A stretch of DNA of 56,261 nucleotides. Source: Candidatus Micrarchaeaceae archaeon. GTDB lineage: Archaea; Micrarchaeota; Micrarchaeia; Micrarchaeales; Micrarchaeaceae. The DNA lies in NCBI GenBank assembly GCA_027310755.1, contig DAIDAE010000002.1, positions 1 through 56,261 on the forward strand, written 5' to 3'. Shown here piece after piece: positions 1 through 56,261 of this stretch. A program made the position numbers and the translations under genes. Positions within the stretch are counted from its first letter, which is position 1. Every line of letters begins with the position of its first letter. The notes beneath the pieces were generated by a model. The model did not search any database and was not told the origin of the DNA. It saw only the letters and a list, made by a program, of their open reading frames with translations.

Positions 1-10
1 TTATATATTC
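1..10 (+). promoter_or_regulatory. TATA box of the zinc-ribbon gene
   Basis: TTATATATTC lies about 25 nt before the ATG at 30. This spacing places transcription initiation at or next to the start codon, so the message is probably leaderless. The upstream B-recognition element lies outside the window. Confidence 0.55.
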
Positions 11-29
11 GTACAGTCAGGGTATAAGC

Positions 30-248
30 ATGATGGTTTGTGAGAGATGCAAGCAAGAGACGTATAAGACCGAGACCTGCAACTACTGCGGCAGGAAGAT
101 CGATCTCAGGTGCGTCAAGTCATCACAGAAGGCATCGAAGACGGTAAGGCTCGTGATCTGCAAGGACGACTGGAGCAAAATGGAAAATAGGGCCATGTAC
201 AAGAACAAGAAGGAGCCGCAGCTCGCCCAGCCTGCAAAGAAGGCCTAG
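30..248 (+). CDS. Small zinc-ribbon protein, function unknown
   Basis: A 72-residue protein with two N-terminal CxxC knuckles (CERC and CNYCG) about eight residues apart and later cysteines in RCV and VICKDDW. It probably binds one or two zinc ions. The C-terminus is basic and Ala/Pro-rich and looks unstructured. Start codons at 30 and 33 are both possible; the TATA spacing favours a leaderless start. Its stop codon overlaps the convergent ileS stop through a shared CTAG (245-248). Small archaeal zinc ribbons are often ribosome- or nucleic-acid-associated, but no specific family is recognised. Confidence 0.8.
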   Translation: MMVCERCKQETYKTETCNYCGRKIDLRCVKSSQKASKTVRLVICKDDWSKMENRAMYKNKKEPQLAQPAKKA

Positions 249-3200
249 ACCTTTTTAACTGATACCCTTACGATTCCTCCCTCGATGTCAATCTCCCTTA
301 CCAGCGCCCCCTCCACAAGTTTTTCGCCCAGCTTTGTCGAATTGAGCGCCTTTGCTATCATTTTTGAATTTGCCTTCAGTATGTTAGCCAATTCTCCGCT
401 TGCCTCATAACCCAGCGCTATCTTGTCGGACTTTTTCAGTTTCAATTCCTTCCTTATCAGCTGGATCCCCCTTTCGAATTCCCTTGTCAGTGCCTCCTCC
501 TTCAGCTCCCTGGTTATTTCCCTGTCCACGCTCGCCTTGCCATACCTGAATGTTACGGAGTCCCCTTCCTCGACCTTCTCCACCGTGGTGAAATGCTCCG
601 GTTTTATCTCAACAGTTCCCTTGTCCGTGTGCAGGGAATAATACCCGTCTTTGTCTATGGCCCTTGTTATTTCCTCGGCATCTGCTTCCTTCAGCGCATC
701 CGCAACCGCGCTGGCCCTCTCCTTGAAATCAGGGCCGATCTTCGCAAAAAGCGGCCTGACCTCCCTTTTCATCCCGGTTACCCTCTTCAGCTCTAGCCTC
801 TTGGCGTTCACGTAATCCTCAACTATCGCCGACAGCCTCTGCAGCCCGGCAAACGATGCATCGTCCGTAAGCTCGAGCGTCACTTTTGCTACAGGCCACC
901 TAAGCGATATTCCTGCCTTCTCCCTGCTGCTCAATATCGCCGTTATCGATGCCTGCGCGACAGCCATGTCCCTTTCCAGCTCAGCGTTTATCATCTTCCT
1001 GTCGGCCTTCGGCCACTTCTGGAAAAATATGGAGCCCTTTTCCTTTGCAAAGAGATCCTGGTATATGTTTTCTGATGTGAATGGCGTTGCCAGCGATAAT
1101 AGCAATATCGTGTTGTAGAACACATAGCCCGTGACCGCCGCAAGCTTCCTCGCCTGCCCTCTCGTAGCGTCATTCGCCCTCTGCTTTGCCATCCTCAGGT
1201 AGAACCTGCTGAAATCCTCTATGGCAAAATTCCTTATCTGGCTTATCGCCTGGTCTATCATGTAGCTGTCCATGCAGCCCGTTACGTTCTCTATTAGAGT
1301 GTTCATCCTCGACAGGATGAAGAGGTCTTCGCTCTGCAGCCTCGCCGTGCCGGGCCTTCTCACTTTCCCTAAGTCGTATCTGGAGGCTTCCGCGAATTCT
1401 TTTACCAATTCCGCCATGTTGTAAAGCGTTATTATTTCCGTATCGGCCTCCCTGAGTTCGCCTTTCTTCAGCTTCATGTCCTGCCATCTTGGCTTGCTTG
1501 CGCACCACAGCCTGAAACCGTCAGCCGTGGTGATCTTCAAAAGTTCATCCGGGGTTACGGCGTTGCCATGACTCCTATGCATCTCCTCTCCGAACTCGTC
1601 CTTCATCATGCCCCCTATGGTCACTCTCCTGAACGGCGACTTTCCATGAGCACCAATTCCGGTCCTAAGCAATGTTGTGAACCATCCCCTTATCTGATCA
1701 AGGCTCTCAGTTATCCAGTCTGCAGGGTAAAGTTCCGCAAATTCCGCGTCATCCAAGCTCGATGTATGCGCGCTCCCAGAATCATACCAAACATCGAAGA
1801 CATCCGGGACCCTTTTCATCATGCTGTCGCACTTCCGGCACTTAAATGTAATTTCATCAATCCTCGGCTTGTGTATGTCTATCTCCTTCAGGCCGGAGAG
1901 TCCGGTCCTTTTTTCCAGTTCATCAACGGATCCGAGCACCTCCGCCTCCCGGCAAGAGCCACATATCCATATTGGCAGGGGCGTTGACCAGTACCTTTGC
2001 CTGGACACGCACCAATCAGGGGAACTTTCAATTGCATCTGCAAACCATTTCTGTGCGAACTGCGGATACCATATTATTTTCTGGTTCTCGCTAAGCATCT
2101 TCTTCCTCATCTTCGATATGCTTATGAACCACTGGTCGGTGGCCCTGTATATCAGTTTGCTGTGGCATCTCCAGCAGTGCGGATAGCTGTGAACAATTGT
2201 TTCGACCGCCAGAAGGTCGCCGCCTTCCTTCAGGTCCTCCAGCACGGCTTCGTTGGCCTGGCCCGGCACATCAAGCCCCTTGTAGCGGCCGGCCTCATCC
2301 GTGTATTTTGCATGCACGTCTATGGGTGAGAATACCGCTATTTTGTTCTTCTTCGCAAGCGCGTAGTCCTCGGGCCCATGGCCAGGCGCAACATGCAATA
2401 GTCCTGTTCCTTCGCTGAGCGTGACAAACGCCTCTCCGTCTATGACCCTGTGGTATTTTGCGAAGCCCTTCTGCAGCGGCACCTTGTCCTCCAACGGACT
2501 CGTGTAGTATGTGCCTATAAGCTCAGACCCCGTAACCTCCGACTTTACCACTATGTTCTTCCCGCTTTTCTTTGAGAAGTCATCAAGCCTGTCCTTAGCC
2601 ACTATATAGTTGTCCGCGCCATCCGATGCAATCACATACACGGCCTTTCCATTTGCGGCTATCGACATGTTCGAAGGCAGCGTCCATGGCGTTGTCGTCC
2701 ATATCACGAGGTAGGTGTTCGGTTCCAGCTTCAGTTTTGATTTCGATGTCACCGCCCTGTACCTGACATATATCGCTTTATCAGATTCATCCTTGTATTC
2801 GACCTCGGGTCCCTGCACGCCGAGAACCGTCTCACAATGCGGGCAATACGCCAATGGCTTCAGGTCCTTGTACAGGAGTCCCTTGTCGCTCATTTTCTTG
2901 AACATTCCCCAAGATCTGGTCATGTAGTTTCTCTTGTAAGGCACGTATACGCGGTCGAAGTCCATGAACACGCCCAGCCTCTGCAGCAGCGCCACGGATC
3001 CCCTTATTTCGCCGTCAACATAATCCATGCACGCCTTTATGAAATTCGAGACCCCTATCCTTGTTTCTATCTCGCTTTTCATCCTGACGCCCAGCTGGCG
3101 TTCGACCCTTATCTCTATGGGGAGCCCGTGGACGTCGAATCCTGGCCTGTCATGGACATGATAGCCCCGGTATCGCTTGTACTTCAGCATCAGGTCCTTT

Positions 3201-3367
3201 ATCGTGTATACCCACATGTGGTGGACGGCCAGGCCGTACGCATTGGGGGGTCCATCAAGAAAGTAAAACTTCTTCTTTCCCTTGTTGAGCTCCTCCACTT
3301 TCTGGAAGAAACCAGAAGATTTCCAGTAGTCCAGCCCCTGCTCCTCCTTCTCGCTTAGATTTAACAT
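245..3367 (-). CDS. ileS: Isoleucyl-tRNA synthetase
   Basis: A 1040-residue class I synthetase that charges tRNA-Ile. Family landmarks: GFDVHGLPIE near the N-terminus, WTTTPWTLPSN in the CP1 editing domain, WCVSRQRYW and VFDVWYDSGS in the second half of the catalytic fold, and a long C-terminal anticodon-binding region. Both ATP-binding signatures are unusual: counting back from the conserved KD, HIGH aligns with AVHH and the segment is one residue short; the KMSKS position reads EMHRS-HGN. The ATG at 3367 is preceded by an A/T-rich element at 3400-3410 that can act as a TATA box in both directions. Length and overall order match archaeal IleRS, so the gene is likely functional. Confidence 0.95.
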   Translation of the reverse strand: MLNLSEKEEQGLDYWKSSGFFQKVEELNKGKKKFYFLDGPPNAYGLAVHHMWVYTIKDLMLKYKRYRGYHVHDRPGFDVHGLPIEIRVERQLGVRMKSEIETRIGVSNFIKACMDYVDGEIRGSVALLQRLGVFMDFDRVYVPYKRNYMTRSWGMFKKMSDKGLLYKDLKPLAYCPHCETVLGVQGPEVEYKDESDKAIYVRYRAVTSKSKLKLEPNTYLVIWTTTPWTLPSNMSIAANGKAVYVIASDGADNYIVAKDRLDDFSKKSGKNIVVKSEVTGSELIGTYYTSPLEDKVPLQKGFAKYHRVIDGEAFVTLSEGTGLLHVAPGHGPEDYALAKKNKIAVFSPIDVHAKYTDEAGRYKGLDVPGQANEAVLEDLKEGGDLLAVETIVHSYPHCWRCHSKLIYRATDQWFISISKMRKKMLSENQKIIWYPQFAQKWFADAIESSPDWCVSRQRYWSTPLPIWICGSCREAEVLGSVDELEKRTGLSGLKEIDIHKPRIDEITFKCRKCDSMMKRVPDVFDVWYDSGSAHTSSLDDAEFAELYPADWITESLDQIRGWFTTLLRTGIGAHGKSPFRRVTIGGMMKDEFGEEMHRSHGNAVTPDELLKITTADGFRLWCASKPRWQDMKLKKGELREADTEIITLYNMAELVKEFAEASRYDLGKVRRPGTARLQSEDLFILSRMNTLIENVTGCMDSYMIDQAISQIRNFAIEDFSRFYLRMAKQRANDATRGQARKLAAVTGYVFYNTILLLSLATPFTSENIYQDLFAKEKGSIFFQKWPKADRKMINAELERDMAVAQASITAILSSREKAGISLRWPVAKVTLELTDDASFAGLQRLSAIVEDYVNAKRLELKRVTGMKREVRPLFAKIGPDFKERASAVADALKEADAEEITRAIDKDGYYSLHTDKGTVEIKPEHFTTVEKVEEGDSVTFRYGKASVDREITRELKEEALTREFERGIQLIRKELKLKKSDKIALGYEASGELANILKANSKMIAKALNSTKLGEKLVEGALVREIDIEGGIVRVSVKKV

Positions 3368-3399
3368 CCGACTCGTGCCGTAGAAATGACTGCTTAAAA

Positions 3400-3411
3400 G
3401 TATTTATATGC
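3400..3411. promoter_or_regulatory. Shared divergent TATA region of ileS and the PLD-like gene
   Basis: TATTTATATG reads as a TATA element on both strands. Initiation about 26 nt away falls near 3431 for the plus gene (ATG 3443) and near 3378 for ileS (ATG 3367), giving short leaders on both sides. Confidence 0.5.
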
Positions 3412-3442
3412 ATAATTTTATAGGTTCTGTCCCGATGTTCAT

Positions 3443-4033
3443 ATGTTTGAATTCCTGAAACGGCGCGAATCTGGCTCATACGGATACAGCGGCAGCGACA
3501 CACACAGGTACATAGACCAGCTGATAAACGACGGTGCCAAGAGCCTGAAGATAATAACCCCCTACCTTGGCATTTCATATGCCAGGATGCTTGTACGGGT
3601 CTCTACGAGGAAGCGGATATGCATAATAGTTTCGGGAGATTCCAGCAAGAAGGACGAGGACGCGGTGAAGTTCATAACAAAGAAAGGAAGGCATGTAGAC
3701 CCTGGCCCGATATTCTATGGCAGCATCTTGGCGGCCGGGTTGGCATTTGTCGGCGCATACGCCCTGGCGCTTAGCGTGGCTGCGCTCATTGCGGCTTACA
3801 TATACAGGGCAGGGATATATCTGCCAAGACACAGGAACATCACGGTAAAGATAGCCACAGACAGGTTCATACACGAGAAAATGTACATATCTGAGTCCAG
3901 CGCCATCGTCGGAAGCGCAAACCTGACATACAGCGGCACGCACAAGAATATGGAGCACATCGAGATAATAAAAGAGCCAAAAAAAATGAAGGAATTGGGC
4001 GCCCATTTCGATAATTTATGGAAAAAATACTGA
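3443..4033 (+). CDS. Membrane-anchored phospholipase D-like protein
   Basis: A 196-residue protein. The C-terminal half has a PLD-superfamily signature: HEKMYISE, then VGSANLT, then HIEII. The usual HxKxxxxD has Glu in place of Asp. Only one such motif is present, so an active site would need a dimer. The N-terminal part (SLKIITPYLG, ICIIVSGDS) matches the start of a PLDc fold. Two hydrophobic segments in the middle (about residues 92-122) interrupt the fold and should anchor it in the membrane. Single-motif PLD proteins include nucleases and phosphodiesterases; the substrate cannot be read from sequence. Confidence 0.75.
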   Translation: MFEFLKRRESGSYGYSGSDTHRYIDQLINDGAKSLKIITPYLGISYARMLVRVSTRKRICIIVSGDSSKKDEDAVKFITKKGRHVDPGPIFYGSILAAGLAFVGAYALALSVAALIAAYIYRAGIYLPRHRNITVKIATDRFIHEKMYISESSAIVGSANLTYSGTHKNMEHIEIIKEPKKMKELGAHFDNLWKKY

Positions 4034-4088
4034 CTTGTTTTTGGAAAAATATGGCATGTTCTAATCCTGATTTAGAGGATTTAGGCAA

Positions 4089-4098
4089 CATATAAATA
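4089..4098 (+). promoter_or_regulatory. TATA box of the 4138 gene
   Basis: CATATAAATA predicts initiation near 4120, giving a leader of under 20 nt ahead of the GTG at 4138. AGGGG directly before the GTG could be a weak Shine-Dalgarno. An ATG at 4098 overlaps the TATA box and cannot be the start. Confidence 0.5.
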
Positions 4099-4137
4099 TG
4101 AGGAACGCCGTAAAGGATATCGTAAGAAAAAGGGGTT

Positions 4138-4422
4138 GTGAAGTTATGTTTGGTGGGGAGAATGTACGGGACAAAACTGGGGGGAAGAAGGGACGCCAAA
4201 GTTAGAAGCCTGGCCATAAAGGCACTAGAGGGCAGCGACTTCAGCGAGGTCTTCGAGACAGTTGGGATGGAGGACAGCTACGAAACAGCGGGAGCAGCCC
4301 TAAAGACGGTCCTCGCAGAGAAGCTCGCGGATTGCACCCTGAGGGCCTTGAGGGAAGCGAAGAGGAGAAGGATGAGGCTGGGCGCAGCTACGGTGATCTT
4401 GGCAGCCCACGGGAGCAGATAA
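4138..4422 (+). CDS. Hypothetical protein with possible divergent histone fold
   Basis: 94 residues, GTG start. Residues about 30-90 can be laid over an archaeal histone: FSEVFETVGMEDSYETAGAAL matches the pattern of helix 1, loop 1 and the start of helix 2; TLRALREAKRRR matches the end of helix 2 and loop 2; ATVILAAH matches the final helix. The match is in pattern (helix lengths, Ala/Leu positions, basic loop) rather than identity, so the assignment is tentative. A basic N-terminal stretch of about 25 residues precedes it. The gene has its own TATA box and is convergent with the transglutaminase-like gene. Confidence 0.6.
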   Translation: MKLCLVGRMYGTKLGGRRDAKVRSLAIKALEGSDFSEVFETVGMEDSYETAGAALKTVLAEKLADCTLRALREAKRRRMRLGAATVILAAHGSR

Positions 4423-4476
4423 TCAAGACAGCTGGATTCAAACAGCTGCCGCGCGTTATTTTTGATGTGCGGCAGT

Positions 4477-5112
4477 CTAATTTTTTACCCTAAGGAGCTC
4501 CACGGGCGTTTCCTGGTAATTTATGACGTTCCCGGATTTATTCAGTGAAGCCCTCAATACAAACTCCTTTTTTGGATTCTCCCTTAACGGGTCCACTATG
4601 TACCTTTGCCCGCCTACAAAGACATTGACCCACGCATGGCCGTCGCCAGCGCTGCCGGAAAAAAGCGACCCTGTATATGGATCCCCGCCCCCAACGCGCG
4701 CATCAAACCCTTCTATTTTGAGCATGCCCCAAAGCACGACGCTCATTTCCAAGCACGTGCCACGTGGCCTTTCTCCCCTGCACATTTTGGCTAGGTCCAT
4801 GCCGTTTCTACGTTCATCGACCATGTTTCTATCGAATGCAAACACGCCGCCGATATAAGATGCAAGGACCTCCAGCCTATCCAACTTCGCCCTGTCGGGC
4901 AATTCCTGGACAATGGAGCTGAACGGCTGTTTTTCGAAGGGCGCATACAGCCTGCGAAGATCTGGATCGTCAAGACATGGCAATGTTATCCTTCTTCCAC
5001 CTCCGTCCAGGATCACGTCACCGGGCAATTGCTCCAAATAGACGCCCCTGTGCAGCTCCAGCATTTCCATATCCCTTTTTGCTGCAGAACTATTGGTATG
5101 CAAGCCATACAC
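4477..5112 (-). CDS. Transglutaminase-like cysteine protein
   Basis: 211 residues, GTG start. The Cys-His-Asp triad of the transglutaminase-like superfamily is visible: GTCLEMSVVLWGML (Cys), GDGHAWVNVFVGG (His) and YIVDP (Asp). The spacing fits microbial members that act as peptidases or amidases rather than cross-linking enzymes. No signal peptide or membrane segment is seen, so it is probably cytoplasmic. TTTAAATATT about 30 nt upstream is a good TATA box. The ATG at 5067 is an alternative start that keeps the domain. Confidence 0.8.
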   Translation of the reverse strand: MYGLHTNSSAAKRDMEMLELHRGVYLEQLPGDVILDGGGRRITLPCLDDPDLRRLYAPFEKQPFSSIVQELPDRAKLDRLEVLASYIGGVFAFDRNMVDERRNGMDLAKMCRGERPRGTCLEMSVVLWGMLKIEGFDARVGGGDPYTGSLFSGSAGDGHAWVNVFVGGQRYIVDPLRENPKKEFVLRASLNKSGNVINYQETPVELLRVKN

Positions 5113-5242
5113 CGTTACTTGGATGCTGATTTTATAATATTTAAATCTCCCATGCTAAAAATTCAGTTCCCGCCACGCGTTTTCGCATGCCAATCAATAT
5201 GATATATTTTTAATAGAGTTGCACAAATATACTTCATTGCAT

Positions 5243-5315
5243 GCGACTGTAGTCTAGCCTGGTAGGACTATGGCCTTCCAAGCCATAAACCCGGGTTCAA
5301 ATCCCGGCGGTCGCA
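5243..5315 (+). tRNA. tRNA-Gly (anticodon UCC)
   Basis: The acceptor GCGACTG pairs with CGGTCGC with one G-U pair. The anticodon stem ATGGC/GCCAT encloses the loop CTTCCAA, giving anticodon TCC. The T arm is CCGGG-TTCAAAT-CCCGG. A TATA-like GATATATTTT lies about 40 nt upstream. No intron and no encoded CCA. Confidence 0.95.
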
Positions 5316-5341
5316 TCCCCAAATCTACCTTATCGATATAG

Positions 5342-5602
5342 CTAGTGGGTCGGGTGTCTGAGGAGCAACCTTGCATCCCTACCCATGACTGTCAATATGT
5401 ATCTGGATTTTGGGTTCTCGCTGGAGTACTGATCTGGAAAAGCGATATCCCTGACCACCAATCCATCCCTTATCAGCTCTTTCAATGCAAGCCGTATGCG
5501 TTCTGCAGGTACGTTGGAGGTATGGACTATGAAGTCCAAAGTTTCACCTACAGCGTTCAGCGTGTCCAGCACCAATGCGCGATCCTGTAAAGTTATTTCC
5601 AT
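5342..5602 (-). CDS. Small winged-helix-like protein
   Basis: 86 residues from the ATG at 5602; a GTG at 5614 would add four. The helical pattern followed by RIRLALKELIRDGLVVRD and a short C-terminal strand pair (SRYILTVMGRDA) resembles a winged helix-turn-helix domain, so a DNA-binding role is likely but unproven. Its TATA box (TTTATATATC on the minus strand, around 5645) sits at the 3-prime end of pyrG, so it can be transcribed separately. Confidence 0.6.
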   Translation of the reverse strand: MEITLQDRALVLDTLNAVGETLDFIVHTSNVPAERIRLALKELIRDGLVVRDIAFPDQYSSENPKSRYILTVMGRDARLLLRHPTH

Positions 5603-5651
5603 TATGGCACCCACTACTGGGTAGGAATGTGTCCAATATGATATATAAACA

Positions 5652-7253
5652 TTATCGTGAAGCCTCCCTTATAAAATCCACGAAAAGCGGCGACGGTTTC
5701 TCAAGCCTGGATTTCAACTCCGGATGCGCCTGTGTCCCTATCCCGAACGAATCCTGCCATTCTATTATTTCGGCCAACGAGCCGTCCATTGTGGTTGCGC
5801 TTATCCTCATGCCCTTCTTTTCAAGGAGCTCCCTGTATGCGTTGTTCAATTCGTACCTGTGCCTGTGCCTTTCATCCACAATCCCGGATCCATAGGCGGA
5901 GCGCGCCCTGGTGTTCTCGCCTATTTTTGTGGACCACTTTCCGAGCCTCATGGTCCCGCCCAGCCTCATTATGCTCTTTTGCTCCTCCATAATGTCTATC
6001 ACCTTGTCCTTCGTATCGCTATCGAATTCAGCGGAATTGGCGCCCCGGATACCACAGACATTCCTGGCATACTCCACCGCCATGAGCTGCATCCCAAAAC
6101 AGAGCCCCAGGTACGGTATCCTATTTTCCCTAGCATACATTATCGCATTTATCATTCCCTCCGCGCCCCTTTTTCCAAATCCTCCGGGTACGAGTATCCC
6201 ATCCACGCCGCCCAGCACCATCTTTGCATCCCCGCCGTTCTCAAGGTCGGTCGACTCTATCCACTTTATCCCCACCCTTATCCCGTTTGCAACCCCCGCA
6301 TGGACCAGCGCCTCCCTTACGCTGGTGTACGCATCCCTGAGGTCAGTGTACTTGCCGACTATTGCCACGTTTACCTCCCTCTCCGGCTTGCTTATGCTGC
6401 TGACCAGCCCGCTCCATTCCTCAAGCTTTGCACCGTCAAGTTTGCGCTCAAGGCCAAGCTTCTCCAACAGCATCTGATCAAACTTCTGCTTCATGAAGTA
6501 TTCCGGAAGGTTGTAGACAGTGCTCTGGGTGGAGTCGTCTATTATCCTCTCTTTGTGTAGGCCCGCATGGAGGGCTATCTTCTCCCTGGTCTTTTCCAGG
6601 AGGGGCTCTTCGCACCTGCATATCACAAAATCCGGCCTTATCCCGAGCTGCATCAGCGCCCTTATTCCATTCTGCGCCGGCTTGGTCTTCTGCTCCCCCA
6701 CGGCATCAATCCTTACAACATATGTAAGGTTTATGAATGTCACATCCCTCCTTGAGGCCATCTGCCTCATCGCCTCTATGAAATAGCTGTTCTCTATGTC
6801 CCCTACAGTACCGCCGACCTCTATCACGAGGACGTCCGGCTTCTCCGCCTGCGCCACGCCCTCCACCATCCCTATTATCTCATTGGTCAGGTGGGGTATT
6901 ATCTGGACATCCTCGCCAAGGTAGTCTCCCCTCCTTTCCTTCTCAATTATCCTGCTGAAGAGCTTCCCTCCAGTTATCGAAAGGTTTCCGCTGAGGCTCT
7001 TGTTAAGAAACCGTTCGTACATCCCGAAGTCCATGTCGACCTCGCTCTTGTCATCAAGCACGAAGACCTCGCCATGCCTGAAGGGGTTCATTGTGCCGCA
7101 ATCGTAGTTAAGATAGCCGTCAAACTTCAGGGGAAGGGCGCTATGGCCGTAGAAATCCAGCATCTTCAGTATGGAAGAGGTAATGCCTCCCTTTCCCAGC
7201 CCGCTAAGGAGAGAACCGAGAATCACAATATATTTCGTTTCTTTCGTCTGCAC
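5652..7253 (-). CDS. pyrG: CTP synthase
   Basis: 533 residues, GTG start. It makes CTP from UTP, ATP and glutamine. The N-terminal synthetase domain has SGLGKGGITSS (one more Gly than the usual GKG-I loop), CGTMNPFRHGEVFVLDD and MYERFLN. The C-terminal class I glutamine amidotransferase has the nucleophile in GLCFGMQLMA and the His-Glu pair in TQAHPELKSR. Length is normal. The first 40 residues (ILGSLLSG, LKFDGYLNYD) are diverged from the usual VTGGVVSG and KIDPYLNVD. Genes on both sides have their own promoters. Confidence 0.95.
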   Translation of the reverse strand: MQTKETKYIVILGSLLSGLGKGGITSSILKMLDFYGHSALPLKFDGYLNYDCGTMNPFRHGEVFVLDDKSEVDMDFGMYERFLNKSLSGNLSITGGKLFSRIIEKERRGDYLGEDVQIIPHLTNEIIGMVEGVAQAEKPDVLVIEVGGTVGDIENSYFIEAMRQMASRRDVTFINLTYVVRIDAVGEQKTKPAQNGIRALMQLGIRPDFVICRCEEPLLEKTREKIALHAGLHKERIIDDSTQSTVYNLPEYFMKQKFDQMLLEKLGLERKLDGAKLEEWSGLVSSISKPEREVNVAIVGKYTDLRDAYTSVREALVHAGVANGIRVGIKWIESTDLENGGDAKMVLGGVDGILVPGGFGKRGAEGMINAIMYARENRIPYLGLCFGMQLMAVEYARNVCGIRGANSAEFDSDTKDKVIDIMEEQKSIMRLGGTMRLGKWSTKIGENTRARSAYGSGIVDERHRHRYELNNAYRELLEKKGMRISATTMDGSLAEIIEWQDSFGIGTQAHPELKSRLEKPSPLFVDFIREASR

Positions 7254-7349
7254 TTACAGTATTAGAGCATTAAATTAAAAAGAGTTTCGTTGCAAAACGG
7301 AAAGAGGAAAGGAGAGTAATTAAATAATCTATCTCTAATTAAACTTCAA

Positions 7350-7466
7350 GGCGGGGTGGCTCAGCCTGGTAGAGCGCCCGACTCATAATCACAGCATTAT
7401 GAGTGTTGAGCATAAATGCGATGACGAGAAATCTGGAGGTCGCGGGTTCAAATCCCGCCCCCGCCA
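7350..7466 (+). tRNA. tRNA-Met (anticodon CAU) with a 43-nt intron
   Basis: The acceptor GGCGGGG/CCCCGCC is perfect and the T arm is GCGGG-TTCAAAT-CCCGC. The anticodon stem CCCGA faces TCTGG with one C-U mismatch; the loop is CTCATAA and the anticodon CAT is at 7384-7386. An intron at 37/38 (about 7388-7430) is needed to restore the loop. CTC/GAG pairing next to an AAA bulge fits a relaxed bulge-helix-bulge processed by the splicing endonuclease. The stem lacks the three G-C pairs of an initiator, so this is elongator Met; tRNA-Ile2(CAU) cannot be excluded. Confidence 0.85.
7388..7430 (+). other. Intron of tRNA-Met at position 37/38
   Basis: Sequence between the two halves of the anticodon arm. 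Its start pairs with the anticodon loop: CTCATAAT (7382-7389) and ATTATGAG (7396-7403) form a perfect 8-bp hairpin that hides the anticodon in the precursor. Exact ends may shift by a base or two because AAA is repeated at the junction. Confidence 0.7.
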
Positions 7467-7512
7467 AGCCTTACCCCAAGGAGCCATCAATGTAAATGTA
7501 TATGATGTGAAC

Positions 7513-8154
7513 ATGGACCCCGCAACGTTTCTTACGAGCCAGAATTCTGTATTGGCAACCACAATAGCCACATTTTTACTGAGCGCCGCACTTGCGGCGC
7601 TGCTGACAAAGAAATACCTTAAGAACAAGGGCAGGGCGCACCTTTTTTGGGCACTGGGGCTTTGGTGTTTTGCAGCAGGCGTGATGCTGGAAGTGGTATT
7701 TGCATTAAACTTGTACTCCCAGCCGCTTGCCGCTGTCTACCTCTTCATAGTCGTAGTGCTTGTTGAGCTGCTCGCCATGGGTTCAATGGAACTCATAAAT
7801 ACAAAATGGCTAAGGCAGGCGTACATAATATTCGCAATCCTGGCTACTCTTTATGTGGCATATACGCTCGAAACCGCAAGCATAGGCAATATTCTGGTGA
7901 ATTATGTTGTAGCGGGCGTCCTCCCAATGCCTGTGGTTGTCTCATCTTCTATTGCCACATTTGCTGCGGCCATCATCCTTGCTGCCGTAGCGCTTAAAGG
8001 CTATATGAGGACAAAAAGCAAAAAACTGCTTTCAATAGTCGCGGGAGTTGTGATAGTCAGTGTCTCCGGCACCCTTTATCTGGTGCAATATCCCGCTTTT
8101 CTCTACATAGCCGAATTCATTGGCATATTGTTATTGTGGATCGGATTCATCTAG
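7513..8154 (+). CDS. Multi-spanning membrane protein, function unknown
   Basis: 213 residues from the ATG at 7513. The longer track ORF starts inside tRNA-Met and is rejected. About seven hydrophobic helices separated by short loops (TKKYLKNKGR, INTKWLRQ, KGYMRTKSKK). The basic loops predict an outside N-terminus. No catalytic or transport motif is evident. The layout resembles unassigned 7-TM sensor-like membrane proteins of acidophilic archaea, but no family is recognised. It starts 46 nt after the tRNA and may share its transcript. Confidence 0.75.
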   Translation: MDPATFLTSQNSVLATTIATFLLSAALAALLTKKYLKNKGRAHLFWALGLWCFAAGVMLEVVFALNLYSQPLAAVYLFIVVVLVELLAMGSMELINTKWLRQAYIIFAILATLYVAYTLETASIGNILVNYVVAGVLPMPVVVSSSIATFAAAIILAAVALKGYMRTKSKKLLSIVAGVVIVSVSGTLYLVQYPAFLYIAEFIGILLLWIGFI

Positions 8155-8165
8155 TCTATGATATA

Positions 8166-8213
8166 CCCATGCTCCTGAAGGGTGCTGGATTTCCCGCCAT
8201 GAAATGTTAAATT
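8166..8213 (-). mobile_element. Diverged solo end of the IS200/IS605-type element
   Basis: The block 8181-8213 aligns without gaps to 50074-50106 at 25 of 33 positions, ending in the shared ATGTTAAAT. The preceding bases form the same kind of imperfect hairpin (CCA.GC.CCT / AGG.GC.TGG with a GA loop) as at 50061-50081. No transposase sequence accompanies it, so it is a relic end or a minimal palindrome-type element between two genes. Confidence 0.55.
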
Positions 8214-8235
8214 CTGCATTGCGCCGCTACGTTTT

Positions 8236-9528
8236 TTACCTGTACATTCTTTTCAGCCTGTCGCTTGCAAGTATTACAACCCCTGCGCCGGCCAGCACGA
8301 CCAGGGCAGCGATTATGTACGGCGTTTCTCCCTGTGTTTTTGAAGGCACATCTATGAAGCCGCCATAAACATCGGCTGGAGTTGCTGCCGTTCCGTTCGA
8401 AATGAAATACATTTTTGTGCCAGCCCCAAGCGACTCATTTTCCAAAACCGTAACGTTCTCAACCGTCTGGTTTTCAGCCAGGGCCGGGACGCACACGCCA
8501 TTCGACGGCGGTGTCGCACATATTCCACTGTATTGTGTCGGTGCGGTTGCATCTATGTATATGAAGTATAACGCCCAAGCGAGGATGAATATGCCAAGCA
8601 GCATCGCAGGTATCCTCTTTCTCCAGTAAACGTGCGGATTTCTGTCGACCAGCGGGAACAGCAGCAACAACACAAAAAGCAGTGCCGGGCCCCATATCAA
8701 TGAATACGGGCCGAACACGTCAAGCATTTTGTCATTGACAAAAAGTATCGCCTCTACGGGCTTTGTTATCATTATGGTGGGATCGTACACCCCGGGATGA
8801 CCTATCGGTGCAGGTGATATCAGGGCCAATGTTCCAATAAAAGCGGTGAGTATGCAGCCAAACCCTGCAAGCAGTTTTAGGTGGGTCAGGAAGTTTGAGG
8901 TCCCCTCTCCTGCCGTTGTCCTTGCAATCGCGTTTTTTGTAACCTTCGGGGATATTCCTATCTTTTCAATCAAATACATATGTATTGCGAGCAGGAGCAA
9001 TAGCGCAACGATCATGATGCTGGTATGCGCTACGGCATCCGGTCCGACCATCTGGCTAATCGGAATGCTTAAGCCGAACAGCGCAGCCGTCTGCTGGGAT
9101 CTTATCGCAGCGTCCGCACCTATTTGGTCCAGAGTCAGCGTGGTACCCAGGTATGTCAGAAACAGTATGGTGAAGAACATCGCCAAACCTACAAAATATA
9201 ACATTCTCCTGGGTTTTTTGTAGCTCCCGGTTATTATGACTCTTGCCAAATGCAGTCCTATCATTACAATGATTATGTTTGCAGCCCAAAGGTGTATGCT
9301 CCTCGCATATTCGCCGAATGGGACGTTTTCGATGAGATTTAGCGTGCTTGAATATGCCTGCTGCGCGGTCGGGATGTAGAACAGGGCCATATACATTCCA
9401 GATAGCATAAGTAGAACAAGGCATACGAGCGTCAGGCCCCCAAGCATGTAGGGCAGAGTGTTTGCGTACTTCTGCACCGGATGGTTAAAATTCGATGCCA
9501 TGCCGTGCAAGGACTTATTTACACCCAT
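8236..9528 (-). CDS. Cytochrome b, bc/b6-type
   Basis: 430 residues, about ten membrane helices. Di-heme ligands: RSIHLWAAN...GLHLARV (His-x13-His, helix B) and AHTSIMIV...AIHMYLI (His-x14-His, helix D). The x14 spacing is the cytochrome b6-type arrangement. The N-terminal four-helix bundle is followed by more helices, a polar extracytoplasmic loop near residues 330-390 with two cysteines (ICATPPSNGVC), and a last helix. It would carry electrons between quinol and a Rieske partner or another oxidase. No Rieske gene lies nearby. TTTATTTTTT upstream could be a promoter element. Confidence 0.9.
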   Translation of the reverse strand: MGVNKSLHGMASNFNHPVQKYANTLPYMLGGLTLVCLVLLMLSGMYMALFYIPTAQQAYSSTLNLIENVPFGEYARSIHLWAANIIIVMIGLHLARVIITGSYKKPRRMLYFVGLAMFFTILFLTYLGTTLTLDQIGADAAIRSQQTAALFGLSIPISQMVGPDAVAHTSIMIVALLLLLAIHMYLIEKIGISPKVTKNAIARTTAGEGTSNFLTHLKLLAGFGCILTAFIGTLALISPAPIGHPGVYDPTIMITKPVEAILFVNDKMLDVFGPYSLIWGPALLFVLLLLFPLVDRNPHVYWRKRIPAMLLGIFILAWALYFIYIDATAPTQYSGICATPPSNGVCVPALAENQTVENVTVLENESLGAGTKMYFISNGTAATPADVYGGFIDVPSKTQGETPYIIAALVVLAGAGVVILASDRLKRMYR

Positions 9529-9628
9529 AGCTAATACCTTGAAGCATAAGCTTAAAAAATAAATCCCTCCCCTCTCATTTTTCGTATCGGAACGCGTAAT
9601 CCAGAAGGGGTGAAGGCGCGATTTCCGG

Positions 9629-9697
9629 TCACATCAGCCTTCTCCTTAGCCTTCTCCTCCTTGCTCTTACCTGCCTTCCCTTTGATAAGTGTGTCAT
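9629..9697 (-). CDS. Possible 22-residue arginine-rich peptide
   Basis: An ATG at 9697 opens a 22-codon frame (MTHLSKGRQVRARRRR...) ending at TGA 9629. ATATAAATAT lies about 36 nt upstream on the same strand. Size and Arg content recall very small basic ribosomal proteins such as eL41, but there is no sequence match I can defend. An overlapping frame (KGKAGKSKEEKAKEKAD) also looks protein-like but has no start codon, so a frameshifted gene is possible. Confidence 0.3.
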   Translation of the reverse strand: MTHLSKGRQVRARRRRLRRRLM

Positions 9698-9761
9698 AAG
9701 ATCAGAATTATAATAAGTCCAGCATATTTATATGGATGGGTCGAGTGCCCTTGCCCAGCTG

Positions 9762-10565
9762 CTATTTCAAAAGGATCCCGCCGTCTATTACTATTTGCGA
9801 CCCTGTCATGTAAGTCGACATCTCCGATGCAAGGAACAACACCGCTTTTCCAATGTCATCCGGGTCTCCCAGCTTGCCCATTGGTATATTGTTAATAAAG
9901 GCCTGCATGACCTTTTCCATGTCCATGCCGGGCGCCGGCGGCATCGCCTGATTTAATTTTTGCACCCCAGGAGTCAAGATGCCTCCCGGGGCCACCGCGT
10001 TGACCCATATCTTGTGAGGCGCCAATTCCAGTGCTATGTTTTTTGTAAATCCCCACACCCCGTGCTTGGATGCATCATAATGCGCAAGCCCGACCATTGA
10101 AGGGTGCAATGCATCTATAGAAGTGATATTGATTATTCTGCCTCCGGCCTTTCGCCTTATCATCTCGTCTGCCACATACCTAGTGCAAAGGAAAACTCCC
10201 CGAAGATTAACAGCTATCACCTTGTCAAAATCGGCAGCTTTCATTTGCAGCAATGGGATCTCCGGATAGATTCCTGCGTTATTCACAAGGATGTCTATGG
10301 CGCCAAAATCTCTGACCACCGCGTTAACCAGGTTCTTTACGCTTTCTTCGTCCGAAACATCTGTTCTTATTGCCTTGGCCCTAAAACCCAGCTTTCTAAG
10401 GGCCTCCGCGGCCGCCATGCCTTCGCCCTCGGTTCTATTTGCTATTATCACATTAGCGCCAGCTTCGGCCAGTCTATACGCTATCCCATAGCCTATCCCT
10501 ACAGCGCCGCCAGTCACTATTGCGGTTTTGCCAGAAAGATTGAGCAAGTTTTGCAGGGCCTCCAC
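9762..10565 (-). CDS. SDR-family oxidoreductase
   Basis: 267 residues, GTG start. A classical short-chain dehydrogenase: the nucleotide-binding TGGAVGIGYG near residue 18, NNAG near residue 96, Ser in NITSID and the catalytic YDASKHG. The Arg in IANRTEG after beta-2 favours NADP(H). The C-terminal VIDGGILLK is typical of the glucose dehydrogenase/3-oxoacyl reductase group. Substrate unknown; sugar or ketone oxidation is possible. It is divergent from the DoxD-like gene, with an A/T-rich gap between them. Confidence 0.9.
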   Translation of the reverse strand: MEALQNLLNLSGKTAIVTGGAVGIGYGIAYRLAEAGANVIIANRTEGEGMAAAEALRKLGFRAKAIRTDVSDEESVKNLVNAVVRDFGAIDILVNNAGIYPEIPLLQMKAADFDKVIAVNLRGVFLCTRYVADEMIRRKAGGRIINITSIDALHPSMVGLAHYDASKHGVWGFTKNIALELAPHKIWVNAVAPGGILTPGVQKLNQAMPPAPGMDMEKVMQAFINNIPMGKLGDPDDIGKAVLFLASEMSTYMTGSQIVIDGGILLK

Positions 10566-10659
10566 GGTATCGCCTTACAGTCAATAAATATAACCTGTTA
10601 ACTATACTTCTAGATAGTGGGGCTTTAATAAATTCCATTTTAATATTTGATGAGTGTAT

Positions 10660-11178
10660 ATGGCAGAACAATGGTTCCACAAGCGCAGGGATGCAATCAA
10701 GACGTTCATACGCGTAGTTTTCGGAATAGTCTGGCTCATTGACGGTTCATTAAAATTTCAGCCGGGCATGAGCGATACGTTCATCCAGATGATTCAGGGC
10801 GCTGCACAGGGGCAGCCGGCCTGGCTAATGCCATGGTTTAATTTTTGGGCCTCCGCGGTTGCCCCGAACCCGGCGTTTTGGGTGTCATTTATAGGAATAT
10901 GCGAGGTGCTGTTGGGACTAGCATTAATCTTCGGCTTCATGAGAAAAATATCATATACGCTTGGCGCATTGCTCAGCCTATTCATATGGTCTATCCCAGA
11001 GGGCCTCGGCGGCCCGTACGGCCCAAGCTCGACAGACATAGGCACTGGAATAATATACGCGCTGGTCTTCCTTGCGCTGATGGCAATAAATGCTGGATAC
11101 GGGCCGAGCAGACTGTCGCTGGACCACTGGATCGAGAAAAGAATCAGTTGGTGGGCCATGATTGCGGAGTTCGAATGA
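10660..11178 (+). CDS. DoxD/DoxX-like membrane protein
   Basis: 172 residues from the ATG at 10660 (GTG at 10654 also in frame). Four hydrophobic helices with the family pattern: IRVVFGIVWLIDGSLKFQP in helix 1, a polar segment, FIGICEVLLGLALIFG and a late helix followed by a basic tail. DoxD is the large subunit of the archaeal thiosulfate:quinone oxidoreductase and DoxX is a broader relative. No DoxA gene lies nearby, so thiosulfate oxidation is not established; a quinone-linked redox role is the reasonable guess. Confidence 0.75.
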   Translation: MAEQWFHKRRDAIKTFIRVVFGIVWLIDGSLKFQPGMSDTFIQMIQGAAQGQPAWLMPWFNFWASAVAPNPAFWVSFIGICEVLLGLALIFGFMRKISYTLGALLSLFIWSIPEGLGGPYGPSSTDIGTGIIYALVFLALMAINAGYGPSRLSLDHWIEKRISWWAMIAEFE

Positions 11179-11196
11179 ATATTGCACGGGACGCCC

Positions 11197-11488
11197 ATGC
11201 AAGGTCCCCAATATCCCCACCCCTATCCCTACCATGAATACAAAGTAGCGGCAGGCCATAGCCCTCCTTCTGTTTTATGCAGCATTGGACTGAGCGTCGA
11301 AATTATCGACTTGCATACCGGCACACCATCGGCGCGTTTCATCCATCACAATATCGCTCGTCGCGTCATCGCTTGACATTGCTCTGGTATCGTTTCTGTT
11401 CCGAATTAGGCCCTGGGCCATATGTGCTTTATATGGTATGGGAGGAGCTTCCTCCTTTCGGTTGGCTGCTCACCTGCCACTATTGTAG
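11197..11488 (+). pseudogene. Decayed small membrane protein gene
   Basis: A Pro/Tyr-rich start (MQGPQYPHPYPYHEYKVAA) reads in one frame from the ATG at 11197. The adjacent frame then reads AIALLLFYAALD, an in-frame TGA (11291-11293), and a hydrophobic stretch VSSITISLVASSLDIALVSFLF ending at TAG 11486. One frameshift and one stop would have to be corrected to give a protein of about 97 residues with two or three membrane helices. Sequencing error is an alternative. This explains the otherwise empty gap after the DoxD-like gene. Confidence 0.45.
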
Positions 11489-11580
11489 GATCATAGCGAA
11501 TTCAAGATATAATAAGTTTTTGTATCCCTATTGCCCAGGCCTATCTAATCATTTTTATTAATTTACATCCCTATACGCTT

Positions 11581-11928
11581 ATGACATTGTTTTTGATACT
11601 GCCGTTGCTTGACCTTCTAAGCTCCATAATCAGCGTAGTCGTGCTTTTGGTGTTGATATTTTTTGTCATAGGCATAATATTTTTCATCGGAAGGGTCGTC
11701 TCAGGCCTTGCGGTAAACAGCGTCCTAGGACTCGTTTCAATATGGGCGGTGAACATGTTCTTCGGCCTGGGCATTGGCATAAACCTGCTGACGATAGTGG
11801 TCGTGGCGGTGTTCGGGCTTCCCGCCGTGCTCATCCTGGTGGTGCTCAAACTGCTAGGAATACAGATATTCGGGCTTCCCGCAGCGGCCAACACGCTACT
11901 TGCCGCGCTGGCGATGCTGCACCCTTAG
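11581..11928 (+). CDS. BofA-like (pro-sigmaK inhibitor family) membrane protein
   Basis: 115 residues, nearly all hydrophobic. The segment VSGLAVNSVLGLVSIWAVNMFFGLGIGINLLT followed by VFGLPAVLILVVLKLLGI carries the Asn and Gly pattern of BofA proteins (Asn-rich helix, then INxLT, then GxPA). In spore formers BofA restrains an intramembrane protease; archaea have no sigma-K, so the role here is unknown. A TATA element about 25 nt upstream (TTTTTATTAA) implies a leaderless start. Its TAG overlaps the stop of the convergent histone gene. Confidence 0.75.
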   Translation: MTLFLILPLLDLLSSIISVVVLLVLIFFVIGIIFFIGRVVSGLAVNSVLGLVSIWAVNMFFGLGIGINLLTIVVVAVFGLPAVLILVVLKLLGIQIFGLPAAANTLLAALAMLHP

Positions 11929-12134
11929 TTGGTGGCGAGTTTTATATCAGAAACATCAACGGTCTTCCTTTTTGCGTGCTTCGCGAGCTTTACCGCCCTC
12001 TCCGCCACCGTCAGCGCGGTCCTGTTCATGTTCCTGTGGAACAGGTCCACTGCGTCATTGCTTGCGCGCGAGGCGCCGGCCATTTTTAGTATCCTCTTCA
12101 CAGTTGACTTTGGAATATACATTTTGTCCCCCAT
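11925..12134 (-). CDS. Archaeal histone
   Basis: 69 residues from the ATG at 12134 (the track begins at a TTG one codon earlier). It is a complete single histone fold: IPKSTVKRILKMAG (helix 1), a long central helix with AERAVKLAKHAKR, then RKTVDVSDIKLA (loop 2 and helix 3, with the typical RKTV and DI). It should dimerise and wrap DNA. Differences from HMfB-type histones are the N-terminal MGDKMY extension and NMNRTALTV in the central helix. GCTTAAATAC upstream predicts initiation about 11 nt before the ATG. Confidence 0.9.
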   Translation of the reverse strand: MGDKMYIPKSTVKRILKMAGASRASNDAVDLFHRNMNRTALTVAERAVKLAKHAKRKTVDVSDIKLATN

Positions 12135-12166
12135 CAAAATACGGTAGGATAAGTGACGATAAAAAA

Positions 12167-12176
12167 GTATTTAAGC
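12167..12176 (-). promoter_or_regulatory. TATA box of the histone gene
   Basis: GCTTAAATAC on the minus strand. Initiation about 26 nt downstream falls near 12145, leaving a leader of about 11 nt before the ATG at 12134. Confidence 0.45.
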
Positions 12177-12201
12177 GATCCGCAAACTTTGATTAGCGGA
12201 A

Positions 12202-12768
12202 TTACTCGTTTACGTCGTAGTCCATTTTCGCGCCAAATTCCCTCTCCAATATGCCGAAGAGGATGTCATCAATGAACTCCCCCTTTTGGTAAATACCCTG
12301 CCTTCCCACGCCCTCCCTGGCAAAGCCCAGTCCGGTGAGGAGATTTATCGACGGTTTGTTGGTTGCCAGTGCCTTCGCATGTATCCTGTTGAATTTTAGG
12401 GAGCCGAACGCGAACGAAAGCACCAGTCTTATCGCCTCCTTCGCGTAGCCCTTCCTCCTGTGTTCCTTCCCTATCCAGTACCCTATCTCGCCACTCCTGT
12501 TCCCCAGGTCAAGTTTCAGCACCATGGCCCCGACAAGTTTATTGCCGGCGATTATCCCGAAATTCAGGGCAGTGTTGTCCATCTGCGAGCTAATCGCCAA
12601 TCCGATAAAAGCGATGGCATCGCGCCTGGTGAACGGGTGAGGTATCCTTGAGAGGTCTGCCATATTGTCCGAAATGTCCTGCTCGTCCGCCACCGCGGCA
12701 AAACTATCAGCGTCCTCCATCGCTAGGCTCCTTAGTATGACACCGGAACCTTTGGATTTTATTTCCAT
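12202..12768 (-). CDS. GNAT acetyltransferase, RimJ/RimL-like
   Basis: 188 residues. A typical GNAT fold: strands followed by the acetyl-CoA loop in IGKEHRRKGYAKEAIRLVL, then FNRIHAKALATNKPSINLLTGLGFAREG, the RimJ/RimL/SpeG-type C-terminal signature. Such enzymes acetylate protein N-termini or small amines; the acceptor here is unknown. Its ATG follows the Hel308 stop directly (12768/12769), so the two genes are surely co-transcribed, though a shared function is not implied. Confidence 0.9.
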   Translation of the reverse strand: MEIKSKGSGVILRSLAMEDADSFAAVADEQDISDNMADLSRIPHPFTRRDAIAFIGLAISSQMDNTALNFGIIAGNKLVGAMVLKLDLGNRSGEIGYWIGKEHRRKGYAKEAIRLVLSFAFGSLKFNRIHAKALATNKPSINLLTGLGFAREGVGRQGIYQKGEFIDDILFGILEREFGAKMDYDVNE

Positions 12769-14901
12769 CTATTCAACCTGCGAGAGTATCTTCGATGAAA
12801 TTTCCTTCCCGAATATCCTTGACACCTTATCCTTATTATTCCTGATGTCGGCAACGGTCCTTATGCCATTGATATAGAGCGTGCGCGCCCTGACCCTTCC
12901 TATCTGCTGGAGCCTCACAAGATCGAGGAGCTCCTCCTTTATCCCGTACCTTATCCTGACCCTCAGGTCTATGAGGTCGTGCAGGGGTTTGTGCGCGAGC
13001 TTTGCGAGCTCTGTTGCTGAGTATATCATCCAGTCCGCGTTTGAGAGCTTGGAGAAGACTTCCCCTGGCGTGGTCCTGTACTTTTTGACTATATCCTGCT
13101 CGCGCAGTTCTTCGATCCAGTCCTTGAGCATCAGGGCGGTGCTGAATGCCCTTACTGGGTCGTAGGCGCCGTAATCCATCCTCTCAAATTCGTTATATAT
13201 TTTCTTGTCCTTGAAAATGAACCTGTATGCCGCAAACATCCCCTCTGCTTCCTCTGTCGCCCTTACGTACGGCTTCATCTCCAAAGTGTTGCATACCATG
13301 TAGAGATTTCCGATTATGTCGTTGGTTTGCTCAAGAACATTGAGCATCCATCTTGCGCTGAGCGGGTCTATGTAGAGCTCGCTTACTCTCTTACCTATCT
13401 TTGTCGCTTTGTAGGTTTCCTTTTCGACTTCTTCTATGAATTCGTATTCTGTAAGATCCTTTGTTATCTCATCTATCAGGTTCTTGATGTGCTTTTCGTT
13501 GCCGTATTGGAATCCGTAGAAGCTTTTCATTAGGAACTTGTGTATCGCCTTCTTGTCGTTTAGGAAGTTCTCGGCGATGAAGGAAAGAACGTGTGTTCTA
13601 AGCACTGGAATTATCCCTAGCTTAGATTCTATGTCCTCAGGAGATGCGAGTATGTAGTTTTTGTAAAGCTCAGCCACTCTTTCCTTGTATGGTGCAATAA
13701 GCAAAGCCCTGCCCTCTGTGTCGTATTTCGGCCTTCCCGCCCTGCCAAAGAGCTGGAGAACCTCGTTCACGCTCATCATTTCGTTTGAGCCGTTGTCATA
13801 TCTTGTTACATCTCTTATCAAGACCGTGTGAGCCGGGAGGTTAACCCCGTAGCCAAGTGTTGTAGTAGAACAAAGCGCCTTGATAAGATTGTTTTTGAAA
13901 GCATTTTCTATCAGTGCCCTCTGTCCATTCATAAGACCGGCATGATGGAATGCAACTCCCCTCTTGACCAGCTTCGAAAGTTTTTCGCACTGATCAGTCG
14001 GTCTGTCAAGAACATTTAGAACCGATTCGCCAATAGCGCTTAGTTGTTCTTTTTCGCCGGCAGTAAGGCGCTTTTCTACATGTTCAGCAAGTTTTGTTGC
14101 TCCAGCCTCAGCGTTCCTTTTTGTGGAGTAGAAAAATAGTACCTGCTTCTTTCTTTCAAGCGTATCCTCCAGTACCCTTATCTCAGGAATTGGACTTGTG
14201 CCTCCCAGTTCTTCCTCTTCAGGCTCGCCAGCGTATCTTTCATCAAGAAAATATGCCTTTCCATTATGCTCTATGCCTTTTTTCAGCTTCACGGGTCTGT
14301 ATTCGCTGACAACCAGTTTTGCATTCAGCCATTTTGCAAGCTCCACTGCATTTCCTATGGTTGCGCTCAGCGCGATTATTTGAGCATCGCAGGTATTTGC
14401 GAGCTTTGTTATGAGCACTTCGAGTGTTGGTCCCCTAGATGCATCGTCAAGCATGTGTATTTCATCAAACACTACGCAGCCGATCCTGTCCAGCCAGTTT
14501 ATTCCGTGCCTAAGCAGGCTGTCAAACTTCTCCGTAGATACGAATAGCACTTCATAACCCTGCAGCCACTGATCATTGGCGTCAAGATCGCCTATCGATA
14601 TTGTAGATCTTATGTATGGATAGGCCTCCTTGAACTCATTGAACTTCTCAAGAACCAGGGCGCGCATCGGTGCAATGTATACTGCCTTCTTGTTCTTTGA
14701 TAGAACGGCATTGGCACACGCAATCTCTGCAACCAGCGTCTTCCCGCTTGCAGTGGGAGAAGCTACCACTATATTCTCTCCGGTCAATAGCCCCTTTTCT
14801 ATGGCGCTTTCCTGCGGAGGGGTGAACTCCTTGATGCCGCGACTGGATATAGATTCAATAATCTCGTTAGGGAGCTTTCCCTTTATCGAGTGAAGGTCCA
14901 T
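12769..14901 (-). CDS. hel308: Hel308/HelQ-type DNA helicase
   Basis: 710 residues. A Ski2-like superfamily 2 helicase that unwinds stalled or branched replication forks 3-prime to 5-prime. Motif I is ASPTASGKT (about residues 48-55), motif II DEIH (about 145), motif III ALSATIGN, motif VI QLFGRAGRP. The C-terminal part has the winged-helix/ratchet region and a final helix-hairpin-helix segment (QQIGRVRARTLYINGI). The Q-motif region (FTPPQESAIEKGLL) is intact. CTTTAATATATTG on the minus strand, about 25 nt upstream, implies an almost leaderless message. Confidence 0.93.
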   Translation of the reverse strand: MDLHSIKGKLPNEIIESISSRGIKEFTPPQESAIEKGLLTGENIVVASPTASGKTLVAEIACANAVLSKNKKAVYIAPMRALVLEKFNEFKEAYPYIRSTISIGDLDANDQWLQGYEVLFVSTEKFDSLLRHGINWLDRIGCVVFDEIHMLDDASRGPTLEVLITKLANTCDAQIIALSATIGNAVELAKWLNAKLVVSEYRPVKLKKGIEHNGKAYFLDERYAGEPEEEELGGTSPIPEIRVLEDTLERKKQVLFFYSTKRNAEAGATKLAEHVEKRLTAGEKEQLSAIGESVLNVLDRPTDQCEKLSKLVKRGVAFHHAGLMNGQRALIENAFKNNLIKALCSTTTLGYGVNLPAHTVLIRDVTRYDNGSNEMMSVNEVLQLFGRAGRPKYDTEGRALLIAPYKERVAELYKNYILASPEDIESKLGIIPVLRTHVLSFIAENFLNDKKAIHKFLMKSFYGFQYGNEKHIKNLIDEITKDLTEYEFIEEVEKETYKATKIGKRVSELYIDPLSARWMLNVLEQTNDIIGNLYMVCNTLEMKPYVRATEEAEGMFAAYRFIFKDKKIYNEFERMDYGAYDPVRAFSTALMLKDWIEELREQDIVKKYRTTPGEVFSKLSNADWMIYSATELAKLAHKPLHDLIDLRVRIRYGIKEELLDLVRLQQIGRVRARTLYINGIRTVADIRNNKDKVSRIFGKEISSKILSQVE

Positions 14902-15055
14902 AATGTTATTTCGGGTTCAATATATTAAAGCTGTATAGGAATTTTGAGAATCCCTATTCCCATATTCCGTCACTTCCAGGCCCGAAGATTCCGGGTATTA
15001 TAATTCATTCTGACGCAGTCGATAGGTGAAGGAAAAGGCTGAAAATGGTGTGGGT

Positions 15056-15139
15056 AGATGTGGTGGAGTTGCATGCAGATGCATGCACTCCGGGTGGGTG
15101 TTGGGTGATAAAATAGATTACCTTATCACTGCCACATCT
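15056..15139 (-). ncRNA. Candidate structured RNA, three-stem junction
   Basis: Minus-strand reading: closing stem AGATGTGG/CCACATCT (8 bp); hairpin GTGATAA/TTATCAC (7 bp, 11-nt loop); a C-rich 13-nt linker (CCAACACCCACCC); hairpin GGAGT-GCATGC / GCATGC-A-ACTCC (11 bp, one bulge, ATCT loop); then the closing strand. TTTAAATA at 15163-15170 sits about 26 nt before the first paired base, and T-rich tracts (CATTTTC, CCTTTTCC) follow the last stem. No known archaeal RNA family was recognised (not 5S, SRP or RNase P RNA). The plus strand would fold similarly, so strand rests on the promoter. Confidence 0.5.
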
Positions 15140-15162
15140 GATAGGATATACGGCTTTGCACA

Positions 15163-15170
15163 TATTTAAA
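15163..15170 (-). promoter_or_regulatory. TATA box for the candidate RNA
   Basis: TTTAAATA on the minus strand, preceded by GCGTGG. The expected start (about 15140) coincides with the first base of the closing stem. Confidence 0.4.
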
Positions 15171-15323
15171 CCACGCTAAAAATATAAAAATGGAAGTGAA
15201 AATCTGCCTTTTTGTAACCCCACTTCCGCCATATGCCGTATAACGCTGTTATAAATCCCGGAATCCATCCACAGTCCCCTTTTTAAGCCTTCCCCTCCTC
15301 ATCGAGAGCACAGCCATAGAAAG

Positions 15324-15335
15324 GTTTAAATATTT
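15324..15335 (+). promoter_or_regulatory. Promoter of tfb
   Basis: GAAAGG followed by TTTAAATATTTA is a strong BRE plus TATA combination. Predicted initiation near 15355 leaves an unusually long leader of about 80 nt before the ATG at 15438. Confidence 0.55.
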
Positions 15336-15437
15336 ATTCCCGCATAATAACTGCAGGAAGTGTAACCTATTTTTGATAATTCTGAGAAAGTCTAGTTTTA
15401 TCCCTTGAGTTATCGAAAGGAACCTAAAGTGAACAAC

Positions 15438-16622
15438 ATGGCAAAATCGAGAGCAAAAAAGACCAAGAAAACGAACAGCACAAGACAGGCGCAGAGGAAA
15501 ACAGCGCCCAGCTCACCGGCTATTAAGAAGATAGTTGTTAAGGACAACAAGCTCAGCATAGAGTCCCCGATGAAGAGGGCACGTGGAAGGCCACGCGCAA
15601 TGATGGGCATAATGGACAATGCAGATATGGGGCAGACCGCAGACATGGATCTGCCAGCTTCCGTCGGCGCATTGATGGGGCCTCGTTCCGGTCCTGAACC
15701 GGCAAAGACCCATGAAAGGGTAAGCAAGTGCCCAAGCTGCGGATCGACAGACCTTATGTTTGACAACGAGCGCGGAGAGCTTGTATGCAACGGCTGCGGC
15801 CTGGTTATCGAGGAAAACGTAACAGACACGGGCCCAGAATGGAGGGCATTTGATGCAGACCAGAGGAACAGCAGGGCGAGGACGGGCGCACCGATAAAGT
15901 ACACAAAGCCCAACCGCGGCCTTGTTACGGAGATTGACCTTTATAATAAGGATATAAGGGGGGTAAGGATACCTTCGAAGCGCCAGGCACAGCTCTACAG
16001 GATGAGGAAGTGGCACAAGAGGGCTTCAATCGCTTCATCCAGCGAGAGGAACTACCTAATAGCATTGCCAGAACTAAACAGGGTTGCATCATACCTGGGA
16101 TTGCCTGACAACATAAGGGAAAGCGCAGCACTCCTTTACAGGAAGTGCGTGCAGAACAACCTCATAAGGGGGCGTCCTATCGAGACTGTGGTCCAGGCGG
16201 TTATCTACGCGGCTTGCAGGAGTGCGGGAATGCCAAGGACACTAGATGAGATTTCAAGCATATCGGGTCTTCCTAAGAAGGAGATAGGAAGGGCATACCG
16301 TGTGATTTCACACGAGCTGGGCCTAAAGATACCACTCACGGACCCTATAAGCTACGTCCCAAGATACGTCAACGCCCTTAAGCTGAGCGGCGAGGCCCAG
16401 GAGAAGTCAATAGAGCTCCTGAAGGATGCCATGAAGAAGGGTCTTGTATCTGGAAGAAGCCCGACAGGGGTAAGCGCTGCCGCGGTATACATCGCCGGCG
16501 CATTGGCAGGGGAGAGAAGGACCCAGAAGGAGGTGGCCGATGTAGCCGGAGTAACCGAGGTTACGATCAGGAACAGGTACAGGGAGCTCAAGGAGCAGCT
16601 CAACATTGACGTCAATCTGTGA
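15438..16622 (+). CDS. tfb: Transcription initiation factor B with N-terminal extension
   Basis: 394 residues from the ATG at 15438; the track ORF begins at an upstream TTG. TFB recruits RNA polymerase to the TBP-promoter complex. The zinc ribbon (CPSCGS...CNGCGL) begins only near residue 97; two cyclin repeats follow (NRVASYLGLP...; YVNALKLSGEAQEKS...) and the C-terminal helix-turn-helix is intact (TQKEVADVAGVTEVTIRNRY). The B-finger region (GPEWRAFD) is present. The extra 95 residues are basic, then acidic, with an AT-hook-like ARGRPRA near residue 50. Typical archaeal TFBs are about 300-320 residues. Confidence 0.93.
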   Translation: MAKSRAKKTKKTNSTRQAQRKTAPSSPAIKKIVVKDNKLSIESPMKRARGRPRAMMGIMDNADMGQTADMDLPASVGALMGPRSGPEPAKTHERVSKCPSCGSTDLMFDNERGELVCNGCGLVIEENVTDTGPEWRAFDADQRNSRARTGAPIKYTKPNRGLVTEIDLYNKDIRGVRIPSKRQAQLYRMRKWHKRASIASSSERNYLIALPELNRVASYLGLPDNIRESAALLYRKCVQNNLIRGRPIETVVQAVIYAACRSAGMPRTLDEISSISGLPKKEIGRAYRVISHELGLKIPLTDPISYVPRYVNALKLSGEAQEKSIELLKDAMKKGLVSGRSPTGVSAAAVYIAGALAGERRTQKEVADVAGVTEVTIRNRYRELKEQLNIDVNL

Positions 16623-16636
16623 CGTCAATCCTTTTT
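16605..16636 (+). repeat. Direct repeat and palindrome over the tfb stop, then T-run
   Basis: GACGTCAATC occurs twice (16608-16617 and 16621-16630) with three bases between, spanning the TGA. The first copy lies in the perfect palindrome ATTGACGTCAAT. CCTTTTTTATTTTT follows and may act as a T-rich archaeal terminator. Confidence 0.5.
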
Positions 16637-16809
16637 TATTTTTACTTTTCCCCTCAGGTCTAATCCTAGATTTATGAACGTCAAGAGCCAAATTTGCATA
16701 GTTCGCTTAAAAAGCTTGGCGTTGATAACCTAAGCGGATAGAGTTGGTTCCTTTTTCTCCCGGATGGGACGGATTAGGAAGGATGAAGGATTGGAATTAA
16801 GGTGAGACC

Positions 16810-17061
16810 ATGGTAGATGAGATGCAAGAGGTTGTAGAGTTGGGATCCGTATACGACGTACGGGTGGACGCCAAAGGCGCCAGGGATGAAGGGATAGGGA
16901 AAGTTGGGAACTTCGTAATCTTCATCAAGAATGCAAAGACGAGGATCGGCAATATCTACAAGATCAAGGTGACGAAGGTATACCGCACATTTGCATACGC
17001 CGAGCCGCTTGGCAGTAGCCGCAATTTCGTAGGCAACGGCAGCGTAATCGACTATGCGTAA
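16810..17061 (+). CDS. TRAM-domain RNA-binding protein
   Basis: 83 residues made almost entirely of one TRAM domain: VYDVRVDAKGARDEGIGKVGNFVIFIKNA, then YKIKVTKVYRTFAYAEPL. The G-x-GIGKV/I-FVIF signature and final A(Y/F)AE are diagnostic. Stand-alone archaeal TRAM proteins bind RNA and can act as RNA chaperones. GGTGAG a few bases before the ATG is a good Shine-Dalgarno sequence, unlike many genes here. Confidence 0.92.
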   Translation: MVDEMQEVVELGSVYDVRVDAKGARDEGIGKVGNFVIFIKNAKTRIGNIYKIKVTKVYRTFAYAEPLGSSRNFVGNGSVIDYA

Positions 17062-17216
17062 ACGAGTCTTTTAATATTTTTCATTTATTTTAACGCGAAA
17101 TGAAAAGCCTTATATAGCTATTGATGTCAAATAAGTATGACGACCGTTTTGTTTCATTGTTTTGTTGAAGCGGCGCTTTTCATTCTGTAATTTTTGTTGG
17201 TATATTGGGTGAGCAG

Positions 17217-17867
17217 ATGGATCAAGGAACACTTGACCTGTACAAGAAAATAATGAAAGGGACCACAACCGTAGGCATAGTTTGCAGCGATGGCGTGGTG
17301 CTGGGCGCAGATTCAAGGGCGACCATGGACACGTTCATAGCGAGCTCAGAGGCCAGGAAAGTCTGGAAGATAGACAGCAACCTTGCAATGACAATTGCGG
17401 GCGGGGTGGGGGATGCACAGGAGCTGATAAGGATACTGAAGGCGCAGAACGAGGTCTACAAGATGAACGAGGACCGTGCGCTCACTCCCAAGTCGGCGAC
17501 ATCGCTGCTTTCCATAATACTGCAGGAGAACAAGATGATGCCATTCTATGTAATGCTCACCGTGGCAGGGGTTGACGGGAATGAACCGCAGCTCTTTACA
17601 ATAGACCCCCTAGGTGGGTACAGCGTGGAATCTAAGTTCTCCGCAACTGGAAGCGGATCGTACACGGCGTTGGGCTATCTTGAAGACACTTACAAGAAGG
17701 GTATTACAACAAAGGAAGCGGTAAAGGTTGCGGCCAGAGCGCTTGCGATAGCGATGAGGAGGGATTCCGCCACAGGTGACAGCATGCTGGTTGCCGCAAT
17801 AACCAACTCTGGATATACGGAATACAGCGGAAAGGACCTGGATAAGATTATTGGCACTGCAAAGTAA
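17217..17867 (+). CDS. psmB: Proteasome beta subunit
   Basis: 216 residues. Threonine protease of the 20S core. The start at ATG 17217 is preferred over TTG 17205 because GGGTGAG lies just upstream. A 15-residue propeptide ends MKG, followed by TTTVGIV; counting from that Thr, Asp17 (GAD), Lys33 (ARK) and the SGSGS-like segment (ATGSGSYTAL) are in place, so it should be active after self-cleavage. A TATA-like CTTATATAGC lies near 17110. No alpha subunit is in the window. Cdc48 at 42.8 kb is a possible unfoldase partner. Confidence 0.95.
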   Translation: MDQGTLDLYKKIMKGTTTVGIVCSDGVVLGADSRATMDTFIASSEARKVWKIDSNLAMTIAGGVGDAQELIRILKAQNEVYKMNEDRALTPKSATSLLSIILQENKMMPFYVMLTVAGVDGNEPQLFTIDPLGGYSVESKFSATGSGSYTALGYLEDTYKKGITTKEAVKVAARALAIAMRRDSATGDSMLVAAITNSGYTEYSGKDLDKIIGTAK

Positions 17868-17974
17868 TTTTCTGTGGATCCCGACAGTTTTTCATTCATT
17901 ATTTTAAGGCAATTCTACAAGAAAGGGAAATATAAGCGACAAACATACGCAAAGGGCACATCCTCTGTGATCAA

Positions 17975-19933
17975 TTGGAAGAGAAAAAAGAGAAAGAAGT
18001 CCAAAATGGCAAGCAGCATTCCGAAGAGCTTTTTGAAAGGATAAAGAGCATGCTGCCTGAAGAAGTGGGCTTCAAGGAGGCGGAATTCGAAGGTCCTGAC
18101 ATAATAGTATATGTCAGCAACCCCAGGAAGATATACGAGGACGATTCTGTCATCAGGAACATCGCGGCTTCCATAAAGAAGAAGCTGGTTGTGAGGAGCG
18201 ATGTCAATCACCTCAAGGACCCCAAGGAATCAGAGGAAATAATAAGACAGCTGATCCCGGAGCAGGCCGTAATAGCGTCCATAAAGTTCGTGCCCGAGTT
18301 CTCCGAGGTCTACATAGAGGCGCTAAAGCCGGGCCTTGTCATAGGCAAGGCTGGTTCAATGCTCAAGGCAATAGCCATCCAGACAAACTGGACCCCAAAG
18401 GTATTCAGGACCCCGACCATGCACAGCGACACGCTGAACGGGGTCAGGCAGCTGATGTACAACGAGAGGGATTTCAGGAAGAAATTCCTCACAACGGTCG
18501 GCAAGAACATCAACAAGCCCATAATGAAGAGCGAATGGCTCAAGGCCACGGCTCTCGGCGGGTTCAGGGAGGTTGGAAGGAGCAGCCTGCTCCTTGAGAC
18601 CCCGCACTCGAAGATAATAATAGACTGCGGGCTCAGCCCGGAGCCATCCGCAAAGGGCATGGAGGCGAACAACGGCGGTGAGAACAGGGCATTCCCATAT
18701 CTTGACAGCGCAAACCTCTCAATAAACGAGCTTGATGCCGTTGTGCTGACCCATGCCCACATGGACCATATAGGGTTTGTCCCATATCTTTTCAAGTTCG
18801 GCTACAACGGTCCTGTCTATTGCACACCGCCGACGAGGGACCTTTCCGCGCTCCTGCTCAACGACTACATCAAATTGGTGCAGAGGAGCGGCGGGACCCC
18901 CCTGTACGACGAGAAGGACGTGAGGAAAATGCTCACGCATACGATAACGCGGGACTTTACCGAGGTCACAAACATAACCGATGAGCTGAAGCTCACATAC
19001 CATAATTCCGGCCACATATTGGGCAGCGCCACCGTACACCTGCACGTCGGGGAGGGGATGTACAACATAGTTCACACCGGCGACATGAAGTACGGGTTCA
19101 CAAGGCTATTCGATTCCGCGATAGCCAAGTATCCAAGGATAGACGCCCTTTTCACCGAGAGCACATACGGGGGCCAGAATGACATAACCCCGAACAGGAG
19201 GGACTCGGAGGCAGAGCTTGTGGAAACCATAAAGAGGACAATAACCGCCGGAGGGAAGGTGCTGATACCGCTCTTTGCGGTCGGGAGGTCGCAGGAAATG
19301 ATGCTTACACTGGAGGCGATGCTTGGCGGGGAGAACAAGGAGTTCAGCGTCCCAGTCTATCTAGATGGCATGATACTCGAAGCCAGTGCAATACACACCG
19401 CCTATCCGGAATATCTGAAGGAGAACGTGAGGCTCAGGATACTCAACAACAGGAGCCCATTTGAGAACGAGATATTTGAAGTTGTCAAGGGGGAACGGGA
19501 GCAGGTATTCGACAAAGGGCCTTGCGTCATACTGGCGAGCGGCGGAATGATGAACGGGGGCGCAAGCGTGGAATATTTCAAGAGGCTTGCGGACGACGAG
19601 AAAAATACCTTGATATTCGTGGGTTACAACAGCACAAATTCTTTGGGCAGAAAATTGCAGAACGGGGTTAAGGAGGTGGCCCTCCCTGACTCCGACGGAC
19701 ACCTGGTTCCAATACACGTAAAGATGCAGGTCAAGACCATCGAGGGATTCTCGGGACACTCCGACAGGAGGCAGCTGCTCAATTTTGTAGACAACCTGAA
19801 GCCAAAGCCGAAGAGCATATACACGATGCACGGCGAGGAGTCGAAGTGCGAAGACCTCGCAAGAATACTGGGGAGGATACATCACGTGGATTCAAGGGCG
19901 CCGATGAACCTTGATTCGATAAGGCTGAAATGA
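17975..19933 (+). CDS. aCPSF1-type KH / metallo-beta-lactamase / beta-CASP nuclease
   Basis: 652 residues, TTG start. The archaeal homologue of CPSF73 (aCPSF1/FttA), which cuts RNA 3-prime ends and ends transcription. Order: N-terminal KH domains (about residues 20-180, EVGFKEAEFEGPDIIVYVSNP; GLVIGKAG), metallo-beta-lactamase domain with HAHMDHIG, GHILGS and HTGDMKYG, then beta-CASP with TESTYGG and FSGHSDRRQL. All metal ligands expected for zinc are present. The TTG agrees with AAATATAAGC about 45 nt upstream, and residues before the KH domain match the length of homologues. No in-frame ATG gives a complete KH domain. Confidence 0.93.
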   Translation: MEEKKEKEVQNGKQHSEELFERIKSMLPEEVGFKEAEFEGPDIIVYVSNPRKIYEDDSVIRNIAASIKKKLVVRSDVNHLKDPKESEEIIRQLIPEQAVIASIKFVPEFSEVYIEALKPGLVIGKAGSMLKAIAIQTNWTPKVFRTPTMHSDTLNGVRQLMYNERDFRKKFLTTVGKNINKPIMKSEWLKATALGGFREVGRSSLLLETPHSKIIIDCGLSPEPSAKGMEANNGGENRAFPYLDSANLSINELDAVVLTHAHMDHIGFVPYLFKFGYNGPVYCTPPTRDLSALLLNDYIKLVQRSGGTPLYDEKDVRKMLTHTITRDFTEVTNITDELKLTYHNSGHILGSATVHLHVGEGMYNIVHTGDMKYGFTRLFDSAIAKYPRIDALFTESTYGGQNDITPNRRDSEAELVETIKRTITAGGKVLIPLFAVGRSQEMMLTLEAMLGGENKEFSVPVYLDGMILEASAIHTAYPEYLKENVRLRILNNRSPFENEIFEVVKGEREQVFDKGPCVILASGGMMNGGASVEYFKRLADDEKNTLIFVGYNSTNSLGRKLQNGVKEVALPDSDGHLVPIHVKMQVKTIEGFSGHSDRRQLLNFVDNLKPKPKSIYTMHGEESKCEDLARILGRIHHVDSRAPMNLDSIRLK

Positions 19934-19984
19934 GAAATAAGGACGGAAGCTCTAAATATTAAAAGCATCATCGTTTTCTTACTG

Positions 19985-20493
19985 GTGTTTCCATCCAAGC
20001 AACAAAGACCACAACAAGAGAAAGAATCACAAGATCCCTGACAGCGGAATTCTCGTATGCAACTAAGTTCCTGGACAAGGCAAGGGAGCTGAAGGCTACG
20101 GGACACATAACTTCAGATTTGAACAGCGAGCCCTTCACTCTACCACAACTAGTGTTGGAAGCATTCGCTGACGCAGGAATCGACAAATCCAATGAGATAC
20201 GCAGCGAGCTTACAAAATTAGACATCGGAAGCCTAATTCTGCTGGAAAATAGGATCCTATCAATTCATAGGCATTGCCTGCGCGATATGGCAGCCGGGCT
20301 ACGAAAAGAAAAAGCCATAGGCAGCGCAGAAGAACGCATTGGAAAACGCGGTGGGGGTAGGCTGACCAGAAAGTCCAATGGGTTATCGAAGGCTCATACT
20401 ACGGATGTATTGGGCCAGTTGCTACGGCAATCGTCACATAAAGAGCAGTTCAGACCCCGTGATCCTCCAGGGAACGTTGATATGTACGGCTGA
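19985..20493 (+). CDS. Hypothetical protein, start unclear or frameshifted
   Basis: The main frame is open from a TAA near 19963 to 20493 with protein-like composition (RITRSLTAEFSYATKFLDKARELK, then LPQLVLEAFADAGIDKSNEI), but its first ATG/GTG/TTG is TTG 20119, which gives 124 residues. A TATA box (TAAATATTA, around 19953) points to a leaderless GTG at 19985, which is in another frame and stops after 18 codons (MFPSKQQRPQQEKESQDP). A one-base slip between the frames would give a protein of about 165 residues. No family recognised; it looks helical with a basic, Gly-rich tail. Confidence 0.45.
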
Positions 20494-20576
20494 TCGCTTT
20501 TATTGCCTGCCATTCGACCCGGCGGAAAGGACAACGCAGATATTTAAAATCCCTGTTTTATTTATAATAGGTGAAT

Positions 20577-21122
20577 ATGGTCCGGTTGTCAAAGAACATA
20601 ATGTTCCTTGCAGCGCTGTTCGGCATACTTATTGTAAACGCCTTCGGTCAGATAAGTTTTTTGAATTCAAATATCACGTCATCACCAAATAACTCTTTGA
20701 ATGTGCCGTACAGTATATCCGGAAGTCAGGGAGGTCAAGTAATATTACAAATAGAAAACACAACCGCATTGTCTAATTCCGGGATAAATGTGTCGCTCAG
20801 CGATGCGATGGGCGCGCCACCCTTCAGCGGCACCGTCTTCATCGGGGTTTCCCGGGCAACCCCGCCTGGAAAGTACAGCATAATTCTTATATCAAGCTCG
20901 GGCGGCGCTCCCGCAACACTGACGCTTAATATACTTCCGGCTTCAGCGGGAATCGGGCCCGGGGATATAACCCTGGCCCAGCAGACGGGACCGCAGAACA
21001 ATGTTGTTTATGCTGCTGGCGGTGTTGCATTAATAACTGCCGCGGTAATTGTATACTACATTTATCACAAAAGGAAGAATAATACGCCGCCAGGATCGGT
21101 ATTGAGCAATATCCAGAGCTGA
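20577..21122 (+). CDS. Secreted, C-terminally anchored surface protein
   Basis: 181 residues from the ATG at 20577 (GTG 20571 in frame). N-terminal signal sequence (MFLAALFGILIVNAFG), then a Ser/Asn/Gly-rich beta-type extracellular domain with several NxS/T sites, then a C-terminal membrane helix (VVYAAGGVALITAAVIVYYIYHKRK) with a basic cytoplasmic tail. The topology is that of a small surface protein. It lies 4 nt before the pilin-LamG gene and probably shares its transcript. No named domain is recognised. Confidence 0.75.
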   Translation: MVRLSKNIMFLAALFGILIVNAFGQISFLNSNITSSPNNSLNVPYSISGSQGGQVILQIENTTALSNSGINVSLSDAMGAPPFSGTVFIGVSRATPPGKYSIILISSSGGAPATLTLNILPASAGIGPGDITLAQQTGPQNNVVYAAGGVALITAAVIVYYIYHKRKNNTPPGSVLSNIQS

Positions 21123-21126
21123 TGAG

Positions 21127-22110
21127 ATGCCCGAGACATATATTGTTGGTCAAAAAGTGAAATCCCAGAGCGCCATGGAATACCTAATGACTTACGGGTG
21201 GGCGATACTCATAATTGCTGTTGTGCTTGGCACCCTCTTCCAGCTTGGGGTTTTTTCAAGCGGATCATTCGCTGCGAAAGTCCCGCCCGGATCCTGCCAA
21301 TTAGTTAGGGAAGGCACAGGAACAACGCAGACAATATCCCTGGCCGGCGAATGTACCGGTGAATTGCCCCAATACGTCGTTTTGGAAAGTTACACCTCCT
21401 CACACCAAGTCTTGGTGCCAGAATCAAAATCAATGGATACCGCCTGGAGCGGCGGAAGCTGGACAATAACCGCCTGGTTTGACGGATCATTCCCCGCAAA
21501 TACGGCCACTAGCCGGGACCTCATTGAGGAATGGCAGGGTTGCACCAGCGGTTTGTGGGTCAATAATGTAAGCTCGTCAGGTTATAGCGTGTATGCCATA
21601 GAGTGGTACCAGAACCCCGCGGCAAAGGCCCCGGGAAATGGTGCGTGCACGAGCGTAGGTGGTGTTTCCTCCTCAAGCACCGGAAAAATACCATTCAATA
21701 CATGGGCATTCGTCGTTGCAACGTTTAATTATTCTGCCAATCCCGGCGGTAATTATTTGGAAACATGCTATGATGCAAATTGCATATCGACCGCATGGTC
21801 CGCTCCGGATCCTCCGGAGGATTATGCCTATTGGACATACGAATTTCCAATAGAGGACAACGACTGCTGTGCCGGCCTGACGGGCGGCATGTTCGCCGAT
21901 GTCCAGTTATATAATGACTCTCTCTCCCCATCAGAATTAAAAGCACTTTACATGGAGGGCATCGGCGGTGCGCCCATAAGACCGCAGAACCTTGTTGGAT
22001 GGTGGCCGTTAAATGGAAATGGCAACGATTATTCGGGCAATGGCAACAACGGCCAGATCAGCAGCGCTTCCTTTACATCGCAGTGGACCAGCCAATACAC
22101 CCCACCTTGA
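21127..22110 (+). CDS. Pilin-type class III signal protein with LamG domain
   Basis: 327 residues. The N-terminus VKSQSAMEYLMTYGWAILIIAVVLG is an archaeal class III (type IV pilin-like) signal: the prepilin peptidase should cut after the Lys, leaving a hydrophobic assembly helix. The rest is a lectin-like jelly roll (concanavalin A/LamG type): WTITAWFDG, IPFNTWAFVVATF, FADVQLYNDSLSPSELKALY and LVGWWPLNGNGNDYSGNGNNG. At this size it is either a decorated pilin or an adhesin held by the pilus machinery. It is convergent with dnaJ, 14 nt away. Confidence 0.82.
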   Translation: MPETYIVGQKVKSQSAMEYLMTYGWAILIIAVVLGTLFQLGVFSSGSFAAKVPPGSCQLVREGTGTTQTISLAGECTGELPQYVVLESYTSSHQVLVPESKSMDTAWSGGSWTITAWFDGSFPANTATSRDLIEEWQGCTSGLWVNNVSSSGYSVYAIEWYQNPAAKAPGNGACTSVGGVSSSSTGKIPFNTWAFVVATFNYSANPGGNYLETCYDANCISTAWSAPDPPEDYAYWTYEFPIEDNDCCAGLTGGMFADVQLYNDSLSPSELKALYMEGIGGAPIRPQNLVGWWPLNGNGNDYSGNGNNGQISSASFTSQWTSQYTPP

Positions 22111-22124
22111 GCGCAACCGGATTA

Positions 22125-22946
22125 TTAAAATGCGCCAAATCTCCTATTGTCCCTGTCTCCCTTTATGAAAATGTCAACGTAGAGATCACCTGTCCTATCA
22201 ACTCCATAATCCCCAAGTCCTGCAAGCCTCAATCTGCTTCCGGTGGTTATGCCCCTGGGAACCTTCATTACAACATTATCTACTACCTGCACACGCCCAT
22301 GGCCATGGCAGGTCCTACATAGTTTCTCGACACGCTTCCCCATGCCTCCGCATTTTGCGCACGGCATGACCGTTTCCATCACGCCAAACGGTATCCTTAT
22401 CGTCTTGCTTGTCCTTCCCTTTCCATTGCACTCATCACAAACTATTGTCTTGCTGCCCCTTTCCGCCCCACTTCCCCTGCACTCGCTGCAAAGTTTTGTG
22501 TGCGGCACTCTTATCCTCTTGTCCACGCCAGTGCTGGCCTCTTTTTGCGTTATCTCAATCCTTTCCAGTATGTCACTGCCTACGTCCATCCTCCTTGTCG
22601 ATTGGAACCCCCCAAACCCCGCCATATTGAAGAGGTCCTCGAAGCTGCCCATGCCTCCCTGCTTGAATATCTCATTGATGTCGAAGCCCCTGAATATGTC
22701 TTCTTGTGTGAAGACCTTTCCGAACTGGTCTGGACCATAGGCATCGTACTGCTGGCGCTTCTGTGGGTCGCTCAGCACCGCATAAGCCTCATTTATATCC
22801 TGCATTTTTGTGTGAGCCTTAGGGTCCTTGTTCCTGTCCGGATGGAACTTCAGGACCAGGTCTCTGTATGCGGACTTTATCTGGTCCTGCGTTGCATCCT
22901 TCGGGACGCCCAATGTGGTGTAGTAGTCCTTAGGCAATAGTCTCAC
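22125..22946 (-). CDS. dnaJ: DnaJ (Hsp40), short form
   Basis: 273 residues, against about 370 normally. Type I order is kept: J domain with HPD (FHPDRN, near residue 36), Gly/Phe-rich linker (FGGF), and four CxxCxGxG repeats ([32 protein letters not shown]). The C-terminal substrate domain stops soon after [12 protein letters not shown], so CTD-II and the dimerisation helix are absent. The convergent pilin gene begins 14 nt beyond and no remnant is seen. The GTG start overlaps the dnaK stop (GTGA), which suggests translational coupling. Confidence 0.92.
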
Positions 22947-24787
22947 TTCTCAACTTTGAACTCCGCATCCTGTGCGTTGGGGTCTCCTCCGGGACCGCCC
23001 GCACCTGGGCCTTCCGTCCCTGTCGCTTCAGGGCCTTCGCCCCCCTTGTACACTGCGGATCCGATTTCCTCGAGAACCTTCTTCAGTTCCTCCATGTTCA
23101 CTTTTATCGCATCATAGTCCTCCTTGTTCACGGATTCCTGCAATGCGCTCTTGGCCTCGCCTATCTTTTCAACTACCTCCTTCGGAATTTTGTCTTTGTA
23201 CTCTTCCAGTGACCTTTCCGTTGTGTAGATCAATGATTCCGCCGTATTCTTGAGCTCTACCTGCTCCCTTATGGTCTTGTCCTGGGCTTCAAACTCCTCC
23301 GCCTCCTTCATCTTCTTTTCTATGTCATTCTTTGCCATCTTGTGCGGGGCGACTATGTCCATGCTCTGTGACTTATTGGTTTTCTTGTCCTGTGCAGTGA
23401 CGTGCAGTATTCCATTCGAATCGATGTCAAAAGTGACCTCTATCTGCGGCACGCCGCGTCTTGCCGGCGGTATTCCCGTCAGGCTGAACCTGCCGAGCTG
23501 CACATTGTCCCTTGCCAGGGCCCTTTCTCCCTGGACTACTATTATGTCCACGTTCGGCTGCATGTCCGCTGCTGTGGTGAATATCTGGGATTTCTTTGCG
23601 GGTATGGTGGTATTTCTCTCTATGAGCCTTGTGGCAACGCCACCGAGGGTCTCTATGCTCAGCGACAGCGGTGTCACGTCGAGGAGCACTATATCCTTGA
23701 CCTCTCCTGTAAGCACTCCCGCCTGGATTGCCGCACCCAGGGCCACCGCCTCCATCGGGTCGACACCACGCTCTATCTTTTTGCCCAGGAGCTGTTCCAC
23801 GTATCTTTGCACTATGGGCATCCTTGTCGGTCCGCCTATCAATATTACCTTATCCAGTTGTGTTGGCTCCAGTTTCGCATCTTTGAGCGCCTGCATCACG
23901 GACTTGGCTGACCTCTCTATTATCGGAACAACCAACGACTCCAGTTTTGCCCTCGTAAACTGATATGTAAAGTTGATCGGGTTGCCCTTGCCATCCTTGG
24001 CGAGGAAAGGCAGGTTTATCTCCGATGTGAGAACAGTGGAGAGCTCTATCTTTGCTTTTTCACCTGCCTCCCTCAGTCTTTGCAAAGCCTGATGATCCTT
24101 TGTGACATCCACGCCATATTTGTCCTTGACCTCCTTGACCAGCATGTCCACTATGGTGTTGTCCATGTCCGTTCCGCCTAGCTGCGTGTCTCCGCTGGTA
24201 GATCTTACCTCAAAGACCCCTTTTCCGAATTCCATTATTGTTACATCAAGAGTTCCGCCGCCAAGGTCGTAGACCATTATCTTCATGTCCTTCGTCGCCT
24301 TGTCCAGCCCGTAAGCTAGCGCCGCCGCCGTCGGCTCGTTCACTAGCCTTATCACTTCCAGGCCGGCTATCTGTCCCGCATCCTTTGTGGCCTGCCTTTG
24401 GTTGTCGTCAAAATAAGCGGGAACGGTTATCACCGCTTTTGTGACCTCCTCGCCCAGATAGGACTCCGCGTCCTTCTTTATCTTCTGGAGCAGTATGGCG
24501 GAGAGCTCCTGCGGCGTATAGTCCTTTCCATATATCCTGTACTTGAAGTCCTTGCCCATCTTCCTCTTGAATGCCGTAATTGTGCCATCTGCATTTGCCA
24601 CCGCCTGCCTCCTCGCCGGCTCGCCGATCAGCCTCTGCCCATCTTTTGTAAATGCAACGTAGCTGGGGAAAGCTTTCCCATAAAGCGATGTTCCTTCCCC
24701 GCTAGGTATGAGCACAGGTCTTCCTCCTTCCAACACTGCGGCAGCCGAGTTGGATGTTCCTAAATCTATTCCAATTATTTTTGCCAT
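22943..24787 (-). CDS. dnaK: DnaK (Hsp70) chaperone
   Basis: 614 residues. ATP-driven protein-folding chaperone. The ATPase domain begins [14 protein letters not shown] and contains [27 protein letters not shown] and [11 protein letters not shown]; the substrate domain holds [17 protein letters not shown]. The Gly-rich C-terminus ends DAEFKVEK, like bacterial DnaK, consistent with the accepted view that archaeal Hsp70 systems were acquired from bacteria. It lies 9 nt after grpE and overlaps dnaJ by 4 nt. Confidence 0.97.
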
Positions 24788-24796
24788 ATTATCCCC

Positions 24797-25333
24797 TTAT
24801 TTTTGTTTTTCGTTTTCTGTTTTATCGCCATTACTCCCATTTTTTTCCTTTTCCTTCGCTACGATTACGGACGCCGGCCTCAATACAAGGTCTCCGAATA
24901 CATATCCCTTTTTTGTTACCTCGATTATAGTTCCCGGCTTCCTTTTTGGGTCCTCTCTAGTCATTATTATTTCGTGCCTGTACGGATCAAAAGCCCCCGT
25001 TGCTTTCATTTCGCTGAGACCCTCCCTTTTTAATGTTTCGAGGAAATTGGAATATACCATCTCAACCCCCTTCATAAAGTTATTATTTTCATCCCGGTTA
25101 GTGTTCGCGTTCATTAGGGCGAGTTCAAATTCGTCCAGCACAAGCAGGAGCTGCCTTAATATCTCAGCCTTGCCGATGCGTTTTGCACTATCCACATCAT
25201 TCCTGGTCCTTCTCTTGTAATTATCGAATTCTGCAGCCATCCTCAAAAACTTTTCCTTAAAGTCTTCCGCTCCCTGTTCCGTCTTTGGCTTTTCTTCCCT
25301 TACCTCATCGTTTTTTGCCTTATCGTCTGCCAT
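24797..25333 (-). CDS. grpE: GrpE nucleotide-exchange factor
   Basis: 178 residues. It releases ADP from DnaK. A charged N-terminal coiled coil is followed by FLRMAAEFDNYKRRTRND (family signature, near residue 35) and LVLDEFELAL, then the C-terminal beta domain (GAFDPYRHEIIMT, GYVFGDLVLRPASVIV). The C-terminal tail is Lys/Glu/Asn-rich. It lies 6 nt after the HTH regulator and 9 nt before dnaK. Confidence 0.95.
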   Translation of the reverse strand: MADDKAKNDEVREEKPKTEQGAEDFKEKFLRMAAEFDNYKRRTRNDVDSAKRIGKAEILRQLLLVLDEFELALMNANTNRDENNNFMKGVEMVYSNFLETLKREGLSEMKATGAFDPYRHEIIMTREDPKRKPGTIIEVTKKGYVFGDLVLRPASVIVAKEKEKNGSNGDKTENEKQK

Positions 25334-25339
25334 AGCTAA

Positions 25340-25765
25340 TCACTTTAGTTCCTTGAAAGGCTGCCTGAAGCGCCTTTGCATAAGCTTGTCGAATTCCCTT
25401 GCGGTGTCTATCATCCTCCGCATTTCACGCTCCATATCATATTCGATTTCCTCCATAACCTTGGACATCTCCGTGGCGCGCATGTAATATTTGCGCCCCT
25501 TCTTTACGAGCACCCCGATTTCCAGCAGGCGATTCAGATGATATATCACGGTGCTCCTCGGGACCTTCGGCGCAAGCTTTATTTCAGAGCTGGACATCCC
25601 CTCACCCCTATATCCCGCTTTTATGAGTTCACCAAGCATCTGGGCCTCCAGGCTGTCGACTTCATTGTCATCCCCCAGGTCGAAGACAGCGCAAAACCAC
25701 CTTATCATCGCGTCTGGTTTCCTGGTGTCCGGTCTTTCAATCTCACGTATTACTATTTTCCCCAT
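25340..25765 (-). CDS. Winged-helix regulator at the head of the hsp70 operon
   Basis: 141 residues from the ATG at 25765; a GTG at 25774 is in frame. The ArsR/TrmB-like wHTH runs GMSSSEIKLAPKVPRSTVIYHLNRLLEIGVLVKKGRKYYMR; a C-terminal helix (KVMEEIEYDMEREMRRMIDTAREFDKL) could dimerise. As the first gene of HTH-grpE-dnaK-dnaJ it is the obvious candidate autoregulator of this heat-shock operon, a functional analogue of HrcA or Phr although not clearly homologous to either. The functional role is inference from position. Confidence 0.8.
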   Translation of the reverse strand: MGKIVIREIERPDTRKPDAMIRWFCAVFDLGDDNEVDSLEAQMLGELIKAGYRGEGMSSSEIKLAPKVPRSTVIYHLNRLLEIGVLVKKGRKYYMRATEMSKVMEEIEYDMEREMRRMIDTAREFDKLMQRRFRQPFKELK

Positions 25766-25807
25766 AAGCCCCACAGCTTAGTGCCGATATAGTATTATGA
25801 TGCGATA

Positions 25808-25853
25808 TATTTAAATAATGTTCGTTTTTTCGTATAATTAGTTGATATATCAA
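25808..25853 (-). promoter_or_regulatory. hsp70 operon promoter with palindrome TTGATATATCAA
   Basis: A minus-strand TATA box (ATTATTTAAATATATCG, around 25805-25821) predicts initiation near 25787. The perfect 12-bp palindrome TTGATATATCAA (25842-25853) lies upstream in the region shared with the thioredoxin gene, and is a candidate operator. Confidence 0.4.
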
Positions 25854-25917
25854 TAAAAAGCTGACATGGTATAAAGCCTTAAATAATTTAAACCGCGAAG
25901 ATACAGTGGGTTGTTTT

Positions 25918-26232
25918 ATGCTGACACTGACAGACAAAAACATTGCGCAGAAGACCGAGGACAAGACATTGGTGCTGTTCAGGGCCGATTGGTGCCCGTT
26001 TTGCAGGAAGTTCAAGCCAATATTTGACTCCTACGAGAGGAAAACCACGATCCAGCTTGCCGAGGCAGTGGTAAACGAGGACGAGGATCCCCTTTGGGAT
26101 AAATACGACATCAAGGTCGTTCCCACGCTTATAGCCTTCAGGAACGGAAAACCCGTAGCAAGGAGGGATGGGAAGGCGGGCATAGGGCTGTCAAGGGACG
26201 ATGTCGATTCCCTGCTGGGAGAGATATCCTGA
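25918..26232 (+). CDS. Thioredoxin-like protein
   Basis: 104 residues from the ATG at 25918. Thioredoxin fold with redox motif WCPFC (LFRADWCPFCRKFKP) and the cis-proline in VVPTLIAFRNGK. The CPFC pair differs from the CGPC of classic thioredoxins and may shift redox potential. No signal peptide, so cytoplasmic. TTAAATAATT near 25880 gives a very short leader. pcm starts 4 nt after its stop; both concern damaged proteins. Confidence 0.88.
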   Translation: MLTLTDKNIAQKTEDKTLVLFRADWCPFCRKFKPIFDSYERKTTIQLAEAVVNEDEDPLWDKYDIKVVPTLIAFRNGKPVARRDGKAGIGLSRDDVDSLLGEIS

Positions 26233-26236
26233 TTTA

Positions 26237-26884
26237 ATGGATTTAAGCGCGCAAAGAGCAAAACTGATAGAACACCTAGTGAAGTGCGGTGTTCTGAAGA
26301 CAAAAAGGATTGTAGATGCATTCAAAGAAGTTCGTCGCGATCTTTTTGTGGCAAACGAAACCCTGCAATATGCTTATCATGACATAGCTCTTCCAATATC
26401 CAACAGTTCCACGATATCCCAGCCTTCTACTGTTGCAATAATGCTGGAGCTGTTGCAGCCATATCAAGGCGAGAAAATTTTAGAGATAGGGACGGGAAGC
26501 GGGTGGGAGACCTGCTTGCTATCGAAGTGCGTAGGTGAGAAAGGGAGAATTATCTCAATAGAAATTGACCCGGAAGTTGAGGAGTTTGCAAGATCTAACA
26601 TAAAGAAGATGAAACTGAAGAACATCAAGACCTTTGTTGGTGATGGCTCTGGAGGTTACAGCAAGCTTGCGCCCTACGACAAGATAATTTTCACCGCTGC
26701 AATCCCAAAAGTGGATCAAACAGTTTTCGCCCAATTAAATCCTAAAGGGCGAGTAGTTGCGCCTGTCGGAGGTTCGCTTCTACAGATAATGAAGGTCTTC
26801 GATAGGGTCTCCGAAACAAAAATAGAAGTTAGAGACTACGGAACATTCCAGTTCGTGCCTCTCAGAGGCAAACTAGGTTATTAG
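26237..26884 (+). CDS. pcm: Protein-L-isoaspartate O-methyltransferase
   Basis: 215 residues from the ATG at 26237. It repairs isoaspartyl residues using S-adenosylmethionine. Landmarks: RRDLFV, the substrate-proximal ISNSSTISQPSTVAIMLELL, the SAM-binding ILEIGTGSGWETCLL, and VGDGSGGYSKLAPYDKIIFTAA; it ends VPLRGKLGY, like the PCMT consensus. The 3-prime end overlaps the convergent thrS stop by 12 nt. Probably co-transcribed with the thioredoxin gene. Confidence 0.95.
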   Translation: MDLSAQRAKLIEHLVKCGVLKTKRIVDAFKEVRRDLFVANETLQYAYHDIALPISNSSTISQPSTVAIMLELLQPYQGEKILEIGTGSGWETCLLSKCVGEKGRIISIEIDPEVEEFARSNIKKMKLKNIKTFVGDGSGGYSKLAPYDKIIFTAAIPKVDQTVFAQLNPKGRVVAPVGGSLLQIMKVFDRVSETKIEVRDYGTFQFVPLRGKLGY

Positions 26885-28573
26885 CTGCTCGTTCTTTCTT
26901 TCCGAGATTTCAGACTTTATAGATGATAGGAATTCATCGAGCGTCACTCCCATCTTTTGCTTGCCTGACCTACTCCTTACCGAGATCTTTTCTCCCTCAA
27001 CCTCCTTCTTGCCGAGTATAAGCATGTAAGGTATTTTCTGGTTCTGGGCCTCCCGTATCTTGTAATCTAGAGTCTTGTCAGATATGTCGAGCTCTGCCCT
27101 TATCCCGTCCTTTCTAATCTTTTTGTAAACCCCCTCAGCGTATTTGTTTGCATGTTCTGATATGGTTATGACTCTTACCTGCACCGGAGCCAGCCAAGTT
27201 GGGAATTTTCCCTGCACGTGCTCGGTTAATACTCCTATAAAGCGCTCGAGGCTTCCATATATCACTCTGTGTATCACAATCGGTGTATGCTGCTTTCCGT
27301 CTTCACCTGTGTATTCCAAGCCGAACCTCTGCGGCAACTGGTAATCAAGCTGTATGGTTGCGCATTGCCATTCCCTTCCTATTGAGTCCTTTATGTCGAA
27401 GTCGATCTTTGGACCATAGAACGCCCCTTCCTTCTCCTTTATCTCGAATTCCATCCCATTCTTCTTGAGTGCAGTCTTCAGCGCGTTTGTTGCCTTCTCC
27501 CAGAGTTTCTCGTCCCCAAGGTGGCTGTCAGGCATAGTTGAGAGCTTTGCCTTGTACTCTAAGTTAAATTTACCATATAGCTTCTTCACCATCTCAAGAA
27601 TGCTTATGAGCTCCTGTTCTGCCTGCTCATCGGTTGCCACAAAAACGTGCGCGTCATCCTGTGTTAGCTCTCTCACTCTGAATAATCCACTTAATGCTCC
27701 GCTTATCTCATTCCTGTAAAGCTTGTCAAAATCCGAAAATCTTATCGGCATGTCTCGATAACTCCATTTTCTTGACTTGTACACCAACATTGTTGATGGG
27801 CAGTTCATCGGTTTCAGCGCGAGCTCATCATTGTCAGTGTTTATCACGTACATGTTCTCTCTGTAATGGTCGATGTGTCCGCTCACGTGCCATAGAACAA
27901 TGTTAGCAAATGCTGGAGTGGCTATCTCCTCGTAGCCATAATCGCTGTTCATCTGCCTTATGTAACTCATTAGCTCCTTCAGTAGAATGTTCCCGTTCGG
28001 ATGCCAGTAGACCATTCCCGGGCTCACCTCTTGGAAGCTGAAAAGATTCAGTCTTTCGCCTATAATTCTATGATCTGTTTCAGGCAGTCCCGCAAAGTCG
28101 CTCTTCTTTACTATAGATGTGTCCAATTTTCTGGCTCCCTTCTGGACTTTCTCCACCTTTGCGGTCGCACTATAGTTTCTTGACAGTTCTGCAAGCGGAT
28201 GGCCCTTGATATCCAATGACAATGCCTTTGTCCAGCCAAAAGGCGCGGCTATGATCTTTAGTTTTGACTTCTGAGCCTCTTTTACCATGTACTGGTACAG
28301 GTTCATTGATCGTTGCGGCTCCTCAAGATTGCTGCTCAGGTGGGCATAAGGGTAAAGGACTATAGTTGTCATCTTGTTTTTGCCTGCAAATTCAACGGCG
28401 TCCTTCACCGCCTTGCTGGCGAGTGCCTCTGTGTCATTCTTTTCTATGGAAGTAAACAAGACAAGCGCGTTCTTTACACTGACCTTCTTCTTTTCTGTCG
28501 ATTCGTGAACCTTTATCTCCGGCTCCGTAGGTTCGAAATCTATACTGTTCACGTCAAGCTGCATAATTCTCAT
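26873..28573 (-). CDS. thrS: Threonyl-tRNA synthetase, archaeal type
   Basis: 566 residues. Class II synthetase charging tRNA-Thr. The N-terminus (about residues 1-150) resembles the archaeal editing domain related to D-aminoacyl-tRNA deacylase (LVLFTSIEKND, TIVLYPYAHLSSN, KIIAAPFGWTKALSL) instead of the bacterial TGS/SAD modules. The catalytic core has MNCPSTMLVYKSRKWSYRDMPIRFSDFDKLYRNE (motif 2 region), zinc-site residues in this region, and VIHRVIYGSLERFIGVL (motif 3). The anticodon domain ends with KKMGVTLDEFL. It is slightly shorter than most archaeal ThrRS. Confidence 0.95.
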   Translation of the reverse strand: MRIMQLDVNSIDFEPTEPEIKVHESTEKKKVSVKNALVLFTSIEKNDTEALASKAVKDAVEFAGKNKMTTIVLYPYAHLSSNLEEPQRSMNLYQYMVKEAQKSKLKIIAAPFGWTKALSLDIKGHPLAELSRNYSATAKVEKVQKGARKLDTSIVKKSDFAGLPETDHRIIGERLNLFSFQEVSPGMVYWHPNGNILLKELMSYIRQMNSDYGYEEIATPAFANIVLWHVSGHIDHYRENMYVINTDNDELALKPMNCPSTMLVYKSRKWSYRDMPIRFSDFDKLYRNEISGALSGLFRVRELTQDDAHVFVATDEQAEQELISILEMVKKLYGKFNLEYKAKLSTMPDSHLGDEKLWEKATNALKTALKKNGMEFEIKEKEGAFYGPKIDFDIKDSIGREWQCATIQLDYQLPQRFGLEYTGEDGKQHTPIVIHRVIYGSLERFIGVLTEHVQGKFPTWLAPVQVRVITISEHANKYAEGVYKKIRKDGIRAELDISDKTLDYKIREAQNQKIPYMLILGKKEVEGEKISVRSRSGKQKMGVTLDEFLSSIKSEISERKNEQLIT

Positions 28574-28743
28574 GCTTGTATCACCGAGTAGCCTACATCA
28601 GAAGCATTAGGATTAGAAAAGTAGATATTAATAATGCTATCCGCTATCGCAAAAGTGTATACTTCACTGTTTGGCAGCGACCACTTTTCACCGAATCACG
28701 CAACTAATGCTGGTTTTGGATTTAAATGTCTTCTCTACAAGGA

Positions 28744-29517
28744 TCAGTGCTGTACGGCGAACACAACGGTCACGCTCTCCGTAACGCTCGACGTGCCCTT
28801 GTAGAATAGGGAATTTTGCAGTTCCGCCGCGGCTACGCCAGGCGCGGTTGTGCCTGCGGTCCCAAAACTGTACTGCAATGGATAGAGATAGAATCCATTT
28901 ACTGTTATGTTCAGCGCAGATACATTGCCTGTCGGCGAGACCACCTTCGCCTGCCCGGTGGCGTTGCTCATCGCATATGCGAGGGCCTGCCCTCGAAGTG
29001 TGCCTATCTGCTGGTTCGTCAGCTTTGCGTCCACGCTTGTCACATATACGTTAGGCATCGAAGTCAGGCTCTCAAGCGCGGAAGTGACATTGTTCGCGTC
29101 AGGTATAATGACCAGAAGGCTTTCGGACGCCATGTATCCGCATGTCCTATTGGGCGGCGTTGGCGGGTACGTTGTCGTGGCTGAAATACGATAAGGATAA
29201 TTGTTGCATGCATTCACGTTAAAGTATCCAGTGGATATATCGCTGAGATTTCCATTTACATATTTCAGCAGGGTTGAATTCACCAAACCCATTGTCCTTG
29301 ATAAGTTTGCAACCGCGGCCTGTGTCGTATTTCCAGTTCCATTCATAAAAAGATAAATCTGCGCGGCGTCCGCGATAGAAGATGCGCTGCCGCTTGCCGT
29401 CACCGTTACGGTTGTTGCAGCCTGCCCGGGCTGTTGCTTTGCAATGCCGGAGTTCAGAAGCACAGCCACAAAAGCGAGCAATGCCAGTATCACAACAACA
29501 TATTCAGCAGCATTCAT
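28744..29517 (-). CDS. SIMPL (DUF541) domain extracytoplasmic protein
   Basis: 257 residues from the ATG at 29517 (the track starts at a TTG). One N-terminal membrane anchor (YVVVILALLAFVAVLLNSG), then a SIMPL-like domain: VTVTASGSASSIADAAQIYLFMN, repeated NxT/S sites, the LKYVNGNLSDISTGYFNVN segment typical of the family, and ESVTVVFAVQH at the end. Two cysteines in the insert (ACNNYP, RTCGYM) could form a disulfide. Function of SIMPL proteins is poorly known; bacterial members associate with the cell surface and oxidative stress. Confidence 0.75.
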   Translation of the reverse strand: MNAAEYVVVILALLAFVAVLLNSGIAKQQPGQAATTVTVTASGSASSIADAAQIYLFMNGTGNTTQAAVANLSRTMGLVNSTLLKYVNGNLSDISTGYFNVNACNNYPYRISATTTYPPTPPNRTCGYMASESLLVIIPDANNVTSALESLTSMPNVYVTSVDAKLTNQQIGTLRGQALAYAMSNATGQAKVVSPTGNVSALNITVNGFYLYPLQYSFGTAGTTAPGVAAAELQNSLFYKGTSSVTESVTVVFAVQH

Positions 29518-29629
29518 TCCTGTCCCTATCAAATCCCCTATTATGATACTTCTACGAGAACTTATTTAATCGTTCCCAGGCACATAGGCACACTAATGTT
29601 TTTATAAACGTGTTCAAATTAATATGATT

Positions 29630-31078
29630 ATGCTTAAGCTCTACAACAGCCTTTCCCGCAAAAAGCAGACATTCAGGCCCATCAATGGGGATAAGCACGT
29701 GGGCATGTACACCTGCGGAATTACCGCTTATTTCTCCGCGCATATAGGAAACATGAGGACCTATACGAACCAGGATATAATAAAGCGCCTCCTGATGCAT
29801 AACGGCTACACTGGCACCCATGTCGAGAATATAACTGATGTTGGGCATCTCGTAAGCGATGCGGACACCGGAGAGGACAAGCTGAGGCTCGAAGCATCGA
29901 AAGAACACAAAAGCATGAAGGAGATCGCCAATTTCTACACTGACATATACATAAAGGATAGGCAGTTACTCAACCTCATACCTCCAGATCACATGCCAAG
30001 GGCGACAGAGCATATAAACGACATGCTGGCCCTTCTTGAGGTGCTTGACCAAAAGGGATATCTTTACAAGGCTGAGAACGGGATATATTTCGACACATCA
30101 AAGTTCAAGGACTATGGGGCACTGGCCGGGCTGACCTTCAAGCAGCTAAATGCCCAGCAAAGGGAGGGCGCGAGAGTTGAAAAGGTCGAGGGAAAGAGAA
30201 ATGCAACGGACTTTGCAGTATGGCGCTTTGCCCCTCCCGCAGAAAAAGAGATGGTCTGGGATTCAAAATGGGGCAGGGGCTTCCCCGGGTGGCACCTGGA
30301 ATGCAGCGCTATGAGCATGAAGTACCTCGGAAATCATTTTGACATCCACTGCGGCGGGATAGACCACCTGCAGATACATCATCCAAACGAAATAGCGCAG
30401 TCAGAGGCCGCGACCGGGGAGAAATTCGTGAACTACTGGGTGCATATGAATTTCCTGACGGTGGATGGCAACAAGATGTCGAAGTCCCTAAAGAATATAT
30501 ATACCGTGCAGCAGGTGCTGGAAAAGGGATACTCCCCTATCGCACTCAGGTTATTTTACATATCGGCCCACTACAGGCAGTCGCTAAACTTCACCTTCGA
30601 GGCGTTGTCCAATGCGGAAAACACGCTAAAGGGAATATACGCGTTCATAGAGAGGATTGCGGATACGAAGAACAGGGAGGAAAACCAGGATACAGAGGAG
30701 TTCAAGGCAAAGATAAAAGGATACAAGAGGGATTTCTTCAGGCAGCTCAATGATGATGTCAATATGCCTGCCGCGCTGGCGAATCTGCACGCCATAATAA
30801 ACGAAACAAATTCAAAAGCCAAGCTGAACAGGAAGGAGGCGAAGGCTGTGATAAAGGCAGTAGTGGAGATGGATCAGATCCTCGGATTGAAGATCGGCAG
30901 GCATGTGCAGATCGACAAGAAACTGGATGGCGACATCCAAAAGCTTGTTGATGAGCGTGAGGACGCCAGGAGAAACAAGGACTTCAGGAGATCCGACGAG
31001 ATAAGGGTTCTGCTCAAGGAGAAATACCAGGTAATACTAGAGGACACAAAAGAAGGAGTCAGATGGCACAAGGAATGA
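29630..31078 (+). CDS. cysS: Cysteinyl-tRNA synthetase
   Basis: 482 residues. The ATG at 29630 is preferred: the TATA box TTTTTATAAA around 29599-29607 puts initiation at about 29630, and MLKLYNSLSRKK matches the usual start; ATG 29624 is two codons upstream. Class I enzyme with CGITAYFSAHIGNMR (zinc Cys and HIGH-type motif), the GWHLECSAM and HCGGIDHLQIHHPNE zinc-site regions, and an intact KMSKSLKN. The C-terminal helical anticodon part is normal length. So tRNA-Cys is charged directly. Confidence 0.96.
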   Translation: MLKLYNSLSRKKQTFRPINGDKHVGMYTCGITAYFSAHIGNMRTYTNQDIIKRLLMHNGYTGTHVENITDVGHLVSDADTGEDKLRLEASKEHKSMKEIANFYTDIYIKDRQLLNLIPPDHMPRATEHINDMLALLEVLDQKGYLYKAENGIYFDTSKFKDYGALAGLTFKQLNAQQREGARVEKVEGKRNATDFAVWRFAPPAEKEMVWDSKWGRGFPGWHLECSAMSMKYLGNHFDIHCGGIDHLQIHHPNEIAQSEAATGEKFVNYWVHMNFLTVDGNKMSKSLKNIYTVQQVLEKGYSPIALRLFYISAHYRQSLNFTFEALSNAENTLKGIYAFIERIADTKNREENQDTEEFKAKIKGYKRDFFRQLNDDVNMPAALANLHAIINETNSKAKLNRKEAKAVIKAVVEMDQILGLKIGRHVQIDKKLDGDIQKLVDEREDARRNKDFRRSDEIRVLLKEKYQVILEDTKEGVRWHKE

Positions 31079-31300
31079 TCATTTTTCGCCCTCCTCCTTC
31101 TTCTTCATCTTCCGTTTTTGTATCGAGGCCATCAGCTCCCCATTGACCTGCGCATAGCAGTTTGAGCAAAGAGTATACTCCGAGTTCGCCTTCGGGTCGC
31201 TCATGACTCCCTGCTGGAGTCTGCCGGCAGCTACGTAGTAATAGTTCTCTACGTCCAGCTCCTCTCCGCAGATTTCGCATCTTGCATCATTTATGCTCAT
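31079..31300 (-). CDS. Small zinc-binding protein
   Basis: 73 residues from the ATG at 31300; the longer track ORF runs back through the promoter. CEICGEEL and CSNCY form a four-cysteine zinc site split by about 40 residues (treble-clef-like), followed by a highly charged C-terminus (KRKMKKKEEGEK). CTTTATATC about 30 nt upstream is a TATA box. It ends next to the convergent cysS stop. Function unknown. Confidence 0.7.
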   Translation of the reverse strand: MSINDARCEICGEELDVENYYYVAAGRLQQGVMSDPKANSEYTLCSNCYAQVNGELMASIQKRKMKKKEEGEK

Positions 31301-31388
31301 GTTATCAACAGGTTTTCCAAGCTTTGATATAAAGGCTTTACTACACACTAAGTTTTTATAATATTTCATGGACGAGATACGGAGGAAC

Positions 31389-31715
31389 ATGTATGTGAAA
31401 GGTAAATCCCAACAAAAATCCATACTGCTCAGGAGGGAATCCTTCTACACCGCTATAATAAAGAATGCGGTTCATGACGTGCTGGAATCGGAAAGTGCAG
31501 ATGTCATGTCCAGCATGGCGGAGTTTGCGTCATCCATTGACGCCGACCTCGGCCTGGCCCAGCGGTATGATTTCTGGACCAAGTTCTGGCGGACGATACA
31601 CGAGATAAGCTTGAGCGATTTCGACGCAGATTCGCAAAGCAGGATCAGCATAATGCGTAAATTCGCCACTGAAAAAATGAACAGCGCCCGCGCCGTGTCC
31701 AATCCAAGATATTAG
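31389..31715 (+). CDS. Hypothetical helical protein
   Basis: 108 residues from the ATG at 31389, or 115 from the ATG at 31368. The TATA element TTTTTATAATATT (around 31350) is only about 15 nt from 31368 but fits initiation near 31380, which favours 31389. Predicted largely helical, with no cysteine, membrane helix or catalytic motif; WTKFWRTIHEISL is the most distinctive segment. It is divergent from the small zinc protein. No family recognised. Confidence 0.55.
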   Translation: MYVKGKSQQKSILLRRESFYTAIIKNAVHDVLESESADVMSSMAEFASSIDADLGLAQRYDFWTKFWRTIHEISLSDFDADSQSRISIMRKFATEKMNSARAVSNPRY

Positions 31716-31818
31716 ATATTCCTGTCATTCAAGGCACGGCATGCGCGTATACGTCAACATACGCCACTTGTCAATGTGCAGCTGAATGGTATATAGCGTT
31801 ATGCGTCCAATTAACACC

Positions 31819-32049
31819 ATGGGACTTTCAAAGTGGACGATATTTGAGTATGAGTATTCGGTGGTGGAATTTGTGATAAGCTTCATAATCTCCGTCCTGG
31901 TGTGGTACTACTTAATAGGGCCGCTGTTTCTCCCCACGGATATCATAACGGCATCGCTGGTCTTCGGGCTTGTTATAGGTGTTATCTGGACATACGCCAG
32001 GGCCCACGAGCTGTTCGTTTCAAACCCGAAGAAAAGGCGGAAGATCTAG
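31819..32049 (+). CDS. Small two-helix membrane protein
   Basis: 76 residues from the ATG at 31819. Two membrane helices (VVEFVISFIISVLVWYYLIG and IITASLVFGLVIGVIWTYA) joined by a short loop, with a basic C-terminal tail (NPKKRRKI) that should lie in the cytoplasm. Upstream ATGs at 31786 and 31801 are in frame but the added residues are not membrane-like. Convergent with the DUF167 gene. No function assigned. Confidence 0.65.
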   Translation: MGLSKWTIFEYEYSVVEFVISFIISVLVWYYLIGPLFLPTDIITASLVFGLVIGVIWTYARAHELFVSNPKKRRKI

Positions 32050-32068
32050 AGATGCTGCACAGCGAATA

Positions 32069-32287
32069 TTATCCTATTTCAATGAGCTTGTTTCTGCTCG
32101 TTGCCCCGCCCGTAATTTTTACACGGGACTTTGAAACATCGAAATATTCGGCTAGCATCTCAACCAGCCGGCGATTCGCTTTGCCATCGGTTGCGGGGGC
32201 GTTGACCTTTATCTTGTAATTGTTTTCGCCTATTTTGGCTATGAATGGCACTTTAGCGTTGGCGGTAACCGTAGCATTTATAATCAT
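32069..32287 (-). CDS. DUF167 / YggU family protein
   Basis: 72 residues covering the whole family domain: INATVTANAKVPFI, YKIKVNAPATDGKANRRLVEMLAEYF, and SRVKITGGATSRNKLIEI. The motif APxxxGKAN followed by G..SR.K is diagnostic. Function is unknown although the fold is conserved in all domains of life. The ATG lies 14 nt after the 3-prime end of tRNA-Thr on the same strand, with no separate TATA box visible, so the message may be freed by tRNA 3-prime processing. Confidence 0.9.
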   Translation of the reverse strand: MIINATVTANAKVPFIAKIGENNYKIKVNAPATDGKANRRLVEMLAEYFDVSKSRVKITGGATSRNKLIEIG

Positions 32288-32300
32288 AAAATTAACCCGG

Positions 32301-32372
32301 AGCCTCAGGAGGGATTTGAACCCCCGACTTCCAGTTTACAAGACTGGCACTCTACCCCTGAGTTACTGAGGC
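32301..32372 (-). tRNA. tRNA-Thr (anticodon UGU)
   Basis: The acceptor GCCTCAG/CTGAGGC is perfect. The anticodon stem CCAGT/ACTGG encloses CTTGTAA, giving anticodon TGT. The T arm is GGGGG-TTCAAAT-CCCTC with one G-U pair. No intron or encoded CCA; discriminator base is T. Confidence 0.95.
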
Positions 32373-32418
32373 GCTGATGATATTTATTTAACTTATTTTA
32401 TAAAGATTTCCAAATCGG

Positions 32419-33984
32419 TTATTCCCTTGCAAACATATAGGTGTATCCCACAATATAATCGACCAAGAATTTCAGCTGCTTTAGTCTTGCACCCGCGTGC
32501 TTGATAAATTCCAGGTTTGTTTTTTTTACCGCCTTGGTCAATCCAGCCAAAGCAGGGAACAGCAATAACAGTATTATGCCGTTGACCAGCAGCGACCATT
32601 TGCTCTGGTGCATCGCATAGGCCACGCAGTAAAGTACCACTCCCGTGATTATAGATATGGCCGCGACCCTGGCGAGCTGGCCAAAGACATGCTTGAACTT
32701 GAACTGCTCCTCCAAGGCCCTGATGTATATGACATCCAGGAATATCGGTGTTATCATGTATATTGCAATAAGGACTCCAAGCGCCTGATAGATCGGTGTG
32801 AGGACGAAAAGCAGCAGCAGCTGCACTATCACGGCGCCGATCTGGTATTTCATAAACCGCTTTGTGTCGCCTTTTCCTATTATCAATGTTCCGGCAAACG
32901 AGCCTATTATGCCCACGCCCATCCCGACCACGATTACCGAGAAGTAAAACGGGGCAGAGGAATACTGTGCGGTGAACAAGATGTTTGTCATGGGCACCGC
33001 CACAGACACGGAGTATGCAATCAGCGGAAAGAGGAAGAGCGCGCTGTAAAGTACGCTATTGTTGTAGATCGAACCTATCTTTTCAGCGGTCTCCTTCTTC
33101 GCAAGCGCAGCAGAGAAAGTCCCGACCAATATGAACGTTATGGATGTTATAAGAAGCTCCACGAACCTTGCCAGTTTGTAGGCGGCACCGAAGTTTCCAA
33201 CCACGCTGGAGAGTGCGAAGACCCCTAGCAGCAGTATGGAGAAGTTCTGGGCTCCTACCTGCGCGATGTACGATGCGACCACGGGGGCGGAGAACTGCGT
33301 CAGCCTCTTCATTATCGCCCTCGTCGGCCTTACGAACGCAATGCCGACCTTTCGCGTTATATACGAGAAGTTCGCAACGGTCCCCACCACGAGTCCTATC
33401 AGCAGCCCGGCCATGGCGCCTATTACACCATAACCAAGGAGCACCAACACGACTGAGCCGATCAGGTTCAGCAGCGCGTACACCGCGTTTGCCACCGTCG
33501 CTTCCTTCACGAGGCCCATGCCAACGAGCGCGCCCTGTGTCAAGTTGAAGACTACCATGAGGAATTCGCCTACCGATGCGATCTGCAGTATCAGGGCGAG
33601 CGATGGGTTATGATAAAAGTTCACAGCCACGTAGCCGCTTAGCAGCAAACCCGCAATCGCTATCGCCAGCGCTATCGAAAACGCTATGGTGTAGCCATTC
33701 GACAGCAATACGTTTATCGCATGCCTGTCGTCGTGCCCCATCTCCGGGAGCATCTTCCTGAATGCGGTGCTTATCCCAAAGTTGCTCGCTATGCCTAGAA
33801 AACTGTTGAATGCTATGCCTATGGCGTATAACCCGTATGTGGAGGGCTGCAGAATCCTCGCAAGGAATACAAGGAGGATAAGCGTAATCACCGTGGATGC
33901 AATCTGTCCCCCTACGTATATCACGCCCCTCTTCGCCGTGCTAAGCCCCAATTCCTGGACTTCTTCGGAGGTTTCGCCATCCAT
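32419..33984 (-). CDS. Polysaccharide flippase (Wzx/MATE-like)
   Basis: 521 residues, about 12-14 membrane helices. The N-terminal GVIYVGGQIASTVITLILLVFLARILQPSTYGLYAIG is the hallmark of the polysaccharide biosynthesis/oligosaccharide flippase family (LARxLxPxxYGLYA). It should translocate lipid-linked sugars for surface glycans or N-glycosylation, which fits the many NxS/T sites in neighbouring surface proteins. Its ATG follows the trpS stop with no gap (TAGATG), so the two are co-transcribed. No glycosyltransferase is nearby. Confidence 0.9.
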   Translation of the reverse strand: MDGETSEEVQELGLSTAKRGVIYVGGQIASTVITLILLVFLARILQPSTYGLYAIGIAFNSFLGIASNFGISTAFRKMLPEMGHDDRHAINVLLSNGYTIAFSIALAIAIAGLLLSGYVAVNFYHNPSLALILQIASVGEFLMVVFNLTQGALVGMGLVKEATVANAVYALLNLIGSVVLVLLGYGVIGAMAGLLIGLVVGTVANFSYITRKVGIAFVRPTRAIMKRLTQFSAPVVASYIAQVGAQNFSILLLGVFALSSVVGNFGAAYKLARFVELLITSITFILVGTFSAALAKKETAEKIGSIYNNSVLYSALFLFPLIAYSVSVAVPMTNILFTAQYSSAPFYFSVIVVGMGVGIIGSFAGTLIIGKGDTKRFMKYQIGAVIVQLLLLFVLTPIYQALGVLIAIYMITPIFLDVIYIRALEEQFKFKHVFGQLARVAAISIITGVVLYCVAYAMHQSKWSLLVNGIILLLLFPALAGLTKAVKKTNLEFIKHAGARLKQLKFLVDYIVGYTYMFARE

Positions 33985-35121
33985 CTAGTCAGCCTTAATG
34001 AATTGGGAGAGCTTTGGCCCGACAAGCTCCCTTTTTTTCCTGAAGTCCTCCAAGAACCTGTTTACCCTCTTTGCAAGGTCGGCCTTGTGCTCGCCCGCAA
34101 GGACCGTCCCCCTCCTTTCCGCCTCAAGTATTTTCTCCAGTTTAGTGTCATCGGGCTCGAAGAGGAACTTGTAGTATTGGCACACCATGCACTTGTCCGG
34201 ATCGCCCCCATGCTTCTTCTGAAGCTCTGCGGTTGACTGCTGGCCGGTAAGCGCATGGTTGATTTTTTTCGTCACCACTTCTGGTGAATCGTCCAGGAAT
34301 ATCACATTCAGTGGATTATCTGCGGACTGTGACATCTTTGCATCGCCCCCAAGCCCGGGCAGGAACTTATTGTGCAATATTGCTGGCTTGTAATAGCCGA
34401 GCTTGCCTATCACGTCCCTCGCCACCCTGAAGTGGACATCCTGATCTATTCCCAACGGTATCAGGCAGGGAACATTGTGGCCCACCTCAACCGATTTGAG
34501 GAATGCGGGAACCGCCTGCATGCTGGTGTAGAATATCCATCCTATATTTGCGCTGTTGTCCATACCAAACGCGTCCTTTACAACAGAGAAAGTTATCCTG
34601 CTTGAAACCCTCACCGCCTGTTTGTACAGGGTCTTTGCATAATCTGTATCCATGAAGATCCTTGTTTTCTTCGGATCAAAGCCGACGGCGGCTATATTCA
34701 GCGCGGCCTTCTCCGCAAGCTTGTGGTACTCCTCAAGCGGTTTTGCGTCTCCCTTGTAGGTATGGAAGAGGAACTTCTCCTCGTCGGGTAGCTGTATGTA
34801 GACCTCGGCGCCGAATTTCTCCTGGAGCCATTGCGTAAACATGAATGGGAGCAGGTGCCCTAGGTGCATCTCTCCAGAAGGAGCAAGACCAGTATAGAGA
34901 TAGAACCGGTTCCCCTTCTCATATTCATCCAGAAGCCATCCGAGCTCCCTGTGCGCGAAGACAATTTTCCTTCTTATGAAGGGGTGCAGGTCTCCAGTAT
35001 GCTTTTTCAGCCTTTCCAGTAACTCCTTGTTAAGCTCCTTTATGCCAAACTGTTTCTCAAGCACTCCATAGTCCACCTTTCCCTCAACATTCCAGGGGGT
35101 GACCTCGAACTCCTCCGCCAT
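33985..35121 (-). CDS. trpS: Tryptophanyl-tRNA synthetase
   Basis: 378 residues from the ATG at 35121, which matches the archaeal/eukaryotic N-terminus (FEVTPWNVEGKVDY). Class I enzyme with GLAPSGEMHLGHLLPF (HIGH-type HLGH) and GDAKMSQSADNP (KMSKS position reads KMSQS). EKFLFH and the IGWIFYTSMQ region form the Trp pocket. C-terminal helices carry anticodon recognition. The track start at 35190 runs into the promoter. Good evidence of function. Confidence 0.95.
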   Translation of the reverse strand: MAEEFEVTPWNVEGKVDYGVLEKQFGIKELNKELLERLKKHTGDLHPFIRRKIVFAHRELGWLLDEYEKGNRFYLYTGLAPSGEMHLGHLLPFMFTQWLQEKFGAEVYIQLPDEEKFLFHTYKGDAKPLEEYHKLAEKAALNIAAVGFDPKKTRIFMDTDYAKTLYKQAVRVSSRITFSVVKDAFGMDNSANIGWIFYTSMQAVPAFLKSVEVGHNVPCLIPLGIDQDVHFRVARDVIGKLGYYKPAILHNKFLPGLGGDAKMSQSADNPLNVIFLDDSPEVVTKKINHALTGQQSTAELQKKHGGDPDKCMVCQYYKFLFEPDDTKLEKILEAERRGTVLAGEHKADLAKRVNRFLEDFRKKRELVGPKLSQFIKAD

Positions 35122-35277
35122 CGTTATCAGAGAGTCTTGCAAATAAAGGCATATAATGTTTTGTATGACCGCAATTTTCGATAACAGCAACCTTTATTAA
35201 CCTTGACGGGCAAATAAAATTGGCTTTTTGTAGAAGTTAGATGCTGAAGACAAATTAGTTCTATTCATGGTGTTCTT

Positions 35278-35430
35278 GTGGGAAAGTTTCCTATAGCCGA
35301 TGCAGAAATCATAAAGATATACATATGCAAGAGGTGCAAGGCTAGGAACTCCGCTTCAGCGGAAAAGTGCAGGAAGTGCGGATACTACGCGCTCAGGCCA
35401 AAGAACAAGGAGACGAAGACAAAGAAATAA
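35278..35430 (+). CDS. rpl40e: Ribosomal protein eL40 (L40e)
   Basis: 50 residues, absent from the ORF track because it is short and starts with GTG. The sequence [23 protein letters not shown] then [18 protein letters not shown] is a full archaeal eL40: four zinc cysteines (CKRC, CRKC) and the ending LRPKNKE shared with homologues. No in-frame ATG precedes it. It lies 36 nt ahead of the wHTH gene and probably forms an operon with it. Confidence 0.95.
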
Positions 35431-35439
35431 TTAAAATGA

Positions 35440-35454
35440 CAAAATGACATTTTG
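35440..35454. promoter_or_regulatory. Palindrome CAAAATG-A-CATTTTG, candidate operator
   Basis: A perfect 7-bp inverted repeat with one central base, overlapping a tandem AAAATGAC pair, sits between the eL40 stop and the ATG of the wHTH gene. Its position and symmetry suit autoregulation by the encoded DNA-binding protein. Confidence 0.35.
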
Positions 35455-35466
35455 AGTGGTGTGAAA

Positions 35467-35688
35467 ATGGTAGATTTGAATCCAATGGAGCAGAGCGTGG
35501 TAAATGCGATGAAAGAGCTCGGTGCCACCAAGGATACCACGATAAAGACCGCCGACGACATAATGAAGAAGTGCAACAGGCCAAAGGGCATGGTGACGAA
35601 TACGCTCGTTTCGCTCGTTCAGAAGGGCGTGATAAAGAGGGTCGTCAGGGAAAAAGCATCCGGATACTACCTACTTGCGCAGGTGTGA
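35467..35688 (+). CDS. Small winged-helix protein
   Basis: 73 residues from the ATG at 35467. A single wHTH domain: NPMEQSVVNAMKELGA, TADDIMKKCNRPKGMVTNTLVSLVQKGVIKRV, then the wing EKASGYYLLAQV. It resembles short archaeal transcription regulators, and by fold also ribosomal eS25-like proteins; linkage to eL40 makes either role possible. The stop overlaps the next gene as GTGA. Confidence 0.75.
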   Translation: MVDLNPMEQSVVNAMKELGATKDTTIKTADDIMKKCNRPKGMVTNTLVSLVQKGVIKRVVREKASGYYLLAQV

Positions 35689-36143
35689 ATGTGGACGAAC
35701 CAGATGAATATGTTGATTTCATGGCCAAGTACAAGGATTGGATATCGATAAGGAGGCTCGGGATACGTCCAAACACCACACCGCAGGAAGTGGTGTACCA
35801 TCTTGCCGGCATAAGGGCTACGATGGAGGGGAAGATGTACCCGTTGCTCGGGATAAAGACCGGAGTTCTTGATACTTTTGCGGACGGTGCAACCCAGGGC
35901 CTAAAGAAAAAGGACCTGCCGCAGATAGTTGCCAAGCTTGAGTCCCAAGAAGCCAAGCAGGCAATATCCGCATCATCGACCGAGACGCTAGCTCCGCTTG
36001 CCAAGGTCTACCTTCTTAACAAACTCATAACGAATGTGGGTCTTGAGACGGGAATAGGACAACTCTCAATGTCAAAGATATTCCCGGAGCTCAAGCCGCC
36101 AAAGATGCCGCCCGTAGGCAGGAAAAAGAAAACAGAGCAGTAA
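35685..36143 (+). CDS. Hypothetical protein coupled to the wHTH gene
   Basis: 152 residues from the GTG at 35685, which overlaps the preceding stop by 4 nt (GTGA); GTG 35691 is an alternative. The track start at 35571 is a shadow of the wHTH gene. Helical, with IRRLGIRPNTTPQEVVYHLAGIRATMEGKMYPLLGI early and a basic Pro-rich tail (PPKMPPVGRKKKTEQ). No family recognised. Overlap with the wHTH gene argues that the two products act together. Confidence 0.6.
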   Translation: MNVDEPDEYVDFMAKYKDWISIRRLGIRPNTTPQEVVYHLAGIRATMEGKMYPLLGIKTGVLDTFADGATQGLKKKDLPQIVAKLESQEAKQAISASSTETLAPLAKVYLLNKLITNVGLETGIGQLSMSKIFPELKPPKMPPVGRKKKTEQ

Positions 36144-36209
36144 TTTTCCGAGAAAATCCGTCTTCGATATGCTTAAATATCAGGTAAATTATCAACCCTA
36201 CGCGATAGT

Positions 36210-36641
36210 ATGACTAAAACAACTGGATCCACTGGAATGAACCAGCAAGAGATTATGCGATATCTGACAAATCTATCTGGCAACGATCTCTGCGCAGGAA
36301 TTATAGAGTCCGCGACTAGGGCATTGATCTCCCCTTGCGACATAAAGACTTTTTACAATGGATACGTCGGGATTATGAGGGAGCTAGGCCTGGCGCAGAT
36401 AGTTGCGGATCAGAATATAGGCTATGTCATAAGCAAACTTGGCGCTAAGACTGCTGAAAAATGGTTTTACATCCTTCCCCAGATACAACTGCGAACTTCA
36501 GAGGCCCACTACCTTCAGAACGCCTCCAGGATAAGCGAGAGGGTTATGCGTAGACGCACTAGTGCTAGGGAGCGCTTACCAGATGACTCGGTATTGCCGA
36601 CATTGCAACGTAAGCGGCAAGAAGGCTTGCTCCGAGCATAG
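36210..36641 (+). CDS. Hypothetical protein
   Basis: 143 residues. The TATA box GCTTAAATAT (around 36171-36180) predicts initiation close to 36204, so the ATG at 36210 is near-leaderless. Helical, with SGNDLCAGIIESATRALISPCDIKTFYNGY and VADQNIGYVISKLGAKTAEKWF; the last 40 residues are Arg-rich. The final 77 nt overlap the 3-prime end of the convergent DUF981 gene, more than usual here, so the real C-terminus may have been extended by loss of a stop. No family recognised. Confidence 0.55.
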   Translation: MTKTTGSTGMNQQEIMRYLTNLSGNDLCAGIIESATRALISPCDIKTFYNGYVGIMRELGLAQIVADQNIGYVISKLGAKTAEKWFYILPQIQLRTSEAHYLQNASRISERVMRRRTSARERLPDDSVLPTLQRKRQEGLLRA

Positions 36642-37188
36642 CTATTACAAAGATCGCAATGCAAAGGGTCCATCCCACCCACGGGTTCTTCTGCAATCCG
36701 GGAAGCCTCTGCATGAGCAGTGCGACCGGATACGAGAATATACCTGCTGTCCCGAAAAGCCCGTAGAGTGCGAGCAGCGCTATTGGCTCCTTCGTGAGGC
36801 CTATGTTATATCCCTGCACCCCGTAGATTATCGTCATTATGCCTATCAGCAGGCCAAAGAAGCCAACATACTCAAACCTTATCCTGAAATGTATTGAGAG
36901 CGCAAGCGCCAGCACTATCATCCCGAATGAAACCAGGGGATCATAAAATAGTATATTGTAGCTTCCAGGCAGCGGCCAAGCGAGCTGGCCCCACATGCCC
37001 GTAACCATCATGTATAGTCCAACTAGGATGAGCGGTGCCTTTGCCCCCTCGAGCCGCGCCGCATAGTCTGTATAACCCTTGTTCCTTTTCGCATATGCAA
37101 AATATTCGGATATCACAAGGTACAAGATCAAGAATCCAGCGAAGCTCAGGGAGAACAAAGAGTACGCCAGATTGTCGATAAAGGGCAT
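36565..37188 (-). CDS. DUF981 family membrane protein
   Basis: 207 residues with six or seven membrane helices: FSLSFAGFLILYLVIS, APLILVGLYMMVTGMWGQLAWPLPGSYNILFYDPLVSFGMIVLALAL, FFGLLIGIMTIIYGV and later helices. WGQLTWPLPGSYNILFYDP-like segments are characteristic of DUF981, known from Thermoplasmata, Sulfolobales and relatives. Function unknown. Confidence 0.75.
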   Translation of the reverse strand: MPFIDNLAYSLFSLSFAGFLILYLVISEYFAYAKRNKGYTDYAARLEGAKAPLILVGLYMMVTGMWGQLAWPLPGSYNILFYDPLVSFGMIVLALALSIHFRIRFEYVGFFGLLIGIMTIIYGVQGYNIGLTKEPIALLALYGLFGTAGIFSYPVALLMQRLPGLQKNPWVGWTLCIAIFVIAMLGASLLAAYVAMSAIPSHLVSAP

Positions 37189-37254
37189 GCGATTACAATG
37201 TTAATATGTATAACGCCTCCTTTAAAACTTTATGGTATCCGTTTCGGTAGCAGC

Positions 37255-38889
37255 TCAATATCTCCTCACGACGGGCTTCACATCCGTTCCATTGGAGTAC
37301 ACGTATATGCCGGTGCCGTCCGTGTTTATGTTCACGACGTGGTAACCCCTAGACACGGAATCGCACCTGAGCAGCGCCCTGTCCCTATCTACAAGGTTTT
37401 CTTCGGTTATCAGCCTCTGCGCATCACCTCTCAGGTGCACAGCGTGGAGCTCAGCATACTGTTTCGCATCGATCTCAAATCTTGGATCCGGTTCGATATT
37501 AGCATGTATGTGCCTTTTTATCGCCTCCTGCGTGGCGACTATTGTTACAGGAACCGCCAAGGCTTCTGATCCGCTCCCATACCCGAGTAGTACGCCCCTT
37601 TGCTGTAGATTCCTGTCCTTCAGCTTTGCCGAGTAGTTCAGCAGGTAGCTGGTGAAGCTCGTGAACAGGGCTCCTGTGTAAGAATTGCCAGTTGTTTTTG
37701 GTATTTCTAGCGCCTCATTGATGTGCAGGCTCTTCTTGTAGGCCTCAAATTCAGGTGTGGTTCTCAGTTTTTTCAGCCAGTCCCAGTATGCATTTATACT
37801 TGGATCATTACCTACATAGTCAATGATTTCCCTTTCCAGTCTTTGGGCGCCGTCGGTGTTAAAGCTCTTGAGCTTGTTGCCTATGAGCTGTGTAAGCTTC
37901 CTTGTGCCGGTTAGCGGCTCCCTTCCAATGTTTTCCCTGTTCGTTATCCTTTCAAATAGTTCGGGATCAGCAGTCTTCAGGTAGTGGGCAAACTGGAACC
38001 CAGCAAGATACTCTGCTTGTGCTGGGAATGGGACATGGCAGAGTACGAACTCTATCCCCTTCACCCCGTGGTCATGGCCATCGCTCCTCAACCTGTGCTC
38101 AAGGTCCTCGGCTGCGCTTCCTACATCGTAAACAAAAATCTTTTCGGAAGGTTTACCATGGACCTTTGGCGTATCGCACCCCACCTTTGTGAAATCCGAG
38201 AATGTAACGTTATGCGCGGTGCTCTCCGGATGCAGTTCCGCCAACAGAGGCCGTGGCGTCACCCACATAAGCGCAGCAGCGCCGCCCTGCGTGGCCTCGG
38301 CTCCTGGCGCCTTTTTGTCTTCGTATATCGATGTGTCAGCTGCAATGACAATCGAGGATTCATTGTAGCCGAGCATGGCATTGCGGCTTACCCTTGTGGC
38401 TGCGTCATCCAGGGCCAACAGCCCTCCAACGCACGCAAATTTTTCCTCAGTTATCCTCGAATGCCTTATCTGTTTCAATACCGGTGAGAAGAGCACCGGA
38501 TTTTCCTCAAGGAGCCTGGATTCGACTATGCCTCTCGATATCATCACGTCGGGTCTGCTCTTGTCTATCGCGCTCTCCGTGCCGGAGTAAACGCTTCTTA
38601 TTGGACACTGTGCGAGGAGCTCCCTGCTTTCTTGGTCGCTGGTTACCTGCCGAAGGAAAATATCAAGTGCATCTGCGACAAAAGTGAAATTTGCTTCGGA
38701 ATATCCGGGCAGCCTGAACATGTCAACTTTCAATCCGTTCTTTATTGTGCCCAGCTTCTTTGCAGTTTTTTCCGCATCTCCGCCTCCAAGCGCCTCGGCA
38801 AGCTTCTCGGCGCGCATATGCAATCCCGGCGTTGTGACCACAATCTCGCTTATTCCGACAGGCACATAGGACATATTTCTGGTTGCCAT
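37255..38889 (-). CDS. Hydroxymethylglutaryl-CoA synthase-like enzyme
   Basis: 544 residues, longer than the roughly 350 of most archaeal enzymes. It condenses acetyl-CoA with acetoacetyl-CoA for the mevalonate pathway to archaeal lipids. The thiolase-type nucleophile is in KFACVGGLLALDDA (near residue 162), with IVIAADTSIY and a Gly-rich EATQGGAAALMWV after it, and the catalytic His in CHVPFPAQAEYLAG. The N-terminal VGISEIVVTTPGLHM is also typical. The extra length comes from internal insertions and a C-terminal region (about residues 440-544). Divergence leaves some doubt about exact substrate. Confidence 0.8.
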   Translation of the reverse strand: MATRNMSYVPVGISEIVVTTPGLHMRAEKLAEALGGGDAEKTAKKLGTIKNGLKVDMFRLPGYSEANFTFVADALDIFLRQVTSDQESRELLAQCPIRSVYSGTESAIDKSRPDVMISRGIVESRLLEENPVLFSPVLKQIRHSRITEEKFACVGGLLALDDAATRVSRNAMLGYNESSIVIAADTSIYEDKKAPGAEATQGGAAALMWVTPRPLLAELHPESTAHNVTFSDFTKVGCDTPKVHGKPSEKIFVYDVGSAAEDLEHRLRSDGHDHGVKGIEFVLCHVPFPAQAEYLAGFQFAHYLKTADPELFERITNRENIGREPLTGTRKLTQLIGNKLKSFNTDGAQRLEREIIDYVGNDPSINAYWDWLKKLRTTPEFEAYKKSLHINEALEIPKTTGNSYTGALFTSFTSYLLNYSAKLKDRNLQQRGVLLGYGSGSEALAVPVTIVATQEAIKRHIHANIEPDPRFEIDAKQYAELHAVHLRGDAQRLITEENLVDRDRALLRCDSVSRGYHVVNINTDGTGIYVYSNGTDVKPVVRRY

Positions 38890-38911
38890 AGCATCACGGT
38901 AAATGCCAAAA

Positions 38912-39511
38912 TCAGGCGAACGACAAGCTCCCCCTGTTCCTTGTCTGCGCCACCCTCCCTGCTATCTCGTCTGTGACCCTGGAAGCCCTTCCGTCGCCGA
39001 GGTTCGTGAAAAAATGTATCCTCGGATCGATCCTGCTGGATATTTTTCCGAGAACGCTGCTGTGTTTGTCCCCCCGGTGTATTGTCTCCATGCCTTCCCA
39101 GGTGGATTTCCAGGCCTCCTGGGTATCGTCCTGCACCCTAAGGTCCGGTTTTTCCTCCCTCGGATCATATCTATTCACGTCCGGGTTTCGTATTCCCGAA
39201 AGCTCCAGTATCCTTGCAATGGCGTCAAGATCCGAGAATGAATTTTTTGTCCTGAAACGGACGCGCCTGTGCGGCGTTTCTATCTGCTCTTTTGCATATG
39301 CAAGCGTGTCCAGTATCAATCCGGATGTGATATCGAGGTCCTTGGCATCCGCGCTGCCCCTAACCAATTTTATTACGTTGTACATCCCCTCCCTAAGGGC
39401 ATTGCCCATCCTGGTGCCAGCCCTCAGCAATTTCCTGTCGAAAAGCTGACCTATGTCATCTATTAGCGTCCCATCGACGTCAATCTCTATTACGAATTCC
39501 TTGCGGTCCAT
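38912..39511 (-). CDS. HAD-like protein
   Basis: 199 residues from the ATG at 39511. IEIDVDGTLID near the N-terminus is HAD motif I (DxDGT). A later segment (IDPRIHFFTNLGDG) may correspond to motif III/IV, but no clear motif II Ser/Thr or Lys is visible, so catalytic activity is uncertain. A phosphatase is the usual role. ATATTTAAAG about 45 nt upstream is a TATA box. It lies 22 nt before the HMG-CoA synthase start and may share its transcript. Confidence 0.55.
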   Translation of the reverse strand: MDRKEFVIEIDVDGTLIDDIGQLFDRKLLRAGTRMGNALREGMYNVIKLVRGSADAKDLDITSGLILDTLAYAKEQIETPHRRVRFRTKNSFSDLDAIARILELSGIRNPDVNRYDPREEKPDLRVQDDTQEAWKSTWEGMETIHRGDKHSSVLGKISSRIDPRIHFFTNLGDGRASRVTDEIAGRVAQTRNRGSLSFA

Positions 39512-39680
39512 ATTCACTACCGTGCAAATAGCACTGCGAAAACCGCCTTTAAATATGTCGTTCCGTGCTAAGTCAATTGACGTTTACGGCGTCACGCCAG
39601 TTCAAAATCTGAATGTCGCACACATATTCTTGAACAAAAAAGAGCATTTAAATATCATAAAAATCACAGCGACTATTACG

Positions 39681-40247
39681 ATGAGCATGGCAATAGTTGG
39701 AATCCCCAAAGAGGCGCTGTCCACGTTTGAGATATTCTCAATATCCGTGGAGTATGCGAAAAGCCTGTATACAATCAGGGAGCTTAGAAACCAGCGGCTG
39801 ACCGGATTCAATGATTTAAATGAACACCTGCCTGCGGAATGGGAATTTAGCGGCACGGCGATAAGGGACGCGGAAGCACTAAGGGAGGGCAAGGGCCTGT
39901 CCTACGGCGAAATGGCAAGCGGCGTCATGCGGGTCTTCGACGTGCCAAAGCCTATCGCGGAGAAGGTGGTGGAATGGGTAAGATGGTACATGGTCATGGG
40001 AAAGGAGAGGTATGGGGAATTGCACAGGGATGCCGACAGGCTGTCGAGGGCCGGGCGCCACAAGGAAAGCGCCGAGCTCTTTGAGAGAATGGCTTCGCTT
40101 TCGGAAAGGAGGCAGCTGCCCGTCGGTTATGTAGACTGGCCTGTAAGCCAGGCCATGGCCGAATTCAAGAAGGCCGGCATGCAGGATGCTGCGGCTTCGC
40201 TGCTGCGCAATTACGGATCTAGACTGCAAAGGACTGATGCAAGATAA
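39681..40247 (+). CDS. Hypothetical helical protein
   Basis: 188 residues from the ATG at 39681. The TATA box CATTTAAATAT (around 39645-39655) sits about 27 nt upstream, so the message is leaderless; the track ORF start at 39453 is a shadow. Entirely helical and charged, with EAALSTFEIFSISVEYAKSL-like and YGELHRDADRLSRAGRHKESAELFERMASLSERR segments that recall TPR-like helical hairpins. No membrane segment or catalytic motif. No family recognised. Confidence 0.6.
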   Translation: MSMAIVGIPKEALSTFEIFSISVEYAKSLYTIRELRNQRLTGFNDLNEHLPAEWEFSGTAIRDAEALREGKGLSYGEMASGVMRVFDVPKPIAEKVVEWVRWYMVMGKERYGELHRDADRLSRAGRHKESAELFERMASLSERRQLPVGYVDWPVSQAMAEFKKAGMQDAAASLLRNYGSRLQRTDAR

Positions 40248-40255
40248 AAAGAAAA

Positions 40256-40561
40256 TTAGCTGAGGCCTATTTCTATCTGCACCGTATCGGGGACAGGTAT
40301 CCTCATCACCTGCCTGAGCGCCTGTTCGCTTCCATCTATCTGTATAAGCCTCTTGTGGATCCTTAGCTCCCATTTTTCATATGTGTGGCTTCCGTCAGCA
40401 GCCGGCGTCTTCCTCGTTGTCTGTGAAATGCGCCTTGTCGGCAGAGGCACAGGACCCCTGCTCTTGACGTTGGCCGCCTGTGCGATGCTCTTTATCTGCC
40501 TTGCTATGGAATCAGCGTCCTTCCTGTTGGTGCTTATCAGCTTTATTATGGCAACGCTCAT
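40256..40561 (-). CDS. rps10: Ribosomal protein uS10
   Basis: 101 residues, full length. Landmarks: AIIKLISTNRKDADSIARQIKSIAQ, GPVPLPTR, TYEKWELRIHKRLIQI, and VQIEIGLS. It is part of the 30S head. It follows the EF-1A gene by 10 nt on the same strand, the classical archaeal tuf-rps10 pair. Confidence 0.97.
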   Translation of the reverse strand: MSVAIIKLISTNRKDADSIARQIKSIAQAANVKSRGPVPLPTRRISQTTRKTPAADGSHTYEKWELRIHKRLIQIDGSEQALRQVMRIPVPDTVQIEIGLS

Positions 40562-40571
40562 TCAATGATCC

Positions 40572-41852
40572 TCATTGCGCCTTTCTTGGGACAACGTCCA
40601 GGATCACTCCTGCGCCTATGGTCTCTCCCATGTCCCTTATCGCGAACCTTCCCAGTTGCGGGAAATCGCTGTACTTCTCCAGGGCCACCGGCTTTGTTGG
40701 CTTTATCTTGACTATGGCTATATCTCCCGTCTTCAGCGTCTGCGGGTTCTTCTCCGCCGTCAGTCCCGTCTTTGGATCCTTCTTTTCCAGGAACTCGATG
40801 AATGTGCACGCCACCTGCGCAGTGTGTATGTGGAACACCGGCGTGTAGCCCTTTGCTATCACGTTCTGGTGATGCAGCACCACAACCTGTGCGGTGAATT
40901 CATCCGCAACGCAAGGCGGGCTGCTCGTCGGGCCTATAACATCCCCCCTCTTTATGTCCTTCTTCTCGAGCCCCTTCACCGCGAACCCTATATTGTCGCC
41001 GGGCTCGGCCTTCTGCAGCTGCTGGTGGTGCATTTCTATGCTCTTGACCTCCGATTTCGCACCGCTGGGCATTACTATTATCATATCGCCAGGCTTTAGG
41101 ACTCCTGTCTCTACCCTTCCCACCGGTATGGTTCCGAATCCCTGCACCGTGTGCACGTCCTGTACCGGCAGCCTCAATGGCTTGTCGGTCGGCTTTGCCG
41201 GCACCTTTAACATATCCAAGGCTTCAAGCAGCGTTGGTCCAGTGTACCAAGACATCTTGTCGCTCTTCTTTCCGGCATTGCTGCCTTCCAGGGCAGAATA
41301 TGGAACATAAGCTATTACCGTATCAGGTTTGTAACCAAGGGTTTTCAGCAACTCTGCCACGTTCTTCTTTGTCTCTTCGTATTTGTCCTGGGCGAAGTTT
41401 ACGGCATCCATCTTGTTTATCCCAACTATCATCTGCTTGACCCCGAGGACGTTGGCGAGTATCGCGTGTTCCCTTGTCTGTGCCTGCAGTCCCTCCTTGG
41501 CCGAGCATATCAGTACTGCCGCGTCCGATTGGCTCGCTCCTGTAATCATGTTCTTTACGAAGTCCCTGTGCCCGGGGGCATCGATTACTGTAAAGTAGTA
41601 CTTTTGAGTCTGGAATTCCCTGTGCGCGATGTCTATCGTAATGCCCCTTTCCCTCTCTTCCTTCAAAGAGTCCATGACGAAGGCAAACTCGAAAGTCGGC
41701 TTGTTGAACGTCTGTGTCAACTCCTTCATTCTGACCATGTCCCTATCGGAGATGGCCCCCGTCTCGAAAAGAAGCCTTCCGACCGTTGTTGACTTCCCGT
41801 GGTCAACGTGCCCTATGAATATCAGGTTCAAGTGCGGTTTGTCTGTTGCCAT
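40572..41852 (-). CDS. tuf: Translation elongation factor EF-1A
   Basis: 426 residues. GTPase that delivers aminoacyl-tRNA to the ribosome. G1 GHVDHGKST, switch II DAPGHRDFVKNMITGASQSDAAVL, G4 NKMD, G5-type SAL segment. Domains 2 and 3 are complete, with GDVIGPTSSPPCVADEFTAQVVVL and a final MGETIGAGVILDV. Archaeal/eukaryotic type, as shown by RERGITIDIAHREF. Probably highly expressed; the upstream gap contains A/T-rich promoter sequence. Confidence 0.98.
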   Translation of the reverse strand: MATDKPHLNLIFIGHVDHGKSTTVGRLLFETGAISDRDMVRMKELTQTFNKPTFEFAFVMDSLKEERERGITIDIAHREFQTQKYYFTVIDAPGHRDFVKNMITGASQSDAAVLICSAKEGLQAQTREHAILANVLGVKQMIVGINKMDAVNFAQDKYEETKKNVAELLKTLGYKPDTVIAYVPYSALEGSNAGKKSDKMSWYTGPTLLEALDMLKVPAKPTDKPLRLPVQDVHTVQGFGTIPVGRVETGVLKPGDMIIVMPSGAKSEVKSIEMHHQQLQKAEPGDNIGFAVKGLEKKDIKRGDVIGPTSSPPCVADEFTAQVVVLHHQNVIAKGYTPVFHIHTAQVACTFIEFLEKKDPKTGLTAEKNPQTLKTGDIAIVKIKPTKPVALEKYSDFPQLGRFAIRDMGETIGAGVILDVVPRKAQ

Positions 41853-42002
41853 TTAATTCACCTAAGTATAATGATTAATATTGTAAAATTTGAAAAGCGG
41901 AACTTGTCGGTTGTTAAGCCATTTTCCGTCAGTAAAAAACGCCTTTCCTCGATTAGTGTTTCTGCAAGTTAAATATAAATACCTTATGCTTCTTTCCCCG
42001 AT

Positions 42003-42380
42003 TCAGGCAAGGTCGACTATGTGGCTTTTGCAGCCTATGTTGACCGCTATTACGGACGGCTTTCCTTGGCAGGCATTCGATTTTGCCCCGTTGAAGACCT
42101 TGATGAACTGCTCGTAGAACGCTGCACCATCAATGCTAAACACAAATAATATGTGCCCCCGGGATTCAACCTGCCTGCATGTCGCTTCATCCCGATACAG
42201 GATGCCGTTTTCCACCAGCCTATAGTAGCTCTCCCTTTCATGGTCTGAGGGGTTCCTCAGGTATATCCACTGGTCCTTGCGCGCAAGCTTGAGCAGGTCC
42301 CTGTCATGCGTGCCTACGGTCAAGACCGTCGGGATTCCCGACCCTGCCGGTCCCGCAAGCGTCATCATGTCCGTTGCCAT
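42003..42380 (-). CDS. Hypothetical protein, leaderless
   Basis: 125 residues. GTATAAATG about 28 nt upstream predicts initiation at the ATG (42380). Begins MATDMMTLAGPAGSGIPTVLTVGTHDRDLL; a mixed alpha/beta pattern follows with three cysteines. No recognisable catalytic motif or membrane segment. It is divergent from the hyperacidic protein gene, with both promoters in a 140-bp gap. No family recognised. Confidence 0.6.
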   Translation of the reverse strand: MATDMMTLAGPAGSGIPTVLTVGTHDRDLLKLARKDQWIYLRNPSDHERESYYRLVENGILYRDEATCRQVESRGHILFVFSIDGAAFYEQFIKVFNGAKSNACQGKPSVIAVNIGCKSHIVDLA

Positions 42381-42449
42381 TTATTTCTAGTTTTCCTCAG
42401 AATAACAGCATTTATACCTTCTCTGCAAAAGCCATGGGGGCAGACAGAA

Positions 42450-42462
42450 AAGTATTTATAAA
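42450..42462 (+). promoter_or_regulatory. TATA box of the hyperacidic protein gene
   Basis: AGTATTTATAAAG predicts initiation near 42481. The leader of about 42 nt contains a small hairpin (GATGC-TGAAA-GCATC, 42488-42502) and a GGTGA Shine-Dalgarno-like sequence close to the ATG. Confidence 0.5.
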
Positions 42463-42522
42463 GGATGGTCTATAATCAAAGTAAGTCGATGCTGAAAGCA
42501 TCAGGACGAGTCTGGTGAAAAA

Positions 42523-42645
42523 ATGGACAAGTTTAATTGGATAGAGGCCAAGGCGGCAGCCGAGGAAGACGACGAAGACGACGAGGACCTCGACGACGAA
42601 GATTTCGACGACGAAGACGACGACATGGGAGACGACGAGTCCTAA
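42523..42645 (+). CDS. Hyperacidic 40-residue protein
   Basis: Forty residues, absent from the ORF track. Starts MDKFNWIEAKAAA, then almost only Asp and Glu; 24 of 40 residues are acidic. A TATA box, a Shine-Dalgarno-like GGTGA and codon-level alternation of GAC/GAA/GAT support translation. The Arg-rich plus-strand ORF at 42537-42752 is its frame-shifted shadow. Acidic proteins this small can act as nucleic-acid mimics, histone-type chaperones or partners of basic ribosomal proteins; none is shown here. Confidence 0.65.
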   Translation: MDKFNWIEAKAAAEEDDEDDEDLDDEDFDDEDDDMGDDES

Positions 42646-42827
42646 TCAGGCGCCACGGTGCCTGGTTCGGTTTGGTTTTAAAATTTTATTTTTCATTCCT
42701 TCTTTTTGGCACCCGGGCCTTATCAAAAGCTATAATAAGTAATAACAGATAAAATTAGTATGTGGGAAAACAACGCCTTTTTATCCTGACATTCATGCAA
42801 AAAGAGGGCTGAACCCAAGGTATATCG

Positions 42828-45029
42828 ATGTCAGACGGAATAGAACTTACTGTTGCAGGCGCGCTGGTCACTGACGATGGCAGAGGGATCGCTAGGATAG
42901 ATTCCAAGGCAAGGAAGATGCTAAACGTCATATCCGGCGACATAGTTGAGATAAAGGGGAAGAAAAGATCCACCGCCGCCATTGTGTGGCAGGCACATCA
43001 ACAGGATGAGGGCCTTGATTTCATAAGGATAGACGGCTTTATAAGGCAGAACCTGGGGATCGGCATCGGCGACAAGGTATTTGTCAAAAAGGCGGAAGTT
43101 GCGGAGGCGGAAAGGATAACCCTGGCACCACCCCCAAACCAGAAGAATCCCATTTCACCGGACTTTTCAGAATATGCGAAGAACAGGCTTGAGGACAAGC
43201 CTCTCGTAAAAGGCGATGTGGTGCCTATCGCAATGTTCGGTTATGTATTTGCATTTGTAGTTGCGCAGGTGCAGCCCCACGGCGTGGTAAGGGTGAGCCG
43301 GAACACGGAGGTCACTGTCAAGACCGAACCGGTATCAGACTCCATGGTAAGGATAGGCGAGGTGCACTACGAGGACATCGGAGGGCTGAAGACGGAAGTC
43401 CAGAAAGTAAGGGAAATGGTGGAGCTGCCCATCAGGTATCCCGAATTGTTTGAAAGGCTTGGCATAGAGCCGCCAAAGGGAGTACTGCTGCACGGCGCAC
43501 CCGGAACCGGGAAGACCCTTTTGGCGAAGGCGGTGGCAAATGAGAGCGATGCGCATTTTATTGATATATCCGGTCCCGAGCTGGTGAGCAAGTTCGTCGG
43601 GGAGAGCGAGGAGAAGCTCAGGGAGATATTCAACGAAGCGAAGGAAAAGGCCCCCACAATAATATTCATGGATGAGATAGATGCGATAGCGCCGAAAAGG
43701 GAGGAGGCGACGAACGAGGTCGAGAGGAGGATGGTTTCGCAGCTGCTCACTTTAATGGACGGCATGGCGTCCAGGGGCCAGGTCATAGTCATCGGCGCGA
43801 CCAACCGTCCCAATGCGATAGACCCCGCGCTCAGGAGGCCGGGGAGGTTCGACAGGGAGATAGAGATAGGCGTACCGGACAGGAACACCAGGAAGGAGAT
43901 ACTGCAGATCCACACAAGAAACATGCCACTCGCAAAGGATGTTAACATAGATGAGCTCGCCGACCTGACGCACGGCTATACCGGTGCGGACATATCCGCG
44001 CTCGTGAGGGAGGCGGCCATGGCGACCCTGAGAGTCATTCTGCCAAAGATACTTGACAAAAAGAGCGTACCCAACGAGTTGCTCATCAGCCTGAGCGTCA
44101 AGAGGAGTGATTTCATGGAGGCGATGGCGAACGTTTCGCCGAGCGCACTGAGGGAAGTCTTCCTGGAGCGCCCCAACGTTCACTGGGCGGATGTGGGCGG
44201 TCTGGAACCTATCAAGAGGCAACTCAAGGAGGCATGCGAATTGCCGATAAAGCACCCCGAACTGTTTAAAAAATCGGGAATAAGGCCCATAAAGGGAATC
44301 CTATTGGTCGGCGCCCCGGGCGTCGGCAAGACCCTTCTTGCAAAGGCGGTAGCCACTGAAAGGGAATCAAACTTCATCTCGATAAAAGGCCCGGAGATCC
44401 TCAATAAATACATCGGCGAGAGCGAAAAGGCGATAAGGGAGATATTCAGGAAGGCAAGGATGGCTGCGCCTTGCATAATCTTCATAGATGAAATAGATGC
44501 AATAACCTCGGGAAGAGACTCAGAATCAAATGCACAAAATGACATTATTTCGAGCATAACGAATTCGTTGCTGATAGAGATGGACGGTCTCCAGGAAATG
44601 AAGGACATAATAGTATTGGCCGCGACGAACAGGCCAGAAGATATGGACCCCGCCCTGCTGAGGCCCGGCAGGTTTGACAAAATAATCGAGGTGCCGATTC
44701 CCGACGAGGCAACGCGCCTTGACATACTGAAGATACACACAAAACGGATGAAGCTGGACAAGGAGGTAAATCTTGAGACGCTTGCAAAGCGCACGGAGAA
44801 CTACACTGGCGCGGAGATAGAAAATCTCGTCAGGGAGGCGGGCATGAATGCGATAAGGAAGTACATAGGCAAGCAAAAAGACAGCAATGAGCCGGATTCA
44901 AGCGCCATAATAATAATCACGAAGAACGATTTCGATACGGCGATGGAGGAGATAAGGCCGGCGATACCCAAGGCCGTGTCGGACAGGATAAGGAGGTTCA
45001 AGGAGGAGCCGGAGATGATGTACAGATAA
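42828..45029 (+). CDS. cdc48: Cdc48/VAT-type AAA+ ATPase
   Basis: 733 residues. Hexameric unfoldase that can feed substrates to the proteasome. Order: N-domain (double-psi barrel, [25 protein letters not shown]), D1 with [27 protein letters not shown] and the arginine finger region [13 protein letters not shown], then D2 with [14 protein letters not shown] and [13 protein letters not shown]. Both Walker A and B motifs are intact. The C-terminal tail is short, without the HbYX proteasome-docking motif typical of such ATPases (it ends EEPEMMYR). First gene of a cluster with eS6 and aIF2-gamma. Confidence 0.96.
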
Positions 45030-45037
45030 GACAATTT

Positions 45038-45481
45038 ATGCTAGGTGATTTATTGAAGATAGTGCTTTCAGACAAGAAACTCGGACGGGGCGCCCAGTTG
45101 GAGCTCCAGATAGACAAGGCAAGCGTACTCCTGAACAAGAAGATAGGCGAAGAAGTGGATGGCACGTTCCTTGGGCTTACCGGGTACAAGTTCAAGATTA
45201 GCGGGGGCAGCGACAAAAGCGGTTTTCCAATGGAGAGGAGCATGGAGGGGACCGGCAAGGTCAGCGTACTGAGGAGAATCGCTATGTCCGGGAGGCACAA
45301 GGGCCAGTACAGGAGGGAGAACAAGAGGGGCAACATGATCAGCCCCGACATAGAGCAGGTGAACCTCGTTGTGCTCGAATACGGAGACAAGTCCCCCGAG
45401 GAGCTCTTCCCTAAGAAGGAGGGAAAGAAGGAAGAGAAGGGGGAGAAGAAGGAGGAGAAGGCGGAGAAGCCAAAGGCCTGA
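45038..45481 (+). CDS. rps6e: Ribosomal protein eS6
   Basis: 147 residues. Core signature IGEEVDGTFLGLTGYKFKISGGSDKSGFPM and RRENKRGNMISPDIEQVNLVVLEYG are diagnostic for eS6. The last 30 residues are a Lys/Glu repeat (KKEGKKEEKGEKKEE), longer than in most archaea. It starts 9 nt after the cdc48 stop and ends 22 nt before aIF2-gamma, so the three are probably co-transcribed. Confidence 0.95.
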   Translation: MLGDLLKIVLSDKKLGRGAQLELQIDKASVLLNKKIGEEVDGTFLGLTGYKFKISGGSDKSGFPMERSMEGTGKVSVLRRIAMSGRHKGQYRRENKRGNMISPDIEQVNLVVLEYGDKSPEELFPKKEGKKEEKGEKKEEKAEKPKA

Positions 45482-45502
45482 TTTCCGCCAGCTGCAATCA
45501 CG

Positions 45503-46744
45503 GTGCATAATCGACATGGGATAATCTTGGAATTCAAGCAGAGCGTATTGAACATAGGCACTCTCGGCCATATAGACCACGGCAAGACATCGCTGACGAG
45601 GGCGCTGACAAATGTATGGACTGACAGGCACAGCGAGAGCATAAAGAGGAACATGACCATCAAGCTGGGTTACGCCGATGTCATAATCAGGAAATGCCCA
45701 AAACATGACGGCGCGGAATCCTACACCATCAAGGACAAGTGCGATGACGGCACCAAGACTGAGCCGGTTACAAGAATATCATTGATTGACGCGCCGGGCC
45801 ACGAAACCCTTATGGCGACGGCCATAGCGGGATCCAGCGTGATCGACGGAATTCTTTTCGTCATCGCCGCAAACGAGCCGTGCCCCATGCCGCAGACAAG
45901 GGAACACCTCATGATAATCAACGTGCTCGGCATCAAGAACGTGATAATAATACAGAGCAAGGTCGACATAGTGGGAAAGGAGGGCGCGCAGAAGAACTAC
46001 AGGCAAATAAAGGATTTCATCAAGGGCAGCACCATAGAGAATGCGCCGATAGTCCCGGTCATGACAAACAAGGGCATAAACATCGATGTCATCCTCGAAA
46101 TGCTCGCAAACATGAAAAAGCCGGAAAGGGATGTCTCCTCTGCACCCCTTATGTATGTTGTAAGGTCCTTTGACGTCAACAAACCCGGGACCGATGCAAC
46201 AAAAATAGTCGGCGGCGTTCTTGGCGGTGCGATAATAAAAGGCAAGTTCAAGGTTGGCGATGAGATAGAGATAAGGCCAGGCATGAAATCACCCGGCAAG
46301 ACAGGAAAGCGGGAGACCTATTCGCCGATAATCACTGTAATAGACAATATGAGCAACGGCAATGACGAGATAAACGAGGCAATTCCCGGCGGATTGATAG
46401 GATTTTCAACGGAGATAGACCCGGCATTCACAAAGGCGGACGGGCTCGTGGGAGATGTGGTCGGAAAAGTGGGAAAACTTCCAGAGGCGCTCAGCGAACT
46501 CACGTTCAAGTATGTAAGGCTTAACAGGCCGGACATTCCGGAGCAGGCGTTGAAGGAGAACGAGCCCCTCGTTCTCGGGATAGGGACCGCCACCGCGATA
46601 GGATACATAAAGAAGGTCAAAAGAGACAATATCGAGGTGGAGCTCAAGCGGCCGGTGGTCACCGAGAAAAACGCGAAGATGGCGGTCATGAGAAACATGG
46701 GCCAGAGATGGAGATTGACCGGCTATGGCATAATCGGTGGATAA
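45503..46744 (+). CDS. eif2g: Translation initiation factor aIF2 gamma
   Basis: 413 residues, GTG start; TTG at 45527 is a close alternative that would begin MEFKQSVLNIG. GTPase subunit that binds initiator Met-tRNA. G1 GHIDHGKTS, G3 DAPGHETLMATAI, G4-type QSKVD, the zinc-knuckle region CPKHDG...CDDG with fewer cysteines than usual, and the C-terminal domains with VGGVLGGAIIKGKFKVGDEIEIRPG. MRNMGQRWRLTGYGII closes the protein as in homologues. The canonical zinc ribbon is therefore partly degenerate. Confidence 0.95.
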   Translation: MHNRHGIILEFKQSVLNIGTLGHIDHGKTSLTRALTNVWTDRHSESIKRNMTIKLGYADVIIRKCPKHDGAESYTIKDKCDDGTKTEPVTRISLIDAPGHETLMATAIAGSSVIDGILFVIAANEPCPMPQTREHLMIINVLGIKNVIIIQSKVDIVGKEGAQKNYRQIKDFIKGSTIENAPIVPVMTNKGINIDVILEMLANMKKPERDVSSAPLMYVVRSFDVNKPGTDATKIVGGVLGGAIIKGKFKVGDEIEIRPGMKSPGKTGKRETYSPIITVIDNMSNGNDEINEAIPGGLIGFSTEIDPAFTKADGLVGDVVGKVGKLPEALSELTFKYVRLNRPDIPEQALKENEPLVLGIGTATAIGYIKKVKRDNIEVELKRPVVTEKNAKMAVMRNMGQRWRLTGYGIIGG

Positions 46745-46798
46745 CTCTTCCATATTTTGGACTAATTATTTTAAATATCGTAATCGCGTAGTCCTACT

Positions 46799-47515
46799 AT
46801 GGAGCCCCACCACATCCTCGCCAAGGAGGGCGATATAGCCGAACGCGTGATACTCGCAGGGGATTCAGGCAGGGTGAGGAAGATTGCCGGATATCTGGAT
46901 AACCCACGGCGTGTGAATACGCACAGGGGCCTTCTCTCCTATACCGGAACATACAACGGCATTGAGATCAGCATAGTCACGCACGGCATGGGCGCACCAT
47001 CCACGGCGATAGTCCTCGAAGAGCTTGGGCATCTGGGCGCGAAGAAATTTGTAAGGTTTGGCACTGCGGGCGCACTCGCCCCAAACATAAATTCTGGAGA
47101 CTATGTGATTGCGAGCAGCGCATCGCACCCTCCTGGCGGGATCTACACGCAGTATTTCGGAGACGGTCCGGGTCATGATGCCGATGCGGATCCTGAACTG
47201 ACCCAGCATCTCCAAAAATCATTTTCAGAGGCTGGGCTGAGGTTTCATGGGGGCAGGGTCTTCAGCAGCGACGCGCTATACGCGGAATCACCGGATTTTG
47301 CAAAAAAGCAGCATGCGCTCGGCGACGTGGCCGTTGAGATGGAATGCGCAATTCTCTATAAGCTTAGCAGGCTCAGGGGCTGGAAAAGCAGCGCTGTGCT
47401 TATGGCGGTAAACAATCTCAACAACGACCACGGCGCATGGATGTCAAAAAGGCAGATAAGCCGGAAAACCGGCGAAGGGGTCCGCGCGATATTGGATGGG
47501 CTCTCAAAGGCCTGA
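46799..47515 (+). CDS. Purine/uridine nucleoside phosphorylase
   Basis: 238 residues, NP-1 family. It splits nucleosides with phosphate. RVILAGDSGRVRKIA, THGMGAPSTAIVLEELGHLGAKKFVRFGTAGAL (phosphate and ribose sites) and VEMECAILYKLS (ribose contact) match PNP/Udp enzymes. The substrate base cannot be told from sequence; archaeal relatives use adenosine, methylthioadenosine or uridine. It starts close to a TATA-like TTTAAATAT. Convergent with the DHH gene. Confidence 0.92.
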   Translation: MEPHHILAKEGDIAERVILAGDSGRVRKIAGYLDNPRRVNTHRGLLSYTGTYNGIEISIVTHGMGAPSTAIVLEELGHLGAKKFVRFGTAGALAPNINSGDYVIASSASHPPGGIYTQYFGDGPGHDADADPELTQHLQKSFSEAGLRFHGGRVFSSDALYAESPDFAKKQHALGDVAVEMECAILYKLSRLRGWKSSAVLMAVNNLNNDHGAWMSKRQISRKTGEGVRAILDGLSKA

Positions 47516-47520
47516 CCTGC

Positions 47521-48561
47521 TCATTTCGTTTTCCACTTGCCCGTGTCCTGCTGATAATACCTTATTTTCCCGCCATAGAGCCCTTCCGTTATCTTTTTTA
47601 TATTTTGGACCACCGTGTCCTGAACTTTCTTCCTTTTCAAATCCAATCCGCTTTCTCCTAGCGAAAATCCGGAGGCAAGCGGGTGCCCGCCGCCGTCCAG
47701 CGCAATCGCAATTGCCGAGCTGTCGACCCCCCAGCTTCCAGCATCGCGCATGCTTCTTATGCTGGAATGCCCTGTTTCCGACGATATGTATATTGCGATG
47801 TCGCACTTCATCTTCTCCAGCATCATCATGCACGCCTCCTGGTGCGATATCTTCCTTCCAAAGCCAACGCCTATCCTGAGACCGTTCGTTTCAATGATCT
47901 CCAAATCCTTCCTGAGCTTTTTCAATTGAGGATCGGCTACTTTCCTGTATTTCTTATAGACACCATTCATGAACCTCGAATCTATGTCGCCGCTTGCAAT
48001 TGCAGAGACCAATTTGAGCAGTTTTGGATTTTTTGCCCTGTCGTTTCCAAGATATTTTATCGCATAGCCCATCTTGTCAACAAGAAGGTCCTCTCCCTTC
48101 CTGCCGGACTTGAGTGCGAAGTCCGCGAGGTGCGTTACCCTTGTCAGCCTGTCGCCGTAGGCATCCCTTTTGCAGAGAAGCCTGTAGACCAGTTCAGCGC
48201 CGCAGAAGTCCCTGTTCTCCCCCGCGACCATGACGCTGCAGTGCCTGGATATGCCCTTGAGTATATAATCCCTCCATGGGTGGTGATCGAGCCATATTAT
48301 CCTGTTGCCGTTCCTGTCAAATTTCTTCACCGCGGCAAGCATTTTTTTGTAAAGTGGCGGGATTATCCCAAAATCGGAAATGACAAGGAGATTCCCGCCT
48401 CCCTTTATGTTCTTTATGTAGGCGAGCGCATCATCGTATATCCTTCCGCCGTGGTTTATGAATACGATGTTCCTTAGCGGGACCCCGTAATAATGCACGA
48501 GGAGCGCCGCACTGGCTATCCCGTCTAGATCTGACCCATGCGTCACATTGTATATCTTCAA
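47521..48561 (-). CDS. DHH-family phosphoesterase
   Basis: 346 residues. DHH domain with metal-binding HGSDLDGIASAALL, VISDFG and IIWLDHHPW, then a DHHA1-type substrate domain (SSAIAIALDGGGHPLASGFSLG). Such archaeal proteins include RecJ-like/NrnA-like oligoribonucleases and single-strand exonucleases; it is shorter than RecJ, so nanoRNase activity is most likely. The start lies 8 nt after the aspS stop, so they form an operon. Confidence 0.9.
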   Translation of the reverse strand: MKIYNVTHGSDLDGIASAALLVHYYGVPLRNIVFINHGGRIYDDALAYIKNIKGGGNLLVISDFGIIPPLYKKMLAAVKKFDRNGNRIIWLDHHPWRDYILKGISRHCSVMVAGENRDFCGAELVYRLLCKRDAYGDRLTRVTHLADFALKSGRKGEDLLVDKMGYAIKYLGNDRAKNPKLLKLVSAIASGDIDSRFMNGVYKKYRKVADPQLKKLRKDLEIIETNGLRIGVGFGRKISHQEACMMMLEKMKCDIAIYISSETGHSSIRSMRDAGSWGVDSSAIAIALDGGGHPLASGFSLGESGLDLKRKKVQDTVVQNIKKITEGLYGGKIRYYQQDTGKWKTK

Positions 48562-48568
48562 GCAATCA

Positions 48569-49861
48569 TCAAGGAGTCAGTCTCTTTCTGTCTCTCGGGA
48601 ACAAGGTTACCTCTCTTATATTCTCCATGCCCATCATCCCCATCGCAAATCTTTCAAGGCCTATGCTCCAGCCGGCATGCGGCGGCGCGCCCGCCCTGAA
48701 CGCGTTAATGTAGAACTCAAAGTTCTTCGGGTTTAGCCCCTTCCTTTTCAACGACTCCACCAGCAAATCCGGATTGTGTATGCGCTGTGCGCCGCTGCAG
48801 ATCTCCAGCCCTTTGTATATGTAGTCAAAGCTGTCGGTAAGGCCCGGATCGCCCTCCTTCGGCATCGAGTAGAAAGCCCTCAGTTCTACCGGATACTCCT
48901 TTATCACGACAGCGTCCCCAAAAACAGCCTGTATGCCCTTCTCGTGCTCTTTCGAGAAGTCGTGACCCATCTCGATGGCATAGCCCTTCTTTTTGAGCCC
49001 CTCTATCGCCTCCTTATAAGTTATGATCTTCGTCTCCGGTGCATCGAGCTTCACCCCGAGGGTCTCAAGATCGCGCTTGTTGTGCTCCTTCACTGCGCTC
49101 ACGATCGCCTTCACGGTTTCTACCAGCACTTTTATCGCATCATCCGCGCTATTTGTGAACGCGAGCTCCACGTCCATCTGCGTTATCTCGTTTATGTGGC
49201 TTGTGGTGTTCGACTTCTCCGCCCTGAAGACCGGCATTATCATGAATACCTTGTCAAATCCACCTATGACGGCCAGCTGCTTATACAGCTGCGGGGACTG
49301 CGCAAGATAGGCGGGCCTGTCAAAGTACTTTATCTCAAACAACTCCGATCCTCCCTCGCTGGATGCGGCTATTATGCTCGGCGTCCTTATCTGCCTAAAA
49401 CCTTTCTTCGACAGGAAGTCCCCAAAAGAGTCCAGAATCGTGGATTCTATGTTGAAAATTGCTGCGGTCTCGAGCCTTCTCAGGTCTATCTGCCTGTTGT
49501 CCAGCCTCACATCTATCTCGGCGGGGACCTTTCCCGTGACCTCAAACGGTATCTTTGCGGATAATGGGTTGAGGTTGGTAACTTCCCTCGGGACAATCTC
49601 AAAGCCCTTCCTTGCCTCACTATTGACCTTTACAACCCCCCTGATTTTTACCACGCTTTCCTTCGGCAGAGACATGCTCTTTATCACACCAGGATCTGCC
49701 TCGCCGGATTTTCCCATTACCTGAACCAGCCCGGTGCTGTCCCTAAGTATGAGAAAGGTTATCTTTGCCGTCTCCCTGACTTCATGAACCCAGCCGGCGA
49801 GAGTCACCTCCTTCCCCTCCATAGCCGCGGTAATCTCGCCTATATAATGGCTCCTAATCAT
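48569..49861 (-). CDS. aspS: Aspartyl-tRNA synthetase, archaeal type
   Basis: 430 residues from the ATG at 49861. Class IIb: N-terminal OB-fold (GKEVTLAGWVHEVRE), motif 1 region, motif 2 FRAEKSNTTSHINEITQMDVE, and motif 3 GWSIGLERFAMGMMGMENIREVTLFPRDRKRLTP. Archaeal AspRS is often non-discriminating and may serve tRNA-Asn as well, but this cannot be read here. The track extension (residues KQEAHIPLGVG) is the out-of-frame tail of a tnpB relic, so the gene start is now next to the insertion-sequence end. ATG 49879 is an alternative start. Confidence 0.95.
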   Translation of the reverse strand: MIRSHYIGEITAAMEGKEVTLAGWVHEVRETAKITFLILRDSTGLVQVMGKSGEADPGVIKSMSLPKESVVKIRGVVKVNSEARKGFEIVPREVTNLNPLSAKIPFEVTGKVPAEIDVRLDNRQIDLRRLETAAIFNIESTILDSFGDFLSKKGFRQIRTPSIIAASSEGGSELFEIKYFDRPAYLAQSPQLYKQLAVIGGFDKVFMIMPVFRAEKSNTTSHINEITQMDVELAFTNSADDAIKVLVETVKAIVSAVKEHNKRDLETLGVKLDAPETKIITYKEAIEGLKKKGYAIEMGHDFSKEHEKGIQAVFGDAVVIKEYPVELRAFYSMPKEGDPGLTDSFDYIYKGLEICSGAQRIHNPDLLVESLKRKGLNPKNFEFYINAFRAGAPPHAGWSIGLERFAMGMMGMENIREVTLFPRDRKRLTP

Positions 49862-49898
49862 TGGTTCACCGAACAACATAACAGAAGTGTGACATACT

Positions 49899-49920
49899 CC
49901 CACCCCTAAAGGGATGTGGG
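49899..49920. repeat. Right-end hairpin of the IS605-type relic
   Basis: CCCAC-CCCT-AA-AGGG-AT-GTGGG. The 2-base bulge and position just after tnpB match right-end recognition hairpins; in active systems the 3-prime end of the omega-RNA scaffold lies here. Confidence 0.65.
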
Positions 49921-49929
49921 CTTCTTGCT

Positions 49930-50100
49930 TCAACGACAGACATTGTTTCCATCTCTGCAAGCGTTACTTCCCGCAAGTCCTGCGGTAGCTTTTGCAAGTA
50001 TATTTATTGATGCATTTATATCCCTGTCGGTCTGTGTGTTGCACTTCTCACAGTAATCATCCCACCCTTGAAAGGTGTGGGATTTCTCACTATGCCATGT
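49930..50100 (-). pseudogene. tnpB (OrfB) C-terminal remnant, frameshifted
   Basis: The minus strand reads HSEKSHTFQGWDDYCEKCNT, then QTDRDINASINILAKATAGLAGSNACRDGNN and VCR-stop: the zinc-knuckle Cys pair and the DRDxNASINI block that ends every TnpB. The usual last residues (SLKQEAHIPLG) appear in the next frame, showing a frameshift near 49950. Only about 55 of roughly 400 codons remain, so there is no nuclease. Confidence 0.75.
50061..50081. repeat. Second (left-type) hairpin of the IS605-type relic
   Basis: CCCAC-CCTT-GA-AAGG-T-GTGGG with a single bulged T. Its 3-prime flank (GGATTTC...ATGTTAAAT) is shared with 8187-8212. Confidence 0.65.
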
Positions 50101-50193
50101 TAAATATTACTTTGAGCAAAACCTTAAATATTGCTGCTCTTGGACAGATAACGCTTAAGAACTACAATGTTCACAATTCTATGGGACGGGCAG

Positions 50194-50592
50194 ATGGAGA
50201 AAGTATCCGAGATAATGGACAAGAAATTGGTCGCAATATCGCACGATGCAAGTTTGAAGTCCGCATTGAAGCTTGCTAAGACCGCAGGGGTGGGCATGCT
50301 GCCCATTCTGGATGGGGATAGGCTCGTAGGTATGGTGGGCACCGACGATATCCAGCATTATATTTCCAAGGATCCGGGCAGGGGGGAAGAGTCCGTGGAT
50401 ACGCTCTCCAAGGCGCCAGTTTTTCTTGAGGCCAATGAAACCAGGCAGTCTGCGATGGCCAAGATAATAAAGAACGGGCTTTCAAGGATGCCGGTGGTTG
50501 AGAGCAGGTCAACAATGAGATGCCTAGGAACGGTGAATTCAACCGATCTTCTAAAGGCATCGGCTGACGATCAGTCAGAGCAGGCAAAATAA
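50194..50592 (+). CDS. CBS-domain protein
   Basis: 132 residues from the ATG at 50194; ATG 50167 is in frame and closer to the TATA box (CCTTAAATATT, around 50122), so the start is uncertain. Two CBS motifs: VSEIMDKKLVAISHDASLKSALKLAKTAGVGMLPILDGDRLVGMVGTDDI and a second copy ending RMPVVESRSTMRCLGTVNSTDLL. A stand-alone pair of this type usually senses adenosine nucleotides or SAM. Convergent with Alba. Confidence 0.85.
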   Translation: MEKVSEIMDKKLVAISHDASLKSALKLAKTAGVGMLPILDGDRLVGMVGTDDIQHYISKDPGRGEESVDTLSKAPVFLEANETRQSAMAKIIKNGLSRMPVVESRSTMRCLGTVNSTDLLKASADDQSEQAK

Positions 50593-50601
50593 GAATAATG
50601 A

Positions 50602-50934
50602 CTATTTGCCGAGCACTATCTGGATCGCGCTCACTTTTGAGCTTGTGCCGTCCTCGTTCGTTATATTTTCCGAGGAAGTCCTTATGCCCCGCTCCTTCAG
50701 CGCCGGCATAAACCTGTTAATGACTATCTCCTTTACGTCAACCGCCTTAGATATGGAATTGCCACGGGCTTTTATCTCAACTTCGTCCACGCCTCTGTTG
50801 AACTGTGTCACTACTGCCAACACATAATTCATTGTAGGTTTCCTGCCAATGTATATGATATTTTCCTTTCTTTCCTGGTTCCCATTGTTTGAGCCCGCGT
50901 ACTGCGCCTCTTCTCCGGTGTCTTCCATCTGCAT
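50602..50934 (-). CDS. albA: Alba chromatin/RNA-binding protein
   Basis: 110 residues from the ATG at 50934 (ATG 50928 also possible). The Alba core is clear: [51 protein letters not shown], and SAIQIVLGK. An acidic, Gln/Asn-rich N-terminus of about 25 residues precedes it. Alba coats DNA and RNA; with at least one true histone also encoded here, both chromatin systems coexist. Confidence 0.93.
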
Positions 50935-51013
50935 CACCCGATACACAAGTATTATTCTTGAAACAAGGTTATTAAACAATCCTCTCCCGCGGATTTACTT
51001 TGCTCTGGAGCCT

Positions 51014-51913
51014 TCACAGTGGAGCCGCATCGGGTGCCATGCCACGGTTCGCCCTTTTCTTTATCCTTGAAATTTCCTCCTCCACGTCAAAATCCACGCC
51101 TATCCCTTTCAGCCTGCGCAGCGGGCACGCTATCGCCACATCCTTCAGGAGTACGACTTCTCGCTCTATTCCTGCTTTCTTTGCGTTTTTCATCTCTGCC
51201 TCCAGCGCCTTGATTATGAGCACAAGCACGTCCTCGGTTATTTTCATGAGCCTTTTTTTCTCTATCCCGCCGCTCTGCACTATTATCGCCGCCTCCTCCT
51301 CTCCCGCCTGCTCCTCCGGCGCCCTTCTACTGAACACAGTGCCGAACGATCTCATGAATTCCGGGGAGACAGGATAGAAAACCCTGTAGAAGATGTAACC
51401 GAACGGCAATGCAAAGGAGTTGAACAGTATGATCTTCTTTGCAAGAAGGCGCTCCCCCCAGACCCTCAGGTTCTCTATGTAGTCAAACAGCTCCACCAAC
51501 TCCTTCGTCGGTTCCACGGGCTTATGTCCCAGCCCCTGGACGAGGCTTTTTATCGCCCTCGCCCTCTTCACCTCCACGTTAGATACCACCATGAAGTAGT
51601 TTGAGTGGGAGATATTGCCATCCGTATCCGTGGCCGCCCATTTCCTTGATATCCTGCCCATCCTGTATTCGCCATAGAGAAAAAGGCTCACAAGATGCAA
51701 TATCTGGTCTGATTTGAATTTGGTCCCATTCGGCAATATTATTTCATCCTTTGTTATGATGCCCTTCTTCCTGCCAACGTTGATGAAGCTTGCCGCATGC
51801 TTTATCGCCGCGGCTGTGCTGTTGCCCTTGAGGTACTCAAGCACATATGGCTTCAGCCACCTGGGCAGGCTGTACTTCTCCAATACGGTATCCACCAATG
51901 CTTCTCTCAACAT
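51014..51913 (-). CDS. Hypothetical protein, unassigned
   Basis: 299 residues from the ATG at 51913, which avoids overlap with the upstream gene; the track start would overlap it by 55 nt. Mainly helical; a hydrophobic central stretch (AKKIILFNSFALPFGYIFYRVFYPVSPEFM) may be buried or membrane-associated, and the C-terminal third is charged. DTDGN and ELVELFDYIENLRVWGERL are recognisable but not diagnostic. Last gene of the envelope cluster. I do not recognise the family; a ferritin-like bundle was considered but lacks clear metal ligands. Confidence 0.6.
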   Translation of the reverse strand: MLREALVDTVLEKYSLPRWLKPYVLEYLKGNSTAAAIKHAASFINVGRKKGIITKDEIILPNGTKFKSDQILHLVSLFLYGEYRMGRISRKWAATDTDGNISHSNYFMVVSNVEVKRARAIKSLVQGLGHKPVEPTKELVELFDYIENLRVWGERLLAKKIILFNSFALPFGYIFYRVFYPVSPEFMRSFGTVFSRRAPEEQAGEEEAAIIVQSGGIEKKRLMKITEDVLVLIIKALEAEMKNAKKAGIEREVVLLKDVAIACPLRRLKGIGVDFDVEEEISRIKKRANRGMAPDAAPL

Positions 51914-51932
51914 CGGATCATCCTCATTTGCG

Positions 51933-53540
51933 TTATTGCCCTTTTTTCCTTTCCTTCTTTTTGCCGTATACCCTTCTGTAGTACACAACCCCTCCGACTA
52001 TCACCACTATGACCACTATCGGGATTGCATATGCGCCGATGCCCGCACCATTACTTACCTCTGCATAATAGTTATTAAAACTGCTGTACTGCTGTGTGGT
52101 AAATCCGTTCGGCTGCTTCCACTGTTCATAAATTGTCACCGGATATGTCCCATTGTCTCCCTGGGATGAGGTGCTGACATAGAATGTCGCGTTCATGGAT
52201 TCCCCCGGCGCAAGGCTATTTATGTAATAATTGGGGTTCTCCGGGGTGAGTGGATATACGGTTTGCAGGCTGAGCGTCATCTGCTGCGCCTGCTCGTTCC
52301 CAATGTTCTTTATTGTGAAGACCAAGGGCTGGTTCGTTCCTCCCGGGTTGAGCGCCCCGTGCACTTCCGTTATATTGAACATTGACGCATTCTGCAGCTT
52401 GACGGCTATGTATTGGAGGGACTGGTTTGATATCCCGGTTACATCGCTGTAGCTCACCGATACCAGAAGGTTGTACTCGCTCCTATTTGCGTCCCTATTT
52501 GCCGTTAGCTGGATCTGCTCTGTTGTGCTTGCTCCCGCCGCAAGTGTCCCTACAAAATATGACGATGCACTGCTCGTCACGCTCAGCGGTGCGGAATCCA
52601 GGAATCTAACGGTTAGGTTCTTTGCTGCTCCATATCCATTGTTCTGCACCAATAACGTCAAACTCTGGTTTGATCCAGGTGCAAGCTGGGCGGGAACTGC
52701 ATTTTCTATGCTCGCGACTATACTGGGCCTGGGCGCGATGAAACTTATTGGTATGTATGTTATTGCGTTGTAGTTCGCGCCGCTCTGGGCCGTGTACCTG
52801 ACCATTACCGGGATCGTTATGTTGCCTGCCGGAAGGTTTACCGCGGCAATCAAGTCCGCCGCCTCTGTTTCAGAAACGCTCACATTCATTATTCCAAAAT
52901 CAAGGACGGGAGTGCCGTATGGTGCAAACGTATTAGAATTCAGGAATGTTATGCTGACGTTCCTTGCCGTATCCGTCCCCGTATTTATGGCTGTTATTTC
53001 GAATATGTTTTCCCCTCCGCGCGCCAACGAGCGGTTCTCCGGAATTGCAATAAGCTGTATGTTCGGGGTCCCGTAGACATGGAAGCTGATTGGAACCGTT
53101 GTCTGGCCCGGTATGTCCTGCTGGGATGAAGTGGTTCCGGCCACGGCATCGTATGTCGCCTGCATATAAATAGTGTATTCCCCAGCAGCCAAGGTAGATG
53201 GAACATGCAGCTTGTAAGTGAATGGCAGCAAACCGCCCCCGTACTCACCAGTCCCTATTACGTCTATCAGTTGCGATGAGGAAGGCGATACGTTAAGTAT
53301 CGGATTGGATGCGGTAATCTGGAGATTAACGTTTTTCAGCGGATTGGTATATGAGTTGAACAGCTGGAATGAGAGGTTAAACGTTTCTCCAGACATGACC
53401 GGCTGTGGAGTTATCTTCATATTCACAAGGCTGATCGCGCCGTTTGGCGCCACCTGGGCGGCCGTTACCGTCATGCCGGCCATTGCAATAATCATTGCAA
53501 GCGCCAATCTCATTTTCCAACCATTTATACCATTTTTCAT
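51933..53540 (-). CDS. Surface protein with CARDB-like repeats
   Basis: 535 residues from the ATG at 53540. Signal peptide (MRLALAMIIAMAGMTVTAA), then several Ig-like repeats of the CARDB/NEW3 type, each with a phrase such as GTDTARNVSITFLNS, GYGAAKNLTVRFLDS or GNEQAQQMTLSLQ; many N-glycosylation sites. A C-terminal membrane helix (YAIPIVVIVVIVGGVVYYRR) ends in a basic tail. It resembles COG1361 S-layer-like proteins next to archaeal ABC exporters. It follows the ABC-2 permease by 25 nt. Confidence 0.85.
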   Translation of the reverse strand: MKNGINGWKMRLALAMIIAMAGMTVTAAQVAPNGAISLVNMKITPQPVMSGETFNLSFQLFNSYTNPLKNVNLQITASNPILNVSPSSSQLIDVIGTGEYGGGLLPFTYKLHVPSTLAAGEYTIYMQATYDAVAGTTSSQQDIPGQTTVPISFHVYGTPNIQLIAIPENRSLARGGENIFEITAINTGTDTARNVSITFLNSNTFAPYGTPVLDFGIMNVSVSETEAADLIAAVNLPAGNITIPVMVRYTAQSGANYNAITYIPISFIAPRPSIVASIENAVPAQLAPGSNQSLTLLVQNNGYGAAKNLTVRFLDSAPLSVTSSASSYFVGTLAAGASTTEQIQLTANRDANRSEYNLLVSVSYSDVTGISNQSLQYIAVKLQNASMFNITEVHGALNPGGTNQPLVFTIKNIGNEQAQQMTLSLQTVYPLTPENPNYYINSLAPGESMNATFYVSTSSQGDNGTYPVTIYEQWKQPNGFTTQQYSSFNNYYAEVSNGAGIGAYAIPIVVIVVIVGGVVYYRRVYGKKKERKKGQ

Positions 53541-53565
53541 TGAATCACCATGAGCATAATCATAA

Positions 53566-54687
53566 TCAATCAATAGTGCTCTTGAACAAGATAACACTAA
53601 GCAGCGTAGAGACTATCGCGAAGCCGAGGAGGACCGATATGTCCGTTATCATATTTGCCAATGGATACGTCCCCACCAATATGACCCATCTGAATCCGTC
53701 AACCGCGTACGTCATTGGATCTATAATGCTAAGCGTCTGCAAGGTCGATGGCAAGCTGCTCACCGGCACGATCCCTCCAGCAAGGAACCATAGCGGCAAC
53801 CCCACAGCCTGCGCAAATATGGCAAACGATGTTACGTTCTTCAGTCTGGACGCCAGTATGGCGGACACGGAGGTGAAGCACACCATCAGTATCATTCCGA
53901 GTAAAAATATCCAGAAAAGGCCTGTCCATCCCATCGCTATTTGCGATCCGAAAATCAGTCCTATAAGCAGTACCACTGTTATGTACAGTATCGACTGCAC
54001 AGATCCGGCAAGCACCCTCCCAAAAAGTATCGCCGCCTTATTTATCGGCGCAACAAGATAGGCTTTTATGAAACCCGCATTCCTGTCCGTTATAAGCCCC
54101 ATCCCCCCGGCGAAGAGGGCGCTGAATACCACTATCATTCCTATGACCCCGGAGAAGATAAAGTCCGTTTCGCTTCCGTTGGCGCCATTAACCGGGGTTG
54201 ACAATGCCGCCCCAAAAGTGCTTGAAGGCAGATACTGCTTGACCTGGTAGTTGCCCGGCCCGGCGAAGAGGGCTGCGCGCTGTTCTATCATAGGCAATAT
54301 TTCGCTGGTGACCGAATACTGCGTATTGCTGTAATAAATCCGGACCGCAGATTGTCCATTGTAGGTCGGGAAGTTTGGCAGTATCACTATGACAAAGGAT
54401 ACCTTTCCAGCGTCAAGAAGTGCAAGCGCGTCATTTTGGTTTGTTACGGATTCGACCGACATTATGCCCTGCGAGCCCAGGGAATTTATGAATTGCTGGG
54501 ATTGCATGTTGTTTGCGTAGTTTACAACAACGACCGGCACGTTGTTTATCCCCTGTCCGGTTGCGCCAAATATGAGGAGTATGAACAGCGGGAATATTGC
54601 GGTTCTTATAAGATTGACTCTTATGTTGGCTCTGAATATGAGCATTTCCCTTTTGTAAAGTGCAAGTGTGTCGCTCAGAAGGCTCAT
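53566..54687 (-). CDS. ABC-2 family transporter permease
   Basis: 373 residues. N-terminal helix (IRTAIFPLFILLIFG), a large extracytoplasmic domain (about residues 40-175, with the VVVVNYANNMQSQQF and VIVILPNFPTY-type segments of ABC-2 exporters) and five C-terminal helices. It should pair with the ATPase 4 nt upstream to export lipids, drugs or peptides. No substrate clue beyond the adjoining surface protein. Confidence 0.9.
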   Translation of the reverse strand: MSLLSDTLALYKREMLIFRANIRVNLIRTAIFPLFILLIFGATGQGINNVPVVVVNYANNMQSQQFINSLGSQGIMSVESVTNQNDALALLDAGKVSFVIVILPNFPTYNGQSAVRIYYSNTQYSVTSEILPMIEQRAALFAGPGNYQVKQYLPSSTFGAALSTPVNGANGSETDFIFSGVIGMIVVFSALFAGGMGLITDRNAGFIKAYLVAPINKAAILFGRVLAGSVQSILYITVVLLIGLIFGSQIAMGWTGLFWIFLLGMILMVCFTSVSAILASRLKNVTSFAIFAQAVGLPLWFLAGGIVPVSSLPSTLQTLSIIDPMTYAVDGFRWVILVGTYPLANMITDISVLLGFAIVSTLLSVILFKSTID

Positions 54688-54691
54688 TCTC

Positions 54692-55684
54692 TCATCTCCA
54701 TCCCCGTATATTCATCCTTCCGCCCTTCATCTCCCCGGTTTCATCCCTCATTCCAGTTCCGGTGAGCTTTATGAAGACATCATCTAGAGTTGGAAGGTGC
54801 ATACCTATCGAAACCACCTCTATCTTCTCCTTATCCAGCGCGCCGGATATTTTTGTAAATTCCGATTCGCTATTCTTTGTCATCACCGCGGTCAGTTTGT
54901 CACCATTGACAACGGCAGCTATCCCGAATTTCGACTTGAGCATGGATGCCGTCCTTGCTACGTCGTTGTTCTTTACCACGATCTCAAGTATTTTGCCGCT
55001 TCCCGCAATCCTCTTCACTTCGGATGGCGTTCCCAGGGCTATGAGCTTCCCGTGGTCTATCACCCCGATCCTGTCGCAGAGCTGGTCCGCTTCCTCCAGG
55101 TATTGTGTTGTAAGCAAAACTGTATTCCCTTTTTTGTTCAGCCCCTTTATGCGGGCCCACATCGTGGTCCTGTTTTGGACATCGAGCCCCGTAGTCGGTT
55201 CGTCCAGCACCAGTATTTTGGGTTCCTGTATCATGGCCTTTACGAGCCCAAGCCTCCGTTGCATTCCGCCGGAGAATGTCCCGGCTTTCTTGTCGGCAAA
55301 TTGTACGAGATCCGCCTCCTCCAGCGCCTCCCCTATCCTTTTCTGCACCTGGTTCGCAGGCACGTGGTATAGGCTTGAAAAAAGCTCAAGGTTTTGTCTC
55401 GCCGTGAGCTCCGCCTCAACCACTGTCTCCTGGGTCATCAACCCCATCAACTGCTTCACTTTTTCGTGATTCCTTGCGAGATCAAGCCCGTCGATTGTTA
55501 TTTTGCCCGAGGTGGGCAAAAGCAGGGTAAGGAGCATGTTTATGGTGGTGGTCTTCCCGGCACCGTTCGGCCCCAGGAGCCCGAATATCTCGCCCTCCCT
55601 GATGCTCAAGCTGACATTATTCACCGCAACGAGATCGCCGAATCTCTTCGTTAGGTTCTCTATTCTTATTATATCAGCCAACAC
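54692..55684 (-). CDS. ABC transporter ATP-binding protein
   Basis: 330 residues, DrrA/CcmA-like. Walker A GPNGAGKTT (about 38-46), Q-loop MTQETVVEAELT, signature FSGGMQRRLGL (a SGGM variant of LSGGQ), Walker B KILVLDEPTTGLD, and the switch His in LLTTQYLEE (Gln in place of the usual His). The C-terminal 100 residues resemble the regulatory extension of drug exporters. Paired with the ABC-2 permease downstream and with PadR upstream. Confidence 0.93.
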   Translation of the reverse strand: MLADIIRIENLTKRFGDLVAVNNVSLSIREGEIFGLLGPNGAGKTTTINMLLTLLLPTSGKITIDGLDLARNHEKVKQLMGLMTQETVVEAELTARQNLELFSSLYHVPANQVQKRIGEALEEADLVQFADKKAGTFSGGMQRRLGLVKAMIQEPKILVLDEPTTGLDVQNRTTMWARIKGLNKKGNTVLLTTQYLEEADQLCDRIGVIDHGKLIALGTPSEVKRIAGSGKILEIVVKNNDVARTASMLKSKFGIAAVVNGDKLTAVMTKNSESEFTKISGALDKEKIEVVSIGMHLPTLDDVFIKLTGTGMRDETGEMKGGRMNIRGWR

Positions 55685-55685
55685 A

Positions 55686-56045
55686 TCACTTGAAAAGTTT
55701 TCCAGCCTCCTTCATTGTGCCAATCATCATCCTTCCTACGGATTTTAGGGCCGTCGTCCCCCTTTTTGTTATCGAATAGTAATTTTTGATTTTCCCCTTC
55801 CCGGTCTTCGCCTGCATTTTTATGTAGCCGGATTTCTCCAGCACCCTCAGGGTGTTATATATGTCGTTTTTTAGCGTCGGGCCGTAAAAATCCGCAAAGC
55901 CCATTCTGTCAAATTCCTTTATCAGCGCGTAGGAGTAGACCTTGCCACCCTGCCTGAGCCTCCCGAGTATCCTCAACTTTAGTATTATGCGCTTCGCTTC
56001 CATCGGCATGAAGTCTATTACCTTTGTTCTTTGTTTTTTATCCAT
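55686..56045 (-). CDS. PadR-family transcription regulator
   Basis: 119 residues. wHTH of PadR type: MEAKRIILKLRILGRL, GKVYSYALIKEFDRMGFADFYGPTLKNDIYNTLRVLEKSGYIKM, then the wing KIKNYYSITKRG and a C-terminal helix. PadR proteins often repress adjacent ABC exporters and respond to their substrates, which fits the ATPase 1 nt downstream. It starts 9 nt after the upstream permease stop, so it lies inside the operon. Confidence 0.88.
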   Translation of the reverse strand: MDKKQRTKVIDFMPMEAKRIILKLRILGRLRQGGKVYSYALIKEFDRMGFADFYGPTLKNDIYNTLRVLEKSGYIKMQAKTGKGKIKNYYSITKRGTTALKSVGRMMIGTMKEAGKLFK

Positions 56046-56054
56046 TTCAAAAAC

Positions 56055-56261
56055 CTATAATTGTCTTAATGCATCTATTGGTTGCATCTTCGATGCTCTC
56101 CAAGCAGGGTAAACCCCGGCTATAAGACTAACTATTATTGCTACGGCTAGGGCCTCTACTATTGTTATAACAGAAAAGACCGGTGAATATGCAAGAGAGG
56201 AGAATCCCGAGCCCGCACCAGATGCGGACTGACCTCCACCCCCTCCCCCGCTGACAAAGAC
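56055..56261 (-). CDS. MacB/FtsX-type ABC permease, C-terminal part
   Basis: The frame is open to the window edge, so only the last 68 codons are visible. The final helix (AVAIIVSLIAGVYPAWRASKMQPIDALRQL) is the classic end of an FtsX/MacB permease, with GxYPAWRA and PIDALR. A Gly/Ser-rich stretch (SGGGGGGQSASGAGSG) precedes the previous helix, unusual for the family. The stop is 9 nt before the PadR start; it is the upstream member of the cluster. Confidence 0.85.
   Translation of the reverse strand, partial: VFVSGGGGGGQSASGAGSGFSSLAYSPVFSVITIVEALAVAIIVSLIAGVYPAWRASKMQPIDALRQL

Follow-up and report, generated by a model that had tools for sequence, protein, structure and literature searches.

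A PATE-like derivative of an IS605-type element upstream of aspS in a Micrarchaeaceae genome with a putative omega-RNA region at its right end

Core-deleted derivatives of IS605-type elements with near-terminal palindromes are known as PATEs from Haloquadratum walsbyi (PMC3119063). HqIRS71 retains part of the C-terminal region of tnpB, some PATEs of this organism appear to be mobile, and the deletions, which lead to 52-bp forms, have been described as arising via the repeated end palindromes (PMC3119063). A PATE-like element of Halanaerobium hydrogeniformans lacks tnpA and consists of a left end (LE) of 28 nt, the final 58 nt of tnpB and an entire right end (RE) of 160 nt (PMC7290912); no discussion of an omega-RNA was found for it there. 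In IS200/IS605 systems the omega-RNA or reRNA of TnpB (ISDra2, PMC8612924; PMC10278001; haloarchaeal sotRNAs, PMC12558985) overlaps with the 3' end of tnpB and with RE, the guide is taken from the flank and the TAM corresponds to the target motif. The reRNA comprises about 150 nt of the tnpB 3' end and RE followed by about 16 nt of flank (PMC8612924), and processed omega-RNAs span 79 to 466 nt (PMC10278001).

The element analyzed here has the architecture of the Halanaerobium element, although host and sequence are different, and it shares the core deletion and the near-terminal palindromes with the PATEs of Haloquadratum. In contrast to the deletions via end palindromes, its junction has an overlap of 1 nt, and the 3' region is complete. 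The putative omega-RNA has the same position as in the known systems and would likewise take its guide from the flank, with the TAM as target motif, but the nuclease gene is lost, so that any use of the RNA would be in trans. The PATE-like class is known already and gains one more member; the omega-RNA reading of such mini-elements seems to be little discussed. A literature search, with key subscription papers outside its reach, found no guide-only IS605 minis. Work by Meers et al. from 2023 is said to touch, possibly, on PATEs with omega-RNAs.

The element is located between aspS and a divergent gene with CBS domains. The window, which is the whole stretch of 56,261 nt that was analyzed, belongs to an archaeal draft genome of 870 kb in 62 contigs. 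The features of the locus are listed below.

48569..49861, minus strand: aspS (aspartyl-tRNA synthetase; Pfam tRNA-synt_2 and OB fold), start MIRSHY conserved in relatives
49869..49888, minus strand: would-be 20-nt guide ACTTCTGTTATGTTGTTCGG in the upstream/start region of aspS, the first bases beyond the conserved GTCAC end
49889..50098, minus strand: probable PATE-like internal-deletion derivative of an IS605-type element, 210 bp; LE of 48-49 nt with 92% and RE of 169-171 nt with 99.4% identity to the full copy on contig C10
49889..50055, minus strand: putative omega-RNA (reRNA) scaffold with provisional 5' boundary, proposed from a covarying hairpin, the fold and a placement with respect to tnpB and RE that agrees with PMC8612924
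49899..49920, minus strand: bulged RE hairpin CCCACATCCCTTTAGGGGTGGG, followed by AGTATGTCAC, which ends at 49889
49930..50057, minus strand: 3' remnant of tnpB with the second zinc-ribbon CxxC, RuvC-III DRDINASINI and stop codon TGA
49971..49985, minus strand: covarying 5-bp hairpin CCGCA-GGACT-TGCGG within the coding part
50056..50058, minus strand: deletion junction, LE ending in GGGATGA fused to TTACTGTGAG of tnpB with a 1-nt overlap (A)
50061..50081, minus strand: LE hairpin CCCACACCTTTCAAGGGTGGG, same sequence in the full copy and kept among relatives
50082-50098, minus strand: left tip of LE, 17 nt, between TAM and hairpin
50099..50103, minus strand: target/TAM motif TTAAC, adjoining the left end of the element; in about 20 related elements LE is preceded by TTAAC, or by TTATAA in the case of a sister subfamily
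50120..50132, minus strand: TATA-like AATATTTAAGGTT upstream of the element, from the sequence and comparison with relatives
50167..50592, plus strand: divergent gene with two CBS domains, adjoining aspS in relatives free of the insertion

The CBS-aspS pair is adjacent without the element in three congeneric genomes, which supports an insertion event at this locus. The TATA-like sequence upstream of it is likely the original aspS promoter, as far as can be judged from the sequence.

On the minus strand TTAAC is followed by the 17-nt tip, the LE hairpin, ATGA, tnpB from position 50056 onwards, the stop codon (49932..49930), the RE hairpin and the terminal sequence. The first-pass annotation had described a tnpB relic between two similar hairpins, and this arrangement was confirmed (LE 50081..50061, RE 49920..49899): they bracket the codons CEKCNTQTDRDINASINILAKATAGLAGSNACRDGNNV (50055..49939), which lie in an open frame of 58 aa. 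About 40 codons from the end of tnpB are thus retained in the right part, and all matched residues are identical to the full-length TnpB of the same genome. The right boundary at 49889 is exact, since nearly all of about 30 related elements from the same taxonomic order end with ATGTCAC, a few of them with one change, and then diverge; here, too, the flank diverges directly after GTCAC. The left boundary, which had been placed at 50106, has to be shifted to 50098, since TTAAC (50103..50099) lies directly before LE and precedes the element. No intact transposase gene is located inside the element; a related TnpA is encoded elsewhere in the same genome. Judged by these sequence features, the element is a non-autonomous (PATE-like) derivative of the IS200/IS605 family that has its end palindromes in common with a coding IS605-type element, and by the same features its insertion is 3' of a fixed short motif (TTAAC) without target-site duplication.

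A search of the genome for a complete tnpA/tnpB element with the same ends, as suggested in the first-pass annotation, identified one on contig C10, and the alignment of the region to this element (E=3e-84 and 6e-14), well beyond chance, bears out the proposed origin by internal deletion, with matches at both ends. The lack of a related full-length element, which the first-pass annotation had named as a ground for rejection, thus does not apply. Of the two proteins encoded by the C10 element, TnpA has 132 aa and hits Y1_Tnp with 133.6 bits, and TnpB (L011:1643-2749), of about 368 aa, carries HTH, OrfB_IS605 and zinc-ribbon domains. Among named relatives, this TnpB is closest to proteins of Candidatus Micrarchaeota bins (58% identity); others occur in Aenigmatarchaeota and Bathyarchaeota. 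LE is identical to the C10 copy at 45/49 positions (92%) and RE at 170/171 (99.4%). About 1.42 kb are absent relative to the C10 copy, with the junction at 50057. The LE and RE matches overlap at this base only, so that the junction did not arise by recombination between the end palindromes. Because the LE tip differs at 4/48 nt, the C10 element is a sister copy and not the direct parent. All four LE differences are located in the tip outside the hairpin (50082-50098); RE has a single difference in 169 nt.

A draft assembly of this kind, with repeated IS ends, could in principle fuse two transposon copies during assembly or binning, but we regard such an artefact as very improbable: the flanks correspond to the conserved aspS-CBS pair and both are on one 56-kb contig, the four LE sites and the one RE site mark the element as a separate copy, and the junction shares 1 nt only. 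The structure is very probably that of an internal-deletion, PATE-like member of the IS200/IS605 family with TAM, LE, tnpB 3' region and RE. We envisage that an IS605-type element, or a mini-copy of it, inserted 3' of TTAAC in the divergent aspS/CBS promoter region, and that tnpA and most of tnpB would have been lost by a deletion between the LE hairpin base and a position located about 168 nt ahead of the right end.

The right-hand region of 169 nt that was retained covers the tnpB 3' end and RE and ends at the element boundary, where an omega-RNA would be placed. Comparison of 18 distinct sequences demonstrated that 98.9% of the cells in the hairpin 49985..49971 are paired, with double-sided changes in 5/5 pairs. 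The covariation score was 0.895, compared with a value of 0.176 after shuffling and a maximum of 0.205 after sliding; the windows were placed partly by pairing, the conserved flanks CTAC..GGAC..GGAAGT fix the register, and the analysis concerns one helix only. Folding of 49880..50110 (minus strand, 231 nt, a stretch that includes the LE hairpin) resulted in z = -3.9. From these sequence data the right part is presumed to have the expected look of an omega-RNA scaffold. The end hairpins are conserved among relatives and the covarying hairpin is retained, and the predicted guide is indeed the sequence just outside 49889, after the conserved GTCAC. The proposed covariance search with Rfam was negative: neither an omega-RNA/sotRNA family, few of which are curated, nor any other family matched the region at the gathering threshold, which is a further difference from the known systems. 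The chance-level matches to SNORD38 (E=0.11) and HPnc0580 (E=8.9) were rejected as proof of an omega-RNA. The latter match aligns the hairpin of HPnc0580 to the covarying hairpin.

Pairing of LE and RE profiles in the fetched loci revealed another dozen internal-deletion derivatives in related genomes, all of which have LE, RE and 3' region; full elements in these loci comprise 1.34-1.65 kb. The lengths of the derivatives, counted from the TAM, and of the 3' parts kept are as follows.

Element upstream of aspS: length 216, 3' part 169
L102: length 289, 3' part ~210
L057: length 338, 3' part 244
L040: length 410, 3' part 345
L045: length 418, 3' part ~280
L062: length 462, 3' part 267
L097: length 556, 3' part 367
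L073: length 597, 3' part 432
L031: length 614, 3' part 369
L092 and L093: length 632, 3' part ~205
L068: length 644, 3' part 522
L051: length 911, 3' part at least 544
L140 (from the search with the RE motif): length 925, 3' part 363

For L097 and L062 the respective genomes also hold full copies, with 94-98% identity. The tnpB-deleted elements L092 (1008-1633) and L093 (1017-1642) originate from one single-contig genome (G021) and are 95.2% identical over 626 nt; each has TTAAC and GTCAC, and the flanks differ. Since the same junction is present at two unrelated sites, this mini-element has moved, barring gene conversion. Mobilisation of a non-autonomous element, as proposed in the first-pass annotation, is indicated by sequence comparison for this sister case and may occur in trans. 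The element upstream of aspS is the single copy of its kind in its genome.

The first-pass annotation had further stated that the deletion kept exactly the RNA-coding part and lost the nuclease. The loss of the nuclease was verified, but "exactly" is too strong, given the provisional 5' boundary of the RNA and the existence of ends-only elements of about 50 bp that lack the RNA part. Searching 15 genomes with the RE motif only, we detected five such elements of about 46-54 bp (L012, L129, L138, L139 and L146), in this genome and three relatives. The one in this genome (L012:886-938, G000:C11:73685-73737) is a 53-bp PATE with LE tip and hybrid hairpin, GGAGGATGTCAC, and resembles the 52-bp terminal-only PATEs of Haloquadratum. 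It is located just upstream of a TnpB-only element. Because ends-only elements occur, a deletion need not spare the RNA part, and retention of the omega-RNA region is not a rule among the minis. Apart from L109, which has lost the RE arm, and the rearranged L141, the other derivatives from this search kept at least 169 nt (8 independent derivatives compared with 5, not significant), and no LE+RE derivative of the RE-motif set had a partial 3' region of 55-168 nt. A seemingly significant sign of selection on the 3' breakpoint among all derivatives (retained length of 40-165 nt in 0/12 at the 3' side and in 7/12 at the 5' side) was discarded as biased, many of the derivatives having been found by a C-terminal protein query; the same contrast in the RE-motif set was about 0/8 to 3/8 and not significant.

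L141 (G048:C2, ~134400-134760) is a rearranged LE-RE element of 354 bp, the interior of which seems to carry part of the tnpB 3'/omega-RNA region in inverted orientation. At L107 (G129:C3, near 296900) an RE end is located directly behind a tRNA-like gene with a long insert or intron, which holds an LE-like stretch.

The element has both ends, the TAM, the presumed scaffold and the would-be guide in intact form, in a genome that also encodes a matching TnpA and TnpB. If the element still functions in trans, the C10 TnpA could act on its ends, assuming that they are fit for this enzyme. The simplest route of transcription would be the displaced aspS promoter (50132..50120) reading through the element, resulting in an aspS leader of about 210 nt and an omega-RNA scaffold with an aspS-derived guide at its end. 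The RNA would be 99% identical to the omega-RNA of the resident TnpB, which could load it in trans and might then cut the element-free site TTAAC-ACTTCTGTTATG, so that retention of the element would be favoured. Such a trans activity is plausible but unproven, and we consider it somewhat unlikely. Slightly less probable still is the wider reading of guide-only mini-transposons, which would combine both ends for TnpA with a complete omega-RNA for TnpB, would be moved and held at their site by resident IS605-type proteins and, here, would have their guide RNA made as the leader of the essential aspS.

Two other readings compete with a function in trans. The element may be the product of a recent deletion that is decaying neutrally, with the same structure and no function, and the RNA part may be there only because the right end overlaps with the gene and too little time has elapsed. 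The identity of 99.4% to the full copy, which points to a young element, its single copy and the right ends that occur in relatives at many different lengths, solo or rearranged (L104, L106, L107, L141 and L109), agree with this; the absence of partial 3' regions, with the small numbers given above, speaks against it, as do the intact ends, TAM and RNA part. We give neutral decay an even chance. An exapted leader, with the element acting at present as a promoter or a structured 5' UTR in the control of aspS, would fit the position of the element between the likely TATA sequence and the aspS start, where aspS transcripts must begin inside the element or read through it. It is nevertheless improbable, as the insertion is absent from relatives and the site is not conserved, the transposon origin accounts for the whole sequence and promoter evidence within the element is lacking.

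Should omega-RNA-bearing minis be kept by a TnpB acting in trans, the selfish unit would be the guide end and not the nuclease gene, and retention in trans would help to account for how TnpB-less IS605 remnants have spread. The genomes listed contain young minis together with intact partners that are near-identical to them, and so offer a direct test set.

The element would not target itself, as the guide match is preceded by GTCAC in place of TTAAC. No perfect second target of the guide was found elsewhere in the genome, and the guide of the C10 copy likewise had no second site there. A site with TTAAC and 13/15 guide bases is present at G000:C18:5743-5762 (L119:1501-1520), with positions 2 and 9 of the guide mismatched; about 0.002 such sites are expected by base composition. 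With two mismatches and unrelated gene surroundings it is probably a coincidence and was rejected as a true second target. The site lies between unrelated genes, upstream of a gene for a secreted-protein-like product. The window additionally contains an archaeal RNase P RNA (11247-11481) and a tRNA match of 117 nt (7350-7466), the length of which suggests an intron.
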